This document shows, one piece after another, positions 1 through 64,000 of a stretch of DNA of 64,000 nt. Made by a program: the position numbers and the translations under genes. Source of the DNA: Propioniciclava sp. MC1595 (GTDB lineage: Bacteria; Actinomycetota; Actinomycetes; Propionibacteriales; Propionibacteriaceae); NCBI RefSeq assembly GCF_017569205.1, contig NZ_CP071870.1, positions 2,976,001 through 3,040,000 on the forward strand, given 5' to 3'. Numbering within the stretch: the first letter of the stretch is position 1; every line of letters begins with the position of its first letter. Below the pieces are notes generated by a model. That model was not told the origin of the DNA. It ran no database searches and worked only from the letters and a program-made list of their open reading frames with translations.

Positions 1-241
1 ACCACTCCACCGACATGCGGTAGGTCTGCAGGCCGAGCGACGCCATCAGGTCGGTGTCCTCGCGCCACCGGTTCCAATGGTCGGTGGCCCGCAGCGGGGT
101 CGAGCCGTCGGCGATCGTCCCGGGGATCTGCGCCCAGTCGTACCAGCTGTTGTTGCGGTCCCCGCCCTCGATCTGCAGGGACGCCGTGGCCACCCCGACC
201 AGCAGGTCGCGGGTGGTGAAGAGCATCTCGGACGCCGTCAC
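1..241 (-). CDS. Glycoside hydrolase family 1 beta-glucosidase, N-terminal part
   Basis: The gene runs off the left edge of the window, so only about the first 80 residues are present. The translation has GVATASLQIEGG near residue 15, then WYDWAQIPG, DHWNRWREDTDLMASLG and YRMSVEW. This is the classic start of the GH1 barrel: first beta strand, substrate-pocket Gln, and the R-x-S-(V/I)-x-W motif. GH1 enzymes hydrolyse beta-glucosides or phospho-beta-glucosides, and the subtype cannot be told from this fragment. The start is GTG at 241 or an in-frame ATG at 226. The GTG start leaves only 4 nt after the stop of the upstream DUF2207 gene, so the two may be co-transcribed. Confidence 0.85.
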   Translation of the reverse strand, partial: MTASEMLFTTRDLLVGVATASLQIEGGDRNNSWYDWAQIPGTIADGSTPLRATDHWNRWREDTDLMASLGLQTYRMSVEW

Positions 242-245
242 GGGT

Positions 246-2069
246 TCACCAGCCCCCGCCGCCACCGCCACCGAAGCCGCCGCCGCCGGAGAAGCCGGAC
301 CCGCCGGAGGACCCGGCCGTCGCCGCGGTCTGGGCCGAGACGGCCTGCTGCATCGACTCGCTCAGGGTGTGGGAGAGGTCGTTCATCGCCGAGGAGAAGT
401 AGGCCCCTTGGTAGAGGCTGTGCCCCACGTACCAGTCGTCGTGCGGCGTGTAGCGACCCTCGGCGGCGAGCTGCTCGAAGATCTTCGCCCAGCGGTCGGC
501 CACCCCGAAGATCGTCGCCCACGGCAGGTAGCGGGAGAACACGTCGACGCCCTCCTCGAACTTGATCTGGTCGGCCTCGGCGGTGCGCAGGTAGAGCTCG
601 AAGCCCTTCGACTGGGCCAGCACGGCCGAACCCTCGGCGGTGCGGCGTCCGGCCTTGAACGCCAGCGGGGCGAGCACGAGGCCGGCGATGACGGGGGCCA
701 GGCCGACGAGGCCGAGGCCGAACGCGAAGCCGAGCACGGCACCGACGGCGATGCCCGACAGCACGAGCAGGATCGCCCCGGCCAGCGCGAGGCCCTGCGC
801 CGCCTGGGGGCTGCCCTTGAACCAGTGCAGGTCCTTGACCACGCGGTCGCTCAGCTTCTCGCGCGCCCCGGGCAGGAGCTTGTGGTAGCGCTTGTCGCGC
901 AGGTCCTTCGTGGTGACCGAGCTCCCCCGCTTGAACAGGGTGTCGACGATGTGCTTCTCGGCGCGGGTCAGCTCGTCGGCGCTCTGCCGCTTCACGAACC
1001 GCCAGTGCTTGCCCTCCTCGACGATCTGGTAGTGCCCGCGGGCCGCCAGGTCGAGGATGGTCGCGGTCACGTCGACGTTGTCGGCCCGGGTGTCGAGCAG
1101 GACGCCGACCTCGCCCACGCGGGCGCCCTGCGGCGGGGTGAACTGCACGGCCACGGGGGCCTGCTTGGCGGACAGGCCCACGCGGGCCTGCTCGCCCGGC
1201 GCCGGCCGGACGCCCGGGGTCAGGCCGAGGTACACCTCGTCGCGCGACCAGCGCCGCGCCTTGAGCAGGACCGCGCCGATGCCCAGGACCGTCATGGCCG
1301 CGGTCAGGCCGACCGACAGCGGGGTCACGGGCAGGACGTTGCCGACGTGGTAGCGCTTGGTGATCCGCGGCTCGGCGCCGACGAACGTGCCCGCCGGGAA
1401 GCCGGCCACGACCTGGACGCCCTGGCCCGGCTCGAGGCCGGAGGCGTGGAAGCTGGCCGTCGAGGCGTCCGAGGTCGCCTCACAGGGCTGGTCGAAGCGC
1501 CGCCCCTCGAAGCACGCCACGCGCGTGATCCCGACCGGGCCGGTGACGGTCGTGGTGACGTCGTCGATGGGCACCTGCCAACCGGTGCCGATGACGTTCC
1601 AGTTGAACTCGTCCAGGCCGCTGGTCGCGTGCCGCGGCGCCAGCAGGCCGCGCGCGGTGTAGTTGATGACGTAGGTCTGGGTGCCGTCGACGCGCGTACC
1701 CTCGCGGCCGATGCGGATCACCTGGTTGCCCTCCTCGGTGGTCACGTACGTCTCGGCGGGCGCGCCGCTGGGGCTGGTCACCTCGCCGAGCGTGATGTCG
1801 ACCATCCGCCACTGGTCGGGGTTGCCCTCGACGCGCTGCTGGGTCGGCAGCGTGACGAACGGGCCGTGCCCGGCGCTGCGGCCGAAGTGGAAGTCGAACT
1901 CGATCCGGACGGTGCTCAGGCCGTCGGCCGCGACGTCGACGCGGGCGTCGTAGCGGGTGATCCGCCACTCGCGGGGGGTGTCGTCGTCGGCCTGGGCGCG
2001 TGGCGCCACACCGAGCACGAAGGCGAGCGTGAGGAACAGTGCGAGGGTGAGTCGGGTGAACCGACGCAT
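246..2069 (-). CDS. DUF2207 domain-containing membrane protein
   Basis: A 607-residue predicted membrane protein of the DUF2207 family; the family has no agreed biochemical function. A signal peptide of about 27 residues ends in an AQA cleavage-type site. A long extracytoplasmic beta-rich region (about 28-250) follows, then hydrophobic segments near 255-275 and a pair near 425-470. The tail from about 580 is almost pure Gly with Ser and Phe, ending in Trp. The Gly-rich tail after the second membrane pair is typical of DUF2207 proteins. AAGGAG stands 8 nt before the ATG. It is a single gene followed closely by the GH1 gene. Confidence 0.85.
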   Translation of the reverse strand: MRRFTRLTLALFLTLAFVLGVAPRAQADDDTPREWRITRYDARVDVAADGLSTVRIEFDFHFGRSAGHGPFVTLPTQQRVEGNPDQWRMVDITLGEVTSPSGAPAETYVTTEEGNQVIRIGREGTRVDGTQTYVINYTARGLLAPRHATSGLDEFNWNVIGTGWQVPIDDVTTTVTGPVGITRVACFEGRRFDQPCEATSDASTASFHASGLEPGQGVQVVAGFPAGTFVGAEPRITKRYHVGNVLPVTPLSVGLTAAMTVLGIGAVLLKARRWSRDEVYLGLTPGVRPAPGEQARVGLSAKQAPVAVQFTPPQGARVGEVGVLLDTRADNVDVTATILDLAARGHYQIVEEGKHWRFVKRQSADELTRAEKHIVDTLFKRGSSVTTKDLRDKRYHKLLPGAREKLSDRVVKDLHWFKGSPQAAQGLALAGAILLVLSGIAVGAVLGFAFGLGLVGLAPVIAGLVLAPLAFKAGRRTAEGSAVLAQSKGFELYLRTAEADQIKFEEGVDVFSRYLPWATIFGVADRWAKIFEQLAAEGRYTPHDDWYVGHSLYQGAYFSSAMNDLSHTLSESMQQAVSAQTAATAGSSGGSGFSGGGGFGGGGGGGW

Positions 2070-2158
2070 GGAGGCTCCTTGACGTTCGGGGTCACCTCCA
2101 CGGTAGCCGGTTGCCCGCGGCCGGGAATGCCCCGACGGGTGGAGGCGTTGGGGCCCAC

Positions 2159-2800
2159 GTGGACAAGCGACTCGGGATCATCGGCGCCGGCAAGGTCGGC
2201 ACGACGCTCGGGCGCCTCGCGCTGGCGTCCGGCTGGGACGTGCTCATCTCCGCGAGCCCGACCCGCCCGATGCAGTCCCTCATCGTCGAGACCATGCTGC
2301 CCGGCGCCCGCCTGGTGCCCGAGGCGGAAGTCGTCGCCGGCGCCGACATCGTCGTGCTCGCCGTCCCGATCTCGAAGGCCACCACCGTCGACCTGCCCGC
2401 CCTGTCCGGCAAGGTCGTCATCGACGCGATGAACCACTGGTACCCGGTCGACGGCAGCCACGACGAGGTCGAGGACGCCCCCTCCAGCAGCCACTGGGTC
2501 CAGTCCCTCAACCCGGCGATGCGCCTGGTGAAGTCCCTGAACCACCTCGGCTACCACGACATGGAGACCGACGCCCGCCCCGCCGGCCACGCCGAGCGCC
2601 GGGCCGTGGCCGCGGCGTCCGACGACGTCGAGGCGCGCGCGGCCGTCGCCGCCCTGCTCGACGACCTCGGCTTCGACCCCGTCGAACTCCCCTTCGCGGC
2701 CTCTCGCCAGCTCGAGGGGGGCGGTCCCGTCTTCGGTCGCTGGGTGGACGCCTCGGGGCTGAGGTCCGCCCTCTCCCGCAGCGGGGTCAGGGCCACCTAG
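2159..2800 (+). CDS. NAD(P)-binding oxidoreductase of the F420-dependent NADP reductase-like family
   Basis: The protein opens with a Rossmann fingerprint, RLGIIGAGKVGTTLGRLAL, within its first 20 residues. A beta strand with VVLAVPIS and then KVVIDAMNHW follow. This layout belongs to the 'NADP oxidoreductase, coenzyme F420-dependent' superfamily (ProC/Fno-like). GTG at 2159 is chosen over an upstream in-frame start at 2111 because the Rossmann strand begins immediately after it and GGAGG lies upstream. The length is 213 residues, normal for the family. The substrate is unknown. The TAG stop forms the first half of the likely -10 box of the next gene. Confidence 0.75.
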   Translation: MDKRLGIIGAGKVGTTLGRLALASGWDVLISASPTRPMQSLIVETMLPGARLVPEAEVVAGADIVVLAVPISKATTVDLPALSGKVVIDAMNHWYPVDGSHDEVEDAPSSSHWVQSLNPAMRLVKSLNHLGYHDMETDARPAGHAERRAVAAASDDVEARAAVAALLDDLGFDPVELPFAASRQLEGGGPVFGRWVDASGLRSALSRSGVRAT

Positions 2801-2803
2801 GCT
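2798..2803 (+). promoter_or_regulatory. -10 box TAGGCT for a leaderless transcript
   Basis: TAGGCT ends 6 nt before the ATG at 2810, so the RNA would start at or next to the start codon. Its first three bases are the TAG stop codon of the upstream gene. No convincing -35 is seen. Confidence 0.5.
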
Positions 2804-2809
2804 GCGCGC

Positions 2810-3538
2810 ATGACAGCGCCCGCGATCGAACACCTGCCCGACGACTTCACCCGCGTCCTCTGCGTGGTCGCGCACCCCGACGACATGGAGTACGGCGCCT
2901 CGGCGGCCGTCCACCACTGGACCAGCCGCGGCGTCGAGGTCGCCTACCTGCTGCTCACGTCCGGCGAGGCCGGCATGCAGTCACCGCCCGAGGTCGTCGG
3001 GCCGCTGCGCGCCCTCGAGCAGAAGGACGCCTGCGCCGCGGTCGGCGTCGACAAGCTGACCATCCTCGACCACCCCGACGGGATGCTGGAACCCACGCTC
3101 GGGCTGCGCCGCGACATCGCCCGGGTGATCCGGCAGTTCCGGCCCGACGTGGTCGTCACCGGCAGCTGGGAGGTCGAGGCACCCTGGGGCCTCAACCAGG
3201 CCGACCACCGCGCCGCGGGGCTCGCCACGCTGGACGCCTGCCGCGACGCCGACAACACGTGGGTGTTCCCCGAGCTGGCCACCGACGAGGGGCTGCCGAA
3301 GTGGGGGCCCACCTGGCTGCTGGTCCACGGCTCCGACCGCCCCACGCACGGCGTCGGGCTGGCGGAGGCCGACGTGGCCGCCGCCGTGGCGTCCCTGGGT
3401 GCCCACCGGGCCTACCTCGCGGACCTGCCCGAACACCCGAAGCCGGTCGAGTTCATCCCCGAGATGCTGCAGGGCCAGGGTCGCGCGCTCGGCACCGCGC
3501 ACGCCGTGCTGTTCCGCGGGTACCGGCTGCGCGGCTGA
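2810..3538 (+). CDS. PIG-L family deacetylase (MshB/Mca-like)
   Basis: A 242-residue LmbE/PIG-L family zinc hydrolase. The signature AHPDDMEYG (residues about 22-30) supplies the metal-binding His and Asp, and a later NQADHRAAG block supplies the third metal ligand. In actinobacteria such enzymes deacetylate GlcNAc-inositol in mycothiol synthesis (MshB) or cleave mycothiol S-conjugates (Mca). The protein is shorter than typical MshB/Mca (about 290), so an exact assignment is not safe. The convergent NUDIX gene ends 3 nt beyond the stop. A leaderless start at ATG 2810 is likely. Confidence 0.85.
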   Translation: MTAPAIEHLPDDFTRVLCVVAHPDDMEYGASAAVHHWTSRGVEVAYLLLTSGEAGMQSPPEVVGPLRALEQKDACAAVGVDKLTILDHPDGMLEPTLGLRRDIARVIRQFRPDVVVTGSWEVEAPWGLNQADHRAAGLATLDACRDADNTWVFPELATDEGLPKWGPTWLLVHGSDRPTHGVGLAEADVAAAVASLGAHRAYLADLPEHPKPVEFIPEMLQGQGRALGTAHAVLFRGYRLRG

Positions 3539-3541
3539 CCC

Positions 3542-4036
3542 CTAGGCCGGCGGCAGCGGGCCGAGGCCGCACTCCGGGGCGTCCGCGATGAGGACGCCCA
3601 TGGCCCGGGCGTGGTCGTCGTCCAGCTCGGGCAGCGCGTCGGCGGGGAAGAAGGCCGCCTCGGTGTTCTCCCCGTCGGCCGGGTGCGGCTCGCCCGAGAC
3701 CCATCGGCAGCGGAAGGTGTGGTTGATGTACTGCGTCTGGTCACCGTTGTCGTAGGTGCGCATGTCGGTGACGTCCTGCCAGACGAGGCGCTCGACCTCG
3801 ACCACGACGCCCGCCTCCTCCAGCGCCTCGCGCGCCGCCGCCTCGTGCGGGTGCTCACCCGGGTCGACGATGCCGGTGACGACCGACCAGCCGCCCGTGT
3901 CGGCGCGGCGCACGAGCAGCCACTCGACGGTGCCGTCGGGGCGGGTGCGGTGGATGCCGGCGGTCGATCCCGACAGCCAGAGCGGGGTGGTGCCGACGTG
4001 GCGGCGCAGGTGCAGGATGAAGTCGGGCGTGGCCAT
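3542..4036 (-). CDS. NUDIX hydrolase
   Basis: A 164-residue NUDIX pyrophosphohydrolase. The Nudix box is complete at about residues 46-68: a Gly, Glu five residues later, then REALEEAG. N-terminal strands carry STAGIHR. The family hydrolyses nucleoside-diphosphate-linked substrates with Mg2+; the substrate here cannot be assigned. AGGGAGG lies 6 nt before the ATG. It is the last gene before the tRNA-Thr and is convergent with the PIG-L gene. Confidence 0.88.
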   Translation of the reverse strand: MATPDFILHLRRHVGTTPLWLSGSTAGIHRTRPDGTVEWLLVRRADTGGWSVVTGIVDPGEHPHEAAAREALEEAGVVVEVERLVWQDVTDMRTYDNGDQTQYINHTFRCRWVSGEPHPADGENTEAAFFPADALPELDDDHARAMGVLIADAPECGLGPLPPA

Positions 4037-4061
4037 CGAACCTCCCTGCGGGCATGAAGAG

Positions 4062-4134
4062 AGCCACCTAGCAGATTCGAACTGCTGACCTACGCATTAC
4101 GAGTGCGTCGCTCTACCAACTGAGCTAAGGTGGC
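4062..4134 (-). tRNA. tRNA-Thr (anticodon CGU)
   Basis: On the minus strand a full cloverleaf begins GCCACCT and closes with AGGTGGC. The D-arm has TTAGCTCAGTTGGTAGAGC, the anticodon loop is CTCGTAA (anticodon CGT, reads ACG), and the T-arm loop is TTCGAAT. CCA is not encoded. The sequence just upstream contains a possible -10, TAGAGT, at 4159-4164. Confidence 0.95.
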
Positions 4135-4200
4135 GCGGCCCCTACGGGCCGGGGCCACACTCTAGCAACGCTTGCCCCGCAGCGTGAAACCGGGCGTGGC

Positions 4201-4920
4201 TCAGGCGGCCTTGGCCTCGGCGCGGCGTGCGCGGAAGCCGTGGTCGACCGACCAGCCGCCGCCACCGACCAACATGAACAGCACGCCGACGGCGACCAGC
4301 AGCAGTTCGAGGGCGCCCACGAAACCGGGCTTGCCGGCCTCGAACGGCGTCCAGTTGCCCCACAGCACGAAGGCGAGCGCGCCGCCGGCGACGAGGACCA
4401 GGCCGAGCCCGGCGACGCGGGTGAGCAGGCCGAAGACCAGCCCGATGGCGATGGCGACCTCGGCCGCGCCGAGGACGACGGCGAGGATGCCGGGCGCCGG
4501 CAGGACGGTGCTGCTGATCAGCTCGGTCGTGGCCGGCAGGTTGAGCAGGTGGTACAGGCCGTGGCTGCCGACGATGGCGGCGGTGACCAGGCGCAGGAGG
4601 AACAGGCCCAGCGAACCGGCGAACTTGTCGGTGTTGCGGTGGGTGACGGTGACCGTCTCGGCGCGCACCGGCAGGTCGGACACCGCGGTGGCACCGGTGC
4701 CGGCGGCGACGGCCGGGGCACCCGCGTACTGGGGGCCGGCGGCGGTCGCGACGGGCTGGGGCTCCGGCTCGGGCGCGGGGGCCAGCGCGGCCAGGCGAGC
4801 CTCGCGGCGCGCGGCGCGCTCGGCGACGAGGCGCTCGCGCTCTGCGTCGACCTCGGACGTGCGGGCCGGCGCAGCCTCGACGTCCCAATCCGCCTGGGTG
4901 TCGGTCAAGTTGTCGGCCAT
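4201..4920 (-). CDS. DoxX family membrane protein with charged N-terminal extension
   Basis: A 239-residue protein. The first 95 residues are hydrophilic, with an Arg/Glu-rich helix (SEVDAERERLVAERAARR) and an Ala/Pro-rich linker. The C-terminal 140 residues form four hydrophobic segments with the DoxX pattern (FLLRLVTAAIVGSHGLYHLL; LGAAEVAIAIGLVFGLLTRVAG). DoxX-family proteins are integral membrane proteins loosely tied to redox or thiol homeostasis; the function here is unknown. ATG 4920 is chosen because AAAGGA precedes it; a longer frame back to 4995 has no ribosome site. Confidence 0.8.
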   Translation of the reverse strand: MADNLTDTQADWDVEAAPARTSEVDAERERLVAERAARREARLAALAPAPEPEPQPVATAAGPQYAGAPAVAAGTGATAVSDLPVRAETVTVTHRNTDKFAGSLGLFLLRLVTAAIVGSHGLYHLLNLPATTELISSTVLPAPGILAVVLGAAEVAIAIGLVFGLLTRVAGLGLVLVAGGALAFVLWGNWTPFEAGKPGFVGALELLLVAVGVLFMLVGGGGWSVDHGFRARRAEAKAA

Positions 4921-4995
4921 GGGGAAGTCCTTTGCTCGGGGCGTACGTCCACGCCCATCGTCGCAAAGCCGCGGTCGGTTACCCGTGAGCGACAC

Positions 4996-6132
4996 TCACG
5001 CCGCGTGGAGGCTGATCATCAGCGACTCCATCGCCAGCTGCGGGGCCACGTTCGTCTCGAGGGCCTCCCGGCACGCGAGGATGGCGTCCAGGCTCGCGAT
5101 CGTCTGCTCGGGGTGGGTGCGCCGGGCGACCGAGGCGAGGTCGACGGCGAGGTCGGCGTTGATCAGCCGCTGCGTCGCCTTCGTCTGCAGCGCGAACACA
5201 TCGCGGTAGTAGCCGGTCAGCTCGGTGAGCACCCGGTCCAGCGCGTCGCGCTGGAGCCGCTTGGCACGCGCCTTCTGCTGCTCCTCCAGGTCGCGCAGCG
5301 CGGCCTGGGCGTGGCGCGGCTTGGCGCCCTTGGTGGTCATGCCCAGCGCCTCGGAGAGGGTGGTGCGCTCGCGGGCGTCGAGGTCGGCGGTGGCGTGCGT
5401 CGCCTCCTCGGACGCCGCGGCCACCAGGTTCGACGCCGCCTGGAGGCAGGCCCCGAGCGTGGTCAGCTGGGCGGGGATGCGGAGGATCTCGCTGCGGCGG
5501 CGCCGCGCGTCCTCGTTGCGGGCGATCGCTCGCGCTCGCCCGATGTGGCCCTGCGCGACCCGGGCGGCGTGCGCGGCCATCTCGTGCGGGACGCCGTCGC
5601 GCTGTTCGAGGAGTCGCGCGATCGACGCCTCGCTCGGCGTGGCCAGCTCGACCCGGCGGCACCGCGAGCGGATCGTGACGATGACGTCGTCGGGCGTGGG
5701 CGCGCACAACACCCACACCGTGCGGGGGGCCGGCTCCTCGATCGCCTTGAGCAGCGCGTCACCGCCGCGCTCGGTGATGCGGTCCGCGTCCTCCACGACC
5801 AGCACCTGGGCCCGGCCGAGGGTCGGGGCCATCGCGGCCCGGCGGACGAGGTCGCGCACCTCGTCGACGCCGATCGACAGTTGCTCGGTGCGCACGAGCG
5901 TGACGTCGGGGTGCGCGCCCGACAGGGAGGTGCGGCAGGCGGTGCACTCGCCGCAGCCGCCGCGCTCGCACTGCAGGGCGGCTGCGAAGGCCTTGGCGGC
6001 GTTCGAACGCCCCGACCCTGGGGGGCCGGTGACGAGCCACGCGTGGGTCATGGCGTGACGCTCGCCGGCCACGGCGCGCTGCAGCACCTCGACCGCGCGC
6101 TCCTGGCCGACCAGCTCGCCCCAGACGCTCAT
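4996..6132 (-). CDS. holB: DNA polymerase III subunit delta'
   Basis: A 378-residue clamp-loader subunit of the AAA+ family, needed to load the sliding clamp in replication. It starts MSVWGELVGQERAVEVL. The P-loop is degenerate to GPPGSGRSN, which lacks the Lys-Thr of an active Walker A and fits delta'. The zinc cluster has four Cys in CERGGCGECTAC. VLVVEDADRIT is the Walker-B-like strand, and the sensor region follows. ATG 6132 overlaps the tmk stop by 4 nt, so the two are translationally coupled. tmk-holB adjacency is conserved in actinobacteria. Confidence 0.93.
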   Translation of the reverse strand: MSVWGELVGQERAVEVLQRAVAGERHAMTHAWLVTGPPGSGRSNAAKAFAAALQCERGGCGECTACRTSLSGAHPDVTLVRTEQLSIGVDEVRDLVRRAAMAPTLGRAQVLVVEDADRITERGGDALLKAIEEPAPRTVWVLCAPTPDDVIVTIRSRCRRVELATPSEASIARLLEQRDGVPHEMAAHAARVAQGHIGRARAIARNEDARRRRSEILRIPAQLTTLGACLQAASNLVAAASEEATHATADLDARERTTLSEALGMTTKGAKPRHAQAALRDLEEQQKARAKRLQRDALDRVLTELTGYYRDVFALQTKATQRLINADLAVDLASVARRTHPEQTIASLDAILACREALETNVAPQLAMESLMISLHAA

Positions 6133-6857
6133 TCCGTCACTCTGCCAGCGGGGTCCGACACTTCGTCCTCGGGCCCTCGGTCGGGGTCGAAGAGCGCGGA
6201 CAGGAGCCCGCGGCGTCCGACCTCGTGGTGGTGGGTGCCGGACAGCAGCTCGGCGACCCGCTCGCGGATGCGCTCGGCGATCGCCGTGATCGGGTCGCGG
6301 GCCGGCAGCACCAGGTAGCGGGCCGGGTCGCGCTCGGCGAGCGCGAGGAAGCCCTCGCGGACGCGGGCGTGGAACTCGGCGCCGGCGGACTCCATGCGGT
6401 CGTGGGACTCGATGCCGGCCAGCCCCGTCTCGGGGGCCAGGTCGAGCAGCACGGTGAGGTCGGGGCGCAGGTCGTCGGTGCCCCACCAGTTGATGCGCTC
6501 GACCTCACCCACGTCGAGGACGCGGCCGGCCCCCTGGTAGGCCAGCGTCGAGTCGACGTAGCGGTCGCAGACCACGACGGCCCCGCGCTCGAGGGCGGGC
6601 CGGACGATGGAGTGCACGTGCTGGGCCTTGTCTGCGGCGAAGAGCAGCGCCTCGGCGCGCGGGCCGAGGTTCTCGGTGGCCCGCGACAGCAGGATCTGGC
6701 GGATCTGCGCGTTCACCGGGCCGTCGCCGGGCTCGAAGGTCCGGACCACCTCACGCCCCTGGTCGGAGAGCCACTCGGCCAGCAGGCCGGCCTGCGTCGA
6801 CTTGCCGACGCCGTCGCCGCCCTCGAACACCACGAATGCTCCCTGCACGCCGTTCAT
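6129..6857 (-). CDS. tmk: Thymidylate kinase
   Basis: A 242-residue dTMP kinase (dTMP + ATP to dTDP). The P-loop FEGGDGVGKST lies at residues about 10-20. The DR(Y/H) motif appears as CDRYVDSTLAYQG near residue 95, and the LID-side Arg residues follow. The C-terminus is extended by about 25 charged residues beyond the usual 210-220. ATG 6857 is chosen because the P-loop strand starts right after it. It is first in the tmk-holB pair and divergent from the catalase. Confidence 0.93.
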   Translation of the reverse strand: MNGVQGAFVVFEGGDGVGKSTQAGLLAEWLSDQGREVVRTFEPGDGPVNAQIRQILLSRATENLGPRAEALLFAADKAQHVHSIVRPALERGAVVVCDRYVDSTLAYQGAGRVLDVGEVERINWWGTDDLRPDLTVLLDLAPETGLAGIESHDRMESAGAEFHARVREGFLALAERDPARYLVLPARDPITAIAERIRERVAELLSGTHHHEVGRRGLLSALFDPDRGPEDEVSDPAGRVTE

Positions 6858-6915
6858 CCTAGGCGTAACGCGGTCGGGAATAATTCGTGTGCGAAAGCTG
6901 TTGGGCAGTGAGAAC

Positions 6916-6928
6916 CTGTCTACGACAG
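6916..6928 (+). promoter_or_regulatory. Inverted repeat CTGTC-TAC-GACAG in the catalase promoter region
   Basis: A perfect 5-bp inverted repeat with a 3-nt spacer stands 30 nt before the catalase start and overlaps a possible -10, TACGAC (6921-6926). It could be an operator for the catalase gene. No known regulator is identified from the sequence. Confidence 0.35.
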
Positions 6929-6957
6929 CCCACTGACGTGCACGGAAGGAATCATCG

Positions 6958-8463
6958 ATGACCATCTCCCGTACCTCCGGCGGCGCTCCGGTCGAGAGCG
7001 ACGCCCATTCCCTCAGCATCGGCTCCAACGGCCCGCTCCTGCTGCACGACGTGCACCTGGTCGAGACCTTGGCGCACTTCAACCGCGAGAACGTGGTCGA
7101 GCGTCGCCCGCACGCGAAGGGCGCCGGCGCGTTCGGTACCTTCACGGTCACCCAGGACGTGTCGAAGTGGACGAAGGCGGCCGTGTTCCAGCCGGGCACC
7201 ACCACCAAGACGCTGCTGCGCTTCTCGACCGTCGCCGGTGAGCTGGGCTCCCCCGACACGTGGCGCGACGTCCGTGGCTTCTCGCTGCGCTACTACACGA
7301 CCGAGGGCAACCTCGACATCGTCGGCAACAACACCCCGATCTTCTTCCTCCGCGACCCGATGAAGTTCCCGCACTTCATCCGCTCGCAGAAGCGCCTCGC
7401 CTCCAACGGCCTGCGCGACACCGACATGCAGTGGGACTTCTGGACCCTGTCCCCCGAGTCGGCCCACCAGGTCACCTACCTCATGGGCGACCGCGGCCTG
7501 CCGAAGACGTGGCGCAACATGAACGGCTACGGCTCGCACACCTACCAGTGGGTCAACGAGGCCGGCGAGCGCTTCTGGGTGAAGTTCCACTACCACACCC
7601 AGCAGGGCATGGAGTTCCTCACCAACGAGGAGGCCACCAAGCTCGCGGGTGAGGACGCCGAGTTCCACCGCCGCGACCTGTGGGAGTCCATCGAGAAGGG
7701 CGACTTCCCGAAGTGGACGATGTCGGTCCAGGTCATGCCGTACGAGGAGGCCAAGACCTACCGCTTCAACCCGTTCGACCTGACCAAGACCTGGTCGCAC
7801 GCCGACTACCCGCTGCACGAGGTCGGTGTCCTGGAGCTCAACAAGAACCCGGACAACTTCTTCGCCGAGATCGAGCAGGCCGCGTTCGCCCCGTCGAACA
7901 TGGTCCCCGGCGTCGGCATCTCCCCCGACAAGATGCTGATCGGTCGCGTGTTCGCCTACGCGGACGCCCACCGCTACCGCGTCGGCCCGAACTTCCACCA
8001 GCTCCCGGTCAACCAGCCGCAGGGCGTCGAGGGCGGCTTCGAGGCCGTCAACCAGTGGATGTTCGACGGCAACCAGGCGTACCACCACTCCGGCACCGCC
8101 CCGGTCTACGCCCCGAACTCCCTCGGCCGTGAGTCGGCCCAGGAGTTCCAGGGCAAGGTCTCCGAGGGCTGGGAGGCCGACGGCGAGATGGTGCGCCAGG
8201 CCTACGCCCTGCATGCCGAGGACGACGACTTCGGCCAGGCCGGCACGCTGGTGCGCGAGGTCTTCGACGACGCGGCCCGTGACCGCCTCGTCGAGACGCT
8301 GACCGGCGCCCTCGGCGGCATCGTCCGCCAGGAGGTCTACGAGCGCGCGATCTGGTACTGGAAGTCGGTCGACGAGACCATCGGTACCCGCGTCGACGAG
8401 GCCGTCAAGGCCAACCGCGAGCAGGAGACCGTGCCGGGCATGGGTGTCGAGCGCGACGCCTGA
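6958..8463 (+). CDS. katA: Catalase (small-subunit, clade 3 type)
   Basis: A 501-residue haem catalase that converts H2O2 to water and oxygen in the cytoplasm. The catalytic His region is [15 protein letters not shown] (about 50-64). The block [20 protein letters not shown] follows, and then [11 protein letters not shown] with the distal Asn. The proximal haem-ligand region is [17 protein letters not shown] (Tyr near 330-340). The length fits the short clade-3 enzymes. GGAAGGA is 8 nt before the ATG. It is a single gene closed by a strong terminator. Confidence 0.95.
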
Positions 8464-8475
8464 TCCGTCCGATCC

Positions 8476-8509
8476 ACAACGGGGCCGTCCTTCGGGGCGG
8501 CCCCGTTGT
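8476..8509 (+). terminator. Rho-independent-type terminator of the catalase gene
   Basis: A perfect 11-bp stem (ACAACGGGGCC with GGCCCCGTTGT) around a 12-nt loop begins 12 nt after the catalase stop. There is only a weak T tract, as is common in high-GC actinobacteria. Confidence 0.85.
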
Positions 8510-8537
8510 CGTGTTCCCGGGGTCTTGTTCGGGTCGG

Positions 8538-8553
8538 ACTACAGGTGTAGTTT
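8538..8553 (+). promoter_or_regulatory. TetR-gene promoter with overlapping operator
   Basis: The inverted repeat ACTACA-GG-TGTAGT (8538-8551) overlaps the -10 box TAGTTT (8548-8553). A -35-like TTGTTC (8525-8530) is 17 nt upstream. The -10 ends 6 nt before the ATG at 8560, so the RNA should be leaderless. A repressor bound to the repeat would block the promoter, which fits autoregulation by the TetR protein. Confidence 0.6.
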
Positions 8554-8559
8554 CTCTCC

Positions 8560-9117
8560 ATGACCGATCGCCGCACCGCTGTCCTCGACGCCGCCGTCTC
8601 CGTCGTCGGCGCGGGTGGGGCGCGGGCACTCACCCACCGGGCGGTCGACGCGGCCGCCCGGCTGCCGGCCGGGTCGGCGTCCAACCTCTTCCGCACCCGC
8701 GAGGCCCTGCTGGTCGGTCTGGTCGAGCGCTGCGTCGAGCGCGAGCGGGCGGCCTGGGTCGAGGCCGTGGACGCCGCGGGCCCGGCCTCGCCGCGTGCCC
8801 TGGCCGCCGCCCTGGCCGACCTCGCCGTCCGGCAGGTCACCACCGACCGGGACGTCACCCTCACCCGGTGCGCGATCCTCGTCGAGGCCGCCACCACCCC
8901 GGCGGTCCGGGATGCCCTCACCGCCGGCGGCCAGGACGTCATGGCCCGGGCGGTCGCGCTGGTCGCGTCCGCCGGTTCGCCCACCCCCGAGGTGGACGCC
9001 GCCGCGCTGGCCCACTGGGTCTTCGGCGCCGTCCTGCACGAGCTGGCCAACCCGTCCGGCTCCTTCGCACCGCAGGCGCCGCTCACCGCGCTGGTGCAGC
9101 GGCTGATCAAGGAGTGA
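8560..9117 (+). CDS. TetR family transcriptional regulator
   Basis: A 185-residue repressor. The N-terminal helix-turn-helix spans residues about 5-50 (AVLDAAVSVVGAGGARALTH, then AVDAAARLPAGSASNLFRTR), where the typical Tyr of the recognition helix is replaced by Asn-Leu-Phe. The remainder is the helical ligand-binding domain. The inverted repeat in its own promoter suggests autorepression. The next gene starts 2 nt after its stop and is probably its regulatory target. Confidence 0.85.
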   Translation: MTDRRTAVLDAAVSVVGAGGARALTHRAVDAAARLPAGSASNLFRTREALLVGLVERCVERERAAWVEAVDAAGPASPRALAAALADLAVRQVTTDRDVTLTRCAILVEAATTPAVRDALTAGGQDVMARAVALVASAGSPTPEVDAAALAHWVFGAVLHELANPSGSFAPQAPLTALVQRLIKE

Positions 9118-9119
9118 CC

Positions 9120-9791
9120 ATGACCACCGACGCCGAGACCTGGGCCCTGGTCGACGACCAGCGCCGCCGCACGATCGCCCTGCTGGGGTCGCTCTCCCCC
9201 GCCGACTGGGACGCGCCCTCGCTGTGCTCGGACTGGACGGTGAAGGACGTCGTCGGCCACCTCGCGTGGCAGCGGGCGGCCTCGTCGGCGTCCTCGCTGC
9301 CGGGCACCATCGCGGCGATGCTTCGCGGGCGGGGGTCCATGGACGCGGCGATCTCCGACCTCGCCACCCGCTGGGCCGCTCGGCGCTCGGTGGACGAGCT
9401 CCTGGGTGAGGTGCGGCTGCTGCCGGGCCACCACCGCACGGTCATCGGCACCACCGTGATCAACCACCTGATCGACGCGATCGTCCACCACCACGACATC
9501 GCGCTGGCCCTCGGGCGCGGTCTGGACGCCGACCCCGATGCAGCGGCGGTGGCCGCCGACAGCACGTGGAGCCTGCCGAAGGGGTTCACCCTGCCGGTCA
9601 CCCGGCGCCTGACCGCGTTCCGGTGGCGGGCCACCGACACCGACTGGGACCGCGGCGACGGCCCGCTGATCGAGGGCCCGATGGCGGCCATCGAGTGCCT
9701 GCTCATGGGGCGCGAGGCTGCAGGAGCGCACCTGTCCGGCCCGGGCCTGGCTTCGGCGTTGGCTGCGGTCGCCGACCCGGCGATCGCCTGA
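9120..9791 (+). CDS. Maleylpyruvate isomerase / DinB-like mycothiol-dependent family protein
   Basis: A 223-residue protein of the mycothiol-dependent maleylpyruvate-isomerase-like (TIGR03083/DinB) group. CSDWTVKDVVGHLAW near residue 40 carries the first metal-type His. NHLIDAIVHHHDIA near residue 120 carries the second His cluster. These form the three-His metal site of the DinB four-helix bundle. Members use or may use mycothiol; the substrate is unknown. The GGAG in the TetR stop region (GGAGTGACCATG) serves as its ribosome site, so it is coupled to the TetR gene. Confidence 0.75.
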   Translation: MTTDAETWALVDDQRRRTIALLGSLSPADWDAPSLCSDWTVKDVVGHLAWQRAASSASSLPGTIAAMLRGRGSMDAAISDLATRWAARRSVDELLGEVRLLPGHHRTVIGTTVINHLIDAIVHHHDIALALGRGLDADPDAAAVAADSTWSLPKGFTLPVTRRLTAFRWRATDTDWDRGDGPLIEGPMAAIECLLMGREAAGAHLSGPGLASALAAVADPAIA

Positions 9792-9793
9792 CA

Positions 9794-9905
9794 GCGAAGA
9801 CGTCATCCGGAGTAGGCCCGCCTCTGGACTCGCAGATGCCCTCCAACGTGTCCAGTTACCCTTGGTGTGCTAGGGGCAACTGGACACCTTGAGGGGCGTC
9901 TTCGC
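9794..9905. repeat. Long imperfect inverted-repeat element
   Basis: Three pairs of complementary arms are seen: GCGAAGACG (9794-9802) with CGTCTTCGC (9897-9905), CCCTC (9839) with GAGGG (9891), and GTGTCCAGTT (9848-9857) with AACTGGACAC (9878-9887). The inner two pairs share one centre and the outer pair is offset. It lies between the maleylpyruvate-isomerase-like gene and the second NUDIX gene. It may be an RNA structure, an operator or a small repeat element; nothing identifies it. Confidence 0.6.
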
Positions 9906-9923
9906 CAACCGCCACATGGTTGG

Positions 9924-10367
9924 ATGGACGCCGTGACCCGACCCGGCCCCGCGTTCGACTTCTTCGTGGTCTCCTGCACCCTGCTCGACGAGCACGGCCG
10001 CCTGCTGCTGGTGCGCAAGCGTGGCACCCACCGGTTCATGCTGCCCGGCGGCAAGGTCGAGCAGGGCGAGACGCACCTCGCCGCGATCCTGCGCGAGGTG
10101 TCGGAAGAGATCTCGCTCGACCTCGACCCGGCGACCATCACCCTGCTGGGCACCTGGTCAGCCGGGGCGGCCAACGAGCCGGGGCTCGTGATCAGCTCCG
10201 ACGTGTTCGCCGCGCCACTACCGGGTGAGCCCGCGGCGTCCGGAGAGATCGAGGAGCTCCGCTGGCTGCCGGTCGACCGCGACGCCGACTATGCGGCCGA
10301 CGCCACGCTCTCACCGATGCTGGTCGAGCACGTCCTGCCGGCACTGGTGGCCCGGCTGGACGGCTGA
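9924..10367 (+). CDS. NUDIX hydrolase
   Basis: A 147-residue NUDIX enzyme. The core strand FDFFVVSCTLLDEHGRLLLVRKRG is followed by the Nudix box: a Gly, Glu five residues later, then REVSEEIS, so the usual final Gly of the box is Ser. The end of the box reads EEISLDL. ATG 9924 is preferred; GTG 9933 is equally possible. The stop abuts the topA stop with no gap and no terminator. Confidence 0.8.
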   Translation: MDAVTRPGPAFDFFVVSCTLLDEHGRLLLVRKRGTHRFMLPGGKVEQGETHLAAILREVSEEISLDLDPATITLLGTWSAGAANEPGLVISSDVFAAPLPGEPAASGEIEELRWLPVDRDADYAADATLSPMLVEHVLPALVARLDG

Positions 10368-13046
10368 CTACTTCTTCTTCGCCGGCGCCTTGCGGGTCGT
10401 CGTGCGACGGGTGGTCGTGCGCTTGGGGGCGGGGCCCTTGGCGCGCTTCTCGGCGAGCAGCTCGGCGGCCCGCTCGAGGGTGATCTCCTCGATCGAGTCC
10501 GCCTTGCGGAGGGTCGCGTTGGTCTCGCCGTCGGTGACGTACGGGCCGAAGCGGCCGTCCTTGACGACGATCGGTTTGCCGGACACCGGATCGTTCCCGA
10601 GCTCTTTCAGTGGCGCGACGGCGGCGCGGCGTCCGCGCGTCTTCGGCTGGGCGAAGATCGCGGTCGCCTCCTCCAGCGTCACGGTGAAGAGCTGGTCCTC
10701 GTTCTCCAGCGAGCGGGAGTCGGTGCCCTTCTTCAGGTACGGGCCGTAGCGGCCGTTCTGGGCGGTGACCTCCTCGCCGTCGATCGCCCCGACGACGCGC
10801 GGCAGCGACATGAGCTGCAGCGCCTGGTCGAGGGTGACGGTCTCCAGCGACATGTCCTTGAACAGGGACGCCGTGCGCGGCTTGGCCGACTTGGGCGACC
10901 CCTCGGGCAGCACCTCGGTGACGTAGGGGCCGAACCGCCCGTTCTTCGCCACGACCGCTTTGCCGGAGGCCGGGTCGGCGCCGAGCTCGCGCTCCATGCC
11001 AGCCGGGGTGGCCAGCAGCTCCTGGGCCTTCTCGACGGTCAGCTCGTCGGGCGGCAGGTCCTCGTCGACGTTGGCGCGGTTGCCGTCGGCGTCCTCGATG
11101 TAGGTGCCGTAGCGACCCACGCGGACCGCGATGCCGGACTCCTCACCCCCGACGGGGTGGAACGTCGACAGCGCCCGCGCGTCGATGTCGCCCAGGTGCT
11201 CGACCAGCGACTGCAGGCCCTCGTAGCCGCCCTCGCCCTCGGGGCCGAAGTAGAACTCCTTGAGCGTCGCGACGCGGTCGGCCGAGCCGGCGGCGATCTC
11301 GTCGAGCACGTCCTCCATCTCGGCGGTGAACTGATAGTCGACCAGCCGGGTGAAGTGCTCCTCCAGCAGGCGGGTCACGGCGAACGCGAGCCACGTCGGC
11401 ACCAGCGCGGCGCCCTTCTTGAACACGTAGTCACGCGCCGTGATCGTGCGGATGATCGACGCGTAGGTCGACGGCCGGCCGATCTCGAGCTCCTCGAGCT
11501 TGGCCACCAGCGACGGCTCGGTGTAGCGGGCCGGCGGGCGGGTGGCGTGGTCGTCAGCCTCGACCCCGGCGATGGCGAGCTTCTCGCCCTGCTCCACCGC
11601 GGGGAGGTTGGCGGTGGCGTCGTCGGCGTCGCCCTCGTCACGCGCCTCGACGTAGGCCTTCAGGAAGCCCGGGAACGTGATCGTCCGACCGGACGCCGTG
11701 AGCCCGGCCTCGGCCACCTGTCGCATCTCGCCCGAGGTGGCGTCGGCCACCTCGACGGCCGCGGACGGCCGGGCGGTCATCGTGATCGTGACGGTCTGGC
11801 CCTCGGCGTCCTTCATCTGCGAGGCGACCGTGCGCTTCCAGATGAGGTCGTAGAGCCGGAACTCGTCCCCGCGCAGGCCCGTCGCCTGCGGCGTCCGGAA
11901 GTGGTCACCCGCCGGGCGGATGGCCTCGTGCGCCTCCTGGGCGTTCTTGACCTTCGAGGTGTAGGTGCGGGGCTTGTCGGGCAGGTAGGCGTCCCCGTAG
12001 AGCTCCTTGACCTGCGCGCGGGCGGCCGCGATCGCCGACCCCGACAGCGTCGTGGAGTCGGTACGCATGTAGGTGATGAAACCGCCCTCGTACAGCGCCT
12101 GCGCCACCGACATCGTGCGCTGGGCGGTGAAGCCGAGCTTGCGGCCGGCGTCCTGCTGCAGCGTGGTGGTGCGGAAGGGCGGGTACGGACGCCGCGTGTA
12201 CGGCTTGGCCTCCACGGCGTCCACGACCACGGACGCCCCGGTGAGCGCGGCGGCCAGCGCCTGCGCGCCCTCGAGGTCGAGGTGCAGGGCCTTCTTCGCG
12301 GTCAGGCGGCCAAGCGAGTCGAAGTCGCGGCCCGAGGCCACCTTCAGGCCGGCCGCGGAGGCGACCCGCGCGGTGAAGGAGTCGGGGTCGTGACCCGCGG
12401 CGTCCAGGGTCACGGTCAGGTCGGCGTAGCTCGCGGAGCGGAACGCCATCCGCTCGCGCTCGCGGTCGACGACCAGCCGGGTCGCGACGGACTGCACGCG
12501 GCCGGCCGACAGGCGCGGCATGACCTTCTTCCACAGCACGGGGCTGACCTCGTAGCCGTAGAGGCGGTCGAGGATGCGGCGGGTCTCCTGCGCGTCGACG
12601 AGATCGGTGTCGAGCTCGCGCGGTGCGGCGACGGCCGCCCGGATCGCGTCGGGGGTGATCTCGTGGAACACCATCCGCTTCACGGGGACCTTGGGCTTCA
12701 GCTCCTGCAGCAGGTGCCACGCGATGGCCTCGCCCTCGCGGTCCTCATCGGTGGCGAGGTAGAGCTCGTCGACGTTCTTCAGCGCATCCTTGAGCTTGCG
12801 GATCGTCGCCTTCTTGTCGGCCTGCACGACGTAGAGCGGCTCGAAGTCGTTCTCGACGTTGACGCCGGTGCGCGCCCACTTCTCACCCTTGTACTTGGCA
12901 GGCACCTCGGCCGCACCGGTGGGCAGGTCGCGCACGTGACCGATCGACGCCTCGACGACGTAGCCCTCGCCCAGGTACTGGGCGATGCTGCGCACCTTGC
13001 CGGGCGACTCCACGATCACGAGCCGACGCTTGGTATCTGTTCCCAC
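10368..13046 (-). CDS. topA: DNA topoisomerase I
   Basis: An 892-residue type IA topoisomerase that relaxes negative supercoils. The TOPRIM domain begins at residue 6 (RLVIVESPGKVRSIAQYLG) and has DEDREGEAIAWH. The active-site Tyr lies in EGGFITYMRTDSTTLS. Three to four C-terminal repeats of the actinobacterial type (GRFGPYV or GRYGTYI) stand in place of zinc fingers, and the protein ends in a Lys/Arg-rich tail, as in mycobacterial TopA. GTG 13046 is chosen: a TATTGT box ends 7 nt before it, consistent with a leaderless start, and an upstream frame to 13073 adds no conserved sequence. Confidence 0.95.
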   Translation of the reverse strand: MGTDTKRRLVIVESPGKVRSIAQYLGEGYVVEASIGHVRDLPTGAAEVPAKYKGEKWARTGVNVENDFEPLYVVQADKKATIRKLKDALKNVDELYLATDEDREGEAIAWHLLQELKPKVPVKRMVFHEITPDAIRAAVAAPRELDTDLVDAQETRRILDRLYGYEVSPVLWKKVMPRLSAGRVQSVATRLVVDRERERMAFRSASYADLTVTLDAAGHDPDSFTARVASAAGLKVASGRDFDSLGRLTAKKALHLDLEGAQALAAALTGASVVVDAVEAKPYTRRPYPPFRTTTLQQDAGRKLGFTAQRTMSVAQALYEGGFITYMRTDSTTLSGSAIAAARAQVKELYGDAYLPDKPRTYTSKVKNAQEAHEAIRPAGDHFRTPQATGLRGDEFRLYDLIWKRTVASQMKDAEGQTVTITMTARPSAAVEVADATSGEMRQVAEAGLTASGRTITFPGFLKAYVEARDEGDADDATANLPAVEQGEKLAIAGVEADDHATRPPARYTEPSLVAKLEELEIGRPSTYASIIRTITARDYVFKKGAALVPTWLAFAVTRLLEEHFTRLVDYQFTAEMEDVLDEIAAGSADRVATLKEFYFGPEGEGGYEGLQSLVEHLGDIDARALSTFHPVGGEESGIAVRVGRYGTYIEDADGNRANVDEDLPPDELTVEKAQELLATPAGMERELGADPASGKAVVAKNGRFGPYVTEVLPEGSPKSAKPRTASLFKDMSLETVTLDQALQLMSLPRVVGAIDGEEVTAQNGRYGPYLKKGTDSRSLENEDQLFTVTLEEATAIFAQPKTRGRRAAVAPLKELGNDPVSGKPIVVKDGRFGPYVTDGETNATLRKADSIEEITLERAAELLAEKRAKGPAPKRTTTRRTTTRKAPAKKK

Positions 13047-13053
13047 GGGCCGG

Positions 13054-13059
13054 ACAATA
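13054..13059 (-). promoter_or_regulatory. -10 box TATTGT for topA
   Basis: On the minus strand TATTGT ends 7 nt before the GTG at 13046. It is back to back with the promoter of the divergent protease gene, only 49 nt away. Confidence 0.4.
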
Positions 13060-13107
13060 GCGCCTCGCGTCAAGACGGACGCCTCCGGTTGCCCTTGCCG
13101 GTCCTCC

Positions 13108-13113
13108 TAGACT
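13108..13113 (+). promoter_or_regulatory. -10 box TAGACT for the first S1C protease gene
   Basis: TAGACT ends exactly 6 nt before the GTG at 13120, the leaderless spacing seen at several genes of this window. No clear -35 is seen. Confidence 0.45.
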
Positions 13114-13119
13114 GACCGG

Positions 13120-14313
13120 GTGACCGCGCCCTGGCCTCCCCCGAGCCCGCGCCCGGCGCCACGCCCACCCTCGCTGGTGCTGGTGGTGCTGGGGGTGCTG
13201 CTGGCCATGTTCAGCCAGTTCGGCAGCGCGATCGCCCTGACCACCTCCACCTCGACGTGGCTCGAGCGGCTGCAGCCCTCGCCCGCCCCGACGGTGGTCA
13301 CCCCCAGCCCGGCGGTGTCCGAGCCCGGCCCCACGCCCGGGCTGCCGCAGACCACGCCCCAGGACTCCGCGCGTCCCCTGCCCGAGCAATCGGTCGGCCC
13401 CGTCGACGTCACCGACGACCTCAAGCGCGGCGTCGTCCTGATCACGGGCCGCACGCCCGCCGAGGGCGTGGCGGGCACAGGCATGGTGCTCACCCCCGAC
13501 GGCTACGTGCTGACCAACTACCACGTGGTGCGCTCGACCGAGGCGATCACCGTCACCATCGCGGCGACCGGGCGCCGGCACACCGCCGAGCTCGTCGGCC
13601 GCGACGCGACCAAGGACGTGGCCCTGCTCAAGCTGGACCGCGCGAGCAACCTCGACGTCGTCACGATCGACTCCGACCCGGTGCGGATCGGCGACATCGT
13701 CGTGGCCGCCGGCAACGCCAACGGGCAGGGCTACGTGTCGGCCCATCGCGGCAACATCCTCGAGCTCGACCGCCAGATCAACGTCAAGGGCGCCAACGTC
13801 AACGACCCGCCCCAGCGGCTGCGCGGCCTCATCGAGACCAACGCCCCGGCCTGGCCCGGTGACTCGGGCGGCCCCATGTTCGACGGCGAGGCGCAGGTGC
13901 TCGGCATGACCACCGCCGGCAGCAGCACCGGCGACGGTGAGACCGAGGACAAGCAGGTGTACGCCGTGCCGATCCGCGAGGCGCTCGACGTGGTCGACAA
14001 GATCAAGCGCGGCGACGAGTCCGGCACGATCGTGATCGGGCCGAAGGCCTATCTGGGCGTCATCGTCCAGGCCGATGACTCGTCGGCGGTGATCGTCTCC
14101 GAAGTCCAGGCCAACACCCCGGCAGCCGAGGCCGGCCTGACCACCGGCGACACCATCCTGAACCTCGACGGCCAGGCGGTGCGCACCCGCGCGGAACTGT
14201 CCGACGTCCTCGACACCATCGAACCCGGCACCACCGTGCAGATCACCTGGACCACGGCGTCCGGCCGCGAACGCACCGCCCCCATCACGCCGAAGGCGAG
14301 CCCGCTCAACTGA
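13120..14313 (+). CDS. HtrA-like serine protease (S1C) with PDZ domain, membrane-anchored
   Basis: A 397-residue envelope protease. A Pro-rich cytoplasmic start is followed by one membrane segment (about 18-40), then a Pro/Thr-rich linker to about 95. The trypsin-like domain has the triad His135 (TNYHVV), Asp167 (KDVALL) and Ser249 (PGDSGGP). The C-terminal PDZ domain (about 300-390) contains YLGVIVQ and AEAGLTTGD. The family degrades or cleaves damaged envelope proteins. A close paralogue lies directly downstream, and a scar of duplicated sequence lies between them. Confidence 0.88.
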   Translation: MTAPWPPPSPRPAPRPPSLVLVVLGVLLAMFSQFGSAIALTTSTSTWLERLQPSPAPTVVTPSPAVSEPGPTPGLPQTTPQDSARPLPEQSVGPVDVTDDLKRGVVLITGRTPAEGVAGTGMVLTPDGYVLTNYHVVRSTEAITVTIAATGRRHTAELVGRDATKDVALLKLDRASNLDVVTIDSDPVRIGDIVVAAGNANGQGYVSAHRGNILELDRQINVKGANVNDPPQRLRGLIETNAPAWPGDSGGPMFDGEAQVLGMTTAGSSTGDGETEDKQVYAVPIREALDVVDKIKRGDESGTIVIGPKAYLGVIVQADDSSAVIVSEVQANTPAAEAGLTTGDTILNLDGQAVRTRAELSDVLDTIEPGTTVQITWTTASGRERTAPITPKASPLN

Positions 14314-14381
14314 GTTCACCGAGGGCGACGACCCCGACCCGACCTCTGATGGGACGGGACGAGACGGTGGTACGACCGGTC

Positions 14382-14423
14382 CCGCGAGGCGCTCGACGTG
14401 GTCGACAAACTCAAGGGGGCGAC
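14382..14423 (+). pseudogene. Fragment of an S1C protease gene left by tandem duplication
   Basis: 27 nt (14382-14408) are identical to 13974-14000 inside the upstream protease gene, and similarity continues weakly to about 14423. In the intact gene this stretch encodes REALDVVDK ahead of the PDZ domain. The fragment sits in the 171-nt spacer between the two paralogues with no usable frame around it. Confidence 0.65.
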
Positions 14424-14484
14424 TCACCGCCGCCGCACGGCGCTACCACAGGAGACACACAGGCGGCACCGGTCCACTGAGGGC

Positions 14485-15495
14485 ATGAACAAGCGCTCCC
14501 TCGCCCTGGTAACCACCACTGCCGCCTGCGTGCTCGCCCTCGGCGTCCCGAAGCTTGCGCCCGCCGCCACGCCGGCCGACCCCGCCGAATCGGTCGTGCT
14601 GATCACCGTTCGCTCAGCTAGTGGTGAGGGCGCCGGCACCGGCATGGTGCTCACGGCCTCCGGTGAGGTCCTGACCAACTACCACGTGGTCGAGGGCTCC
14701 TCGGAGGTGTCGGTCACGATCCCGGCCACCGGCAAGACCTACTCCGCCACCGTCGTCGGCCACGACGCGAGCCGCGACGTCGCCCTGCTGCAGCTGCAGG
14801 ACGCCGCGGGCCTGGCCACCATCACCCCTGACCAGGACGTCGTCTCCATCGGCGACACGCTGACCGCCATGGGGAACGCGTCGGGCGGCGGCGAACTCGT
14901 CGCGGCGTCCGGAGAGGTGACCGCGCTCAACCAGCAGGTCACGGTCGACGACGGCAACGGCGGCACCGAGACGTTGACCGGGGTCATCGAGACCAACGCC
15001 GGGGCCGTGCCGGGCGACTCCGGCGGGCCGATGTTCGACAGCGAGGGCGAGGTGACCGGGATGACGACCGCCGGGTCGCAGACCGTCACCCGTGACCCGG
15101 GCGGGATGCGCGGAGCGGGCCGGTCGATGCCCATCACGACCGTCAGCTACGCCGTCCCCATCTCCGACGCCCTCGCTGTGGTCGACCAGATCCGGTCGGG
15201 CGCGGAGACCGGGACCACGCGCATCGGCGCCAAGGCCTACCTCGGCATCACTGTCGCGCCCGCGGCCGGGGTGTGGGTGAACTCGGTGCTGGCGGACGGT
15301 CCGGCCGCCGAGGCCGGTCTGGTGGCCGGGTCGACCATCACGTCCTTGGACGGCCAGGCCGTGGTCAGCCAGTCCGACCTCGCGGGACTGCTGGCACAAC
15401 TCGAGCCCGGGCAGCAGGTGACGCTCACGTGGGTCGACCCGTCAGGATCACGCCGGAGCGGCACGATCGCCCTGGGTACGAGCCAGGTGAACTGA
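14485..15495 (+). CDS. HtrA-like serine protease (S1C) with PDZ domain, secreted
   Basis: A 336-residue paralogue of the upstream protease. It has a cleavable-looking signal peptide (MNKRSLALVTTTAACVLALG, then an AAATPA region near residue 30) instead of a membrane anchor with a long linker. The triad is complete: His67 (TNYHVV), Asp98 (SRDVALL) and Ser179 (PGDSGGP). A PDZ domain spans about 245-330. ATG 14485 is chosen over an in-frame GTG at 14398 because the signal peptide begins there; the ribosome site is weak. Its partner probably differs in substrate access or location. Confidence 0.85.
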   Translation: MNKRSLALVTTTAACVLALGVPKLAPAATPADPAESVVLITVRSASGEGAGTGMVLTASGEVLTNYHVVEGSSEVSVTIPATGKTYSATVVGHDASRDVALLQLQDAAGLATITPDQDVVSIGDTLTAMGNASGGGELVAASGEVTALNQQVTVDDGNGGTETLTGVIETNAGAVPGDSGGPMFDSEGEVTGMTTAGSQTVTRDPGGMRGAGRSMPITTVSYAVPISDALAVVDQIRSGAETGTTRIGAKAYLGITVAPAAGVWVNSVLADGPAAEAGLVAGSTITSLDGQAVVSQSDLAGLLAQLEPGQQVTLTWVDPSGSRRSGTIALGTSQVN

Positions 15496-15501
15496 GCCAG
15501 C

Positions 15502-16980
15502 TCAGGTCAGGTAGCCCTCCCCGATGAGGTCACGCAGCTTGGGGGTCACCTCGACGGCGAGGGCGTCCGGGTCGACGTCGAGGATGTCGGCGACGGCAGC
15601 GATGATCTGCCCGGCAGTGAGGTCGCCGTCACAGGCGCCCAGCACGGCTCCGAGCGCGGTGTCGACCTCGACCGCACGGCCGAACCCGTAGCGCTGGCGG
15701 TACACGATGTGTTCGGGGTCCTCAACGCCGGGGCGTCCCACGGTTTCGACGTCGACGCGTCCGTCGAGTTCCCAGGCCCGACCCAGGAGTGCCTCGTCGG
15801 GAAGGGCTGCCAGCGAAACCCCCGCGATGTGGTCCGCGAACGCCTCCCCGAGGGGCTGGTGCACGGCGTGGGGCCAGGGCTCGATCCGGATGTCGGGGAT
15901 GGCGCGACCCGCGCGGTGCAGCATCATCCAGCCCATGCCGACGCCCGTGATGCCGAGGGCGGCGAAGTAGTCCAGCCACGCGCGGTAGCGGGGGGCGTAC
16001 TCGTCGGTGCCGACCAGCCCGGCGTCGTTGAGCCACACCTCGATGTACTCGTACGCGTCGAGGTGCTCGCGCTGCAGGACCAGCGCGTCGCAGCCGGTGG
16101 GCTCGACCCAACGGCGCAGGCGGTCGGTCCAGTCCTCGTCGTCGGTGACGGCCCAGTTGCCGAGCACCTGCAGGGTTCCGCCGGGCGCGAGCCGGTCGGC
16201 CCCCTCGACGACGACCCGCCGCACGAGCTCGTCGGCGCTCAACAGCCCCTCGCGGTAGACCAGCCGCTCGCCGGTGGGCGGGCTCATGACGTAGGGCGGG
16301 TTGGTGACGATGAGGCCGAAGGCCTCGTCGGCGACGGGCTCGTAGAGGGACCCCTCCCGGACGTCGAGGTCGAGCCGGTTGAGCCCCGCGGTCAGGCGCG
16401 CCATCGCGACGGCGCGCGGGTTGAGGTCGGTGGCGACCACGTGGCCGGCGTGCCCGGCGAGCAGCAGGCTCTGGATCCCGCAGCCCGTCCCCAGGTCGAG
16501 CGCGCGGGCGACCGGGCGACGGATCGTCATCTGCGCCAGCGTCGTCGACGCCGGGGACGCCCCCAGCACGTAGTCGGGCCGCGACCGGCCCAGGCGCCCG
16601 TCGAGGATCGGGATCAGGTCGCTGGCGATCCAGCCGGAGAAGTCCACACCGGCACCGGCCGCCGCGTAGGGGCGCACCTCCAGCCCCGCGCGGACGCCGT
16701 CGGAGGTGGCCGCCACGATCCCGGCCTCCTCCAGCGGGCCCAGGTCGCCGAGGGCCGCGCCCACGGCGTCCGGGGAGACGGTGTCGTGGAGCAGGAACAT
16801 CCGCACCAGCGCCGCCTGCGCGTCGGCCGCGTCGCCCAGGGCGTCGCGTGCCGCGAGCGTCGTGTTGCGCGCGAGCGCATCGGTGGCCTCGGCGCCGAGG
16901 CGGTCGGTGACCTCCTCCAGCGTGTAGCCGGCGGAACGCAGGCGGTCGGCGAGGGCGGCGGCGTGGACGCGGTCGAGCAT
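15502..16980 (-). CDS. Class I SAM-dependent methyltransferase with NPPY motif
   Basis: A 492-residue protein. Residues about 1-140 form an N-terminal helical domain. The methyltransferase core (about 150-330) has ALDLGTGCGIQSLLLAGHAG (motif I), VVATDLNPRAVAMA and VTNPPYVMSP. NPPY methyltransferases modify planar nitrogen, that is Gln or adenine/guanine. The C-terminal 160 residues are an extra domain found in actinobacterial members of this group. The target is unknown. It is convergent with the second protease gene, with a 6-nt gap. Confidence 0.8.
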   Translation of the reverse strand: MLDRVHAAALADRLRSAGYTLEEVTDRLGAEATDALARNTTLAARDALGDAADAQAALVRMFLLHDTVSPDAVGAALGDLGPLEEAGIVAATSDGVRAGLEVRPYAAAGAGVDFSGWIASDLIPILDGRLGRSRPDYVLGASPASTTLAQMTIRRPVARALDLGTGCGIQSLLLAGHAGHVVATDLNPRAVAMARLTAGLNRLDLDVREGSLYEPVADEAFGLIVTNPPYVMSPPTGERLVYREGLLSADELVRRVVVEGADRLAPGGTLQVLGNWAVTDDEDWTDRLRRWVEPTGCDALVLQREHLDAYEYIEVWLNDAGLVGTDEYAPRYRAWLDYFAALGITGVGMGWMMLHRAGRAIPDIRIEPWPHAVHQPLGEAFADHIAGVSLAALPDEALLGRAWELDGRVDVETVGRPGVEDPEHIVYRQRYGFGRAVEVDTALGAVLGACDGDLTAGQIIAAVADILDVDPDALAVEVTPKLRDLIGEGYLT

Positions 16981-17021
16981 GCGCCCAGCCTGTCAGACGC
17001 GCGGCCTACGCTGGTCCCTCG

Positions 17022-18539
17022 ATGGGAGTGAGTGCTGTGTCGGGTTCGGTGCTGGTGCGCGGTGGGCGCGTGGTGGGCGTGGACGAGGGCGGTTCCGTCC
17101 CCGCCGACGTGCGCATCCGCGACGGCGTCATCGTCGAGGTCGGGCCCGGCCTGGCCGCCGCTCCCGGCGAGCAGGTGCTGGACGCCGCGGGCTCGTTCCT
17201 CGTCCCCGGGCTGTGGGACGCCCACGTGCACTTCCTGCAGTGGGTGCGGTCCACCACCTGGGTCGACGTCGCCGGCACCGCCGGCCCCGAGGAGGTCTGC
17301 GCGCGGGTCGCCGCGGCGCTGGCCGACCGCGCGGGCGACGACCGGGCGCTGGTCGCGTTCGGGTACCGCTCGGCACCCTGGCCGCGCGTGGGCACGGTCG
17401 CCGAACTGGACGCCGTCACCGGCGGGCGCCCCGTCGTCGTCATCGCCGGGGACGCCCACAACGGCTGGCTGAACTCCGCCGCGTTGGCGCACTTCGGCCT
17501 CGAGCCACGCACCGACCCCCTGGCCGAGAACGAGTGGTTCGCCATCTTCGGCGCCCTCGCGACCCTGCCCGGCGTCGAGCCCACCGAAGCCGAGGTGGAC
17601 GCCGCAATCGCCCGGCTCAGCGCGCGCGGCCTCGTGGGCCTGGTCGACCTCGAGTTCGACGCGGCCTTCCGGGCATGGCCCGCGCTCGTCGCCCGGGGCC
17701 AGCGGGCGCTACGGGTGCGCGCCGGCGTGTACCCCCACCAGCTCGACGAGGTGCTCGCGGCCGGGTTCCGCACCGGCGAGGGACTGCCCGGCGGTGAGGG
17801 GCTCGCCACCATGGGGCCGCTGAAGGTCATCGCCGACGGGTCGATGGGCACCCGCACCGCGTGGTGCTGCGACCCCTACACCGACGGCTCCCCCGGCGAC
17901 GACCGGGCGGCCGGGGCCCCCAACGTCACGGCGTCCGAGCTCGCCGACCTACTGGGCCGCGCCCACGCGGGCGGCCTGCACGCCGCGGTGCACGCGATCG
18001 GCGACCGGGCCAACGCGGTGGCGCTCGACGCGTTCGAGGCGACCGGGGCGTCCGGGTCGGTCGAGCACGCCCAGCTGTTGCGCCGCGAGGACATCGCCCG
18101 CTTCGCCGCCCTCGGCGTCACCGCGAGCATGCAGCCCCACCACCTCGTCGCCGACCGCGACACCGCCGAGCGGGTCTGGGCCGACCGCACCGACCGGCTC
18201 TACCTCGCCCGGTCGCTGGTCGACGCCGGTGCGACGCTGGCGCTGGGGTCGGACGCCCCGGTGTCGCCGCCCGACCCGTGGCTGACGATGGCGACCGCCG
18301 TGCACCGCTCGGGCGACGACCGCCCCGGCTGGCACCCCGCCGAGTCCCTCACGCCTCGCGAGGCGCTGGCCGCCTCGGTCGACGGGCGCCGCCTCCGGGT
18401 GGGCGACCGCGGCGACCTGGTCGTGCTCGGCGCCGACCCCCTGTGGGAGGGCGACCCCGCCGCCACCCAGGCCCACCTGCTGGCCATGCCCGTGCGCGCC
18501 ACCGTGTGCGCCGGCCGCATCACCCACAGGGCGGGCTGA
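17022..18539 (+). CDS. Amidohydrolase (YtcJ-like, amidohydrolase_3)
   Basis: A 505-residue metal-dependent hydrolase of the urease/amidohydrolase superfamily. DAHVHFLQW near residue 65 holds the HxH metal ligands. KVIADGSMGTRTAW and AVHAIGDRANAVALDAFE follow in order, then SVEHAQLL and LGSDAPVSPPDPW (the metal-binding Asp). The block order is that of YtcJ-type enzymes. The substrate is not predictable. ATG 17022 is used; GTG 17037 is an alternative. A TACGCT box ends 9 nt before the ATG. The helicase gene follows after 1 nt, suggesting one operon. Confidence 0.85.
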   Translation: MGVSAVSGSVLVRGGRVVGVDEGGSVPADVRIRDGVIVEVGPGLAAAPGEQVLDAAGSFLVPGLWDAHVHFLQWVRSTTWVDVAGTAGPEEVCARVAAALADRAGDDRALVAFGYRSAPWPRVGTVAELDAVTGGRPVVVIAGDAHNGWLNSAALAHFGLEPRTDPLAENEWFAIFGALATLPGVEPTEAEVDAAIARLSARGLVGLVDLEFDAAFRAWPALVARGQRALRVRAGVYPHQLDEVLAAGFRTGEGLPGGEGLATMGPLKVIADGSMGTRTAWCCDPYTDGSPGDDRAAGAPNVTASELADLLGRAHAGGLHAAVHAIGDRANAVALDAFEATGASGSVEHAQLLRREDIARFAALGVTASMQPHHLVADRDTAERVWADRTDRLYLARSLVDAGATLALGSDAPVSPPDPWLTMATAVHRSGDDRPGWHPAESLTPREALAASVDGRRLRVGDRGDLVVLGADPLWEGDPAATQAHLLAMPVRATVCAGRITHRAG

Positions 18540-18540
18540 G

Positions 18541-20760
18541 GTGGCACTCCCCGACTGGCTGGCCACGGCCGAGCACGTCGCGCACGTCCACCACCGCACG
18601 GCGCGGCCCGGGCGTCCCGTGGACTGGCCCGACTGGGTGACCCCCGAGGTGCGCGCGGCCTTCGCGCGGCGCGGCATCGAGCGGCCGTGGGCCCACCAGG
18701 TCGCGGCCGCGTCCGCGGCACACGCCGGACGGCACGTGGCGATCGCGACCGGCACGGCGTCCGGGAAGTCGCTGGCCTTCCTGTTGCCGGTGCTGGCCGC
18801 CCCGCCGCGCTCGACCGCGCTCTACCTGGCCCCGACCAAGGCGCTGGCCCACGACCAGCTGCGCTCGGCCACCGAGCTCGGCATCGACGGCTGGCGGGTG
18901 TCGACGCTGGACGGCGACTCCGACCCCGACGAGCGCCGCTACGCCCGCGACTTCGCCTCGTACGTGCTGACCAATCCCGACATGCTGCACCGGTCGACCC
19001 TGCCGAACCACGCCCGGTACTCCCGGCTGCTCGGCCGGCTGACCCACGTCGTGGTCGACGAGGCGCACCGCTACAAGGGGGTGTTCGGCGCGCACGTCTC
19101 GGCGGTGCTGCGCCGGCTGCGTCGGCTCGCGGCCTCCTACGGGGCGTCGCCGGTGTTCGTCTGCGCGTCGGCGACGATCAGCGAGCCGGACGCCGTGGCC
19201 GCCAGCCTCATCGGTGCCGACGACGTGGTGGCCGTGACCGACGACGGATCGCCCGCGCCCGCCCTCGACGTGGTGCTGCTCGAGCCGACCCCCTCCCTCA
19301 CCGAGACCGCGGCCCGACTGCTGGCCGGCCTCACCGAGGACGGGCAGGCGATCGCCTTCACCACGTCGCGCGTGCAAGCGGAGCTGGTCGCGATCCGGGC
19401 GCGGGAGCTGTCCTCGGCGCCCGAGCGGATCGCCGCCTACCGCGGCGGCTACCTCGCCGAGGACCGCCGCGACCTGGAGGCCGCGCTCTCAAGCGGACGG
19501 CTGCGGGGGGTGGCGTCCACGAACGCGCTCGAGCTGGGCATCGACATCGCCGGCATGGACGCCGTGGTCACCGCCGGCTTCCCGGGCACCCTGGCCGCCT
19601 TCTGGCAGCAGGTCGGCCGCGCCGGCCGGGCCGGGCGCGACGCCATCGCCGTGCTCGCGGCGCGCGAGGACCCGCTCGACGCCTACCTCGTCGCACATCC
19701 CGAGCTGCTGTTCGACCGGCCGGTCGAGCGCACGGTGGTACCCACCGACAACGCCTACGTGCTGGGCCCGCACCTGTGCGCCGCGGCCCAGGAGCGGCCG
19801 CTGACCGAGGAGGACGCCCAGTGGTTCGGCCCGTCGACGGTCGCGCTGGCCGAGCGGCTGGCCGCCCAGGGCGCGTTGCGGCGCCGCACGCGCGGCTGGT
19901 TCTGGACGCACGCCGCACGGGCCGTCGACGCGATCGACCTGCGCTCCATGCAGGGCAAGGCGGTCGAGGTCGTGGAGGCCGCGACGGGCCGCGTGATCGG
20001 GCAGGTCGACCCGTCGGCCGCCGACCGAACCCTCCACCCCGAGGCGATCTACGTGCACCAGGGCGAGACGTGGTTCGTCGACGAGCTCGACCTGGGCGAC
20101 CGGGTGGCGCTGGCGCACCGGTCGAACCCCGACTGGTTCACCCAGGCGCAGTCGGTGGCCTCGGTGCGCGTGCTCGCCGAGACCGCCTCCCGGCCGTTGG
20201 GCCTGGGCACCCTGCACGTCGGCTCGGTGGAACTCTCGAACCAGGTGGTCGCCTACCTGCGCCGCGACGCCGAGTCCGGCGAGGTGTGGGACTCCACCCC
20301 GCTGGAGTTCCCCGAGCGACGGATGGTCACGCGGGCCACGTGGTGGACCGTCCCCGACCGGGTGCTGGCCTCCCTCGTCGATGTGACCGGGACGGCGCTG
20401 CTCGACCTCGGCGGGGCAGCCCACGCCGCGGAGCACTGCGCGATCGGCCTGCTGCCCGCGTTCGTACCCTGCGACCGGTGGGACATCGGAGGGCTGTCGA
20501 CCGTGCTGCACCCCGACACCGGGGAGCTGACGGTGTTCGTGCACGACGGGCTGCCCGGCGGATCGGGCATCGCCGACCGCGGGTACGAGCTGGCCGAGCC
20601 GTGGTGGGGCGCGACCCTGCAACGGCTGCTCCGTTGCCCGTGCGAGGAGGGCTGCCCCGCCTGCGTCGTGTCCCCCAAGTGCGGGAACGGGAACAACCCC
20701 CTCGACAAGGCCGGCGCCGCCGGGCTGGTCGCGCTGCTGGTGGGGCCAGGGACCCGTTGA
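18541..20760 (+). CDS. DEAD/DEAH-box helicase with DUF1998 domain (MrfA/YprA-like)
   Basis: A 739-residue superfamily-2 helicase. Walker A is GTASGKSLAFLLPV (about 76-89) and the DEAH box is VVDEAHRYKG. CASATIS and the helicase-C motif WQQVGRAGRAGR follow. The C-terminal DUF1998 domain ends with four Cys (CPCEEGCPACV plus KCGNGNNP), the zinc-like cluster of MrfA, a 3'-5' helicase linked to mitomycin C repair in Bacillus. The GTG start lies 1 nt after the amidohydrolase stop. An orthologue near topA is conserved in actinobacteria. Confidence 0.9.
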   Translation: MALPDWLATAEHVAHVHHRTARPGRPVDWPDWVTPEVRAAFARRGIERPWAHQVAAASAAHAGRHVAIATGTASGKSLAFLLPVLAAPPRSTALYLAPTKALAHDQLRSATELGIDGWRVSTLDGDSDPDERRYARDFASYVLTNPDMLHRSTLPNHARYSRLLGRLTHVVVDEAHRYKGVFGAHVSAVLRRLRRLAASYGASPVFVCASATISEPDAVAASLIGADDVVAVTDDGSPAPALDVVLLEPTPSLTETAARLLAGLTEDGQAIAFTTSRVQAELVAIRARELSSAPERIAAYRGGYLAEDRRDLEAALSSGRLRGVASTNALELGIDIAGMDAVVTAGFPGTLAAFWQQVGRAGRAGRDAIAVLAAREDPLDAYLVAHPELLFDRPVERTVVPTDNAYVLGPHLCAAAQERPLTEEDAQWFGPSTVALAERLAAQGALRRRTRGWFWTHAARAVDAIDLRSMQGKAVEVVEAATGRVIGQVDPSAADRTLHPEAIYVHQGETWFVDELDLGDRVALAHRSNPDWFTQAQSVASVRVLAETASRPLGLGTLHVGSVELSNQVVAYLRRDAESGEVWDSTPLEFPERRMVTRATWWTVPDRVLASLVDVTGTALLDLGGAAHAAEHCAIGLLPAFVPCDRWDIGGLSTVLHPDTGELTVFVHDGLPGGSGIADRGYELAEPWWGATLQRLLRCPCEEGCPACVVSPKCGNGNNPLDKAGAAGLVALLVGPGTR

Positions 20761-20789
20761 GCCTCCCCGAACGGTGACCTCCTGGCGTG

Positions 20790-20795
20790 TACCCT
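20790..20795 (+). promoter_or_regulatory. -10 box TACCCT for the LtaS-like gene
   Basis: TACCCT ends 7 nt before the GTG at 20803. This favours GTG 20803 as a leaderless start over the in-frame ATG at 20815. Confidence 0.45.
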
Positions 20796-20802
20796 CGCAC
20801 GA

Positions 20803-22644
20803 GTGTCGGAGGGCATGTCCCGCAACTTCCTTGCGCGCTTGTGGCGCTGGTGCGCCATCGTGGTCATGGTGGCGGCGACCAGCGCTGCGATCGTGCTCGC
20901 CCTGGAGGCCACGACCGCCAAGTCCTACGGCTGGTCGACCAGGAAGTACCTCCTGCGCCTCGGCCCGGACACCCTGCTCCTCAGCACCGCGCTCGTGGCC
21001 GTCGTCGTCCTGGGCCTGTTCGGCCTGACCGGCCGCCTGCGCTGGGCGGTCCCCCTCGCGGCGATGGTGGGCGTCCTGGTGGCGACGGTGAACCACTTCA
21101 AGATTCGCTTCCGGGGCGAGCCCCTGTACCCGTCGGACTTCGCCTACGTCGGCGAGGCCGAACTGCTGATCAGCTCAGTCGGGGTCTGGACGTCCGTGGG
21201 AGCCCTCGGCGCTCTCCTCCTGGTGGGAGTCCTGGCCTGGGGCGGGGTCATGCTGCTCGGCCGCCTCTTGAGGATCCCACCGGCCGCCGGGACCGACGTC
21301 CCACGGTGGGTCTGGGCGCTCCGTGCGGGCACCGTGCTCGTCGCCGCCGCCCTCTGCCTCCTCGTGGCCGGATTCAACTCCGCGGGGAACCCCGTCAAGC
21401 AGGCCTACGAGCGCGCCGGCGCCGGCTGGGTCGCCTGGAGCCAGAACGAGAACTACCGCCTCAACGGTTTCCTCGGCGGCTTCCTGTTCAACATGCCGTC
21501 GGCCCCCATGCCCATGCCCCAGGGGTACACGCGCGAGGTGGTGCTCGAGGTCGCGGGGCGCTACGCCGACGAGGCCAGGGCGATCAACGAGCACCGCGAC
21601 CCCCACGCCTTGGCCGACACCAACATCGTGATCATCCTCGGCGAGAGCTTCATGGACCCTCTTCGCCTGGAGGGCCTTGAACTCGGGGAGGATCCGATCC
21701 CCTTCACCCGGGCCCTCATGGACGAGACCATGTCCGGGACCATGCGTTCCGTGGCCTTCGGCGGCGGCACCGCGAACGTGGAGTTCGAGGTGATGACGGG
21801 GATGGCGAGCGGCCTGTTCTCCCACACGCTGCCGCCCTACCAGGGCCTGGTCTCGAGCGCAGACCACTTCCCCTCCCTGATCGACCGCTTCAACGACGCC
21901 TGGACCACCATCGGCATCCATCCCTTCGTGGCCGACTTCTACCGGCGCGGGGACGCCTATCGCGCGTTCGGGTTCGACGAGAGCCGGTTCATCGACCAGA
22001 TGCGCACCCAGACCAAGCTCGCCGAGGCCGGCTACGTCTCCGACGCAGCCGCCTACACCGACCTGCTCGAGGACCTGCGCACCCACGAGGACCCCGTCCT
22101 GGCCAAGGTCGTCACCATGCAGAACCACGCGGGCTACGCCGGCCTCTACCCCGACCCCATCCCCGTCCTCGAGCCCGCCTCCGCCCGCGATTCCTGGGGC
22201 CTCTCGGACTACCTGCGCGGGCTCAGCCACGCAGACGCCGCCCTGGCCGACCTCCTCGCTGGCCTCGAGGCCCTGGACGAGGAGACCGTGGTGCTCTTCT
22301 ACGGCGACCACGCCCCGCCCGGCGTGATCCCCGACGACCTGTGGGACGCCCAGCCCGGCACCACCGCGCGCTACGAGACCCCGTGGTTCGTGTGGTCCAC
22401 CCAGGGCGTCCACGCCAGTCGGCACCAGGGCCTGCTCTCGCCCAACCAGCTGTGGAACCAGGTCCTCCGCGCCACCGACGCGCCCCTCAGCGGCTGGGAC
22501 GCCCTCGTGCTCGAACTTGAGGGCCACCCGCCCACCACGGCGCTGCCCGCCGACCTCGAACGCGACCTGACCCTGCTGCAGTACGACCTCGCCCTCGGCA
22601 ACGGCTGGGCGACCGACTTCGTGCTCGCCGTCCCCGAGCCCTGA
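20803..22644 (+). CDS. LTA synthase-like sulfatase-fold phosphoglycerol transferase
   Basis: A 613-residue membrane enzyme. Four to five membrane segments occupy residues about 10-200. The extracytoplasmic sulfatase-type domain follows, with TNIVIILGESFMDPL (metal/nucleophile region, although the Thr nucleophile of LtaS itself lies in GGGTANVEF), DHFPSLIDRF and LFYGDHAPPG near 490 (metal-binding Asp-His). The fold is shared by LTA synthases and OpgB/MdoB phosphoglycerol transferases that decorate lipoteichoic acid or other envelope glycans. The exact product is unknown. It is a single gene. Confidence 0.82.
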   Translation: MSEGMSRNFLARLWRWCAIVVMVAATSAAIVLALEATTAKSYGWSTRKYLLRLGPDTLLLSTALVAVVVLGLFGLTGRLRWAVPLAAMVGVLVATVNHFKIRFRGEPLYPSDFAYVGEAELLISSVGVWTSVGALGALLLVGVLAWGGVMLLGRLLRIPPAAGTDVPRWVWALRAGTVLVAAALCLLVAGFNSAGNPVKQAYERAGAGWVAWSQNENYRLNGFLGGFLFNMPSAPMPMPQGYTREVVLEVAGRYADEARAINEHRDPHALADTNIVIILGESFMDPLRLEGLELGEDPIPFTRALMDETMSGTMRSVAFGGGTANVEFEVMTGMASGLFSHTLPPYQGLVSSADHFPSLIDRFNDAWTTIGIHPFVADFYRRGDAYRAFGFDESRFIDQMRTQTKLAEAGYVSDAAAYTDLLEDLRTHEDPVLAKVVTMQNHAGYAGLYPDPIPVLEPASARDSWGLSDYLRGLSHADAALADLLAGLEALDEETVVLFYGDHAPPGVIPDDLWDAQPGTTARYETPWFVWSTQGVHASRHQGLLSPNQLWNQVLRATDAPLSGWDALVLELEGHPPTTALPADLERDLTLLQYDLALGNGWATDFVLAVPEP

Positions 22645-22653
22645 CCCCTCTCC

Positions 22654-23031
22654 CTACGCGGGAGCCCCCGTCACCACGCCCGCGTTGGCCCGGGCCGGGA
22701 ACCAGTACTCCGCACCGGCCAGGCGGAACGCACGGCGGACCTCGACGGTCACGACGAACTCCACCTCGTCGCCCGACACGCGGCACGCCACGACCTCGGC
22801 ACCGTTGGCGGTGGCCGACGACCGGGCCGCCGCGCAGGCGTCGGCGTTGTCGGTCTGCGCCCGCGCCCCGGCCAGGGCGGCCAGGTCGGCCGCCCCCCTG
22901 ACCCGCTCGCCCGTGGCCCGCGCGACCCCGCCCACCAGCAGCAGGGCGGCGATGCCCACCACGACGAGGACCGCCACCGTCACCAGCAGCGTCGCGTTGC
23001 CCCGCTGGTCGCGCCGCCCTCCCCGGGTCAC
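22654..23031 (-). CDS. TadE/G-like protein of the Rv3654c family
   Basis: A 125-residue protein, last gene of the Tad operon. After a basic start (RGGRRDQRGNATLL) comes one membrane segment (about 14-36). AADLAALAGARAQ then matches the TadG-like signature, where Asp-Leu-Ala-Ala-Leu-Ala-Gly-Ala follows the membrane helix. Two Cys (residues about 65 and 82) are likely disulfide-bonded outside the cell. This family sits at the end of the actinobacterial Tad cluster (Rv3654c in M. tuberculosis). It overlaps the TadE gene by 4 nt. Confidence 0.85.
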   Translation of the reverse strand: MTRGGRRDQRGNATLLVTVAVLVVVGIAALLLVGGVARATGERVRGAADLAALAGARAQTDNADACAAARSSATANGAEVVACRVSGDEVEFVVTVEVRRAFRLAGAEYWFPARANAGVVTGAPA

Positions 23032-23354
23032 CGCTCCTCCAGGACCTGCGCCCGGGCCACCAGCGGCCAGCTCATCGAGCCCAGCCTCAGGTGCCAGGTC
23101 ACCTCGACCACGGACGCCCCGCCCTCACGCCGGTTCACCACCTGTGCCCCGGCCGGGGCGTCGGCCGTGGCCCGCGCCACAGCGGCCGCGTCACCGCGGG
23201 CGGACTGCCGGGCCACCTCGTTCGCCGTCACCTGGCACTGGCCCAGCACGAAGGCCGCCCCGCCGACGAGGATCGCCAACGCCAGCGCCCCCGCCAGGAA
23301 CAACGTCGCGAAGGCCGTCTCCACGGTCACCATGCCGCGATCACCCCTGTGCAT
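23028..23354 (-). CDS. TadE-like minor pilin
   Basis: A 108-residue pseudopilin. It starts MHRGDRGMVTVETAFATLF. The Gly before Met-Val-Thr-Val-Glu is a prepilin-type cleavage site, with the conserved Glu at position +5, and a 25-residue hydrophobic helix follows. ATG 23354 is chosen because it puts the cleavage motif at the N-terminus. It is expected in the assembled pilus as a minor component. In-operon overlap suggests coupling with the next gene. Confidence 0.85.
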   Translation of the reverse strand: MHRGDRGMVTVETAFATLFLAGALALAILVGGAAFVLGQCQVTANEVARQSARGDAAAVARATADAPAGAQVVNRREGGASVVEVTWHLRLGSMSWPLVARAQVLEER

Positions 23355-23420
23355 CGGTCCTCCTTCCACGACCCGTGGGGCCGGACGCCGCGCGCCCGGC
23401 CCCACAGCCCCTCCCCGGGC

Positions 23421-23663
23421 CTAGAACTTGATCGGGATCGGCAGCTGGAAGGCGCTGGTGATCCAGCCCAGCAACGCCTTGAACAGCCCGCTCAGGAGCG
23501 CCTGGAACGTGTCGGTGTTGATCGCCACGACGATCGCGCCGATGAGCACGATCACCACGATGACGCCGAGCGCGTACTCGACGGTGGCCATGCCGCGCTC
23601 GCGCAGCCGGTCACGGGTGGGGAGCGGGGTCGCCTCGACGGGGGCGATGAGCTTGTCGGCCAT
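23421..23663 (-). CDS. DUF4244 protein, probable major Flp-type pilin
   Basis: An 80-residue protein. RERGMATVEYALGVIVVIVL around residues 21-40 is a Flp pilin signature: Gly, then Met-Ala-Thr-Val-Glu-Tyr-Ala with Glu at +5 and the adjacent Tyr. The hydrophobic helix continues to about residue 48, and the C-terminus is amphipathic. In Tad systems the Flp pilin is the abundant subunit. AAAGGAAG lies 6 nt before the ATG. A spacer of about 131 nt separates it from tadC, so it may have its own promoter. Confidence 0.85.
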   Translation of the reverse strand: MADKLIAPVEATPLPTRDRLRERGMATVEYALGVIVVIVLIGAIVVAINTDTFQALLSGLFKALLGWITSAFQLPIPIKF

Positions 23664-23794
23664 GGTGCTTCCTTTCGTCACGTGCCGCCCGAGTGCGGCT
23701 CGACCCAGACCTTGGGCGTCGGCGCCCGGGCCGGTGCACCGGATTCCGGGCCCTGTGGACAACGCCCGGGGGCGATGCCTGCCTGTGGATGAAC

Positions 23795-24406
23795 TCACGG
23801 GAGGAAGGCGGTGACGAGCGAGCCGAACAGGGGCACGACGCCGAGCGCGATGAAGGCGGGGAGGAAGCACACCATCAGCGGCACCACGCTCTTCACGCCG
23901 GCGGCCCGCGCGCGCACGAGGTCCTCGGCGGCTGCCTCCCTGCGCGCGTCGGCGGCGTGTTGCCGGAGCAGGCCGGCCAGGCCCAGCCCCGAACGCACCG
24001 ACCTGGCCAGGTCGCGCCCGACCTCGCGGTACCCCGCCACCGACGACAGCGACGCCCATGCCTCGGCCTCGTCGAGGCCCAGTTCGATCCGCTGCAGCAC
24101 CCCGCGCAACTCGTCGGCCACCGGCCCCGTCAACACCGAGGCCACGACACGCAGGGCCGTCCGGGTCGGGCGTCCGGCATCGAGGCAGACGGCGAGCAGG
24201 TCACACACCTGGGGCACCGAGGCCCGCAGGGTCCGGTCACGGTCCACGGCCGCGCGCCGTGGCAGCACCGCACGGAGCCCGTCCAGCACCCCGGCCGCCC
24301 ATGCCGACCACCGGTCCCGCCGCTCGGGCCCCAGCCGGGCCAGCGACGGCACCGGCACCGCCCACCACACCGCCAACGCCGCCGCGACGGCCGCCAGCCC
24401 CACCAT
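23795..24406 (-). CDS. tadC: Type II/IV secretion F-domain protein TadC
   Basis: A 203-residue inner-membrane platform protein. Membrane segments lie at about 1-20 and 175-200. Between them is the cytoplasmic F domain, with LLAVCLDAGRPTRTALRVVA and RSVRSGLGLAGLLRQHAADA, two copies of the typical F-domain helix pattern. With TadB it forms the motor platform on which TadA acts. ATG 24406 overlaps the tadB stop by one base (TGATG), so translation is coupled. Confidence 0.85.
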   Translation of the reverse strand: MVGLAAVAAALAVWWAVPVPSLARLGPERRDRWSAWAAGVLDGLRAVLPRRAAVDRDRTLRASVPQVCDLLAVCLDAGRPTRTALRVVASVLTGPVADELRGVLQRIELGLDEAEAWASLSSVAGYREVGRDLARSVRSGLGLAGLLRQHAADARREAAAEDLVRARAAGVKSVVPLMVCFLPAFIALGVVPLFGSLVTAFLP

Positions 24407-25209
24407 CACCGGCCGCCCGAACGCTCGGCCACGGTGTCGATCCACACCACGCCGGCACAGGCCAGGGCGACGCCCACCTCCAGGGACGCCCACCCCAGCG
24501 GGGACGCCGTGAGGAACGCCACCGGGTCCCCGCCCAATGCGAAGCCCAGGCCCAACCCGACCAGCGGCAGGCCCGCCATCACCCGCCCACCCAGCCTGGC
24601 CGCCGACAGCTCGGCGTCGACCACCCGGGCCACGTCCTGCTCCGCCGCCAGCCGGGCGGCCGCCGCGTCGACGGCCCCCACCAGGGACGCCCCGGTCCGC
24701 ACCGAGACCTCCCAGGCGGCCGCTAGGTCCGACAGCCCCTCGTGGCCGGCCGGCCCGAGCGAGCGGCGCAACGCCGCCGGCACCTCGCCGCCCGCACTGA
24801 ACTCGGCCGCGGCAACCTGCAACACGGGGGCATCCTGGGCCGCCTCGACCAGGGCCGTGCCCGGCACGCGCCCGACGCGCAGGAGCCCCGCCACCAGCTC
24901 GCCGGCGTGGACCACCTCCGCCCGCCGCCGGGCTCGGGCCGCCCGCGCCGCGCGCCGGACGGCCAGCAGCACCACGCAGCCCACAACCTGGGCGACCGCG
25001 AGCGCGACCGCCGCTCCCCCCGGCCCGCCGAGCACCCCGGCCGCCACGACGACGGCCGCCGTCGCGAGCGCCGCCAGCCCGACCCGCGGAGCCGCACGCC
25101 GGGGCCGCACCACGGCCGGCCGGCTCGCCAGGCGCCCCAGGCCCTCGGACGCCCCGGGCACCAGCCACCACGCCGCCAGCCCCGCGCACAGGGCGGCCAC
25201 CCACGCCAT
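24406..25209 (-). CDS. tadB: Type II/IV secretion F-domain protein TadB
   Basis: A 267-residue inner-membrane protein. Hydrophobic segments lie at about 5-20, 50-90 and 210-255. The F domain between them has ELVAGLLRVGRVPGTALVEA and AWEVSVRTGASLVGAVDAAA. It is very Ala/Gly/Val-rich, as is usual for this locus. It couples to TadA and TadC and overlaps both genes by one base at TGATG junctions. Confidence 0.85.
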   Translation of the reverse strand: MAWVAALCAGLAAWWLVPGASEGLGRLASRPAVVRPRRAAPRVGLAALATAAVVVAAGVLGGPGGAAVALAVAQVVGCVVLLAVRRAARAARARRRAEVVHAGELVAGLLRVGRVPGTALVEAAQDAPVLQVAAAEFSAGGEVPAALRRSLGPAGHEGLSDLAAAWEVSVRTGASLVGAVDAAAARLAAEQDVARVVDAELSAARLGGRVMAGLPLVGLGLGFALGGDPVAFLTASPLGWASLEVGVALACAGVVWIDTVAERSGGR

Positions 25210-26345
25210 CACGGCAGCCACCCCGCCACCCGGGGCCACGCCGGCCCGCGTTCCTCGCGCCCGTCGGCCGTCCAGGACACGGCCGGGGTGGCGGTGACCA
25301 GCCCGTCGGTGCCGGCCGCCAGGACGGCGACCTGTTCCACGCAGCGCCGGCCCGACCGGTCCCGCCGCACGTGCACGACCGCATCGAGGCCCGCCGCGGC
25401 CTGCGCGTGCAGGGCGTGCCGGGACAACCCGCCCAGCGCCCCGAGCGCCTCCAGCCGGGCGGGCACCGCGCCCGCGCTGTTGGCGTGCACCGTGCCGCAC
25501 CCGCCTTCGTGCCCGGTGTTGAGCGCCGCGAGCAGATCGGCCAGCTCGGCACCGCGCACCTCGCCGACGACCAGCCGGTCGGGGCGCATGCGCAGCGCGT
25601 TGCGGACGAGGTCGGTCAGCGTCACCGACCCGACCCGCTCGGCGTTCGCCGTGCGGCCCTCGAGGTGCACCACGTGGGGGTGGTCGGGCGCGAGCTCGCG
25701 GGAGTCCTCGACCACGACGATCCGCTCGTCGGCCGGCACCTCCCCCAGCATCGTGGCGAGCAAGGTCGTCTTGCCCGACCCCGTCCCGCCCGAGACCAGG
25801 CAGGCGGCGCGGCCGGCCACCATGCCCCGCACCAGGTCGCCCCCCAGCGGCGTGAGGGATCCCCGCGCCACCCAGTCGTCCAGCGTCAGGCGCACGCGCG
25901 CCGGCACGCGCAGCGACACGCAGGTACGGCCGGCGATGCAGGCCAGCACGGCGTGCACGCGGGTGCCGTCGGGCAGGCGCGCGTCCACGAAGGGCGAGGC
26001 ATCGTCCAGGCGGCGACCCACCAGTGCCGCAAGCCGCACCGCCAGCCGGCGCACGGCCTCGTCGTCGGCGAACCGCACCCCGCACAGCTCGAGGCCCCGC
26101 CCGCGGTCGAGCCACACCTCCTCGGGGCCGTTGACCAGCACGTCCGTCACCCCGGGCAGGCGCAGCAGCTCGTCGAGCGGCCCGGCCCCCTCCGACTCGC
26201 GGCGCAGCGCGTCCACCGTGTCCAGCACCGAGGTGTCGCTGACGACGTAGCCCAGCCAGCCGAGCGCCTCCGCCACCTCCGCCGGCCGCGCCAACTGCCC
26301 CAGGGCGCTCAGCCGGGCCCGCACCTCGTCCAGGTCAACCGACAT
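25209..26345 (-). CDS. tadA: Pilus assembly ATPase TadA (VirB11-like)
   Basis: A 378-residue type II/IV secretion ATPase that powers pilus assembly. An N-terminal helical domain leads to LLRLPGVTDVLVNGPEEVWL, characteristic of CpaF/TadA. Walker A is SGGTGSGKTTLLATML (about 200), the Asp box is VVVEDSRELAP, Walker B is RPDRLVVGEVRGAE and the His box is GCGTVHANSAG. All catalytic motifs are present. ATG 26345 overlaps the upstream ssd gene by 11 bp. Confidence 0.92.
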   Translation of the reverse strand: MSVDLDEVRARLSALGQLARPAEVAEALGWLGYVVSDTSVLDTVDALRRESEGAGPLDELLRLPGVTDVLVNGPEEVWLDRGRGLELCGVRFADDEAVRRLAVRLAALVGRRLDDASPFVDARLPDGTRVHAVLACIAGRTCVSLRVPARVRLTLDDWVARGSLTPLGGDLVRGMVAGRAACLVSGGTGSGKTTLLATMLGEVPADERIVVVEDSRELAPDHPHVVHLEGRTANAERVGSVTLTDLVRNALRMRPDRLVVGEVRGAELADLLAALNTGHEGGCGTVHANSAGAVPARLEALGALGGLSRHALHAQAAAGLDAVVHVRRDRSGRRCVEQVAVLAAGTDGLVTATPAVSWTADGREERGPAWPRVAGWLP

Positions 26346-27372
26346 CGCACGCCTCCTGCCACACCCGCTCCAGGACGCGCGCCACGGCCTTCCCCCAGCG
26401 GGAGCGCTCGCCCCCCGGCGGCTCACCCGCCTCGGCGTCGGCGGCCACGCGACGGTCGGTCGGCACGTCGCCCCAGCAGGGCAACCCCACGGCGTCGGCG
26501 ACGACCGTGACCGGCGGCCCGCCGGGGGCGCGGCGCACGACCACGCCCGCGCCGGCCCCCTCCAGGCCGGCAGCGACCCGCGACGCGGCGGCCACGGCCC
26601 GCACGCCGCCGCCGGCCAGCAGCACCGTCGCCTCGGCGCCCCGCACCGCCTGCCGCGCGGCGGGGAGCGGGACGCGACCGGGATCCAGCAGCACGAGCCC
26701 GTGGTGGCGGCCCAGCGAGCCCAGCACCGCACCCACCGACTCGACCGTGAGCGCCCCTTCGTCCGGCCCCCGCCCCATGGCGACCACCGTGACGCCCTCG
26801 ACGACGGGCAGCACGCCCCGCACGTCGCCAACCTCGCCACGCGCCCCGAGCAGGCGCGGCCAGCGCCACCCCGGCGCCCGTTCCGCGCCCAACACCAGGT
26901 CGAGGCCGCCGCCCAGCGGGTCGAGGTCCACCAGCGCGCAGGTCAGGCCGCGGCGCACCGCGGCCAGGGCCAGCCCCGCCGCCAGCGTGGACGCCCCCAC
27001 CCCGCCGGACCCGCCCACGACCGCCACGGTCCGTGAGTCCGGCCCCGCGTCGGCAGCCAGCACACCGCCCAGCCAGGCCGTGCCCTGCGGCAACGGGATC
27101 ACCTCCGCCCCCAGCGGCATCGACCACGTGCCCAGCTCGACCGGGTCGAACCCGACCAGGTAGACGTGCGGTCGCCGGTGGGGGCCGGTCGAGGCGAGGG
27201 CCGCGGCCCGATCGCCCCCGACCAGCACGACCCGGGCGGACGGCCAGCGCGCCAGGGCGCCGTCCACGTCCACGACGCGCACGCGCAACCCCAGCGCCGC
27301 GGCGGTCGCCTCCACGGCGTCCCGCAGCGGCCCGTCGGCGGTCACCAGCAGCACCTCGTCGTCCCTGTCCAC
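26335..27372 (-). CDS. ssd: Septum-site-determining protein Ssd / CpaE-like MinD-family ATPase
   Basis: A 345-residue protein, first gene of the Tad operon. The N-terminal third resembles a receiver-like fold (VLLVTADGPLRDAVEATAAA). The MinD/ParA-like part has VVGGSGGVGASTLAAGLALA near residue 118 as a deviant Walker A, in which the usual Lys of GKGG is Gly-Val-Gly-Ala-Ser, and LVDLDPLGGGLDLVLG. Ssd (Rv3660c) heads the same operon in M. tuberculosis, where it affects septation; CpaE places Tad pili at the pole. GTG 27372 is the start. Confidence 0.82.
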   Translation of the reverse strand: MDRDDEVLLVTADGPLRDAVEATAAALGLRVRVVDVDGALARWPSARVVLVGGDRAAALASTGPHRRPHVYLVGFDPVELGTWSMPLGAEVIPLPQGTAWLGGVLAADAGPDSRTVAVVGGSGGVGASTLAAGLALAAVRRGLTCALVDLDPLGGGLDLVLGAERAPGWRWPRLLGARGEVGDVRGVLPVVEGVTVVAMGRGPDEGALTVESVGAVLGSLGRHHGLVLLDPGRVPLPAARQAVRGAEATVLLAGGGVRAVAAASRVAAGLEGAGAGVVVRRAPGGPPVTVVADAVGLPCWGDVPTDRRVAADAEAGEPPGGERSRWGKAVARVLERVWQEACDVG

Positions 27373-27470
27373 GCCCGGACCTTGGGCCGCGACGCCCGAC
27401 CCCGCGCACCCGATCCGACCGCTGTGGACAAGTCGTGGCGTCCATCCACAGCCGCCGACACCCCTTGACA

Positions 27471-27476
27471 TACGAT
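27471..27476 (+). promoter_or_regulatory. -10 box TACGAT for the methyltransferase gene
   Basis: TACGAT ends 7 nt before ATG 27484, which fits a leaderless transcript. A TTGACA that abuts it directly (27465-27470) is too close to be its -35. Confidence 0.45.
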
Positions 27477-27483
27477 CGGGCCC

Positions 27484-28251
27484 ATGACCGCTTCCACCCA
27501 GCCCGCGTTCCCGCAGGCCGCGCTCGAGTGGCTGGCCGCGGCGTCCGACGGTCACCCCCTGCCCACCCCGCGCGTGCTGCTGCTCGGCCGGTCCGCGGCC
27601 CCCCTGGGTGCCGCCCTCACCCGGACCGGCGCGGACCTGGTGGCCTGCGACACGAGCCGGGCCGGCGTCCGGGCCCTGCTGAACCGCGCCCCGCGCGCCC
27701 TGCCGACGGTGGCGGCGGCCGACCACCTCCCGTTCGCGGCGATGGCGTTCGACGTCGTCCACGTCCACCAGTCGCTGCACGACCTCGCCGAGGGCGCGCT
27801 GGCCTCCATCGCCCGCGTCCTCGCCCCGCACGGGCACCTCGCGGTCAGCTACACGGTGCGCGACGACTCGGTCCCGTGGGTGCGCCGGCTCACCGCCCTC
27901 CTGCGCGACGTCGACCCGCAGGCCATGGCGGGCGCCTACGGCACCGAGAGCATCGACCGGCTCGAGGGGTCCACCTTCTTCGGCGAGGTCGAGCAACGCA
28001 GCCACCGACTCTGGGTGCCCATCAGCCGGGTCGACCTGCTCGGCATGGTGGCGCGCCGGTTCCCCGACCTGGAGCAGGACCGGCTGAGCCGGCTCATGGC
28101 GGACGTGGGCGAGCTCTACGAGTCGTCAGCGCGCGTCCCCGAGCCGCTGCTGCTGCCCTATCGCGTGGCCTGCTGGCGCGCCCGCGTCGACCACTCCGAG
28201 TTCACCTCGCAACTGGACGCCCCCACGGAAGGCCTGCGCATCCGATTGTGA
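27484..28251 (+). CDS. Class I SAM-dependent methyltransferase
   Basis: A 255-residue methyltransferase. The nucleotide-binding strand is VLLLGRSAAPLGAALTRTGA, which lacks the usual Gly-x-Gly spacing but keeps the Rossmann pattern. The acidic strand end is LVACDTSRAGVRAL. AADHLPFAAMAFDVVHVHQS is the motif II/III region typical of methyltransferase-11 proteins. The substrate is unknown. It is transcribed divergently from the Tad operon, with 111 nt between them. Confidence 0.72.
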   Translation: MTASTQPAFPQAALEWLAAASDGHPLPTPRVLLLGRSAAPLGAALTRTGADLVACDTSRAGVRALLNRAPRALPTVAAADHLPFAAMAFDVVHVHQSLHDLAEGALASIARVLAPHGHLAVSYTVRDDSVPWVRRLTALLRDVDPQAMAGAYGTESIDRLEGSTFFGEVEQRSHRLWVPISRVDLLGMVARRFPDLEQDRLSRLMADVGELYESSARVPEPLLLPYRVACWRARVDHSEFTSQLDAPTEGLRIRL

Positions 28252-28292
28252 CGCCCGCTAGCATGACCGGTAGCCGACGGGGAGGAAGTGGA

Positions 28293-28757
28293 ATGGCAGA
28301 GCCGCAGATCGGTGAGGTCATCAAGGACATCACCGCGGACGTCCAGACCATCATCAAGGGCGAGATCGAACTCGCCAAGGCCGAGATGATGCCGCAGGTC
28401 AAGCGCGCCGGCATCGGGGCGGGCATGTTCGGAGCCGCCGGCTACTTCGCGATCCAGGCCGCGACCCTGCTCTTCATCTGCGGCGGCCTCGCGCTGAGCG
28501 CGCTCTACCAGGGCGTCGTCCCGATCATCTGGGCGTTCACCCTGGGCTTCCTGACGATGGCCGTGATCCTGTTGGTCGTCGCCGGCATCCTCGTGCTCAT
28601 CGGCAAGAACAAGGTCAAGGTCAGCGCCCCCGAGCGCACGATCGCCGAGGCCAACCGCAGCATCGAGGCCGTCACCGGCGCGGTCGACCAGGGCAACGCC
28701 AACGTGCGCGCCATCGTCGCCGGCGCGCCGCGCACCACGCCCGAGGTCAGGCCCTGA
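28293..28757 (+). CDS. Holin-superfamily (DUF1469-type) membrane protein
   Basis: A 154-residue protein. The N-terminal amphipathic helix IGEVIKDITADVQTIIKGEI runs into LAKAEMMPQVKRAG, the signature of the actinobacterial 'Holin-X' (Phage_holin_3_6) group. Two membrane helices follow (about 47-75 and 80-110), then a charged tail. Despite the name this is a common chromosomal gene and no phage genes surround it. GGGGAGGA lies 8 nt before the ATG. Its 3' end overlaps the convergent glucosidase gene by 11 bp. Confidence 0.82.
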   Translation: MAEPQIGEVIKDITADVQTIIKGEIELAKAEMMPQVKRAGIGAGMFGAAGYFAIQAATLLFICGGLALSALYQGVVPIIWAFTLGFLTMAVILLVVAGILVLIGKNKVKVSAPERTIAEANRSIEAVTGAVDQGNANVRAIVAGAPRTTPEVRP

Positions 28758-30438
28758 GCCGGTAGACCCGCGCGTCCCACGGCGCCAGGGTCTGGAGGTC
28801 GGTCCCGGGGTGGACCGACGCCACCAGCAGTTCCGCGTCCTCGATCGAGGGCAGCTCGGCCAGGGGCACCCTCGCGGCGTGCGAGGACATGTTCGCCACC
28901 ACCAGCAGCCGCTCGTCGCCGAGCGTGCGCGTGAACACCCACAGCTTCTCGTCCTCGGGCAGCAGCAGCTCGAACGCGCCCATGCGCACGACCTCCAGCT
29001 CGCGCCGCAGCGCGATCAGCCGCCGGTAGTGGGCGTACACGCCGTCGGGGTCGGCCACGTCGTCGGCCACGTTGACGGACGCCGTGGTGGCGTTGAGCGG
29101 GAGCCACGGCGTCCCGGTCGTGAAGCCGCCCTCGGGCGTCCAGGGCATCGGCGTCCGGGCGTTGTCGCGCCCCATCGCTCCCAGCCCGGCGAGCACCTGC
29201 TCCTCCGGGACCCCGGCCTCGAGCGCCTGCCGGTGCATGCCCACGGCCTCGATGTCGCGGTACTGGTCGATCCGGGTGAACCCGGCGTTCGTCATGCCGA
29301 TCTCCTGACCCTGGTAGACGTACGGCGTCCCCTGGTGCAGGTGCAGCACCGTCGCGAGTGCCTTCGCCGAGGCCACCCGGTGCTCGGGTGAGTCGTCGCC
29401 GAACCGGCTGACCGACCGGGGCTGGTCGTGGTTCTCGAAGTACAGCGAGTTCCAGCCGTCCTCGGCGAGGCCCTCCTGCCAGCGGGCGAGGTTCTTCTTC
29501 AGGTCGGGCAGGTGCAGCGGGATCGGTGAGAGCTTGCCGCCGGCGTGGTCGAGCGAGACGTGCTCGAAGGTGAACACCATGCCGAGCCGGTCGTGCTCGC
29601 GCGCGGTGTACTCGCGGGCGTGCTCGAGGTCGCAGGCGACCATCTCACCCACCGTGAACAGGCGCTTCTCGGTGATGCCGACCTCGCGGTTCATCTCCTC
29701 GAGGAACTCCACCAGGCGCGGGCCGTTGGCCACGCGCTCGATCTCGAAGCTGTAGGGGTCGCCCGGGTTCACGGCGCCGTCGGCGAGCGGGTGGGTCTTG
29801 CTGATCAGGTTGATCACGTCCATGCGGAAGCCGTCGACGCCCCGGTCGATCCACCAGCGCATCATCGCGTACACGGCCTGCCGGACCTCGGGGTTCTCCC
29901 AGTTGAGGTCGGGCTGCTTGCGGCTGAACAGGTGCAGGTAGTACTCCCCCGACGCCTCGTCGAACGCCCAGCCCGAGCCGCCGAAGAACGAGCCCCAGTT
30001 GGTGGGCTCGGCCCCGGGCGTGCCCGGCTCGAACCCGTCCCGCGCGGGGCGCCAGACGTACCAGTCCCGCTTCGGCGAGGCCGGGTCGCGGGACTCGACG
30101 AACCACGCGTGCTCGTCGGAGGTGTGGTTCACCACCAGGTCCATCACGAGCTTCATCCCGCGCGCGTGGACGGCCTCGGTCAGCTCGTCGACGTCGGCCA
30201 GCGTGCCGAACATCGGGTCGATCGCCTGGTAGTCGGCGATGTCGTAGCCGTTGTCGTCCTGGGGGGAGGCGAAGATCGGCGAGAGCCACACCACGTCGAC
30301 GCCGAGCCCGGCGATGTGGTCGAGGTGGTCGATGATGCCCCGGACGTCGCCGTACCCGTCCCCGTCGCTGTCGGCGAAGGAGCGTGGGTACACCTGGTAG
30401 ACGACGGAGCTGGACCACCACGGAGTCGACGGGTTCAT
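28747..30438 (-). CDS. GH13 alpha-glucosidase (oligo-1,6-glucosidase type)
   Basis: A 563-residue alpha-amylase-family enzyme acting on alpha-glucosides. The start, PWWSSSVVYQVYPRSFADSD, is typical. Region I is DLVVNHTSDEH and region II GFRMDVINLI has the nucleophile Asp. The acid/base Glu is in FTVGEMVA and region IV FENHDQPRS has the transition-state Asp. The Val-Ile-Asn after the nucleophile is the pattern of alpha-1,6 or mixed-specificity oligosaccharide hydrolases. ATG 30438 is chosen, with AAGATGG upstream. The product probably acts in the cytoplasm, since no signal peptide is seen. Confidence 0.9.
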   Translation of the reverse strand: MNPSTPWWSSSVVYQVYPRSFADSDGDGYGDVRGIIDHLDHIAGLGVDVVWLSPIFASPQDDNGYDIADYQAIDPMFGTLADVDELTEAVHARGMKLVMDLVVNHTSDEHAWFVESRDPASPKRDWYVWRPARDGFEPGTPGAEPTNWGSFFGGSGWAFDEASGEYYLHLFSRKQPDLNWENPEVRQAVYAMMRWWIDRGVDGFRMDVINLISKTHPLADGAVNPGDPYSFEIERVANGPRLVEFLEEMNREVGITEKRLFTVGEMVACDLEHAREYTAREHDRLGMVFTFEHVSLDHAGGKLSPIPLHLPDLKKNLARWQEGLAEDGWNSLYFENHDQPRSVSRFGDDSPEHRVASAKALATVLHLHQGTPYVYQGQEIGMTNAGFTRIDQYRDIEAVGMHRQALEAGVPEEQVLAGLGAMGRDNARTPMPWTPEGGFTTGTPWLPLNATTASVNVADDVADPDGVYAHYRRLIALRRELEVVRMGAFELLLPEDEKLWVFTRTLGDERLLVVANMSSHAARVPLAELPSIEDAELLVASVHPGTDLQTLAPWDARVYRLRA

Positions 30439-30527
30439 GACGCCATCTTGGTGTTCCGCGACGAAAATAGCCAGTGACAAGGCCCACCACGCGGGCATGA
30501 CACAATCACGGGGACACGTCCCCCTGC

Positions 30528-30534
30528 AGGAGGT
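30528..30534 (+). promoter_or_regulatory. Perfect Shine-Dalgarno AGGAGGT before an ACG codon
   Basis: A 7-nt full match to the anti-Shine-Dalgarno end of 16S rRNA stands 5 nt before ACG 30540, which is in frame with the nitrilase-family gene. No ATG, GTG or TTG lies in a matching place. This decides the likely start of the next gene. Confidence 0.55.
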
Positions 30535-30587
30535 CCGCCACGTCCCGCCGCCAGCCCCGCACCCGGTCCACGTTCCGGGTCACGGGC

Positions 30588-31364
30588 GTGCAGTACCACG
30601 CACCGCGCAACGACCTCGCGGGGTCGCTCGCGCTGGGGCAGCGGATCGTGCGGGAGGCGGCGGCCGCTGGGGCCGACCTGGTCCTGTTCCCCGAGATGTG
30701 GTCCACGGGCTACGCGCTCCCGATCGACACGTCGTTCGCCACCCCGGTCGACGGGCCGTGGGTGGCCGGCTTCCGCGAGACGGCCGCCGAGCTGGGCGTG
30801 GGGGTCGCCGTCAGCCTCCTGGCCGAGCACCCGGGCGGGCCGACGAACACCACCCTGGTCATCGGACGCCGGGGCGAGCTCCTGCTCCGCCACGACAAGG
30901 TGCACACCCTGCGCTACGACGCCGAGGCGGCGCTGACCCCCGGGACGGGGTTCGCGACCGCCACCTTCGACGGCGTCGAGCTGGGCGTGATGACCTGCTT
31001 CGACCGCGAGTTCCCCGAGAGCGCCCGCGAGTTGATGCTGGCCGGCGCCGAGGTCGTGCTCGTGCCCAACGCGACCGCGTGGAACCCCGTGCGCGCCCAC
31101 CAGCTCGAGGCGCGCGCCTTCGAGAACATGATCGCGATCGCCTCGTCGAACTATCCCGGCGACGGGTGGGGCCAGTCCTCGGCCTACACCCCGATCGTGT
31201 TCGACCTGGACGGACGCCCCCTCGACCCGCTGCTCGTCAAGGCCGACGCGCGCCCGCAACTGGTGCCGTTCCGGTTCGACATGGAGGCCATCCGCGACTG
31301 GCGGGAGCGGGAGGTCTGGGGGGCGAGCCACCGGCGTCCGGACGCCTACACGCGCCTCGCCTGA
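30588..31364 (+). CDS. Carbon-nitrogen hydrolase (nitrilase superfamily)
   Basis: A nitrilase-fold amidase or deaminated-glutathione amidase-like enzyme. The catalytic Glu is in LVLFPEMWSTGYAL, the Lys in LRHDKVHTL, and the Cys in GVMTCFDREFPE. All three are present. The conventional start is GTG 30588, giving 258 residues, but this cuts the first conserved strand: codons before it read RVTGVQYHAP, the usual family start. The better-supported start is ACG 30540, 16 codons upstream, which follows a perfect AGGAGGT. If so the protein has 274 residues. The substrate is unknown. Confidence 0.85.
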   Translation: MQYHAPRNDLAGSLALGQRIVREAAAAGADLVLFPEMWSTGYALPIDTSFATPVDGPWVAGFRETAAELGVGVAVSLLAEHPGGPTNTTLVIGRRGELLLRHDKVHTLRYDAEAALTPGTGFATATFDGVELGVMTCFDREFPESARELMLAGAEVVLVPNATAWNPVRAHQLEARAFENMIAIASSNYPGDGWGQSSAYTPIVFDLDGRPLDPLLVKADARPQLVPFRFDMEAIRDWREREVWGASHRRPDAYTRLA

Positions 31365-31371
31365 GCCAGGC

Positions 31372-32046
31372 TCACTGGCCGGTGTCGAGCCCCGCCCGGT
31401 GCAGGAACCGCTCGGGGACCAACTCCATGCGGCGGGGGTCCCACGGCCGGGACCAGCCGGCGAGGTCCAGCAGCCCGTCGATGAGGTGGCCGGTGAAGCC
31501 CCAGATGAACAGCTCGCCGACGACGAACGCCGGCCCCTGGTAGCCCATGGGCAGGCGCCACGTGAGCCGGTTCGCCGGGTCGACGAGGTCGCCCACGCTG
31601 ATGGTGTGCACCGCACCGATCTCGACGGTGTCGACCACCTCGAGCGGGTGCGGCTCGCGCCACCAAGCGACCACCGGGGTGACGTCGTAGCCGGTCACCG
31701 CCACGTGCGCCGGCGGCAGGACGCCGAGCAGCTCGACGGTCGCGGCGTCGACGCCCACCTCCTCGCGGGCCTCGCGCAGGGCGGCCGCCTCGCTCGAGGG
31801 GTCGGACTCCTCCACGCCTCCGCCCGGAAACGCGCACTGGCCGGCGTGCTTGCGCAGGGTGGCCGACTTCTCGATGAGCACCAGCTCGAGGTCCTCGGGC
31901 CGGGCCCGGTCGGGCCCCGAGAACAGGATCAGCACCGCGGCCTTGCGTCCCCGGCGACCCGGACGCCCCCGCACGACGCGCGCGCCCCCGTCGGGCTCGG
32001 CGAGCTTGACGCCGAGGTCGGACAGGACGGTCGGGATGCGGGTCAC
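31372..32046 (-). CDS. CoA pyrophosphatase (NUDIX)
   Basis: A 224-residue NUDIX protein of the NudL/CoA-diphosphatase type. The CoA-specific extension [21 protein letters not shown]-like block (here [20 protein letters not shown]) precedes the Nudix box [12 protein letters not shown]. It likely cleaves CoA and its derivatives to 3',5'-ADP and phosphopantetheine. The GTG start at 32046 overlaps the stop of the upstream thioredoxin-like gene by 4 nt. The order nth-tlpA-CoA pyrophosphatase matches Rv3674c-Rv3672c. Confidence 0.88.
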
Positions 32047-32633
32047 ACGCCCACCCCCAGGTGCTCCTGCGCGCCGTCGACGAGCTGCTGGGTCGAGGTG
32101 ATGCCTCCGACCTCGCGGTACGCGATGCGACCGTCGGCGTCGACGTAGAGGGTGATGGGGATGCCCTGGAACCGGAGCGGGCCCGCCGTGCGCTTCAGCG
32201 GGTCGGTGGCGTGCGGGTAGGTCCAACCGGCCATCGCGGCGAACTCCAGCGCCAGCGCGGGGTCGGGGTCGGCGTAGTCGATGCCCAGGACGAGGACGTC
32301 GTCGCCGGCGCGCGCGGCGAACTCCTTCAGGAAGGGCGCCTCCAGCCGGCAGGGGGCGCACCACTGCGCCCAGATGTTGACCACCATCGGGGTACCGCGG
32401 AGCGCGGCGAGGTTCACCTGCCGCCCCGAGCCGAGGCAGCCGAGCAGCAGGTCGGGCAGGCCGTCGGCCACCGGCGCGGCCTCCGCCGGGGTCTCGGGGC
32501 AGTCCGCGATCCCGGCCGCCTCGCGCTGGGCGACCAGCCCTGGGTCGACCCGCACCGCGGGCGCCGGGTCGCTGGACACCCCGCAGCCGGCGAACAGCGC
32601 GGACGCGGCCAGGAAGGCCACGACCCTCCTCAT
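32043..32633 (-). CDS. TlpA/ResA-like thioredoxin-fold lipoprotein
   Basis: A 196-residue lipoprotein. The signal peptide ends with a lipobox, LFAGC (Cys17). A thioredoxin fold follows, with the redox site WAQWCAPC near residue 96 and the cis-Pro loop [12 protein letters not shown]. It acts on the outer face of the membrane in thiol-disulfide exchange, for example cytochrome c maturation or protein reduction. The ATG overlaps the nth stop by 4 nt, so the three genes are one operon. Confidence 0.88.
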
Positions 32634-33301
32634 GCGCGCGGCTCCCGAACGAGTTTCGCCGCCACCTCGGGGTCGGTCGGGCCCTCGCCGTACGCGGGGC
32701 ACAGGCCGGCCAACGGGCAGGCACCGCACGCGGGGCGCCGCGCGTGGCAGCGGCGTCGGCCGTGCCAGATGACGCGGTGGCAGAGCATGACCCAGTCGGC
32801 GGGGTCGAACAGGTCGCCGACCGCCCGCTCGACGGCGTCGGGGTTCTTCGAGGAGACCCAGCCGAAGCGGTTCGACAGTCGGATGAAGTGGGTGTCGGGC
32901 GTGATGCCGGGCACCCCGAAGGCGTTGCCGAGCACCACGTTGGCGGTCTTGCGGCCCACGCCGGGCAGGGTCACCAGCTCGGACAGCGTGCCGGGCACCT
33001 CGCCGCCGAACTTGTCGACCAGTGCGGCGCCGAGGCCGATCAGGTGGCCCGTCTTGGCGCGGAAGAAGCCCGTGGGCCGGATCAGCTCCTCCATCTCGGC
33101 CGGGTCCGCGGTGGCGTAGGCCGCGGCGTCCGGGTACCGCGCGAAGATCGCGGGCGTCACCGCGTTGACGCGGCGGTCGGTCGACTGGGCCGAGAGGACG
33201 GTGGCGACGAGCAGCTCCAGCGGGGAGGTGAAGTCGAGCTCGCACCGGGCCTCGGGGTAGAGCTCGGCGAGGGCGGCGTCGATCGCCTGGGGCTGCTGCA
33301 T
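32630..33301 (-). CDS. nth: Endonuclease III (DNA glycosylase/AP lyase)
   Basis: A 223-residue base-excision-repair enzyme for oxidised pyrimidines. The helix-hairpin-helix is [14 protein letters not shown] (catalytic Lys in GRK). The catalytic Asp is in [13 protein letters not shown], which has Pro-Asp-Thr-His where Val-Asp-Thr-His is usual. The 4Fe-4S cluster is C-x6-C-x2-C-x5-C at [17 protein letters not shown]. It is first in the nth-tlpA-CoA pyrophosphatase run. Confidence 0.95.
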
Positions 33302-33305
33302 GGGC

Positions 33306-33767
33306 TCAGGCGGGCTCGACCGTCAGCTCGACCTCGACGGGGGCGTCCAGCGGCAGCACCGGCACCCCGACCGCGCTGCGCACGTGCTGGCCGGCATCGC
33401 CGAAGACCGCGACGAACAGCTGGCTGGCGCCGTTGGCGACCTGCGGCTGGCCGGTGAAGTCAGGCGTGCACGCCACGAAGACGGTGGCCTTCACGATGCG
33501 GGCGATGCTGTCGAGCCCGCCGGTCACGGACGCCGCCGCGGCCAGGGCGTTGAGGGCCGCGGTCCGCGCGGCGTCGGTGGCCTGCTCCAGCGTCAGGTCG
33601 GCGCCCACCTTGCCGGTGGCGACGAGCGTGCCCGCGACGGTGGGCAGCTGGCCCGAGGTCATCACCAGGCCGGCGGAAGCCGTGGCCGGGACGTAGGCGG
33701 CCACGGGGGCGGCGACGGGCGGGAGCTCGAGGCCCAGTTCGGCCAGGCGCTGGGAGGGGGTGGTCAC
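33306..33767 (-). CDS. RidA/YjgF family enamine deaminase
   Basis: A 153-residue RidA-superfamily protein. [20 protein letters not shown] near residue 35 and [20 protein letters not shown] near 95 match the family. The usual catalytic Arg of the SVRxxV-type motif may correspond to [20 protein letters not shown] (Arg near 130). It hydrolyses reactive enamines from PLP enzymes or has a related role. GTG 33767 overlaps the stop of the DUF4177 gene. The pair matches Rv3678A-Rv3678c. Confidence 0.85.
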
Positions 33768-33928
33768 TGGGCCTCCGGCAGCGGGCGCTTGAAGTAGGCC
33801 ACCACGTTCTGCGGGTTGGGGCCGGGCACGATGGAGACGAGCTCCCAGCCGTCGGCGCCCCAGTTGTCGAGGATCTGCTTGGTCGCGTGCACCAGGACCG
33901 GTGCGGTGGCGTATTCCCACTTGGTCAT
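33764..33928 (-). CDS. DUF4177 small protein
   Basis: A 54-residue protein. It reads MTKWEYATAPVLVHATKQIL, then DNWGADGWELVSIVPGPNPQ, and ends with VAYFKRP. W-E-Y near the start and D-G-W-E-L-V are the DUF4177 signature. The function is unknown. The stop codon overlaps the RidA GTG start by 4 nt, so the two are coupled. A TAGGGT box (33935-33940) ends 6 nt before the ATG, pointing to a leaderless transcript for the pair. Confidence 0.85.
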   Translation of the reverse strand: MTKWEYATAPVLVHATKQILDNWGADGWELVSIVPGPNPQNVVAYFKRPLPEAQ

Positions 33929-33959
33929 GGGCACACCCTACCCATCGGGGGTGTCGGGG

Positions 33960-34235
33960 TCAGTCGTCCTTCTTCTTGCCGCAGAGCACCGACTGCCACG
34001 ACGAGATGTCGGTGCGCTGGCGGAGCAACTGGCGGCGCTCACGCTCGGTCATGCCACCCCACACGCCCCACTCGATGCGATTGTCGAGGGCTTCGGCGAG
34101 GCACTGGGAACGGACGGAGCAGCCCATGCAGACCGCACGCGCACGCTTCTGGTCGGCGCCCTCGGGGAACAGCTTGTCCTGCATCCCGCGGCACTTCGCC
34201 TGCAGCGTCCAGTCGTCGGTCTCGATGAGCGTCAT
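33960..34235 (-). CDS. WhiB family iron-sulfur transcriptional regulator (WhiB4-like position)
   Basis: A 91-residue WhiB protein. The four cluster ligands are Cys15, Cys36, Cys39 and Cys45 (KCRGM, then CMGCSVRSQC). The GVWGG turn at about 57-61 leads to a basic C-terminus, RERRQLLRQR, and a Lys-Lys-Lys tail for DNA binding. The 4Fe-4S cluster senses redox or NO. Its place beside the divergent PonA2-type gene matches whiB4 (Rv3681c) of M. tuberculosis. ATG 34235 has GGGAAGAAGG upstream; GTG 34259 is an alternative start. Confidence 0.9.
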   Translation of the reverse strand: MTLIETDDWTLQAKCRGMQDKLFPEGADQKRARAVCMGCSVRSQCLAEALDNRIEWGVWGGMTERERRQLLRQRTDISSWQSVLCGKKKDD

Positions 34236-34286
34236 TGCCCGACCTTCTTCCCTTGCCACACGGGGTGACCCTCACCGCGTCACAAC

Positions 34287-34316
34287 ATGGTAGAGGGATG
34301 TGTGCAACTTTCACAA
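34287..34316 (-). promoter_or_regulatory. Promoter of the whiB gene
   Basis: On the minus strand TTGTGA (-35, 34316-34311) and TACCAT (-10, 34292-34287) are separated by 18 nt. This predicts an RNA start near 34280 and a leader of about 45 nt before ATG 34235. Confidence 0.5.
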
Positions 34317-34349
34317 CGGTGTTGCCGCCAACTGCCATCGTCGCAGCCG

Positions 34350-34371
34350 CCCCGCGAGGGCGCTCGCGGGG
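34350..34371. promoter_or_regulatory. 9-bp GC hairpin between the divergent whiB and penicillin-binding-protein promoters
   Basis: CCCCGCGAG pairs with CTCGCGGGG around a GGCG loop. It lies upstream of both transcripts, so it is not an ordinary terminator for either. It may be an operator-like palindrome or a shield between promoters. Confidence 0.4.
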
Positions 34372-34389
34372 CTTGACAGGTTGATCACG

Positions 34390-34395
34390 TACTCT
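34390..34395 (+). promoter_or_regulatory. -10 box TACTCT for the penicillin-binding-protein gene
   Basis: TACTCT ends 7 nt before ATG 34403, which fits a leaderless transcript. A TTGACA at 34373-34378 is only 11 nt upstream and is badly spaced for a standard promoter. Confidence 0.45.
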
Positions 34396-34402
34396 GGACC
34401 CC

Positions 34403-36823
34403 ATGCGTGCACCAACCGTGGGTCGCAAACTGTATTCGGCCTTGATGTTCCTCCTCGTCAGCGTCCTCGGCGGGGTCCTCGTGGCCGGTGTCGCCGTGCC
34501 CGCGGCAGGAGTGACCGCCGAACTCGCCAAGGTCAGCGCCAACGCGCTGCAGGCGCTGCCGAAGGACATCGAGACGCCTCCCCCCGCCGAGGGGTCGACG
34601 GTGCTCATGGCCGACGGGACGGTCCTGACCAACTTCTTCGACGAGAACCGTGCCTACGTGCCGCTGTCGGAGATCTCCGACACCATGAAGCAGGCCCAGA
34701 TGGCCGTGGAGGACCAGCGCTTCTACCTCCACGGCGCCCTGGACCTCCGCGGCACGCTGCGCGCCCTCGTGCGCACCTCCAGCGGCAACATGCAGGGCGG
34801 CTCGACCCTCACCCAGCAGTACGTGAAGCTCGCGCTGCTCGACAAGGCCGTCGCCGACAACGACGCCGAGGGCATCGCCGCCGCCTACGACCGCACCTTC
34901 GCCCGCAAGCTGCTCGAGCTCCGCTATGCGATCGCGCTGGAGGAGAAGCTCAGCAAGGACGAGATCCTCGAGCGCTACCTGAACCTCTCCTACTACGGGG
35001 CTGGCGCCTACGGCGTCGAGGCGGCCGCCAAGCGGTACTTCAACGTCTCCGCCAAGGACCTCGACCTGACCCAGTCGGCCATGCTCGCGGGCCTTGTGCG
35101 CAACCCGGCCACGTCCGACCCCATCCGCTACCCCAAGATCGCGCTCGAGCGCCGCAACAACGTGTTGGACGTCATGCTCAGCCAGGCCGACAAGCCCGAG
35201 GTGTGGCACTTCATCCCGGCGGTGACCAAGGCCCAGGTGGCCGCCGCCAAGGAGACGGGCTTCGACCCGGCGCTGGTCACCGAGACCCCGCACGGGTGCG
35301 TGGCCTCTGAGTTCCAGAACCTGTGCAACACGGTCCTCGAGGTCCTGTTGCAGATGCCGAGCCTGGGCCCCGACCGGGCGTCCCGCGAGCGGATGGTCGA
35401 GCGCGGCGGCCTCACCATCCAGACCGAGATCGACGGGCGCACCCAGCGCGCGGCCCAGTCCGCCGTGTCGAACTACGTGCACCCCACCGACCCCGTCATC
35501 GGGCTGATGGTGATGATCGAGCCCGGCACCGGGTTGATCAAGGGTATGGCGCAGAGCCGGCCCAACATCGGCACCAACCCCGGCGAGACGTTCCTGAACT
35601 ACGCGATGGAGAAGGAGATCGGCAAGGCGGCCGGCTACTTCGGTGGCTCGACCTACAAGATGTTCGTGCTGGCCGCGGCCATCGCCAAGGGCTACCCGAC
35701 CAGCCGCACCTACGACGCCCCGAAGCAGCGCGACTGGAAGGGCGAGATCTTCAAGAACTGCGATGGTCCGTTCCGGTTCAACAGCCCGTACGACCCGCGC
35801 AACGCCGGCGGATCCGGGACCTTCGACATGTACTCGGGCACCAAGCACTCGGTGAACAACTACTTCATCGCCCTGGAGCAGGACGTCGGTATCTGCGACT
35901 CGATCAGGATGGCCGAGACGCTGGGCCTGAAGATCCAGTACAAGAAGGGCGAGGACATCAACGTCCTGTCCAACTATCCGTCGTTCACGCTCGGCGCAGC
36001 AGAGTCGTCGCCCATCTCCCTGGCGAACGCCTACGCGACGCTGGCCGCGCGCGGCATGCGCTGCGACCCGATCCTGCTGAAGGGTGTGGTCAACAAGGCC
36101 GGCAAGGAGTTCGAGGTCCCCCAGGCCAACTGCGAGCAGGTGATCCCCCCCGAGATCGCCGACCGGATCACCGACGTGATGCGCGGTCCGTTCAACGGCG
36201 GCACGGCGTCCAGCTCCAACATCCGGGGCTACGACCTGGCCGGCAAGACCGGCACCGACGGCAGCAACACCAAGGCCGTCTGGCTGGTCGGCTACACGCC
36301 CAACCTCGCCGGCGCGGCGATGATCGGCATCGACCCCATGCACGAGCGCTTCAAGGGCCAGAAGTACGACAACATCAAGCTGCAGAACCAGCCCGTGCGC
36401 AGCGGCACCGCCCGCCTGCGCGGCAGCTCGGGCCGCGAAGCCGGCCAGGGCATCTGGCTGCCGGCCATGCGGGCGGCGCTCGAGGGCATGCCGCGCGACC
36501 GCTTCGTGCCCCCGACCCAGTACGTGCCGCCGACGGTCTCGGTGCCCAGCTGCTCGGGCCTGGGCCTCAACGAGTGCCGCGCGAAGCTGCAGGAGGCCGG
36601 CTTCGGCACCTCGATCAGCCAGCAGGAGAACGCCGAGCCCGCCGGCACCTTCCTCGGCATCTCGCCGCGGGACCGCGCGCCGCAGTTCAGCACCATCCGC
36701 CTGCTGGTCTCGTCCGGCCCGGCCCCCAAGCCGGAGCCGACGCCCGACCCGAACAGCGCCCCGCCCTCGTCGGAGCCGCCCAGCGAGCCCCCGCCGGCTG
36801 AGCCGCCCAGGGGCCGCGGGTGA
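34403..36823 (+). CDS. Bifunctional penicillin-binding protein with PASTA domain (PonA2 type)
   Basis: An 806-residue class A PBP. A short cytoplasmic start and one membrane helix (about 10-36) lead to the glycosyltransferase domain (GT51), with the catalytic Glu103 in AVEDQRFYLHG and QGGSTLTQQYVK. The transpeptidase has STYK (Ser about 416), the SVN motif in KHSVNNYF and KTGT near 614. One PASTA domain (about 710-775) and a Pro-rich tail follow. It polymerises and cross-links peptidoglycan. The stop overlaps the metallophosphoesterase GTG by 4 nt, as in ponA2-Rv3683. Confidence 0.95.
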   Translation: MRAPTVGRKLYSALMFLLVSVLGGVLVAGVAVPAAGVTAELAKVSANALQALPKDIETPPPAEGSTVLMADGTVLTNFFDENRAYVPLSEISDTMKQAQMAVEDQRFYLHGALDLRGTLRALVRTSSGNMQGGSTLTQQYVKLALLDKAVADNDAEGIAAAYDRTFARKLLELRYAIALEEKLSKDEILERYLNLSYYGAGAYGVEAAAKRYFNVSAKDLDLTQSAMLAGLVRNPATSDPIRYPKIALERRNNVLDVMLSQADKPEVWHFIPAVTKAQVAAAKETGFDPALVTETPHGCVASEFQNLCNTVLEVLLQMPSLGPDRASRERMVERGGLTIQTEIDGRTQRAAQSAVSNYVHPTDPVIGLMVMIEPGTGLIKGMAQSRPNIGTNPGETFLNYAMEKEIGKAAGYFGGSTYKMFVLAAAIAKGYPTSRTYDAPKQRDWKGEIFKNCDGPFRFNSPYDPRNAGGSGTFDMYSGTKHSVNNYFIALEQDVGICDSIRMAETLGLKIQYKKGEDINVLSNYPSFTLGAAESSPISLANAYATLAARGMRCDPILLKGVVNKAGKEFEVPQANCEQVIPPEIADRITDVMRGPFNGGTASSSNIRGYDLAGKTGTDGSNTKAVWLVGYTPNLAGAAMIGIDPMHERFKGQKYDNIKLQNQPVRSGTARLRGSSGREAGQGIWLPAMRAALEGMPRDRFVPPTQYVPPTVSVPSCSGLGLNECRAKLQEAGFGTSISQQENAEPAGTFLGISPRDRAPQFSTIRLLVSSGPAPKPEPTPDPNSAPPSSEPPSEPPPAEPPRGRG

Positions 36824-37722
36824 TCGGCCGCCTCGCCGCCGGCGCGGCGGCCGTCGGCGCGGGCTGCCTCGCGTATGGCATCGGGATCGAGCGCACCGCG
36901 TTCCAGGTGCGACGCTTCCCGGTGGCGGTCCTGCCCCCGGGGGCCGACCCGATCCGGCTGCTGCACGTGTCCGACATCCACCTGCTCCCCCGGCAGACCC
37001 GCAAGCGGGACTTCCTCCGCGGGCTCGCGGGCCTGCAGCCCGACGTGGTCGTGACCACCGGGGACAACATCTCCTCCCCCGACGCGGTCGAGCCGCTCAT
37101 CGACTCCCTCGGACGCCTCGTCGAGGTCCCGGGCGTGTTCGTGTTCGGCTCCAACGACTTCGAGCTGCCCCGGTTCAACCTGCCGGTGAAGTACCTGCTC
37201 GGGTCGTCCAAGCCGAGCAAGCGCAGTCCCGACCCCCTGCCGACGGACGCCCTCCGCGCGGCCCTCGAGGGCATCGGGTGGACCTACCTGGAGGAGCGCC
37301 GGGCCGAGCTCGAGGTGAACGGCCAGAAGCTGCGCTTCCGCGGCACCGGCGACGCCCACCACGGTCGGGACGACTACCCGGCCGTCGCGGGGCCGGCGTC
37401 CGATGACGCGGTCGAGATCGGCGTCACGCACGCCCCCTACCTCCGGATCCTCGACGCCATGACCGCCGACGGGGTGGGGCTGGTCCTGGCCGGCCACACG
37501 CACGGCGGCCAGGTCTGCATCCCGGGCCGCGGGGCGATCGTCACCAACTGCGACCTGCCGCCCGAGAAGGCGAAGGGCCTCTTCGAGCACAGCGCCGGCG
37601 GGCGGACCGCGCAGGTCCACGTCTCCGCCGGGGTCGGCATGTCGCCGTTCGCCCCCTACCGGTTCGCGTGTCCGCCCGAGGTCACCCTCCTGACCCTGAC
37701 GCCGCGCTCGGACGCGATGTGA
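36820..37722 (+). CDS. Metallophosphoesterase
   Basis: A 300-residue calcineurin-like phosphoesterase. It has an N-terminal hydrophobic segment (about 1-20) that may anchor it, then LLHVSDIHLLP (metal ligands Asp and His), TTGDNIS, FGSNDFELP (Asn-Asp in place of Asn-His) and LAGHTHGGQVCIPG. The family hydrolyses phosphodiesters or envelope pyrophosphates; the substrate is unknown. Translational coupling to the PBP gene by a GTGA overlap suggests a role in the cell envelope. Confidence 0.88.
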   Translation: MIGRLAAGAAAVGAGCLAYGIGIERTAFQVRRFPVAVLPPGADPIRLLHVSDIHLLPRQTRKRDFLRGLAGLQPDVVVTTGDNISSPDAVEPLIDSLGRLVEVPGVFVFGSNDFELPRFNLPVKYLLGSSKPSKRSPDPLPTDALRAALEGIGWTYLEERRAELEVNGQKLRFRGTGDAHHGRDDYPAVAGPASDDAVEIGVTHAPYLRILDAMTADGVGLVLAGHTHGGQVCIPGRGAIVTNCDLPPEKAKGLFEHSAGGRTAQVHVSAGVGMSPFAPYRFACPPEVTLLTLTPRSDAM

Positions 37723-37769
37723 GATTCCACCCGGCGTGGGATATGCTCTTCCTCGGCCCTAGAGGCCAT

Positions 37770-37846
<77 letters not shown>

Positions 37847-37880
37847 CGAAGGGCCGGATCCACGCAGATCCGGCCCTTCG
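37847..37880 (+). terminator. Terminator of tRNA-Pro
   Basis: A perfect 14-bp stem, CGAAGGGCCGGATC with GATCCGGCCCTTCG, and a 6-nt loop begin directly after the CCA. It lies 15 nt before the end of the convergent monooxygenase remnant and could serve both. Confidence 0.85.
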
Positions 37881-37894
37881 GCGTCGTCGTCCGC

Positions 37895-38804
37895 TCAGCG
37901 GATCGGGATCGGCTCGTACATCGCGGGCTCGTCCTCGGGGAACAGGGCGGTCGGGCCCCAGACCCAGTCGGTGAACGCCCACTCGTGCGGGTCGAGGCCG
38001 TCGAAGACGGCGTTGCGCGCGAGGCGCTCCTCGTCACGCAGGTGCCCGGCGAGGGCCTTGGGCGACTCGAAGACCGCGACCTGGTTGAACATCTCGCCCG
38101 CGCGCAGGGCGTACTGCACGAAGTGGCAGCCGGGGCCGACGTAGACCTGGACGGCGTCGGGGTCGATGTCGTTCTCGGCGGCGAGCTCGATCGGCACGGC
38201 GCCGCGGTAGGCGACGTAGGCCGAGCTGACGGGCTCGTCCTGCACGATCGAGGCGCGCGCGACCGAGTGGATGCCGTCGGCGGCGATCACCACGTCGGCC
38301 TCGTCGGTGGAACCGTCGTCGAACGTGACCCGGGCGCCGCCGTCGACGTTGTCGTACGCGACGGCCTTCATGCCGCCGTGCAGCTCGACGCCCTGGCGCT
38401 GTGCGGCGCGCAGGAAGATGCCGTGCAGGTCGGAGCGGTGGATCACCATGTAGGGCGTCCCGTAGCGCTCCTCCACCCGGCGCAGGTCGAGGTGGATGAG
38501 CTCGCGGGGCGTCCACGGCGTCCTTCATGACCATGCGGTCGGGGACGACGCCGAGGCGCTTGGCCTCGTCGAGCAGGCCCAGGTCGTCGAGGATGCTGGT
38601 GCAGTTCGAGGCGATCTGCATGCCGGCCCCGACCTCGCCGAACTCGCGCTGGCGCTCGTACAGCTTGACCGTGAGGCCCTTCTGGGTGAGGGCGGTGGCC
38701 GCGGCGAGGCCGCCGATGCCGCCCCCGATGATGAGCACGTCGGCGCGCTTGCCGGACGTGAACTCCTGGACCTCGGTGCCCTCACGGCGGGCGTTGACGT
38801 CCAT
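37895..38804 (-). pseudogene. Broken FAD-dependent aromatic monooxygenase (salicylate/3-hydroxybenzoate hydroxylase type)
   Basis: The N-terminal 99 residues carry the FAD fingerprint VLIIGGGIGGLAAATALTQ and FGEVGAGMQIASN. The frame then shifts at a run of four G (38506-38509): one extra base turns GCC-CGC-GAG into GCC-CCG-CGA. The following 203 residues in the other frame match the same family (VIHRSDLHGIFLRAAQRQG, VVIAADGIHSVAR). It stops before the GDAAH motif that binds FAD, about 100 residues short of the usual 390-400. So the gene is frameshifted and truncated; a sequencing error could explain the shift but not the missing end. Confidence 0.8.
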
Positions 38805-38830
38805 CGTCTCGTTGGACTGAACCTCTTCGC

Positions 38831-39098
38831 ACGTCGGGCGGGCTGGCGATCCTCGCCGAGCTCACCGACGAGGAGGTCCTGGCCCTCTACGCGCAGGCGC
38901 CTGAGGGGCCAAGGGCTGTCCGAGCGCGGCGTGCTCGCGCTCGGGCACGCCATTCACGACCCCGACGGGGTCGCGATCGCCTCCCTGGGCATCGCGATGC
39001 CGGCCAGCCGGTTCGAGCCGCCGATGGTGCGTCCGATGGTCGCGACGTTGCGCAAGGCCGCCCGCGAGATCGAGGGACGCCTCGCCGAGGAGGCCTAG
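38831..39098 (+). pseudogene. IclR-type regulator remnant
   Basis: One frame from 38831 reads GGLAILAELTDEEVLALYAQ, the IclR effector-domain helix that follows the TS-G-A motif. Another frame from about 38913 to 39098 reads RGVLALGHAIHDPDGVAIAS and LGIAMPASRF, the end of an IclR effector domain. About 40 residues between them, and the whole DNA-binding domain, are missing. IclR proteins commonly flank aromatic hydroxylase genes, so it probably decayed together with the neighbouring monooxygenase. Confidence 0.65.
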
Positions 39099-39628
39099 CC
39101 GGCCGCCTTCTCCAGGGCGTCGAGGAGGTCGGTGAGCTCCTGCGTCCGGCGCTCGAGCGGGGCGAACAACCCGTCGGCCCAGTCGAAGAAGGAGTTCAGG
39201 TTGAGCTCGGCCCGGGTCACGGTCATCGAGAAGTTGGCCAGCACGAGGCGCCAGTTCTCGATCGCGCGCACGCCGCCCACCGAGCCGTAGCCGACCAGGG
39301 CGGCGGTCTTGCCGACCCACTCCTGCCCGAGGCTGTCGACGGCGTTCTTGAGCGCCCCCGGGACGCCGTGGTTGTACTCGGGCGTCACGAAGATGTACGC
39401 GTCGCACGCGTCGATGGCGTCGCTCCACGCCTGCACGCGCTCGTCGTCGTAGGACTTCTTCGCCCTCATCGGGTGCGTGTTGGTGGTCAACAGCGGCACG
39501 TCGAACGCCTTGAGGTCGATGAGCTCGTAGGTCGCCTCCCGACCGGCGGCCCCCTTGGCCACCCAGTTCGCCACGGCCTCGCCCGCGCGCCCGTCGCGCA
39601 CCGAGCCCAGCACGATCCCCACCTTCAT
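39095..39628 (-). CDS. NADPH-dependent FMN reductase (flavodoxin fold)
   Basis: A 177-residue flavoprotein. It starts MKVGIVLGSVRDGRAGEAVA (the FMN phosphate-binding GSxR loop). TPEYNHGVPGALKNAVD near residue 85 is the second FMN loop. The family reduces FMN, quinones or azo dyes with NAD(P)H. A GAGGGGGAA ribosome site lies 5 nt before the ATG. Its last 4 nt overlap the IclR remnant, which supports the idea that the remnant is under no constraint. Confidence 0.88.
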   Translation of the reverse strand: MKVGIVLGSVRDGRAGEAVANWVAKGAAGREATYELIDLKAFDVPLLTTNTHPMRAKKSYDDERVQAWSDAIDACDAYIFVTPEYNHGVPGALKNAVDSLGQEWVGKTAALVGYGSVGGVRAIENWRLVLANFSMTVTRAELNLNSFFDWADGLFAPLERRTQELTDLLDALEKAAG

Positions 39629-39647
39629 GCGTGTTCCCCCTCGTCAG

Positions 39648-40727
39648 TCAGCCGATGACCGCCACGGCGTCCGCGTCGGTCCTCACCCCGACCGTGGCCG
39701 ACCCGATCTTCTCCGGCAGGCGAAGCTCCGCCTTCTGGCCGCTGGGGAGCAGGACGGTGACGGAGACGTAGCCACGGCGTCCGCGCTGTTCACGCACCGC
39801 GACCTGCAGCCCGTTCGGGTCGACCGACAGGCTCTCGGGGCCGAGCGCGACGACGTGGCGGGCTGCGAGCTCGCCGAGGCCGAGGGCCTCCGCGTCGACC
39901 TGGGTGAGGAACGTCGAGTAGCCGAGGAAGGTGGCCACGTCGGCGCTCGCCGGGCGCCGCCACAGGGCGTCGGGTGTGTCGAGCTGCAGCAGCTGGCCGT
40001 CGGCGAGGATCGCGACGCGGTCGGCGAGGGCAAAGGCCTCGTCCTGGTCGTGCGTGACGTGGACGGCGGTCGTGCCGGTGCGGCGCAGCACCTCGCCGAG
40101 CACCTCGACCAGGTGCTCGCGCAGGCCCCGGTCGAGGGCCGAGAGCGGCTCGTCGAGCAGGAGCAGGCGGGGGGCGGGGGCGAGCGCGCGGGCCAGGGCG
40201 ACGCGCTGGGCCTGGCCGCCCGAGAGCTCGGTGACTTTGCGGTCCTGGTAGCCGGGCAGGCCGACGAGCTCGAGGAACCGGTCGACCACCTCGGGTCGGC
40301 GCCCGCGGGGCAGCTTGTGGAGACCGTAGGCGACGTTCTTGCCGACGGTCAGGCTCGGGAACAGCGCCGGCTCCTGGAACATCATCCCGAAGTTGCGCTT
40401 GTGGGTGGGGGTGCCGGCGAGGTCGCGGCCGTCCCAGGTGATGCGGCCCTCGGCCAGCGGCTCGAGGCCGGCGATCGCGCGCAGCAGCGAGCTCTTCCCC
40501 GAGCCCGAGGCGCCGAGCAGGGCGACCACCTCGCCGGGCGCCACGTGCAGGGACACGCCGTCGACCGCGGTGACCGTGCGCACCTCGCCCGGGGCCGGCC
40601 GCTTGGGCGGGACCCACGTGACCACGGGTCGCTTGCTCGGCGTCGTGTAGCGCTGGTCGTTGCCGGTGACGCGGTAGCGCACCACCACGTCCTCGACGCC
40701 CAGCCCGGCGCCTGCCTCGTTCACCAT
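39648..40727 (-). CDS. ABC importer ATP-binding protein (thiamine/iron type)
   Basis: A 359-residue ATPase. Walker A is LLGASGSGKSSLLRAIAG (about 79), the Q-loop is MMFQEPALFP, the signature is ELSGGQAQRVALARAL, Walker B is LLLLDEPLSALD and the H-loop is AVHVTHDQDEA. The C-terminal 110 residues form an extra beta domain (TOBE-like), and a 60-residue N-terminal extension precedes the ATPase. It is the last gene of the TPP-riboswitch operon, so thiamine or a precursor is the likely cargo. It overlaps the permease gene by 7 bp. Confidence 0.88.
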   Translation of the reverse strand: MVNEAGAGLGVEDVVVRYRVTGNDQRYTTPSKRPVVTWVPPKRPAPGEVRTVTAVDGVSLHVAPGEVVALLGASGSGKSSLLRAIAGLEPLAEGRITWDGRDLAGTPTHKRNFGMMFQEPALFPSLTVGKNVAYGLHKLPRGRRPEVVDRFLELVGLPGYQDRKVTELSGGQAQRVALARALAPAPRLLLLDEPLSALDRGLREHLVEVLGEVLRRTGTTAVHVTHDQDEAFALADRVAILADGQLLQLDTPDALWRRPASADVATFLGYSTFLTQVDAEALGLGELAARHVVALGPESLSVDPNGLQVAVREQRGRRGYVSVTVLLPSGQKAELRLPEKIGSATVGVRTDADAVAVIG

Positions 40728-42364
40728 GTCGTGGCCTCCTCCGGCCTCATCCTCTCAGCCAACCCCATCACGACCGCGCAGCCGACCGCCAGCAGCACCG
40801 CGGCCGCCATGCCCATGCCCTGGTTCTCCAGGCCGGGGCGTCCGATCAGCCGGAACACCACCACGGGCAGGGTCGGCTCGTCGGGCCGGGCCAGGAACGA
40901 CGTCGCCCCGAACTCGCCCAGGCTCGTCGCGAACGCGAACCCGGTCGCCAGCCCGAGGCCGCGGGCCACGAACGCGAGGTCGACGTCGCGCAGCACCTTG
41001 CCCGGGGACGCCCCCAGCACCGCCGCCGCCTCCCGCAGCCGCGGGTCGATGGCCCGCAGGACCGGCAGCAGCACCCGCACGACGAGGGGCAGCGCCACGA
41101 TGGCTTGCGCGATGGGGACCAGGATCATCGAGCTGCGCAGGTCCAGGGGCGGGCGGTTGAGCGTGATCAGGAACCCGAACCCCACCGTCACCGCGCTGAC
41201 GCCCAGCGGCAGCATGAACGCGGCGTCCAGCAGGCCGAGCCCGCGGCGTCCGAGTTCGTTGCGGGGGCTGCGGGAGACGACGAGGCTGACGAGCAGGCCA
41301 AGCGCCAGGGCCAGCAGCGTGGCCACGGTGGCGGTGCGCAGGGAGTTGCCGACGGCGTCCCAGACCGGGACCGACAGCGTGCCGCCGCCGGTGGTGGCGA
41401 GGTTGCGGTAGTGGTCCAGGCCGAGGCCGGACGCCGTGGTCAGCGAGCGGAGCACCAGCGTCGAGATCGGGAACAGCAGCAGGCCCACCACGACGGCGGC
41501 GGTGACGAGGGTGGGCAGGGCGTCGCGCCGCAGGCGCCAGGGGGACTCGACCGAGGAGTCGGTGCGCAGCCGCTGCCCGCGGGCCTGCGTCGCCTGGAGC
41601 CGATTGGCGACGACGAGGCTCGCGCCCACCACGACGAGCTGCACGATCGACAGTGCCGCGGCGCCGCCGAGGTCGAGCAGTTGGGCGGTGAGGAACCAGA
41701 TCTCGGTCTCGATCGTGCCGTAGCCGGCGCCGCCCAGCACCATCACGACGCCGTACGCCGACGCGCAGAACAGGAACACCAGGGCGGCCGCGGAGAAGAT
41801 CGCCGGGGCCAGGGCGGGGAGGGTGACGGTGAGGAAGACACGGGCGGGCGAGGCGCCGAGCACGGACGCCGCCTGCTCGGTCCGCGGGTCGAGGGAGGCC
41901 CACAGGGCGCCCACCGTGCGGACGACGAGCGCGTAGTTGAAGAACACCAGGCTGGCGACGATGATCGCGAAGCTCTGGTCGAGGCCGAGGTGGCCGAGCG
42001 GCCCGGTCGAGATGACCAGGCTCTTGAACGCGACGCCGACCACCACGCTGGGCAGCACGAACGGGATCGTCACGATCGCGCGGACCAGCCAGCGCCCCGG
42101 GAACCGGGTGCGGTAGAGCACCCAGGCCCCCGGGACGCCGAGCAGGACCGACATGACGGTGCCGGCGGCCGCCTGCGCGAGGGTCGTGGTGATGACGCGC
42201 CACGTCCGCGGTTCGGAGAAGACCTGCTGGAAGCCCTCGAGCGAGAAGGCGCCGTCGGGGAAGAACCCCCGGGCCACCAGCGTGGCGACCGGCCAGGCGA
42301 AGAACACGCCGAGGAACGCCAGCGGGACCGCCCCCGCCAGCGTCCACCCGACGCGCCTGGTCAC
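40721..42364 (-). CDS. ABC importer permease (ThiP-like, duplicated)
   Basis: A 547-residue membrane protein with two BPD_transp_1 halves and about 12 membrane segments. Each half has an EAA loop: EQAASVLGASPARVFLTVTL near residue 185 and REAAAVLGASPGKVLRDVDL near 460. The fused double permease is typical of the ThiP/FbpB class. TPP control upstream points to thiamine import. The start is GTG 42364, 19 nt after the binding-protein gene. Confidence 0.9.
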   Translation of the reverse strand: MTRRVGWTLAGAVPLAFLGVFFAWPVATLVARGFFPDGAFSLEGFQQVFSEPRTWRVITTTLAQAAAGTVMSVLLGVPGAWVLYRTRFPGRWLVRAIVTIPFVLPSVVVGVAFKSLVISTGPLGHLGLDQSFAIIVASLVFFNYALVVRTVGALWASLDPRTEQAASVLGASPARVFLTVTLPALAPAIFSAAALVFLFCASAYGVVMVLGGAGYGTIETEIWFLTAQLLDLGGAAALSIVQLVVVGASLVVANRLQATQARGQRLRTDSSVESPWRLRRDALPTLVTAAVVVGLLLFPISTLVLRSLTTASGLGLDHYRNLATTGGGTLSVPVWDAVGNSLRTATVATLLALALGLLVSLVVSRSPRNELGRRGLGLLDAAFMLPLGVSAVTVGFGFLITLNRPPLDLRSSMILVPIAQAIVALPLVVRVLLPVLRAIDPRLREAAAVLGASPGKVLRDVDLAFVARGLGLATGFAFATSLGEFGATSFLARPDEPTLPVVVFRLIGRPGLENQGMGMAAAVLLAVGCAVVMGLAERMRPEEATTW

Positions 42365-42383
42365 CTTGGCCGACCCAGCCGAC

Positions 42384-43490
42384 TCAGCCGACGACGGTCG
42401 AGGTCCAGGTGCGGATCCAGCTGTCGCGCTGCTCCGCGATCTCGGTGGCCGGGACCGTGAAGGGGTTGTCGCTCAGCGGGGCGAACTGCACCCACTCGGC
42501 GGGCAGCTCGGTGCTGCGGACGGCCGGGTACATGTACATCTCGCCGGGGATGTCGGCCTGGACCTCGGGGCTGAGCAGGAACTCGATGAACTCCCCCGCG
42601 CCCTCGGGGTTGGCCGCGCCCTCGATGACGCCCGCGTACTCGACCTGGCGGAAACAGGTGCCCAGCAGGCTCTGGGTCGGGGCCTTGCCGTCGACGACCT
42701 CGAAGGCCGGCGAGGTGGAGTAGCTCAGCACGAGCGGGCGGGGGCCCTTGCCGGCGGAGCCGGAGAACTGGACGGAGTAGGCCTCGGTCCAGTCCTTGGC
42801 GACGAGCACGCCGTTGTCCTTCAGCTGCTTCCAGTAGTCGACCCAGCCCTCGCCCTTGGCGCCGACCGTCGCGGTCAGGAAGGCCAGCCCGGGCGAGCTG
42901 GAGGCCGGGTTGGAGACGACCAGGAGGTCCTTGTACTCGGGCTTGACCAGGTCGTCGAGCGTGGCGGGGATCGCCTTGCCGTTCGCCTCGAACCACGCGG
43001 TGTCGGCGTTGAGGCACACGTCGCCGAAGTCGATCGGGGTGAGGCGGTGGCTGTCGTCGGCCTTGAGCGCCTCGGCGTCGGCGGCCGGGATCGTCGTGGC
43101 CTCGTAGGGCGCCACCACGCCCTCGTCGAGCGCGCGCCCGGCGAAGGTGTTGTCGATGCCGAACACGACGTCGCCCAGCGGGGAGTCCTTGGTCAGCACG
43201 AGCTGGTTGGTCACGGTGCCGGCGTCGCCGGGGGCCACGAAGGTCACGTCGAGGCCGGAGTCGGCCTCGAACTTCGCGATCAGCTCCTCGCCCAGGTTGA
43301 ACGAGTCGTGCGTGACGACCGTGAGCTTGCCGTTGCTCGCGGGCGCCTGGCTGGTGGCCGCCGGGGTCTGGCCCGGGGCGTCCGGCGTGTTGGCCGGGGT
43401 CGCGGTCGGCGACGCCACACAGGACGCCAGCGCCAGGCTCCCGACCGCCGCCGCGGCGACGGCGAGGGTGGTACGACGGATGGTCGGCAT
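42384..43490 (-). CDS. Thiamine-type ABC transporter substrate-binding lipoprotein
   Basis: A 368-residue lipoprotein. The signal peptide ends in lipobox LALASC (Cys24), then comes a Thr/Pro-rich linker to about 52. The binding domain opens KLTVVTHDSFNLGEELIAKF and contains GDVVFGIDNTFAGRALDEGV and KDWTEAYSVQFSGSAGKGPR, as in ThiB/TbpA. It captures thiamine or its phosphates outside the cell. AAGGAGG lies 7 nt before the ATG, and the TPP riboswitch lies upstream. Confidence 0.92.
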   Translation of the reverse strand: MPTIRRTTLAVAAAAVGSLALASCVASPTATPANTPDAPGQTPAATSQAPASNGKLTVVTHDSFNLGEELIAKFEADSGLDVTFVAPGDAGTVTNQLVLTKDSPLGDVVFGIDNTFAGRALDEGVVAPYEATTIPAADAEALKADDSHRLTPIDFGDVCLNADTAWFEANGKAIPATLDDLVKPEYKDLLVVSNPASSSPGLAFLTATVGAKGEGWVDYWKQLKDNGVLVAKDWTEAYSVQFSGSAGKGPRPLVLSYSTSPAFEVVDGKAPTQSLLGTCFRQVEYAGVIEGAANPEGAGEFIEFLLSPEVQADIPGEMYMYPAVRSTELPAEWVQFAPLSDNPFTVPATEIAEQRDSWIRTWTSTVVG

Positions 43491-43539
43491 GGTTGTTCCT
43501 CCTTCTCGGAGGGGACGGCCACGGTGGCCGAATGAGATC

Positions 43540-43628
43540 TCGACTCCCTACGCCGGTGCTAACCGGATCAGGTTCGAGGGTCTGCGGTGCTCCGCACTCT
43601 CAGCGCCCCCTCGGGCGCTCCCCTGTCT
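43540..43628 (-). promoter_or_regulatory. TPP riboswitch (THI element) of the thiamine importer operon
   Basis: On the minus strand the conserved core is present in order: GGGGAGCGCC, then GCTGAGAGTGCGGAGCACCG, then GACCCTCGAACCTGATCCGG, TTAGCACCGGCG and TAGGGAG. This is the classic THI box fold. The ribosome site (AAGGAGG) is about 35 nt downstream, so control may be at translation. A -10 box TATTCT (43641-43636) fits an RNA start near 43629. Confidence 0.95.
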
Positions 43629-43680
43629 GGGGGCAAGAATACCCCGGACGCCGAAGGCACGGCCCTGATCACCCAGGGCT

Positions 43681-43768
43681 CGGACCGAACTCATGCACCG
43701 GCATGAGTCTGTCCCGGAATCAGGTCAATCCCGATGCCTGTGCCATGCCACGGCATGAGTTCGGTCCG
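43681..43768. repeat. 88-nt element with 16-bp perfect terminal inverted repeats
   Basis: CGGACCGAACTCATGC (43681-43696) is mirrored by GCATGAGTTCGGTCCG (43753-43768). Inside, ACTCATGC-accg-GCATGAGT forms a second, smaller hairpin. It lies between adk and the thiamine operon, both on the minus strand. It may be an adk terminator or a small palindromic repeat family. Confidence 0.7.
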
Positions 43769-43797
43769 CACGAGACAAGGGATACCGGACCCGGGCC

Positions 43798-43824
43798 GGG
43801 GGCTGGGGGCTGGGGGCTGGGGGG
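43798..43824 (+). repeat. Four G-tracts with CT loops (G-quadruplex-type)
   Basis: Runs of 5, 5, 5 and 6 G are separated by CT on the plus strand, 8 nt beyond the adk stop. The adk mRNA carries the C-rich complement. The pattern (GGGGGCT repeated) also looks like a slippage-prone microsatellite. Confidence 0.75.
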
Positions 43825-43831
43825 CGACTTG

Positions 43832-44410
43832 CTAGCGGGCGCCGACCAGTCCGTCCACGGCGGCGAAGATCCGCTCACGCACCTCGTCGACGGAACCGAT
43901 GGCGTCGACATCGAGCACGATGCCCCGATCGCGGTACAGCGCGATCACGTCGGCCGTCTGGGCGTGGTAGACCTCGATCCGGTGGCGGATCGAGTCGGCG
44001 TTGTCGTCGTCGCGGCCCTGCTCCTGCGCGCGTTTCAGCATGCGCGCCACCAGCACCTCGGGGTCGGCGACCAGCGCGATCACGGCGTCCAGTGCGGTGC
44101 CGGTCTCGGCCAGCGCGATGTCGAGCGCCTCCACCTGGGCGGCCGTCCGGGGGTACCCGTCGAGCAGCCAGCCGCGCCGGCAGTCAGGCTCGATGATGCG
44201 CTGGAACACCAGCGACGTGGTGAGCACGTCGGGCACGAAATCGCCGCGGGCGATGATCTCGACGACGCGATCCCCCAGGGGGGTGTGGCGCTTGATGTTG
44301 TCGCGGAAGATGTCACCGCTCGAAATCGCCGGGATCGCATAGCGTTCCGCAAGGGCCGACGCCTGTGTTCCCTTGCCCGCACCCGGCGGGCCGGTGATCA
44401 ACAGCCTCAT
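43832..44410 (-). CDS. adk: Adenylate kinase
   Basis: A 192-residue short-type adenylate kinase (ATP + AMP to 2 ADP). The P-loop is ITGPPGAGKGTQASALAERY at the N-terminus, then SSGDIFRDNI (NMP-binding), RGWLLDGYPRTAAQVEAL and a short LID (RAQEQGRDDDNADSIRHRI). It is not in the usual ribosomal-protein operon, so it may be the second copy in the genome (inference). ATG 44410 is chosen because TAGCGT (44422-44417) ends 6 nt before it, a leaderless start; GTG 44413 is in frame. Confidence 0.9.
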   Translation of the reverse strand: MRLLITGPPGAGKGTQASALAERYAIPAISSGDIFRDNIKRHTPLGDRVVEIIARGDFVPDVLTTSLVFQRIIEPDCRRGWLLDGYPRTAAQVEALDIALAETGTALDAVIALVADPEVLVARMLKRAQEQGRDDDNADSIRHRIEVYHAQTADVIALYRDRGIVLDVDAIGSVDEVRERIFAAVDGLVGAR

Positions 44411-44451
44411 CACAGCACGCTATCGCGGTGACGCCGGCGGTGCGATGAAAA

Positions 44452-45711
44452 TCAGCGACCCGTGCCGGCGTAGACGACGGCCTGGCCGTCGGCGTCCAGG
44501 CCGAAGGCGGTGTGCACGGCGCGGACGGCCTTGTCGAGGTCCTCGACGTCGACCAGCACCGAGATGCGGATCTCGGAGGTGGAGATCATCTCGATGTTGA
44601 TGCCCGCCTCGGCCAGCGCGCGGAACGCGGTGGCGGAGACGCCCGGGTGCGAGCGCATGCCGACGCCCACGACCGACACCTTGCCGATCTTGTCGTTGTA
44701 GATCAGCTCGGTGAAGCCGATGGTCGGCTGGGCCGCGCGGAGGGCGTCCATGGCCTTGTTGCCGTCGGACTGCGGCAGCGTGAACGAGATGGCGGTGGTG
44801 CCGCCCTCGACCGACACGTTCTGCACGATCATGTCGATGTTGATGTCGGCCGCCGCGACGGTGGTGAACACCTCGGCGGCCGCACCCACGCGGTCGGGCA
44901 CGCCGACGACGGTGATCTTGGCCTCGTGGCGGTCGTGCGCGATGCCGGTGATGATGGGGTTCTCCACGGAATCCTCCTCGTCGATGTGCTTGACCCAGGT
45001 GCCCGGCTTGTCGGAGAACGACGACCGGACGTGCACCGGGACGTTCTCGCGGCGGGCGTACTCGACGCAGCGCAGGTGCAGGATCTTGGCGCCGTTGGCG
45101 GCCATCTCCAGCATCTCCTCGTACCGGATCTCGGGGATGCGCTGCGCACCCGGCACGATGCGGGGGTCGGCGGTGAAGACACCGTCGACGTCGGAATAGA
45201 TCTCGCAGTAGTCGGCGCCGAGGGCTGCGGCGAGCGCCACCGCGGTGGTGTCGGACGCCCCGCGGCCCAGCGTGGTCACGTCCTTCGTCGTCTGCGAGAC
45301 GCCCTGGAAGCCGGCGACGATGACGACGTCACCCTCCTCCAGCGCGGTGTGGATGCGGCCGGGCGTGATGTCGATGATGCGGGCGTCGCCGTGCTTCTCG
45401 GTGGTGATGACGCCGGCCTGGCTGCCCGTGAACGAGCGGGCGGTGTGGCCGAGGTCGTTGATCGCCATCGCCAGCAGGGCCGCGCTCATGCGCTCACCCG
45501 CGGTCAGCAGCATGTCGAGCTCGCGCGGCCGCGGGCTGGGGCTGACCTCCTGGGCCAGGTCGAGCAGCTCGTCGGTGGTGTCGCCCATGGCGGACACGAT
45601 CACGACGATGTCGTTGCCCTGCTCCTTGGCGTCGACGATCCGCTTGGCGACGCGCTTGATGCTGGCGGCGTCCGCCACCGACGAACCGCCGAACTTCTGT
45701 ACGACACGCAT
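44452..45711 (-). CDS. lysC: Aspartate kinase
   Basis: A 419-residue enzyme, first step of the Lys/Thr/Met/DAP pathway. It starts [20 protein letters not shown] with the KFGGSS kinase motif. [20 protein letters not shown] is the ATP/aspartate region. Two ACT domains fill residues about 265-419 ([18 protein letters not shown] and [20 protein letters not shown]) and give feedback control. An internal start for a separate beta subunit is common in this family. The AGGGGGTCACCC upstream supports ATG 45711. Confidence 0.95.
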
Positions 45712-45850
45712 GGGTGACCCCCTGTGCTCTTCCGAAAAACGACCGCGGACAACTCTGCCACGTCGCTGCTGGCTTGGGCGGGCGTCCCAGCGGCCGGGCG
45801 GCGCCTGCGCGGGCCGGTCGTGACAGGATGGGGGCGAACAGGAGGGCTGC

Positions 45851-46330
45851 ATGACCCACGAACCGGTCCCCCAGCGGCTGTCGGACGCCGAGCGGGACGC
45901 CGCCGCCGCGATGCTGCGCGAGCACTTCGAGGCCGGACGCCTCGACGCGACCGAGTTCGACGAGCGGCTCTCGGCCGCCCTCGCCGCCCGCTACGCCACC
46001 GACTTCGCCCCGCTGTTCGGCGACCTGCCCGACCCCCGTCCCGGTGTGGGCCGGGGCCTGGCCGTCCCGCCCCCGCCCGCCCCGGCGTCCGGGTTCGGCG
46101 GAACCTTCCCGGTCCAGAAGCCGGACGCCGGCGTCCCGGCCCCGTCGGGGGGCACCGACTGGATCGGCGTCGCGCGCGGGGTGATCTGGCCCGCCGCGAT
46201 CGTGCTGGCCATCTTCACCGGCAACTGGGGGCTGTTCATCATCATCGCGATCATCGGCAGCATCGCGCTGGGCCAGATCGCCAACAACCAGCGCAAGCCG
46301 CCGCCCTACCTGCCCGGACCGCCTCAGTAG
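45851..46330 (+). CDS. DUF1707 (SHOCT-like) membrane protein
   Basis: A 159-residue protein. The DUF1707 domain fills residues about 8-60: [20 protein letters not shown], then [12 protein letters not shown] and LFGDLPDP. A Pro-rich linker leads to one or two membrane segments (about 103-142) and a short Pro tail. The family is abundant in actinobacteria with no fixed role. AGGAGGG lies 4 nt before the ATG. Its TAG stop forms half of the -10 box of the lipoate ligase gene. Confidence 0.82.
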
Positions 46331-46333
46331 GCT
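46328..46333 (+). promoter_or_regulatory. -10 box TAGGCT for the lipoate ligase gene
   Basis: TAGGCT ends 7 nt before ATG 46341. Its first three bases are the stop codon of the DUF1707 gene, the same arrangement as at 2798. Confidence 0.5.
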
Positions 46334-46340
46334 GGCCCCC

Positions 46341-47390
46341 ATGCGTGGGGAGTACAAGGTTCCGGGCGGCAAGCTGGTCGCCGCCGAGGTGGAGGTGGCC
46401 GACGGCCGGATCGCGTCGGCGTTCGTGCAGGGCGACTTCTTCCTCGAGCCCGATGAGGCGCTGGAGGACATCAACGCCACCCTCGTCGGCCTGCCCGAGA
46501 CGACCTCGGCCACCGGGTTGGGCGACGCCATCGAGGCGGTCCTGCCCGAGGGGGTCGAGATGATCGGCTTCACCCCGGCCGCCGTGGGCATCGCCGTGCG
46601 GCGCGCGCTCGGCCACGCGACCAGCTGGGCCGACCACACCTTCGACCTGATCGGCCCGGTCACCATGGACCCGGCCATGCACGTCGCCCTCGACGAGGTG
46701 CTCACCAAGGAGGTGGCCGCCGGACGCCGCGGGCCCACCCTGCGCTTCTGGGACTGGGACTCGGCGCTCGTGGTCATGGGCAGCTTCCAGAGCTACGTCA
46801 ACGAGATCGACCAGGAGGGCGCGGACCGGCACGGCATCCGCGTGGTGCGGCGCATCTCAGGGGGCGGGGCCATGTTCATGGAGCCCGGCAACTGCATCAC
46901 CTACTCGCTGCACGCCCCGACCTCACTGGTGGAGGGGCTGAGCTTCGAGCAGAGTTACGCGTTCCTCGACGACTGGGTGATGACGGCCCTGGCCGACGTG
47001 GGCATCAAGGCGCGCTACGTGCCGCTGAACGACATCGCCTCCGAGAAGGGCAAGATCGCGGGCGCCGCACAGAAGCGGTTCGCGTCCGGTGCGGTGCTGC
47101 ACCACGTGACGATGGCCTACGACATCGACGCCGACAAGATGCTCGACGTGCTGCGGATCGGCCGGGAGAAGATGTCCGACAAGGGCACCAAGTCGTCCAA
47201 CAAGCGGGTCGACCCGATGCGCTCGCAGACCGGCCTCCCCCGCGACGAGATCATCGCCCGCTTCATGGCCTCGTTCGCGGCGACCCACGCCACGCGTCCG
47301 GGCAGCTACACCGACGCCGAGCTCGAGGCCGCGCGCGAGCTGATGGAGACCAAGTTCCTCACCGAGGCCTGGACGCACCGGGTCCCCTGA
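46341..47390 (+). CDS. Lipoate-protein ligase family protein with N-terminal accessory domain
   Basis: A 349-residue protein. Residues about 1-85 (KVPGGKLVAAEVEVADGRIA, then QGDFFLEPDEALEDINATL) match the small accessory domain that is C-terminal in E. coli LplA. The BPL/LplA catalytic domain (about 95-310) has VRRISGGGAMFMEPGNCITY and the lipoyl-AMP Lys in EKGKIAGAAQKR. It probably attaches lipoate, octanoate or a related acyl group to E2 or H proteins. The domain order is reversed with respect to E. coli LplA. Confidence 0.85.
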   Translation: MRGEYKVPGGKLVAAEVEVADGRIASAFVQGDFFLEPDEALEDINATLVGLPETTSATGLGDAIEAVLPEGVEMIGFTPAAVGIAVRRALGHATSWADHTFDLIGPVTMDPAMHVALDEVLTKEVAAGRRGPTLRFWDWDSALVVMGSFQSYVNEIDQEGADRHGIRVVRRISGGGAMFMEPGNCITYSLHAPTSLVEGLSFEQSYAFLDDWVMTALADVGIKARYVPLNDIASEKGKIAGAAQKRFASGAVLHHVTMAYDIDADKMLDVLRIGREKMSDKGTKSSNKRVDPMRSQTGLPRDEIIARFMASFAATHATRPGSYTDAELEAARELMETKFLTEAWTHRVP

Positions 47391-47413
47391 GCGCGCAGGC
47401 CAGCTGAGCACAG

Positions 47414-47447
47414 GAAGGGGGGCGCCCCCTCACGGGCGCCCCCCTTC
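47414..47447. terminator. Bidirectional terminator
   Basis: A perfect 14-bp stem (GAAGGGGGGCGCCC with its complement) and a 6-nt loop lie between the convergent lipoate ligase and PRC-barrel genes. Confidence 0.9.
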
Positions 47448-47459
47448 GCTGTGGCTGCG

Positions 47460-48122
47460 TCAGTTGCGACGCGGGTTGGCCGGGTCGTCCGGGCCGTCGA
47501 GGACCTCCTCGATCGGGCCGCGGCCGTCACGATCGCCGTCCAGCAGCGGGCCGTCGTCGTAGGCGCGGTCGCGGTCGTAGGTCACGTCGCGGTCGTAGGC
47601 GGCGTCGCCGCCGTGCGGGTCGAGGCCCACGTCGCCGCGGCGGTCGCCGACGGAGCCGTCGGGCCCGTCCAGGACCTCGCCCACCGGTCCACGTTCGTCA
47701 CCGTCACGGTCGAACATCGAACGGTCGTCGGCGACACCGCGGTCACCGAGCACGCTCTCGTCCTCCCAGCGGCGGGTGCGGAGCTGGTCGGCGCCCAGCG
47801 CGGCAGCGCTGCCGACGCCGTAGTAGGAGTACAGCTCGTCCTCCTGGGCGCGGTCGAGGTGCCCGTCCTCGTCGACGTTCGGGGCGTCCTTGATCCGGTC
47901 CTTGTCGTGCGCGAGCACGAGGCGGTCGTCGCCCTCGAAGCGGGATCCCTCAAGAGGGACGAAGCTGGTGCGCAGCCCGAAGAAGCCGGTGTTCACGGTG
48001 ACCCACATGGGCTGGCCGGTCTGGTCGTCCAGGTAGACCTCGCCGACGTTGCCGATGCGGTCCCCGGACTGGTCGTAAGCCACAGCACCACGGATCCGGT
48101 CGATGTCCATCTCGTTGTACAT
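47460..48122 (-). CDS. PRC-barrel domain protein with acidic repeat tail
   Basis: A 220-residue protein. The N-terminal PRC barrel (about 8-75) has VAYDQSGDRIGNVGEVYLDD and GQPMWVTVNTGFFGLR. The rest is Asp/Arg/Gly-rich, with a repeated motif GPVGEVLDGPD and GPIEEVLDGPDD and DRD steps between. PRC barrels take part in RNA processing or photosynthetic assembly, but stand-alone actinobacterial forms of this kind have no proven role. GGAAGGATGCAAC precedes ATG 48122; the longer frame to 48188 has no ribosome site. Confidence 0.8.
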   Translation of the reverse strand: MYNEMDIDRIRGAVAYDQSGDRIGNVGEVYLDDQTGQPMWVTVNTGFFGLRTSFVPLEGSRFEGDDRLVLAHDKDRIKDAPNVDEDGHLDRAQEDELYSYYGVGSAAALGADQLRTRRWEDESVLGDRGVADDRSMFDRDGDERGPVGEVLDGPDGSVGDRRGDVGLDPHGGDAAYDRDVTYDRDRAYDDGPLLDGDRDGRGPIEEVLDGPDDPANPRRN

Positions 48123-48201
48123 GTTGCATCCTTCCGTTGGGATGCATCCAGCCTTGCGGGAGGGCACAGGGCGCCGCCTCACCCCCACGGGGGAACCGGA
48201 C

Positions 48202-48408
48202 TCAGGCGTCCGGGTCCGCGCTCTCCTCGACGTTGTCGTCGTGCTCGCGGCCCGCCCCGGGAGGCCCGTCGGGGTTCTGCTGGGCGTGCGCCCGGCGGCC
48301 GGTGGGGTCGTCGACGTCCTGCGCGCTGCGCAGGGCCATGTCGGGGTCCGCGTTACCCGGATCCTCGATGGTCTCGGTCACCTCGTCGGCGGGGATGTCG
48401 CTGCTCAT
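48202..48408 (-). CDS. Small acidic hypothetical protein
   Basis: 68 residues, rich in Asp, Glu and Ala with no hydrophobic segment: MSSDIPADEVTETIEDPGNA, then DMALRSAQDVDDPTGRRAHA and GREHDDNVEESADPDA. It is probably intrinsically disordered. The composition resembles the tail of the neighbouring PRC-barrel protein. It could be a real small gene because GGGGGAG lies about 10 nt before the ATG, but no family is recognised. Confidence 0.55.
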   Translation of the reverse strand: MSSDIPADEVTETIEDPGNADPDMALRSAQDVDDPTGRRAHAQQNPDGPPGAGREHDDNVEESADPDA

Positions 48409-48463
48409 GCGGCCAGTCTCCCCCAGCGAGGTGCCCCCGACAAGGTCGAACGCGGAGGACGCC

Positions 48464-51601
<3,138 letters not shown>

Positions 51602-51865
51602 GTGGTCCCTCTTCGTCTCGTCCCGTTGGCTGAGCCTGTCGAAGCTCCAGCCTGTCGAAGCCGAAGGGACGAGGCGAACCCCGCGGTACCACCCTTCTTG
51701 GGTCGTCGACTCTCAGTTGCCTGAGCTTGTCGCTGCCTGAGCTTGTCGAAGGCCCCACTCTTGCTCGCCGCGGCCGGTTCTAGTGAGGCCTCCGCTCGTG
51801 GTTGAGCTTCGAGACCCGTTCTTCCGGCAGCTCCGGGGTGATGGCCCCATCGACGCCGTGCGACG
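51602..51865 (-). promoter_or_regulatory. T-box leader of ileS
   Basis: On the minus strand the T-box sequence GGGTGGTACCGCGGGG lies at 51694-51679. A short Stem I near the 5' end has GGGG-CCATCA-CCCC (51848-51835) with an ATC isoleucine specifier at 51842-51840. An 8-bp stem, CTCGTCCC/GGGACGAG, follows the T-box and ends just before the ribosome site AGAGGGA, so control is probably at translation, as in other actinobacterial ileS genes. The -10 TACACT (51877-51872) predicts an RNA start near 51865. Confidence 0.88.
51629..51752. repeat. Four copies of a CCTGAGCYTGTCGAAG-type repeat inside the T-box leader
   Basis: On the plus strand CTGAGCCTGTCGAAG (about 51629), CCAGCCTGTCGAAG (about 51648), CCTGAGCTTGTCG (about 51720) and CCTGAGCTTGTCGAAG (about 51737) occur. 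Two lie between the T-box and the ribosome site and two lie upstream of the T-box. This is a dispersed short repeat, not part of the T-box consensus. Confidence 0.65.
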
Positions 51866-51903
51866 CGCGTCAGTGTACATGGGTGCGCTGGCAGGATGGT
51901 CGC

Positions 51904-52077
51904 GTGGACCTCCTGCTCTGGGCACTGCTCACCATCGGCGCGCTGGTCGTGGTCGGGTCGTACTTCCTGGTGCGCAAGCTGCCCCGCGACATCCGCCCGG
52001 TGGCCATCGTGCCGCTGGTGGTGGTGTTCGTCGGGTTCATCATCGGCGCGCTCGCGCTGGCGGGGGTGTTCGGCTGA
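51904..52077 (+). CDS. Small two-helix membrane protein
   Basis: A 57-residue protein. A membrane helix (VDLLLWALLTIGALVVVGSY) is followed by a basic loop, VRKLPRDIRP, and a second helix (VAIVPLVVVFVGFIIGALAL). No family is recognised. GTG 51904 is chosen because the first helix begins there; a longer frame from 51802 runs antisense to the ileS leader and is polar. CAGGAT ends 6 nt before the GTG, close to the leaderless pattern. It is divergent from ileS. Confidence 0.6.
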   Translation: MDLLLWALLTIGALVVVGSYFLVRKLPRDIRPVAIVPLVVVFVGFIIGALALAGVFG

Positions 52078-52104
52078 CGATCGAGGCGGCCGCGTGCCCG
52101 AGGC

Positions 52105-52143
52105 GTCCGCCGTTTGCGTCACGCCCTTGGGGTGCCGCGGCAC
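52105..52143 (+). repeat. Left 64-nt terminal repeat of the nuclease cassette, first part
   Basis: It begins GTCCGCCGTTTGCGTCACGC, then 8 variable nt, then TGCCGCGGC. The rest of this repeat is displaced to 54823-54842 by the IS1634-family insertion; with the TCAGG target site it totals 64 nt. The inverted partner is at 57238-57301, 73% identical over 64 positions, with three perfectly conserved blocks. Confidence 0.75.
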
Positions 52144-52613
52144 TCAGGCCTGAGTTGGGTCAAGCGGCTTAGTGCCTTGAGCTGGCTTGTTTGAGGTCGT
52201 CAAGGACGGCCTGCTCGTCGTCGCCGGGGGCTGGTGGCAGGGTCTGGATAGCGCCGTTGGCCTGGATCGTTGCTGAACGCAGCGGACGGAGTTGGCGCAG
52301 GACTCGACGTAGCGACAGGCCGGTCCGGTCCTGGACGGTGCGGCCGATGGCTAGGGCGGTGAACACGATGGTCAGGTGCGCCTCGATGGAGTCGCGTCGT
52401 CTGGCGAACAGTGGGCGGGCCCTCAGGTCACTCTTGGACATCCTGAAGGAGTGCTCCACGTGCCACAGGTCGGCATAGGAGCTGATCACCTCGGCAGCGG
52501 GCAGCACCGTGGCCGGGATGTTGGTGACCAGGCCTTTGAGTCCTGCCAACCGCCGGGCTCGGGCCAGCGCGGCTTCGTCCAGGACCAGTCCGTCGGTCTG
52601 TGTCTTGACGAAC

Positions 52614-53493
52614 CTAGGGCGTGTCGCGTAACTGGTCTCGTAGGCAGATGATGGTGCTGGCCAGGACGAGGCCGGCGCGGTAGTTGCGAGCGAGTTTGTC
52701 GTAGCGGGTGGCGATGGCGCGGAACTCCTTGATCCGGTTGAAGAAGCGTTCCACCACGTTCCTGCCCTTGTAGATGGTGGGATCGAAGGCAGGTGGGCGA
52801 CCGCCGCGGCTGCCCTTGGCCTTGCGACGGGCGATCTGGTCGGAGCGTTCGGGGATGGTCACCTTGATCCTTCGCCGCCGGAGCTCGGTTCGGGTCGAGG
52901 GATGGGAGTAGGCCTTGTCCGCGACCACCCGGACAACCCGGTGAGGGGCAAGATCGATCACATCCAACAGGCGGGGGTTCTCACCGGCCTGACCCGGGGT
53001 GACCACCAGCGAGCACAGGTGACCGGAGGCGTCGACCAGGGCGTGGGACTTCGTCGTCCACCCGCCACGGGAGTGCCCCAAGGCGTGATCAGCTGGTTCG
53101 GCCCGAGGATTCTTGTAGTTCGGTGGATCCCCCTTTTCGGGCGCCGGCAGCGTGCTTGTGGGCCCGCACGATCGTGCCGTCCACCACCGCGACCAGACCT
53201 TCTGCCTCCGGTGAACCGGCGATGGCGGTGAGGATCTTGTCCCAGGTACCGTCCTGGGCCCACGCGTTGAAGCGGCGCCACAAGCTCGACCACGATCCGA
53301 ACTCGGCCGGCACGTCCCGCCACGGCGACCCCGTCCGCAACCGCCAACAGATGCCCTCCACCGTCCGCCGGTGGTCATTCCACGGACGGCCGCCCTTCGC
53401 GCCCCCACGCGGCATCAACGGCTCAATCCGCGCCCACATCTCGTCACTGAACTGAGGACTCCTGGTCACAAAGACAACCCTGACCCAAACCAC
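52614..53493 (-). CDS. IS5-family transposase, two frames joined by ribosomal frameshift
   Basis: Frame A (53493-53089, 134 residues) has SDEMWARIEPLMPR and VVDGTIVRAHKHAAG with the first catalytic Asp. Frame B begins upstream of the junction and runs to 52614, with SRGGWTTKSHALVDASG, VVADKAYSHP (second Asp) and NVVERFFNRIKEFRAIATRY (Glu). The switch point is A4G5 on the minus strand (53137-53129), needing +1 (or -2) slippage. The TAG stop is completed by the target-site TA, outside the element itself. The transposase looks intact. Confidence 0.85.
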
Positions 53494-53517
53494 CCAAATC
53501 AGTTACGCGACACGCCC
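52617..53517 (-). mobile_element. IS5-family (IS427-type) insertion sequence
   Basis: 901 bp with perfect 18-bp ends, GGGCGTGTCGCGTAACTG. The target duplication is TA (52615-52616 and 53518-53519), or CTAG if the ends are counted one base shorter. Excision restores the IS1634 transposase frame, so it inserted after that element. Confidence 0.9.
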
Positions 53518-54822
53518 TAGGCGTCCGGGCTGGTTTGTCCCCCTCGATCGCTGCCCGGGCCCGGTTCTCCTGGGCGGTGAGGGTCTTGTTGTCCCGGGCG
53601 AACCGCTTGGCCGAGTAGGACCACACCGCCCGCCACGAGTTGCGGTGCTGCTCGGGGTCCCAGACCGGCTCGCGACGCTTGGCGGTGTCGTTGTCGGTGT
53701 TCTTGCCGACCTTGGGGGTCAGGGTGTCGATGACCTGGCCGTCGGTGAACACATCCCCGTGCCAGCGGAAGTGGGAGGCCAGGTCGATCGGGGCCTTGGT
53801 GGTCTTGGACCCGACGATGAAGGTGTGCCCGGCCTGATCCAGGGCCTTCAAATTGGCAGCCGACAGCATCCCGGCGTCAGCGACCACGACCAAGTCCTCG
53901 ATCTCGTGCCGGGCGGCGAAGGCCTCGATGATCGGCACGATCGTGTGCGTCTCGGCCTTGTTGCCCTCCCAGCACCCGATCTCCAACGGGAAACCGTGCC
54001 GGTCGACCAGCAGACCGACGATGATCTGCGGGTCGACCCGGCGTTCCTTGGAGTAGCCGACCTTGCGCAGGGCATCTTCCTCAGCGGCTTCGAAGTGCAG
54101 CGTGGTCACGTCGTACAGGCACAACGACACATCCCCGCTGGCCCGGGCCTGCTCGAAGCACAGTTTGGCGACCTGGTCGCGGTAGGCCCCGTCCTGGCAT
54201 CGGCCCAACGTGCGCTTGCGCGTCGACAGGCTGGCCGCGGTCCGACCCAGGTCTGCCAGCACCCGGTCCACGTCCAGCAGGCTGGTCGGCTCCACCACCC
54301 GCGCGATGACCAGGTCGCGGAACACCTCATCGTCCAGGACGTCGAAACCCAGGTCGGTGTACACCCGGCCAACGCCTCATACAGCAACGCCGAGGACGTT
54401 CGCAGCACACGAGGCGCGGCCACCACCGGGCGCCGCACCGGGCCCTTGACCTGCTCCCCGAACAGCGTCTCGGCCGGGGCCGGCACCATCGCGGCCCAAG
54501 GAACTGGCAGCGACAGCCCCAGATCCAACTGCCCCTGGGCATCGTCCTGGAGCAGCTTGCTGGCCTGGGCCATCAGCAGCCCAAGCTCGGCCTCATCGTG
54601 CGCCGACCCCACGTGCCGCACGATGCGACGTCGACCACCCACCGACTCAGCGATCTGCACCGCGGTCGCCCCCGAGGCCGTCCGCACCCGCCGAATCCAC
54701 GCCATGCCCCGATCCTAGAGTCCCGCTTAGTGCCTAAACGAAGCACCAAGCCACGGCATCACCGCAAGTCACGGCCCCTACCGATGCAAGAATCGCCGAA
54801 CGGTGACCCAACTCAGGTCAGG

Positions 54823-54842
54823 CGGCGTGATCCTCCTCGCGG
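54823..54842 (+). repeat. Left 64-nt terminal repeat of the nuclease cassette, second part
   Basis: The displaced end of the left repeat: two spacer bases, GCGTGATCC (54825-54833), a variable hexamer and CGG. Its last base abuts the TGA stop of the DUF559 gene at 54843. Confidence 0.7.
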
Positions 54843-55454
54843 TCAGCCCGCCGCACCCGCCCGTGGCTGCTCGTGGATGGCCCGCGCGACCTGGTCGAGG
54901 AACTTGTCGGGGCACACCCGCAGTCCGAGGACGGGAATCTGGAAGCTCCGCATCGCGCGGTTGCCGAGGGCCAGGTCGTTGAACCGGAGGGCGTCATCGA
55001 TCCCCGCCGTGCCCTGGAAGTGCTGGGCGCCCTGGATCTCGACGTGCAGGTTGAACTTGTCCCAGAAGACATCGAGGTACACGCGGCCGTGCGTGCCCGA
55101 TCGCAGGACCTGGCGCGACGGCTCAGGCAGCCCCCGACGTCGACACAGCGCAGCGAAGTCGAGTTCCGACAGTGACTGCGCCCCGTTGCAGACGTCGGCG
55201 ATGACGCCGTCGAGCACGGATCGCCGATGGGCGTACCCGGTGCGCTCCCAGCGGGCGAGCACGGCCGTGGGGTGGACGAGTCGTTGTTGCACCGCCATGG
55301 CCACGATCGTCGCCGCCTGCCGATCGGTGGACGCCCACTGCGCGGCCCGCACGACGGCCAGGTCGGCCCGTGTCCGGCGCAGGCCGATCTCCACAAAGTC
55401 GCCTATGTCGCGCTGGGCTGCGGGATGGAATCCGGACCGCTTGATATTCATGTT

Positions 55455-56339
55455 TCAGGCTGCCTTGTTGGTTTCGTACCAGTCCTGCTCTGCTTCGTTC
55501 GGGGTACGATATTGAAGCGCGGAATGCAACCGTTTCTGATTGTAACGCAACTCGATGTAGCGTGCAATATCCCGGATAGCATGCCGCCGAGTCGGATACA
55601 CGGTCCGATGAACCCGCTCCACTTTCAAGGTCGCATTGAACGACTCAGCCCACGCATTGTCATAGCAGATCCCAGTCCGTCCGACCGACCGAACAATCCC
55701 AGCCGCGCGCGTGAACTCGGCAAACTCGGCCGACATGTATTGAGTCCCGCGATCCGAATGGAAAATCGTCTCCCCGCTGCGGACATGGCCATTACTGATC
55801 GCCATGGCCAGGGCGTCGGTGACCAGCTCGGTTCGCATGTGCTCGGCCATCGCGTACCCGACGACCTTCTTCGTGCAGCAGTCCAGCACGGTGGCCAGAT
55901 ACACCCACCCCTGCCAGGTCGGAATGTAGGTGATGTCGCCGACCAGCTTGAGCCCGGGCTCGTCGGCGGTGAAGTCCCTGTTGACCAGATCCGGCAGATC
56001 CTTCGCGTCAGCCGGGATCGTGGTCCTGGGCCCGCTGCGGCGCGGCTGACAAGCCACCAAGCCACGCTCGGCCATGATCGCACGCACCGTCTGCGGGTCA
56101 CACGGCCTGCCTGCCCGCACCAAGGCGGCATGGATCCGTCGGTAGCCGTAGGTGGCGTCGGAGTCGGCGAACAGGACCTCGATGATGTCGCCGAGCTCGT
56201 CGCGCCACCGCTGGGTCACCGAGACCGGCCGGTTGAGCCACTCGTAGTAGCCGGCCCGCGACACCCTCGCCCACCGACACATGCTCCGGATCGAGTAGTT
56301 GCCTTCTTCGCTGTTGATGAACGCGTACTTCGCGGTCAC
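55455..56339 (-). CDS. IS3-family transposase OrfB
   Basis: A 294-residue DDE integrase-fold transposase. HTH_21 helices (YSIRSMCRWARVSRAGYYEW) precede the core. The catalytic residues are in LVGDITYIPTWQGW, IFHSDRGTQYMS and NAWAESFNATLKVE. The tail LRYNQKRLHSALQYRTPNEA is typical. Its start overlaps the OrfA stop by 4 nt, so the OrfAB fusion would arise by frameshifting or reinitiation. It appears complete. Confidence 0.92.
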   Translation of the reverse strand: MTAKYAFINSEEGNYSIRSMCRWARVSRAGYYEWLNRPVSVTQRWRDELGDIIEVLFADSDATYGYRRIHAALVRAGRPCDPQTVRAIMAERGLVACQPRRSGPRTTIPADAKDLPDLVNRDFTADEPGLKLVGDITYIPTWQGWVYLATVLDCCTKKVVGYAMAEHMRTELVTDALAMAISNGHVRSGETIFHSDRGTQYMSAEFAEFTRAAGIVRSVGRTGICYDNAWAESFNATLKVERVHRTVYPTRRHAIRDIARYIELRYNQKRLHSALQYRTPNEAEQDWYETNKAA

Positions 56340-56620
56340 CGGAACTCTTTGGCGAAGAAGGCCGCCGCTTTTCCCAGGAACTCCCGCTCGGCCTTCAACT
56401 CGCGGACCTCTTTACGCAACCGTGCCAGTTCAGCACGCTCCGGTTCGCTGATCTCCGGTAACTCATCCGGGTGGTCCCGCCGATACGCATTCACCCAATT
56501 CCTGAGTGTTTCCGAGCCGATACCATGATCACGCGCGACCTCGGCAACAGTCCGCGACGACTCAATCACCGCACGAACCGCCTCCGCCTTGAATTCCGGG
56601 CTGAACTTCTTCCGGGTCAT
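56336..56620 (-). CDS. IS3-family transposase OrfA
   Basis: 94 residues. The helix-turn-helix KKFSPEFKAEAVRAVIESSR and EVARDHGIGSETLRNWVNAY is followed by a leucine-zipper-like coil, ELARLRKEVRELKAEREFLG. It binds the element ends. It is directly upstream of OrfB with a 4-nt overlap. Confidence 0.92.
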   Translation of the reverse strand: MTRKKFSPEFKAEAVRAVIESSRTVAEVARDHGIGSETLRNWVNAYRRDHPDELPEISEPERAELARLRKEVRELKAEREFLGKAAAFFAKEFR

Positions 56621-57237
56621 TCGATCCCTTCCATTTCTCCCACGGATTCTACCGGTGGGGGCTCTTGGTCCGGAAACAATCCCTCACCTCACGCACTTGG
56701 TGGTGCCTGACGCCGGCGATCGCGCGCACCCGGCGGTTGTGGGCGACGGTGACGTCGAGGAGTTCCTCGTTCCAGTTCTTCAACCCCCAGGCGAACAGCG
56801 ACGTCACACCGTCGAGCACGGCACTGGCCCCCGATTCCCACAGTGCCCGCCACCACAGCCCCCGCCCGGTGGGTGCATCGCTGGTGATCGACACCGTGTG
56901 CTTGCCCGCCGGGTGCCACAGGCCCCCCTCGATCGCGCTGCGCACCTGGCCGCGCGTGAGAGCGGCCCGATGGAGCATCGCGTACGTGACGACGCCATCG
57001 TGCGGGGCGGCCAACCGGGTCGCCAACTCGTGGCGACGCCGTGTCTCGATCCGGGCGGCGGCCGCTCGCTCGGCGCGTGTCATGGGAGATGTGATGACCC
57101 TCGATTCCATGCTGGGATCATCGGCAGTTGGCGGTGATTCCCGTCACCGAATCCTCCCCGTCCACAGGGCCAATTCGGAGGAGGAAAGTTGTCCACACGT
57201 GGCATGTCCTGCTGGCGGCGCCCCGCGCCCGAGGCGT

Positions 57238-57301
57238 CCGTGGATTGGATCACGCCAGACTCGCGCCGCGGCACACAGGGAGCGTGACGCAAACGGCGGA
57301 C
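57238..57301 (-). repeat. Right 64-nt terminal repeat of the nuclease cassette
   Basis: Read on the minus strand it begins GTCCGCCGTTTGCGTCACGC, then 8 nt, TGCCGCGGC, 9 nt, GCGTGATCC, 6 nt and CGG. Block order and spacer lengths equal those of the left repeat. TCACGC and GCGTGA are complementary around the near-palindromic GCCGCGGC centre. It starts 19 nt after the stop of the quinone-oxidoreductase-like gene. Confidence 0.75.
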
Positions 57302-57320
57302 AACCCTCCGGGGCCCGCGA

Positions 57321-58286
57321 TCAGGGGGTCAGCACGACCTTGCCCAGCACCTCGCCCGCCCCCAGCGCCGCCATCGCGGCCGGCAACGCGTCGAAACCCA
57401 CCACCCGGTCGATCGGCGGTCGCATGCCGGTGCGCTCCATCAGAGACAGGACGCCCTCCAGTTCGGAGCGCGTGCCCATGGTCGAACCGATCACCCGCAA
57501 CTGGAGGAAGAACACGCGGTTCAGGTCGGCCGGCGGGTTCGGACCCGACGTCGCCCCGCACACCACGACCGTCCCGCCGGGGCGCAGCGACTTCAGCGAG
57601 TGCGACCACGTCGCCTCGCCGACCGTCTCGACGACGAGGTCGACCCGTTCGGGCAGCCGCGCACCCGGCTCGAACACCTCATCGGCCCCCAGGGCCAACC
57701 CGAACTCGCGCTTGGCCTCGGAGCGCGCCGTCGCCCACACCCGGTGCCCGAGGGCTTTCGCGACCTGGATCGCCGCCGACGCCACCCCACCCGAGGTGCC
57801 CTGGACCAGCACGGTGCCCGGCTTCCACAGCCCCGAGTCGCGGGTGAGCATCCGGAACGCGGTCAGGTAGGCGGTCGGCACGCAGGCGGCCTCCTCCCAC
57901 GACAGCCCCGCGGGCTTGTCGACGAGGTTCGCCTCGGGAACCGCAACCCACTCTGCGAACGTGCCTTGGTGCTGCTCCGACAGCAAGGAACGACGCGGGT
58001 CGAGGGTCTCATCACCCGACCATCCGGCCGACGAGATCACCGCGTGCACCAGCACCTCGCGTCCGTCGGCGGTGGTGCCCACGGCGTCCGTACCCAGGAT
58101 CATCGGCATGCGCTCGGCCGGCAGCCCCACCCCCCGCAGCGACCACACGTCGTGGTGGTTCACCGACGCCGCACGCACCCGCACGTTCACCCAGCCGTCA
58201 CCGGGAGTCGGGTCGGGCCGCTCCCCCACCACGAGTGCGGCGAGGGGATCGGCCGGATTGGCAGCTTCGACAAAGGCGGCGCGCAT
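57321..58286 (-). CDS. Zinc-independent medium-chain dehydrogenase / quinone oxidoreductase-like
   Basis: A 321-residue MDR-family protein. The N-terminal GroES-like domain has VRAASVNHHDVWSLRGVG and MILGTDAVGTTADGREV. The Rossmann part has VLVQGTSGGVASAAIQVAKA near residue 165, then VDLVVETVGEATWSHSLKSL. The usual zinc Cys is absent (Asn-His-His-Asp-Val), so it is probably of the quinone-oxidoreductase or enoyl-reductase type using NADPH. ATG 58286 is chosen: TACGCT (58298-58293) ends 6 nt before it, a leaderless start. Confidence 0.85.
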   Translation of the reverse strand: MRAAFVEAANPADPLAALVVGERPDPTPGDGWVNVRVRAASVNHHDVWSLRGVGLPAERMPMILGTDAVGTTADGREVLVHAVISSAGWSGDETLDPRRSLLSEQHQGTFAEWVAVPEANLVDKPAGLSWEEAACVPTAYLTAFRMLTRDSGLWKPGTVLVQGTSGGVASAAIQVAKALGHRVWATARSEAKREFGLALGADEVFEPGARLPERVDLVVETVGEATWSHSLKSLRPGGTVVVCGATSGPNPPADLNRVFFLQLRVIGSTMGTRSELEGVLSLMERTGMRPPIDRVVGFDALPAAMAALGAGEVLGKVVLTP

Positions 58287-58311
58287 GGCCCCAGCGTAGG
58301 GTAGGTGGCTA

Positions 58312-60069
58312 TCACCCACGGTCACCCTGGTAGGCCTCGCTCTGGAGAGCGTGCAGTTCCGCGAAGCGACCCCCGGTTCTCAGGAGGTCGACGGGCGTCC
58401 CCTGTTCCACGACGCGGCCGCGGTCGAGGACCACCACGCGATCGGCCATCCTGGCCGCGAGTAGCCGGTGGGTCACGAACACGACGGTGCACTCATCGCC
58501 CAACGCGCGACGCGCCTCCCCGGTCGCGAGCGATTCGACGAAGACGCGCTCGGCCTCCGGGTCGAGTGCAGAACTCGGCTCGTCGAAACACATCAGCATC
58601 GACCCCTGACGAACCAGACCCCGTGCCAACGCGAGCCGCTGCCACTGACCCTGGGAGAGATCGACGCCCCCAACCCAGCCTGTGCCGAGTTGTTGCTCCC
58701 AGCCACCGAGCAGCCCGTCCACCAGCGTGGCCGCCCCACCCAGACGCGCGGCGTCCCTCAGGTGTGCGCCATCGTCGATCCGTTCGACATCCCCGAAGCC
58801 AACCGCGTCGCGGGGCGTCAACTCGTAGCGCACGAAGTCCTGGCTGACCATCGATACGCGCTGCCGCTCGGAGGCAGGGGAACCTCCGACCTGCACGGCG
58901 CCGGACGTCGGCCGCAGCAGGCCGAGCATGAGGTTGACCAACGTGGACTTGCCCGAGCCGTTGTCCCCCAGGAGGACCACAACCTCGCCCGGCGCCAGTG
59001 TCAGGGTGACGTTGCTCAGCGCGTCGGACGACGCCCCCGGGTACCGATAGGAGGCGTGGTCGACCACAACGCCGGCCGCCATGCGGTTGGCCGGCACCCG
59101 GGCGGGCTGCGCCTCGGCGGCCGCGCGGTCCACCAGCCACAGGTAGCGGTCCATGCTGCGGATCGACCGGAGGGCCATCGTGCTGGTGAACTTGAGCATC
59201 GGGGCCACCCCGGCCAGGCGGGTCACCAGCAGGAAGGCCTGCGCGACGGCGCCCGCGGAGATGAGGCCGACGCTGGCATCGCGGATGGTGAGGACCATCG
59301 CTGCCCCCGCCGCGACGAAGAACAGGATCGACTCGGCACCTTCGAGGAGTGCCACCCTCACCCCCGTCCGCTCGGTCGGCAGCCGCCAGGCCTGCGTCAC
59401 CTCTCCCAGGCGGCGCCGCAGGAGCGCGTGCATGTCGTGGACGGCGGCATCCTCGGCCGCAGAGGGGTCCGCCATTGCATCGGCGAGTTCCTCCCGCATC
59501 CGTCCCGGACGCGCCGAGTCCTGCTCAGCTCGCTGCTCCGCCCGTGCCACCCAGCGCGTGCTGAGCAGGGCCGCAGCCCCGGCGAGCAGGGGGATCGCCA
59601 TCCACCACGAGGCGGTCACCGCGACCAAGATGGTCCCCATAGCGAACACCAGGTTGTTCACGACGTACAGCAGCCGGTTGATCCCCAGCCCGAGGGCGCC
59701 CTGCTCCTCGGTCAAGAGCCTGATCCGGTCGTTCACCTCGTCGTCCTGCAGGTGCTCGATCGTGGGCAACCGACCGAGGACACCCAGGATCTTCTGGTCG
59801 AATCGGAAGCCCAGACGCTCCATGAGGCGGACGCGAGCACCGACGCCCACGGCCATGAACGCCTCACCCAGACCCGCCGCGACTGCGAAGCCGAGTGCGC
59901 CCAGCACGGCACTCGTTGGGTGGTCGGAGACCAGACCGCCGACCAGCAGGCCGAGGAACACCGGGCGGCTCAACTCCAGGACTCGCCCGAGCGTTTCGAC
60001 GAAGGCCAGCAGGAATGTGGCCGGAGACTCCGCCCACGCCTCGGTGACCAGCAGACGGATCGCCCTCAT
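58312..60069 (-). CDS. ABC exporter half-transporter (membrane + ATPase), subunit B
   Basis: 585 residues. Five to six membrane helices (about 1-320) precede the ATPase. Walker A is LLGDNGSGKSTLVNLMLG (about 378), the signature is changed to DLSQGQWQRLALARGL, Walker B is LMCFDEPSSALD and the H-loop is VVFVTHRLLAA. There is no C39 peptidase domain, so any leader must be removed by another protein. The SQGQ signature suggests one weak ATP site in a heterodimer with the upstream gene, which it overlaps by 4 nt. It resembles exporters of lanthipeptide-type clusters (inference). Confidence 0.88.
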   Translation of the reverse strand: MRAIRLLVTEAWAESPATFLLAFVETLGRVLELSRPVFLGLLVGGLVSDHPTSAVLGALGFAVAAGLGEAFMAVGVGARVRLMERLGFRFDQKILGVLGRLPTIEHLQDDEVNDRIRLLTEEQGALGLGINRLLYVVNNLVFAMGTILVAVTASWWMAIPLLAGAAALLSTRWVARAEQRAEQDSARPGRMREELADAMADPSAAEDAAVHDMHALLRRRLGEVTQAWRLPTERTGVRVALLEGAESILFFVAAGAAMVLTIRDASVGLISAGAVAQAFLLVTRLAGVAPMLKFTSTMALRSIRSMDRYLWLVDRAAAEAQPARVPANRMAAGVVVDHASYRYPGASSDALSNVTLTLAPGEVVVLLGDNGSGKSTLVNLMLGLLRPTSGAVQVGGSPASERQRVSMVSQDFVRYELTPRDAVGFGDVERIDDGAHLRDAARLGGAATLVDGLLGGWEQQLGTGWVGGVDLSQGQWQRLALARGLVRQGSMLMCFDEPSSALDPEAERVFVESLATGEARRALGDECTVVFVTHRLLAARMADRVVVLDRGRVVEQGTPVDLLRTGGRFAELHALQSEAYQGDRG

Positions 60070-61802
60070 GACGTTCCGCCTGCGACCAAACCATCCCGCT
60101 GGGCGACGAACATCTTCGCGTAGGTCCCGCCCAGCGCCATCAGTTCGTCGTGGGTGCCCGACTCCGCGATTCGCCCCTCGTCCAGCACCACGATGCGGTC
60201 ATGGTTCCGGATGCTTCCGAGCCTGTGGGTGATGGTCAATGAGGTACGACCGCGCGTACTGCTACGGAAACGCTGGAACAAGGCGTGCTCAGTGGGGAGG
60301 TCGAGGCTGGCGGTGGGTTCGTCCAGGATCAACAGACCCGCGTCCGGGTGTGTCTTGAGAAGAGATCGTGCCAAGGCCACGCGCTGCCATTGCCCCCCGG
60401 ACAACTCCGTCCCGCCGTCGATTCCAGTCACGAGGGGCGTGTCCACACCTTGGGGGAGGTCCTGGACGAACTCCACCACCCCTGCGTCCTCGAGAGCCAC
60501 CTCCAGTGCCGCAGGCTCGTGCTCGCGACCACCATGGACATTCTCCGCCAGCGTCAGGGGGAATCTTCCGTATCGTTGCCACACGACCGCAGCCGCGGGA
60601 GCTCCGGGCTCCGCACCGATGGCGACCCGTCCGCCCACCGGCTCCAGCAGGCCGGTCAGAACCCTGACGAGGGTGGACTTGCCCGCGCCGTTCACTCCCA
60701 CGAGCGCGACCGCCTCCCCCGGTGCAATTTGGAGGGTCAGGCCATCCAAGACTGGGACCCCATCGTCATAGGCGGCCACGAGATCCTCGATCAGGATCTC
60801 GCCCGGCTGGCAGCTGGGATCGACAGGACGCTCCGGTTTCCGGGCGGCATCGACGGACTCGTCAAGGGCGTCCAGAGCTGCGACCGCCGCACCTCCCGCT
60901 CGCACCGAGAGACCGGAGTCCCCTTGGTTCCCGAACGAGGCCAGACTCGTGAGCCCGGCGACCACGGTCGCAACGGCACCGACCGAGATACGCCCCGCCC
61001 ACGCATCCCACACGAGCAGGGCCAGTGCGCCCAGGTGCGCGACCATGACAGCCAGTGCGCTCCCACCCACCGCCCAGGCGCGTCCCCGCCGCATCGCCCA
61101 GACCTCTCGCATGGCTCGCAGCCACGTCTGCCGCCAACGCTCGGTCACCACCGCATGGATGCCGAACACCCTCAATTCCCGGGCCCCGGACCTCTCCACC
61201 ACGAGGGTGCGGAGGTAGGCGGCCCGAGCCCGGTCCGTCCCGGTGACGTCGAGCAGGTCGTCGTCGACCGAGTCCGACCACCGGGCCGAGAGCTTGGCCG
61301 ACCACAAAAAGGCGGCGGCGATGATGACCCCGACCCACCATCGCCACGTACCCACGATGATGAGGCCACCGGCGGCAGTCAGCCACATGGTCGCCACGAA
61401 CACGAGACTTCCCAATGAGTCGCGAACCATCCAGCCGTCAACCGCCTCCCTGACCGCCCGGACGCGCTGGGACACCTCGGGGGATCGCAGCGCCACGGCG
61501 GCTCTCGGACGGCCCAGCAGGGAACCGATCCGGTCGTGCAGGGCCACGAGGAAGGCGGACTCCCAACGCATCACGCTCCAAGCCGTCGCGGCGTCCAGCA
61601 CACTCGATGCCGCGAGCACGGCCGCATAGAGGACAGCAGCTTGGATGGCGCGTTCATATCGGCCTGCCTGGAGTTCACTGATCGTCGCACCCAGGAGCCA
61701 CATGATTCCGACCGAGGCCACCGCCCCCGCCACCAGCAAGACGGGCGTGAGGACTGCCAGGGGGCGAGCAGATCGCGCGGCGAAGAAGAAGATCCGCAGC
61801 AC
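60066..61802 (-). CDS. ABC exporter half-transporter (membrane + ATPase), subunit A
   Basis: 578 residues. Membrane helices fill about 15-320. Walker A is LVGVNGAGKSTLVRVLTG (about 373), the signature is canonical (ELSGGQWQRVALARSL), Walker B is LLILDEPTASLD and the H-loop is LTITHRLGSI. Again there is no N-terminal peptidase. GTG 61802 lies 4 nt after the stop of the upstream repeat-rich gene, with GGAAGGG as ribosome site. Paired with subunit B it most likely exports a peptide or lipid. Confidence 0.88.
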   Translation of the reverse strand: MLRIFFFAARSARPLAVLTPVLLVAGAVASVGIMWLLGATISELQAGRYERAIQAAVLYAAVLAASSVLDAATAWSVMRWESAFLVALHDRIGSLLGRPRAAVALRSPEVSQRVRAVREAVDGWMVRDSLGSLVFVATMWLTAAGGLIIVGTWRWWVGVIIAAAFLWSAKLSARWSDSVDDDLLDVTGTDRARAAYLRTLVVERSGARELRVFGIHAVVTERWRQTWLRAMREVWAMRRGRAWAVGGSALAVMVAHLGALALLVWDAWAGRISVGAVATVVAGLTSLASFGNQGDSGLSVRAGGAAVAALDALDESVDAARKPERPVDPSCQPGEILIEDLVAAYDDGVPVLDGLTLQIAPGEAVALVGVNGAGKSTLVRVLTGLLEPVGGRVAIGAEPGAPAAAVVWQRYGRFPLTLAENVHGGREHEPAALEVALEDAGVVEFVQDLPQGVDTPLVTGIDGGTELSGGQWQRVALARSLLKTHPDAGLLILDEPTASLDLPTEHALFQRFRSSTRGRTSLTITHRLGSIRNHDRIVVLDEGRIAESGTHDELMALGGTYAKMFVAQRDGLVAGGTS

Positions 61803-61806
61803 CAGA

Positions 61807-63216
61807 TCACCCTTCCTGAGTCAGGAGTTCAACGTTCTCTCGAACAACTTCCCACTCAGGCCGAAGGGCTGACAGCATCGCCAACTGGTCACACATCCAC
61901 GCACGCCGCAAGCGCTCGTCCATCTCGCGGGACTTCACTTCCAAAGACAGCAGCTCAAAGGTCTCCACCAATGGATCTGTCAGATACGCAACTTCCACTC
62001 CCGACAGCAGGTCGGCCATCTCGTCCACGAGTCCAGCATTTCCAGCAGCCTGTGCGGCATGCAGTAACCTCTCATGACGTTCCGGCTGCATTCGATAGGA
62101 GTTCAAATACAGGGTCATCGCCTCATGAAACTCTCCTGCGAGGAACTTCAGGCGTGCTGAAACGGCGATCAATGCTGCAGTATCAGCACACTCGTCAAGA
62201 CCGCGGGCGATCAGTTGCGACGCGTCGTCCATCCGGCCCGCATCTACCAAGAAGTCAGCGACTCGGACCCAGTGATCAGCAAACTGGGGCTCGAGATTCG
62301 CTGCAAGACGAAGCCGCGTCTCACCTTCCCTCACGAGATCCGGCTCAGCCGCCCAAGTCAATACCCTCCCGAAGTTCGACTCAAATATTGCCCGCGCGTG
62401 GGGTGGCAGGGAATCTCCTACCTGACTCTCGAACCACGAATAAAGACTGCGACACTCGTCGAATCTCCCGGTTGCGGCGAAGAAGAGACCCAGAGCATTG
62501 ACCCACGACTCAAGTTCCAGCGGGTCGGCGTCATGCCCTAGGGCCATGGCGATTTCATACAATTCAGTTGCGTAACCCTCAATGTGGGCGCGAGGTTCCC
62601 GGAGCAGCGGGCCAAGTCGTTGATTGATCACCACCAAGTCAGCCAAGGCCGCCGCCCTCATCCGTGGAAGCTGAGGGTCCACACTCCGTGCAATCTGCGC
62701 GGCTTCAAGGTCACGGCCCAAGACACGAAGGAGCACCATGAGCCGCCCGAACAGGACCTCGTCGTTCAGCGTTTCCGCATTGATTCTGCTCAGCAGCCTG
62801 TCCAACCACTTCTCGGTCAACCAAGGGTTGCCCGAGTCCACAGACGACAAGAGATGAACCAAGGCCTCACTGACGTCACCTAGCAGCCAGCGGGGCGTCG
62901 GCTCCGAGTTTCGCTCTGGGTTGATGACCCGCACCCGGTACCGACCGGGCATCGCCGCGAACATTTTGGCAGCGAAGAGGGCGTCCCCTTGGTCCCTAAT
63001 TTGAAACTCTTGGTTCTCCGCCAAGAATTCCGGAGCAATCTTGACGGCTAATTGACAAAGGCGAGCCTCTTGTTTAGCTACACCACTATATCTCAAAGAC
63101 TTCCCGGGCTCCCAAGTGTCTATGTAGCCCGGAAGTAGAAAGCTCAGACCCGTCGCGGCAACTGAAGGATGCACGTCGGGATGGTAACCCAGCCATTCCC
63201 TCAAGTAATTGAACAT
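61807..63216 (-). CDS. Unrecognised protein with TPR-like helical repeats, part of the ABC cassette
   Basis: 469 residues from ATG 63216. No family is recognised for the first 150 residues (MFNYLREWLGYHPDVHPSVA, then LLPGYIDTWEPGKSLRYSG). From about 180 to 450 it is helical with TPR-like pairs: HWVRVADFLVDAGRMDDASQ, then LIAVSARLKFLAGEFHEAMT and AAQAAGNAGLVDEMADLLSG. The G+C is clearly lower than in the neighbours (stretches near 50%), a sign of transfer. It could be a regulator, scaffold or modification partner for an exported peptide. A longer frame to 63297 runs through a hairpin and is unlikely. Confidence 0.7.
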   Translation of the reverse strand: MFNYLREWLGYHPDVHPSVAATGLSFLLPGYIDTWEPGKSLRYSGVAKQEARLCQLAVKIAPEFLAENQEFQIRDQGDALFAAKMFAAMPGRYRVRVINPERNSEPTPRWLLGDVSEALVHLLSSVDSGNPWLTEKWLDRLLSRINAETLNDEVLFGRLMVLLRVLGRDLEAAQIARSVDPQLPRMRAAALADLVVINQRLGPLLREPRAHIEGYATELYEIAMALGHDADPLELESWVNALGLFFAATGRFDECRSLYSWFESQVGDSLPPHARAIFESNFGRVLTWAAEPDLVREGETRLRLAANLEPQFADHWVRVADFLVDAGRMDDASQLIARGLDECADTAALIAVSARLKFLAGEFHEAMTLYLNSYRMQPERHERLLHAAQAAGNAGLVDEMADLLSGVEVAYLTDPLVETFELLSLEVKSREMDERLRRAWMCDQLAMLSALRPEWEVVRENVELLTQEG

Positions 63217-63231
63217 TGGATTTCGATGCCC

Positions 63232-63261
63232 GCGGGGCTGGGATCTACCTCCCAGCCCCGC
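63232..63261 (-). terminator. Strong hairpin between the tiny ORF and the repeat-rich gene (attenuator-like)
   Basis: A perfect 12-bp stem, GCGGGGCTGGGA with TCCCAGCCCCGC, and a 6-nt loop. It starts 10 nt after the stop of the tiny ORF and ends 15 nt before ATG 63216. A partial terminator in this place would give much precursor mRNA and little of the downstream genes, as in many bacteriocin operons. Confidence 0.7.
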
Positions 63262-63271
63262 ATCGCTCGTG

Positions 63272-63340
63272 CTACTTGCAGTGCCTGTAGACCTCACCCT
63301 TGGAACAGGAGCTCAAGGGGGATGCAGTGCGAATCGTCAC
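63272..63340 (-). CDS. Candidate 22-residue Cys-containing peptide
   Basis: GTG 63340 has GGAG 6 nt upstream. The product has 22 residues with Ser10-Ser11-Cys12-Ser13-Lys14 in the middle and Tyr18-Arg19-His20-Cys21-Lys22 at the end; Thr and Ser make up seven other or overlapping positions. An in-frame ATG at 63352 would add four residues. Ser/Thr plus Cys is what a lanthipeptide-like precursor needs, and two Cys could also form a disulfide. There is no similarity to a known peptide family that I recognise. Its place before a hairpin and two exporters is the main support. Confidence 0.4.
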   Translation of the reverse strand: MTIRTASPLSSCSKGEVYRHCK

Positions 63341-63356
63341 GGTATTCTCCATTCAA

Positions 63357-63413
63357 TCAAGCGGCCACGGGGGTATGGCCTCCCCGGGACTCTACGCAAC
63401 TGTTGCGACCCAC
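63357..63413 (-). CDS. Possible 18-codon upstream ORF
   Basis: GTG 63413 follows GGAGGGGGC and the frame stops at 63357, 16 nt before the start of the 22-residue ORF. The product (Gly, Arg, Ser, Cys and Val-rich) resembles nothing known. It may be a leader peptide or chance. Confidence 0.2.
   Translation of the reverse strand: MGRNSCVESRGGHTPVAA
63395..63407. promoter_or_regulatory. 13-nt palindrome CGCAAC-T-GTTGCG
   Basis: A perfect 6-bp inverted repeat with a 1-nt spacer stands 55 nt before the tiny ORF. It could be an operator or an mRNA hairpin. A weak promoter (TTGGTG, 16 nt, TATTGG on the minus strand) lies just upstream of it. Confidence 0.35.
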
Positions 63414-63491
63414 GCCCCCTCCAATAGACTGATTTACGATGCCACCAAAGGACTAGTCAGGGGCTGGCGACTCAGCGTAACCGCGGTCGGA

Positions 63492-64000
63492 TCACAGACC
63501 GAGCAGGCGCTCGATCACGACGGCGACCCCGTCGGCGTCGTTGGTCAGCGCGATCTCGTCGGCGGCCTCGATCGCGCCGGGCACGCCGTTGCCCATCGCG
63601 ACGCCCAGGCCCGCCCAGGCCAGCATCTCGACGTCGTTGAGGTTGTCGCCGAACGCCACCACCCCGGACGCCTCGATCCCCCGATCGGCGGCGAACCGGG
63701 CCAGCGCCGTCGCCTTCGACACCCCGGCCCGCCCGACCTCGAGGAACGGTGCCCCCGAGGTCGTCGGGTGCACGCCCGGCACATGCAAATCACGCGCCAC
63801 CTCGAGCATGAACTCCGGTTCGACCCGGTGGTCGGGGTGCCTGATCACGAGCTTCACCGACGGCTCGGCCAGCACCTCGTCGAGGTGCGCGAACCGGTGG
63901 ACCACCGGCCACAGGGCGTTTTCGTGGCCCGGGTCCTGGTGGCCGGTGTAGCCGTGCTGGGCGACGTAGGTGTTGCCGGCGTCCCGCACCGACACCACGT
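63492..64000 (-). CDS. HAD-superfamily hydrolase (Cof-type), C-terminal part
   Basis: The gene runs off the right edge, so only the last 168 residues are seen. SKATALARFAADRG provides the motif III Lys, and VVAFGDNLNDVEMLAWAGLG is motif IV with the metal-binding Asp residues, followed by AMGNGVPGAIEAADEIAL. This is the Cof/type IIB HAD phosphatase pattern. The substrate is a sugar or nucleotide phosphate of unknown identity. Its stop lies about 80 nt before the uORF of the peptide cassette on the same strand. Confidence 0.9.
   Translation of the reverse strand, partial: VVSVRDAGNTYVAQHGYTGHQDPGHENALWPVVHRFAHLDEVLAEPSVKLVIRHPDHRVEPEFMLEVARDLHVPGVHPTTSGAPFLEVGRAGVSKATALARFAADRGIEASGVVAFGDNLNDVEMLAWAGLGVAMGNGVPGAIEAADEIALTNDADGVAVVIERLLGL

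Follow-up and report, generated by a model that had tools for sequence, protein, structure and literature searches.

REPs lie at the 3' ends of genes, and Y1 RAYTs are, to our knowledge, the one enzyme class tied to bacterial palindromic repeats. RAYT genes are described as flanked by palindromes of their own, with palindromes also dispersed outside genes, and as largely vertically inherited (PMC3116915, PMC3733652, PMC8266576). IS608, of the IS200/IS605 family, is described as having an imperfect palindrome on each side (PMC3116915), and the inverted repeat that AbiEi is reported to bind has two halves of 23 bp each, in which the outer 11 bp are conserved (PMC3985639). The DUF559 nuclease VsrA of Caulobacter, assigned to the PD-(D/E)XK superfamily, is reported to cause a DNA damage response and is treated as a matter of mismatch repair, the string 'palindrom' being absent from the main text of that report (PMC12907096). 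Among the matches listed from the open-access literature without preprints, none linked DUF559 to palindromes. Here, genes encoding AbiEi-DUF559 proteins were compared together with their flanks, and such proteins probably form two-part systems with private, often palindromic repeats, the nuclease standing to its repeats as a RAYT does to REPs.

A decayed copy of the proposed system in the window

The window (the whole stretch of DNA analysed, 64,000 nucleotides) holds a decayed copy of the proposed system, broken by three insertion sequences, with the following parts.

52105..52143, + strand: left repeat, first piece, comprising the outer 20-nt block and a GC-rich centre
52144..54822, - strand: insertion sequence in the left repeat, which we take to be IS1380-like, with transposase domains; outer bounds approximate
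52613-53521: element nested in the preceding one, presumably IS5-like, with transposase domains and 22-nt inverted ends at 52613-52634 and 53500-53521
54823..54842, + strand: second piece of the left repeat, immediately preceding the nuclease stop codon
54843..55450, - strand: DUF559-type gene, C-terminal part, nuclease domain retaining the E, D and E-x-Q motif residues; this part itself unmatched in Pfam
55451..56678, - strand: IS3-like insertion sequence in the nuclease gene, with transposase domains; bounds by eye; its plasmid matches carry the annotation 'IS3 family transposase'
56679..57110, - strand: DUF559-type gene, N-terminal part, AbiEi-like winged-helix region (a domain call taken from relatives) severed by an insertion sequence; likewise unmatched in Pfam
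57236..57301, - strand: right repeat, imperfectly palindromic, lying upstream of the nuclease gene and oriented opposite to the left repeat

The inverted repeat pair noted earlier at this gene does exist: with the insertion sequence skipped, the left repeat aligned to the reversed right repeat with a score of 53, against a maximum of 37 over 2986 random window pairs, and this alignment shows the three shared blocks (20, 9 and 9 nt). The arms 52105-52141 and 57265-57301 (37 nt, 86% complementary) make up the longest inverted pair listed for 51500-58000. The repeats had been given as exactly 64 nt long, but the right copy, counted as 57236-57301, measures 66 nt. Each repeat is also an imperfect palindrome in itself, a point absent from the earlier note: the outer 20-nt arms match at 15/20 positions, a level reached by 1.1% of random 80-mers. 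A gapped self-complement test failed, 68% of random 76-mers scoring as high, and folding was no better than that of shuffles (z 0.08). The window repeats are only weakly palindromic.

A 20-mer of the repeat occurs exactly at these two places alone in the genome, with one 3-mismatch match elsewhere. The scan of wider genome contigs returned one exact match, within an ORF of 395 aa in a betaproteobacterial MAG, a location that makes it probably a chance match, and it was rejected as a second repeat case. The window repeat is one of many private families, so that the search pattern proposed in the earlier note yielded no second case in the window genome or in the wider genome contigs.

Paired repeats are a general feature of AbiEi-DUF559 genes

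Genes for proteins combining an AbiEi-like DNA-binding region with a DUF559/Vsr-like nuclease were surveyed in one bacterial phylum, giving 93 testable genes in three sets, outside which the window's own interrupted gene was kept. The pairing threshold of 44 was fixed on the first set (random maximum 43) and left unchanged for the phylum set. The second set held the best 21 matches apart from the window gene, less G087 (20 in all), and the phylum set 40 hand-picked loci with open frames of 282-378 aa and enough surrounding contig; short flanks led to the dropping of L076, L090 and L146 and, in the phylum set, of L286 and L296.

Matching repeats were present at both ends of 39/93 genes versus 3/1963 random positions, all three of the latter being one place (Fisher 5e-53, a nominal value since random positions overlap). 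Within the first two sets, 22/55 genes had paired repeats versus 0/111 control genes of the same loci (9e-13). Flanking by repeats at both ends, claimed earlier for the window gene, is thus a general and highly significant feature. The downstream copy starts a median of 4 nt from the stop codon (within -30..+60 for 37/39 genes), and upstream copies are often near the start codon. Some pairs align directly and others as inverted copies, and the repeat sequence varies between genes; roughly half of the repeats are clear palindromes, and 18/39 paired repeats were not self-palindromic at p<=0.005. The pairing test was not passed by 54/93 genes, some of which showed one-sided, diverged or split palindromes by eye, and others nothing.

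A motif with CACTCGA arms, tried for a second clade, occurred at 5/8 clade genes and 1/50 others, with 2 matches in 655 kb elsewhere in the loci; this result is supportive with the limit that the motif was picked after the sequences were seen. Among short DUF559 proteins, taken as a specificity control (seven loci), one scored 45-46 and the rest at most 28; some of these ORFs may be in the wrong frame, and the scores are given no weight here. Gene context did not clearly differ between paired and unpaired genes, and Rfam gave 0 matches in six loci. Similarity between the flanks of homologous genes at different loci was dropped as evidence of shared palindromes: in nine of ten such pairs inspected the match lay in N-terminal coding sequence, and in the tenth, a syntenic pair, it lay in a neighbouring gene. 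When the upstream flank of one gene was compared with the downstream flank of another, 4/2970 pairs scored at least 44, and the one of these that was traced (L096/L095) owed its match to a neighbouring gene.

Palindromes of genus g18 track one nuclease clade and occur as solo copies

In genus g18, seven genes of one clade, found in 6/20 genomes, lie without exception (7/7) between two palindromes of 54 nt, which have fixed outer arms, covarying inner arms and ends CCGA...TCGG. Searched by exact pattern, palindromes were present in 4/4 genomes with the gene versus 1/7 without it (Fisher 0.015), and, with BLAST rows added, in 6/6 versus 2/14 (7e-4). The pattern was found at 42 places in genome G127 and at 16 in G139, the reversed-pattern control giving 0; 40/42 copies in G127 were solo, that is, without a nuclease gene.

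Across 41 of the 42 G127 copies, 137 cells were changed on both sides of a pair versus 65.7 in shuffles (0/500 as high), although such cell-based measures, the only ones above shuffles, can be inflated by relatedness; two measures counting pairs or pair types were no higher than in shuffles (equalled or exceeded by 456 and 297 of 500). Inner arms agreed at 0.80 between the two copies of one gene versus 0.38 between different genes, whereas the outer arms agreed about equally (0.92 for the same gene, 0.93 for different genes), and 2 of 5040 pairings matched the inner-arm copies as well. Inner arms are therefore common to both copies around a gene but different between species. This concerted change of left and right copies fits the gene conversion that had been suggested for the window unit.

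Nearly all examined solo copies of G127 touch the 3' end of a gene (27/28), and 16/28 lie between convergent genes. At the one junction checked, a solo copy was missing from the same place in 13/13 readable relatives. Such placing of hairpins at 3' ends and between convergent genes would suit a role in ending transcription or in insulating a gene gained by horizontal transfer. However, 0/28 solos had four consecutive T residues within 12 nt of either side, the g18 sequence tracks one nuclease clade, and the control genes of the same loci lack paired repeats, all of which makes this function extremely improbable.

It might also be that the palindromes are spread by another enzyme, a RAYT or a second transposase, and that DUF559 genes prefer to adjoin them or ride along. 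Movement of REPs is attributed to RAYTs (PMC3733652, PMC8266576), and two genomes hold a few g18-family palindromes in the absence of the cognate gene (one in G051 and three in G131, the latter with 1-2 outer-arm changes). Against this, the RAYT domain Y1_Tnp was found in 0/13 genomes of the window's genus despite the presence there of a palindrome family at five places, the g18 repeat tracks a single nuclease clade, and the repeat edges bear no fixed tag, the 28 G127 solos showing no strongly conserved base (at most 0.42 bits). We give this alternative very little chance.

Domains and conservation of the protein

The N-terminal part matched the AbiEi fold (6y8q, E 8.7e-5; Foldseek, one model), and PADLOC AbiEi models matched 18/22 proteins. 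Pfam DUF559 matched 4/22 proteins, NCBIfam 0/22 and PHROGs 0/3. Matches of the nuclease fold to PvuRts1I, AbaSI and Vsr were weak (best E 0.04) and stood among matches to unrelated proteins. Residues E226, Q244, D257 and E268 (E268 in L143 numbering) are kept in 21/21 proteins. Values of dN/dS were 0.19-0.39 in nine pairs, and the protein is, as judged from its coding sequences, under purifying selection.

The likeness to AbiEi raises the question of whether the palindromes are autoregulatory operators, through the upstream copy of which the protein would repress its own gene, while the nuclease would have a different function, for instance in repair or defence. The position of upstream copies near start codons agrees with such a role, as does the report that AbiEi binds inverted repeats of similar size in its own promoter (PMC3985639). 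Autoregulation leaves unexplained the copy at the stop codon, the 40 solo copies of G127, and inner arms that vary yet remain largely paired, and it appears unlikely as the main role.

Movement of the gene and of the repeat

Three related genes occupy three different places in the window's genome (window, L142 and L143). In the relative G007, the gene and both repeats are absent from the same junction, leaving a gap of about 25 nt; two other relatives have an unrelated gene at that site and no comparable repeat pair. Thirteen homologous gene pairs with matching far flanks (score at least 813) represent the same locus in different species, so that the gene itself moves rarely; many such genes are old residents. 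No plasmid match was obtained for the two AbiEi-DUF559 proteins tried, and phages gave one weak match for the one protein tried. In the window's genome, one palindrome family is found at five places, 3/5 of them without a nuclease gene; the repeat families of the window and of L101 have no solo copies in the genome.

The earlier note had proposed a mobile unit of about 1.3 kb. The empty site in G007 fits this proposal, but the long stay of many genes at one locus does not. Where a family is abundant, its copies are mostly solo (3/5 and 40/42 places); the repeat, and not the 1.3-kb unit, therefore seems to be the main thing spreading.

The same observations bear on a classical transposable element of 1.1-1.4 kb, with the repeats as terminal inverted repeats, the nuclease as transposase and the solos as internally deleted copies. 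Absence of the gene and both repeats as a unit in G007 and the three related genes of the window's genome speak for it. Each end, however, is itself palindromic in many families, pairs are direct as well as inverted, and a solo consists of one palindrome rather than two ends; the lack of a strongly conserved edge base, the plasmid and phage results and the 13 pairs at shared loci weigh in the same direction. We regard such an element as quite unlikely.

A probable REP-like system around a nuclease

We favour, with somewhat better than even confidence, a REP-like palindrome system built on an unrelated nuclease, one that works like RAYT/REP without being a member of it. From the comparisons of genes and repeats we infer binding, cutting and copying by the AbiEi-DUF559 protein. 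The AbiEi-like part would bind the conserved outer arms of the palindrome, and the nuclease would nick or cut there, perhaps with the palindrome extruded as a hairpin or cruciform. Repair would then copy the sequence of the palindrome into its partner or into a new site, and this copying could produce both REP-like spread and concerted evolution.

The system is widespread in the window's phylum. More tentatively, repeat-making enzymes may have arisen independently a second time in the AbiEi-DUF559 proteins, each of which would recognise its own palindrome by a winged helix of regulator type, cut it with a Vsr-like nuclease and drive its copying to a partner or to new intergenic sites; if true, this would explain a good part of the phylum's repetitive extragenic DNA and many orphan DUF559 genes. 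The phylum-wide link of an abundant orphan nuclease family to private repeats gives these genes a testable role and offers a different route to the spread of bacterial repeats. Together with the scattering of the repeat through some genomes, it points to a so far unnoticed mode of making and maintaining repeats in bacteria. The link also provides many natural protein-repeat pairs in which joint change of nuclease and site can be studied.

Comparison with known systems

With AbiEi of the AbiE type IV toxin-antitoxin system, the proteins described here share the N-terminal fold, and the geometry of their palindromes is much like that of the AbiEi binding site (PMC3985639), but they carry a fused nuclease domain, and their palindromes stand at each end of the gene and, in certain genomes, at other sites too. 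The likeness to Vsr-like DUF559 proteins would lie in a putative PD-(D/E)XK-type nuclease with E, D and E invariant in 21/21, Pfam DUF559 matching 4/22 and fold matches being weak. Palindromes flank the element in IS608 of the IS200/IS605 family too, with a Y1 transposase there and a PD-(D/E)XK-type nuclease here; of the traits of a classical insertion sequence, inverted ends are present and one empty site (G007) was seen.

The nearest system is the REPtron, in which, as here, a gene is flanked on both sides by its own, often palindromic repeats (39/93 genes; 7/7 in the g18 clade) and is largely inherited vertically. Dispersed copies occur in G127 (42), G139 (16) and one family of the window's genome (five places), two other families there having none. 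The enzymes differ, an AbiEi-like part joined to a PD-(D/E)XK-type nuclease being found here and no Y1 domain in the window's genus (0/13), and so do the repeats, the G127-type palindromes being about 54 nt in length, long-stemmed and free of a GTAG or CGTC end tag. On a stricter view, the system could pass as a form of the REPtron idea; because the defining enzyme of the REPtron is absent, we consider it a kind of its own.

Paired repeats flank many genes encoding AbiEi-DUF559 proteins

The earlier note had placed the DUF559 nuclease gene of the window (bases 2976001-3040000 of a single-contig genome of 3.43 Mb) between two inverted repeats, and the presence of this pair was confirmed by an inverted-repeat listing and by alignment against random pairs. 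In the same genome, PF04480 detected 5 further DUF559 genes, and a protein search revealed 2 genes more closely related to that of the window. Inverted-repeat listings showed that the gene at locus L035 is surrounded by 121-nt arms (87%) and that a hairpin lies ahead of the gene at L034, with more copies nearby; at L036, palindromes were read by eye at both sides of the gene.

Pairing was assessed by aligning the upstream to the downstream stretch, in both orientations, for genes with usable flanks in three sets drawn from one genome per species: all 38 PF04480 hits in the window's genus (13 genomes); 20 relatives of the window gene, these being the 21 best matches to its C-terminal piece minus G087; and 40 loci from the remainder of the phylum, for which the threshold was left unchanged. 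A score of at least 44 was reached at 10 of 36 genes in the genus set and at 12 of 19 in the relatives set. The highest score among 1,518 positions drawn at random from the genus loci was 43, and none of 111 other genes comparable in length, taken from the loci of both sets, reached the threshold. In the phylum set, 17 of 38 genes reached it, as did 3 of 445 random positions, which all lie at one place in L297. In total, leaving out the window's own gene, paired repeats were found at 39 of 93 genes versus 3 of 1,963 random positions, a sum over sets of unequal ascertainment. Over half of the 93 genes thus fell below the threshold. One-sided, diverged or split palindromes were nevertheless seen by eye at below-threshold genes L081, L102, L148, L150 and L152-L154, so that 39/93 is likely an underestimate; this by-eye count enters none of the statistics. 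The place in L297 (genome G207), the sole control with a strong repeat pair, carries direct repeats scoring up to 104, about 2.5 kb away from a DUF559 gene.

The repeats are tightly fitted around the gene: the median distance from the stop codon is 4 nt to the start of the downstream copy and 996 nt, going upstream, to the end of the upstream copy. Their sequences vary from gene to gene. Self-palindromy at p<=0.005 was observed for 21 of the 39 paired repeats, and the folds of six selected examples were almost perfect hairpins (z -7.8 to -13.7). Within the window's genome, the L100 repeat family occurs at five places, of which two flank the gene and three lie elsewhere, and the L101 family is represented by the flanking pair only. 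Other arrangements were also seen. L150 (1-3818, G026) carries repeated palindromes of the TTCGAGGTGAT...ATCACCTCGA type ahead of the nuclease gene and a single one after it, an arrangement reminiscent of a repeat cluster. In L279 (G153), a DUF559 gene lies between inverted arms of about 236 nt (gene-oriented 1904-2139 and 3105-3343) that look like tandem repeat units, unlike simple palindromes.

The unit of the window and its junction

Insertion sequences split both the left repeat copy and the nuclease gene, and the window's unit is therefore decayed. Its repeat showed no hairpin-like folding beyond shuffles (z 0.08), and the repeat family comprises the flanking pair only in this genome. The unit is a weak example of the pattern. 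It lies between a 57-aa small ORF, for which no Pfam match was found, and a zinc-binding dehydrogenase gene, the two being convergent. An empty site, as sought by the earlier note, was found in the relative G007, where about 25 nt separate both genes at the equivalent junction and no repeat is present. In G004 and G009, a different gene occupies the junction and no comparable repeat pair was found there.

The IS3 element of the window is similar to IS3 elements on Streptomyces and Rhodococcus plasmids. This similarity, together with the GC-rich sequence, suggests Actinobacteria as the phylum, in line with the earlier note. An IS5-like element with ends CCTAGGGCGTGTCGCGTAACTG, nested in the unit at 52613-53521, is also present at about 3077-3986 of L034, located inside a DUF559 gene; two DUF559 regions of this genome have thus been struck. 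Separately, a repeat of the TGAGCCTGTCGAAG / CCTGAGCTTGTCGAAG type is present several times at 51630-51760, upstream of the ileS start, and similar inverted copies occupy intergenic gaps in distant relatives (L188, L190, L191 and L192). This appears to be a further family of dispersed palindromic repeats.

Dispersed palindromes accompany a cognate gene in genus g18

In one nuclease clade of the coded genus g18, the palindrome reads CCGACTTGTCAG-N30-CTGACAA(C/G)TCGG. The exact pattern was searched in 11 genomes and found at 42 places in G127, 16 in G139, two in G104 and one each in G029 and G051, and in none of the other six; the reversed control pattern gave no hits. A search with the G127 protein detected seven clade genes (>=53% identity) in 6 of 20 genomes, that of G104 in two pieces, and all seven are flanked by two palindrome copies with at most 2 mismatches. 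The exact pattern was present in 4/4 genomes with a clade gene versus 1/7 without (Fisher 0.015); with the BLAST matches listed added, palindromes occur in 6/6 genomes with the gene versus at least 2/14 without. Palindromes lacking a cognate gene comprise one exact copy in G051 and three copies in G131 whose outer arms carry 1-2 changes. G152 contains two clade genes (L303 and L314) with different inner-arm palindromes at each, and many dispersed copies among the matches listed.

Solo copies, those with no cognate gene beside them, were examined at 28 of the 40 solo places of G127, with genes called as longest open frames. They occupy 16 convergent, 11 tandem and 1 divergent gene gaps, and 27 of the 28 touch a gene 3' end. 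No run of T follows any of the 28, and no strongly fixed base was found at their edges. For solo L167, the junction was readable in 13 relatives and the solo was absent from all of them, the gap measuring 14 nt in G131; a fuzzy search of loci L181-L209 found no copy.

Concerted change of the inner arms

Since the outer arms are fixed by the search, the independent evidence comes from the inner arms only. Across 24 pairs in 41 G127 copies, 86.7% of cells formed standard pairs versus 74.7% in shuffles, and 137 cells were changed at both sides versus 65.7, a value as high in 0 of 500 shuffles. Sliding the partner by 1-3 columns lowered pairing to 27-41%. Doubly changed pairs numbered 11 versus 11.2 in shuffles and further pair types 27 versus 26.9, neither being an excess. 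Inner arms that change sequence yet largely keep pairing point either to a stage as a hairpin or cruciform or to one arm being copied off the other.

Over the inner 30 nt, the two copies flanking each of the seven clade genes agree at 0.80 on average (0.57 to 0.93), versus 0.38 between different genes (n=84, maximum 0.77), and only 2 of 5,040 left-right pairings were equally good. Agreement in the outer arms was 0.92 around one gene and 0.93 between different genes. The orthologues L142 and L147, which belong to another clade, behave alike: from one species to the other, both copies have changed in matching ways. Such joint change would be producible by copying between flanks or by re-insertion of the whole unit. 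In G152, solo copies were read at two places, and the inner arms of all three resemble those at L314, its second clade gene, which is a hint only.

Properties of the protein

The predicted model of a relative (L143; 338 aa, pLDDT 92.6, pTM 0.83) matched the AbiEi antitoxin 6y8q (E 8.7e-5) and Rv2827c (2.7e-3) and, weakly and among unrelated structures, AbaSI (0.14), PvuRts1I (0.34) and Vsr (2.7). The window's nuclease domain modelled alone (pLDDT 87.2) matched PvuRts1I (E 0.04) and AbaSI (0.1), again amid unrelated matches. PADLOC AbiEi models matched 18 of 22 proteins; on the same 22, Pfam matched AbiEi_4 in 6 and DUF559 in 4. Residues E226, Q244, D257 and E268 are invariant in all 21 sequences covering those positions, and dN/dS was 0.19-0.39 in nine pairs, with dS saturated in some. 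As judged from these residues and ratios, the AbiEi-DUF559 protein is under selection and retains its nuclease residues.

Comparison with known systems

The site bound by AbiEi is an inverted repeat made up of two halves of 23 bp, in which 11 outer base pairs show strong conservation (PMC3985639). To that extent it is much alike in plan to the g18 palindromes, whose halves of about 25 nt contain 12 fixed outer bases. By analogy, the N-terminal part of the protein may bind the outer arms, and the nuclease may act at or near the palindrome. The closest analogue is provided by RAYT genes, which are flanked by REPs that have spread genome-wide (PMC3116915, PMC3733652, PMC8266576). Y1_Tnp was found in none of the 13 genomes of the window's genus, and the GTAG tag at REPtron repeat ends is absent from the DUF559 repeats; membership among REPtrons therefore fails. 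On sequence grounds, the DUF559 repeat system is not a REPtron, but appears to function like one.
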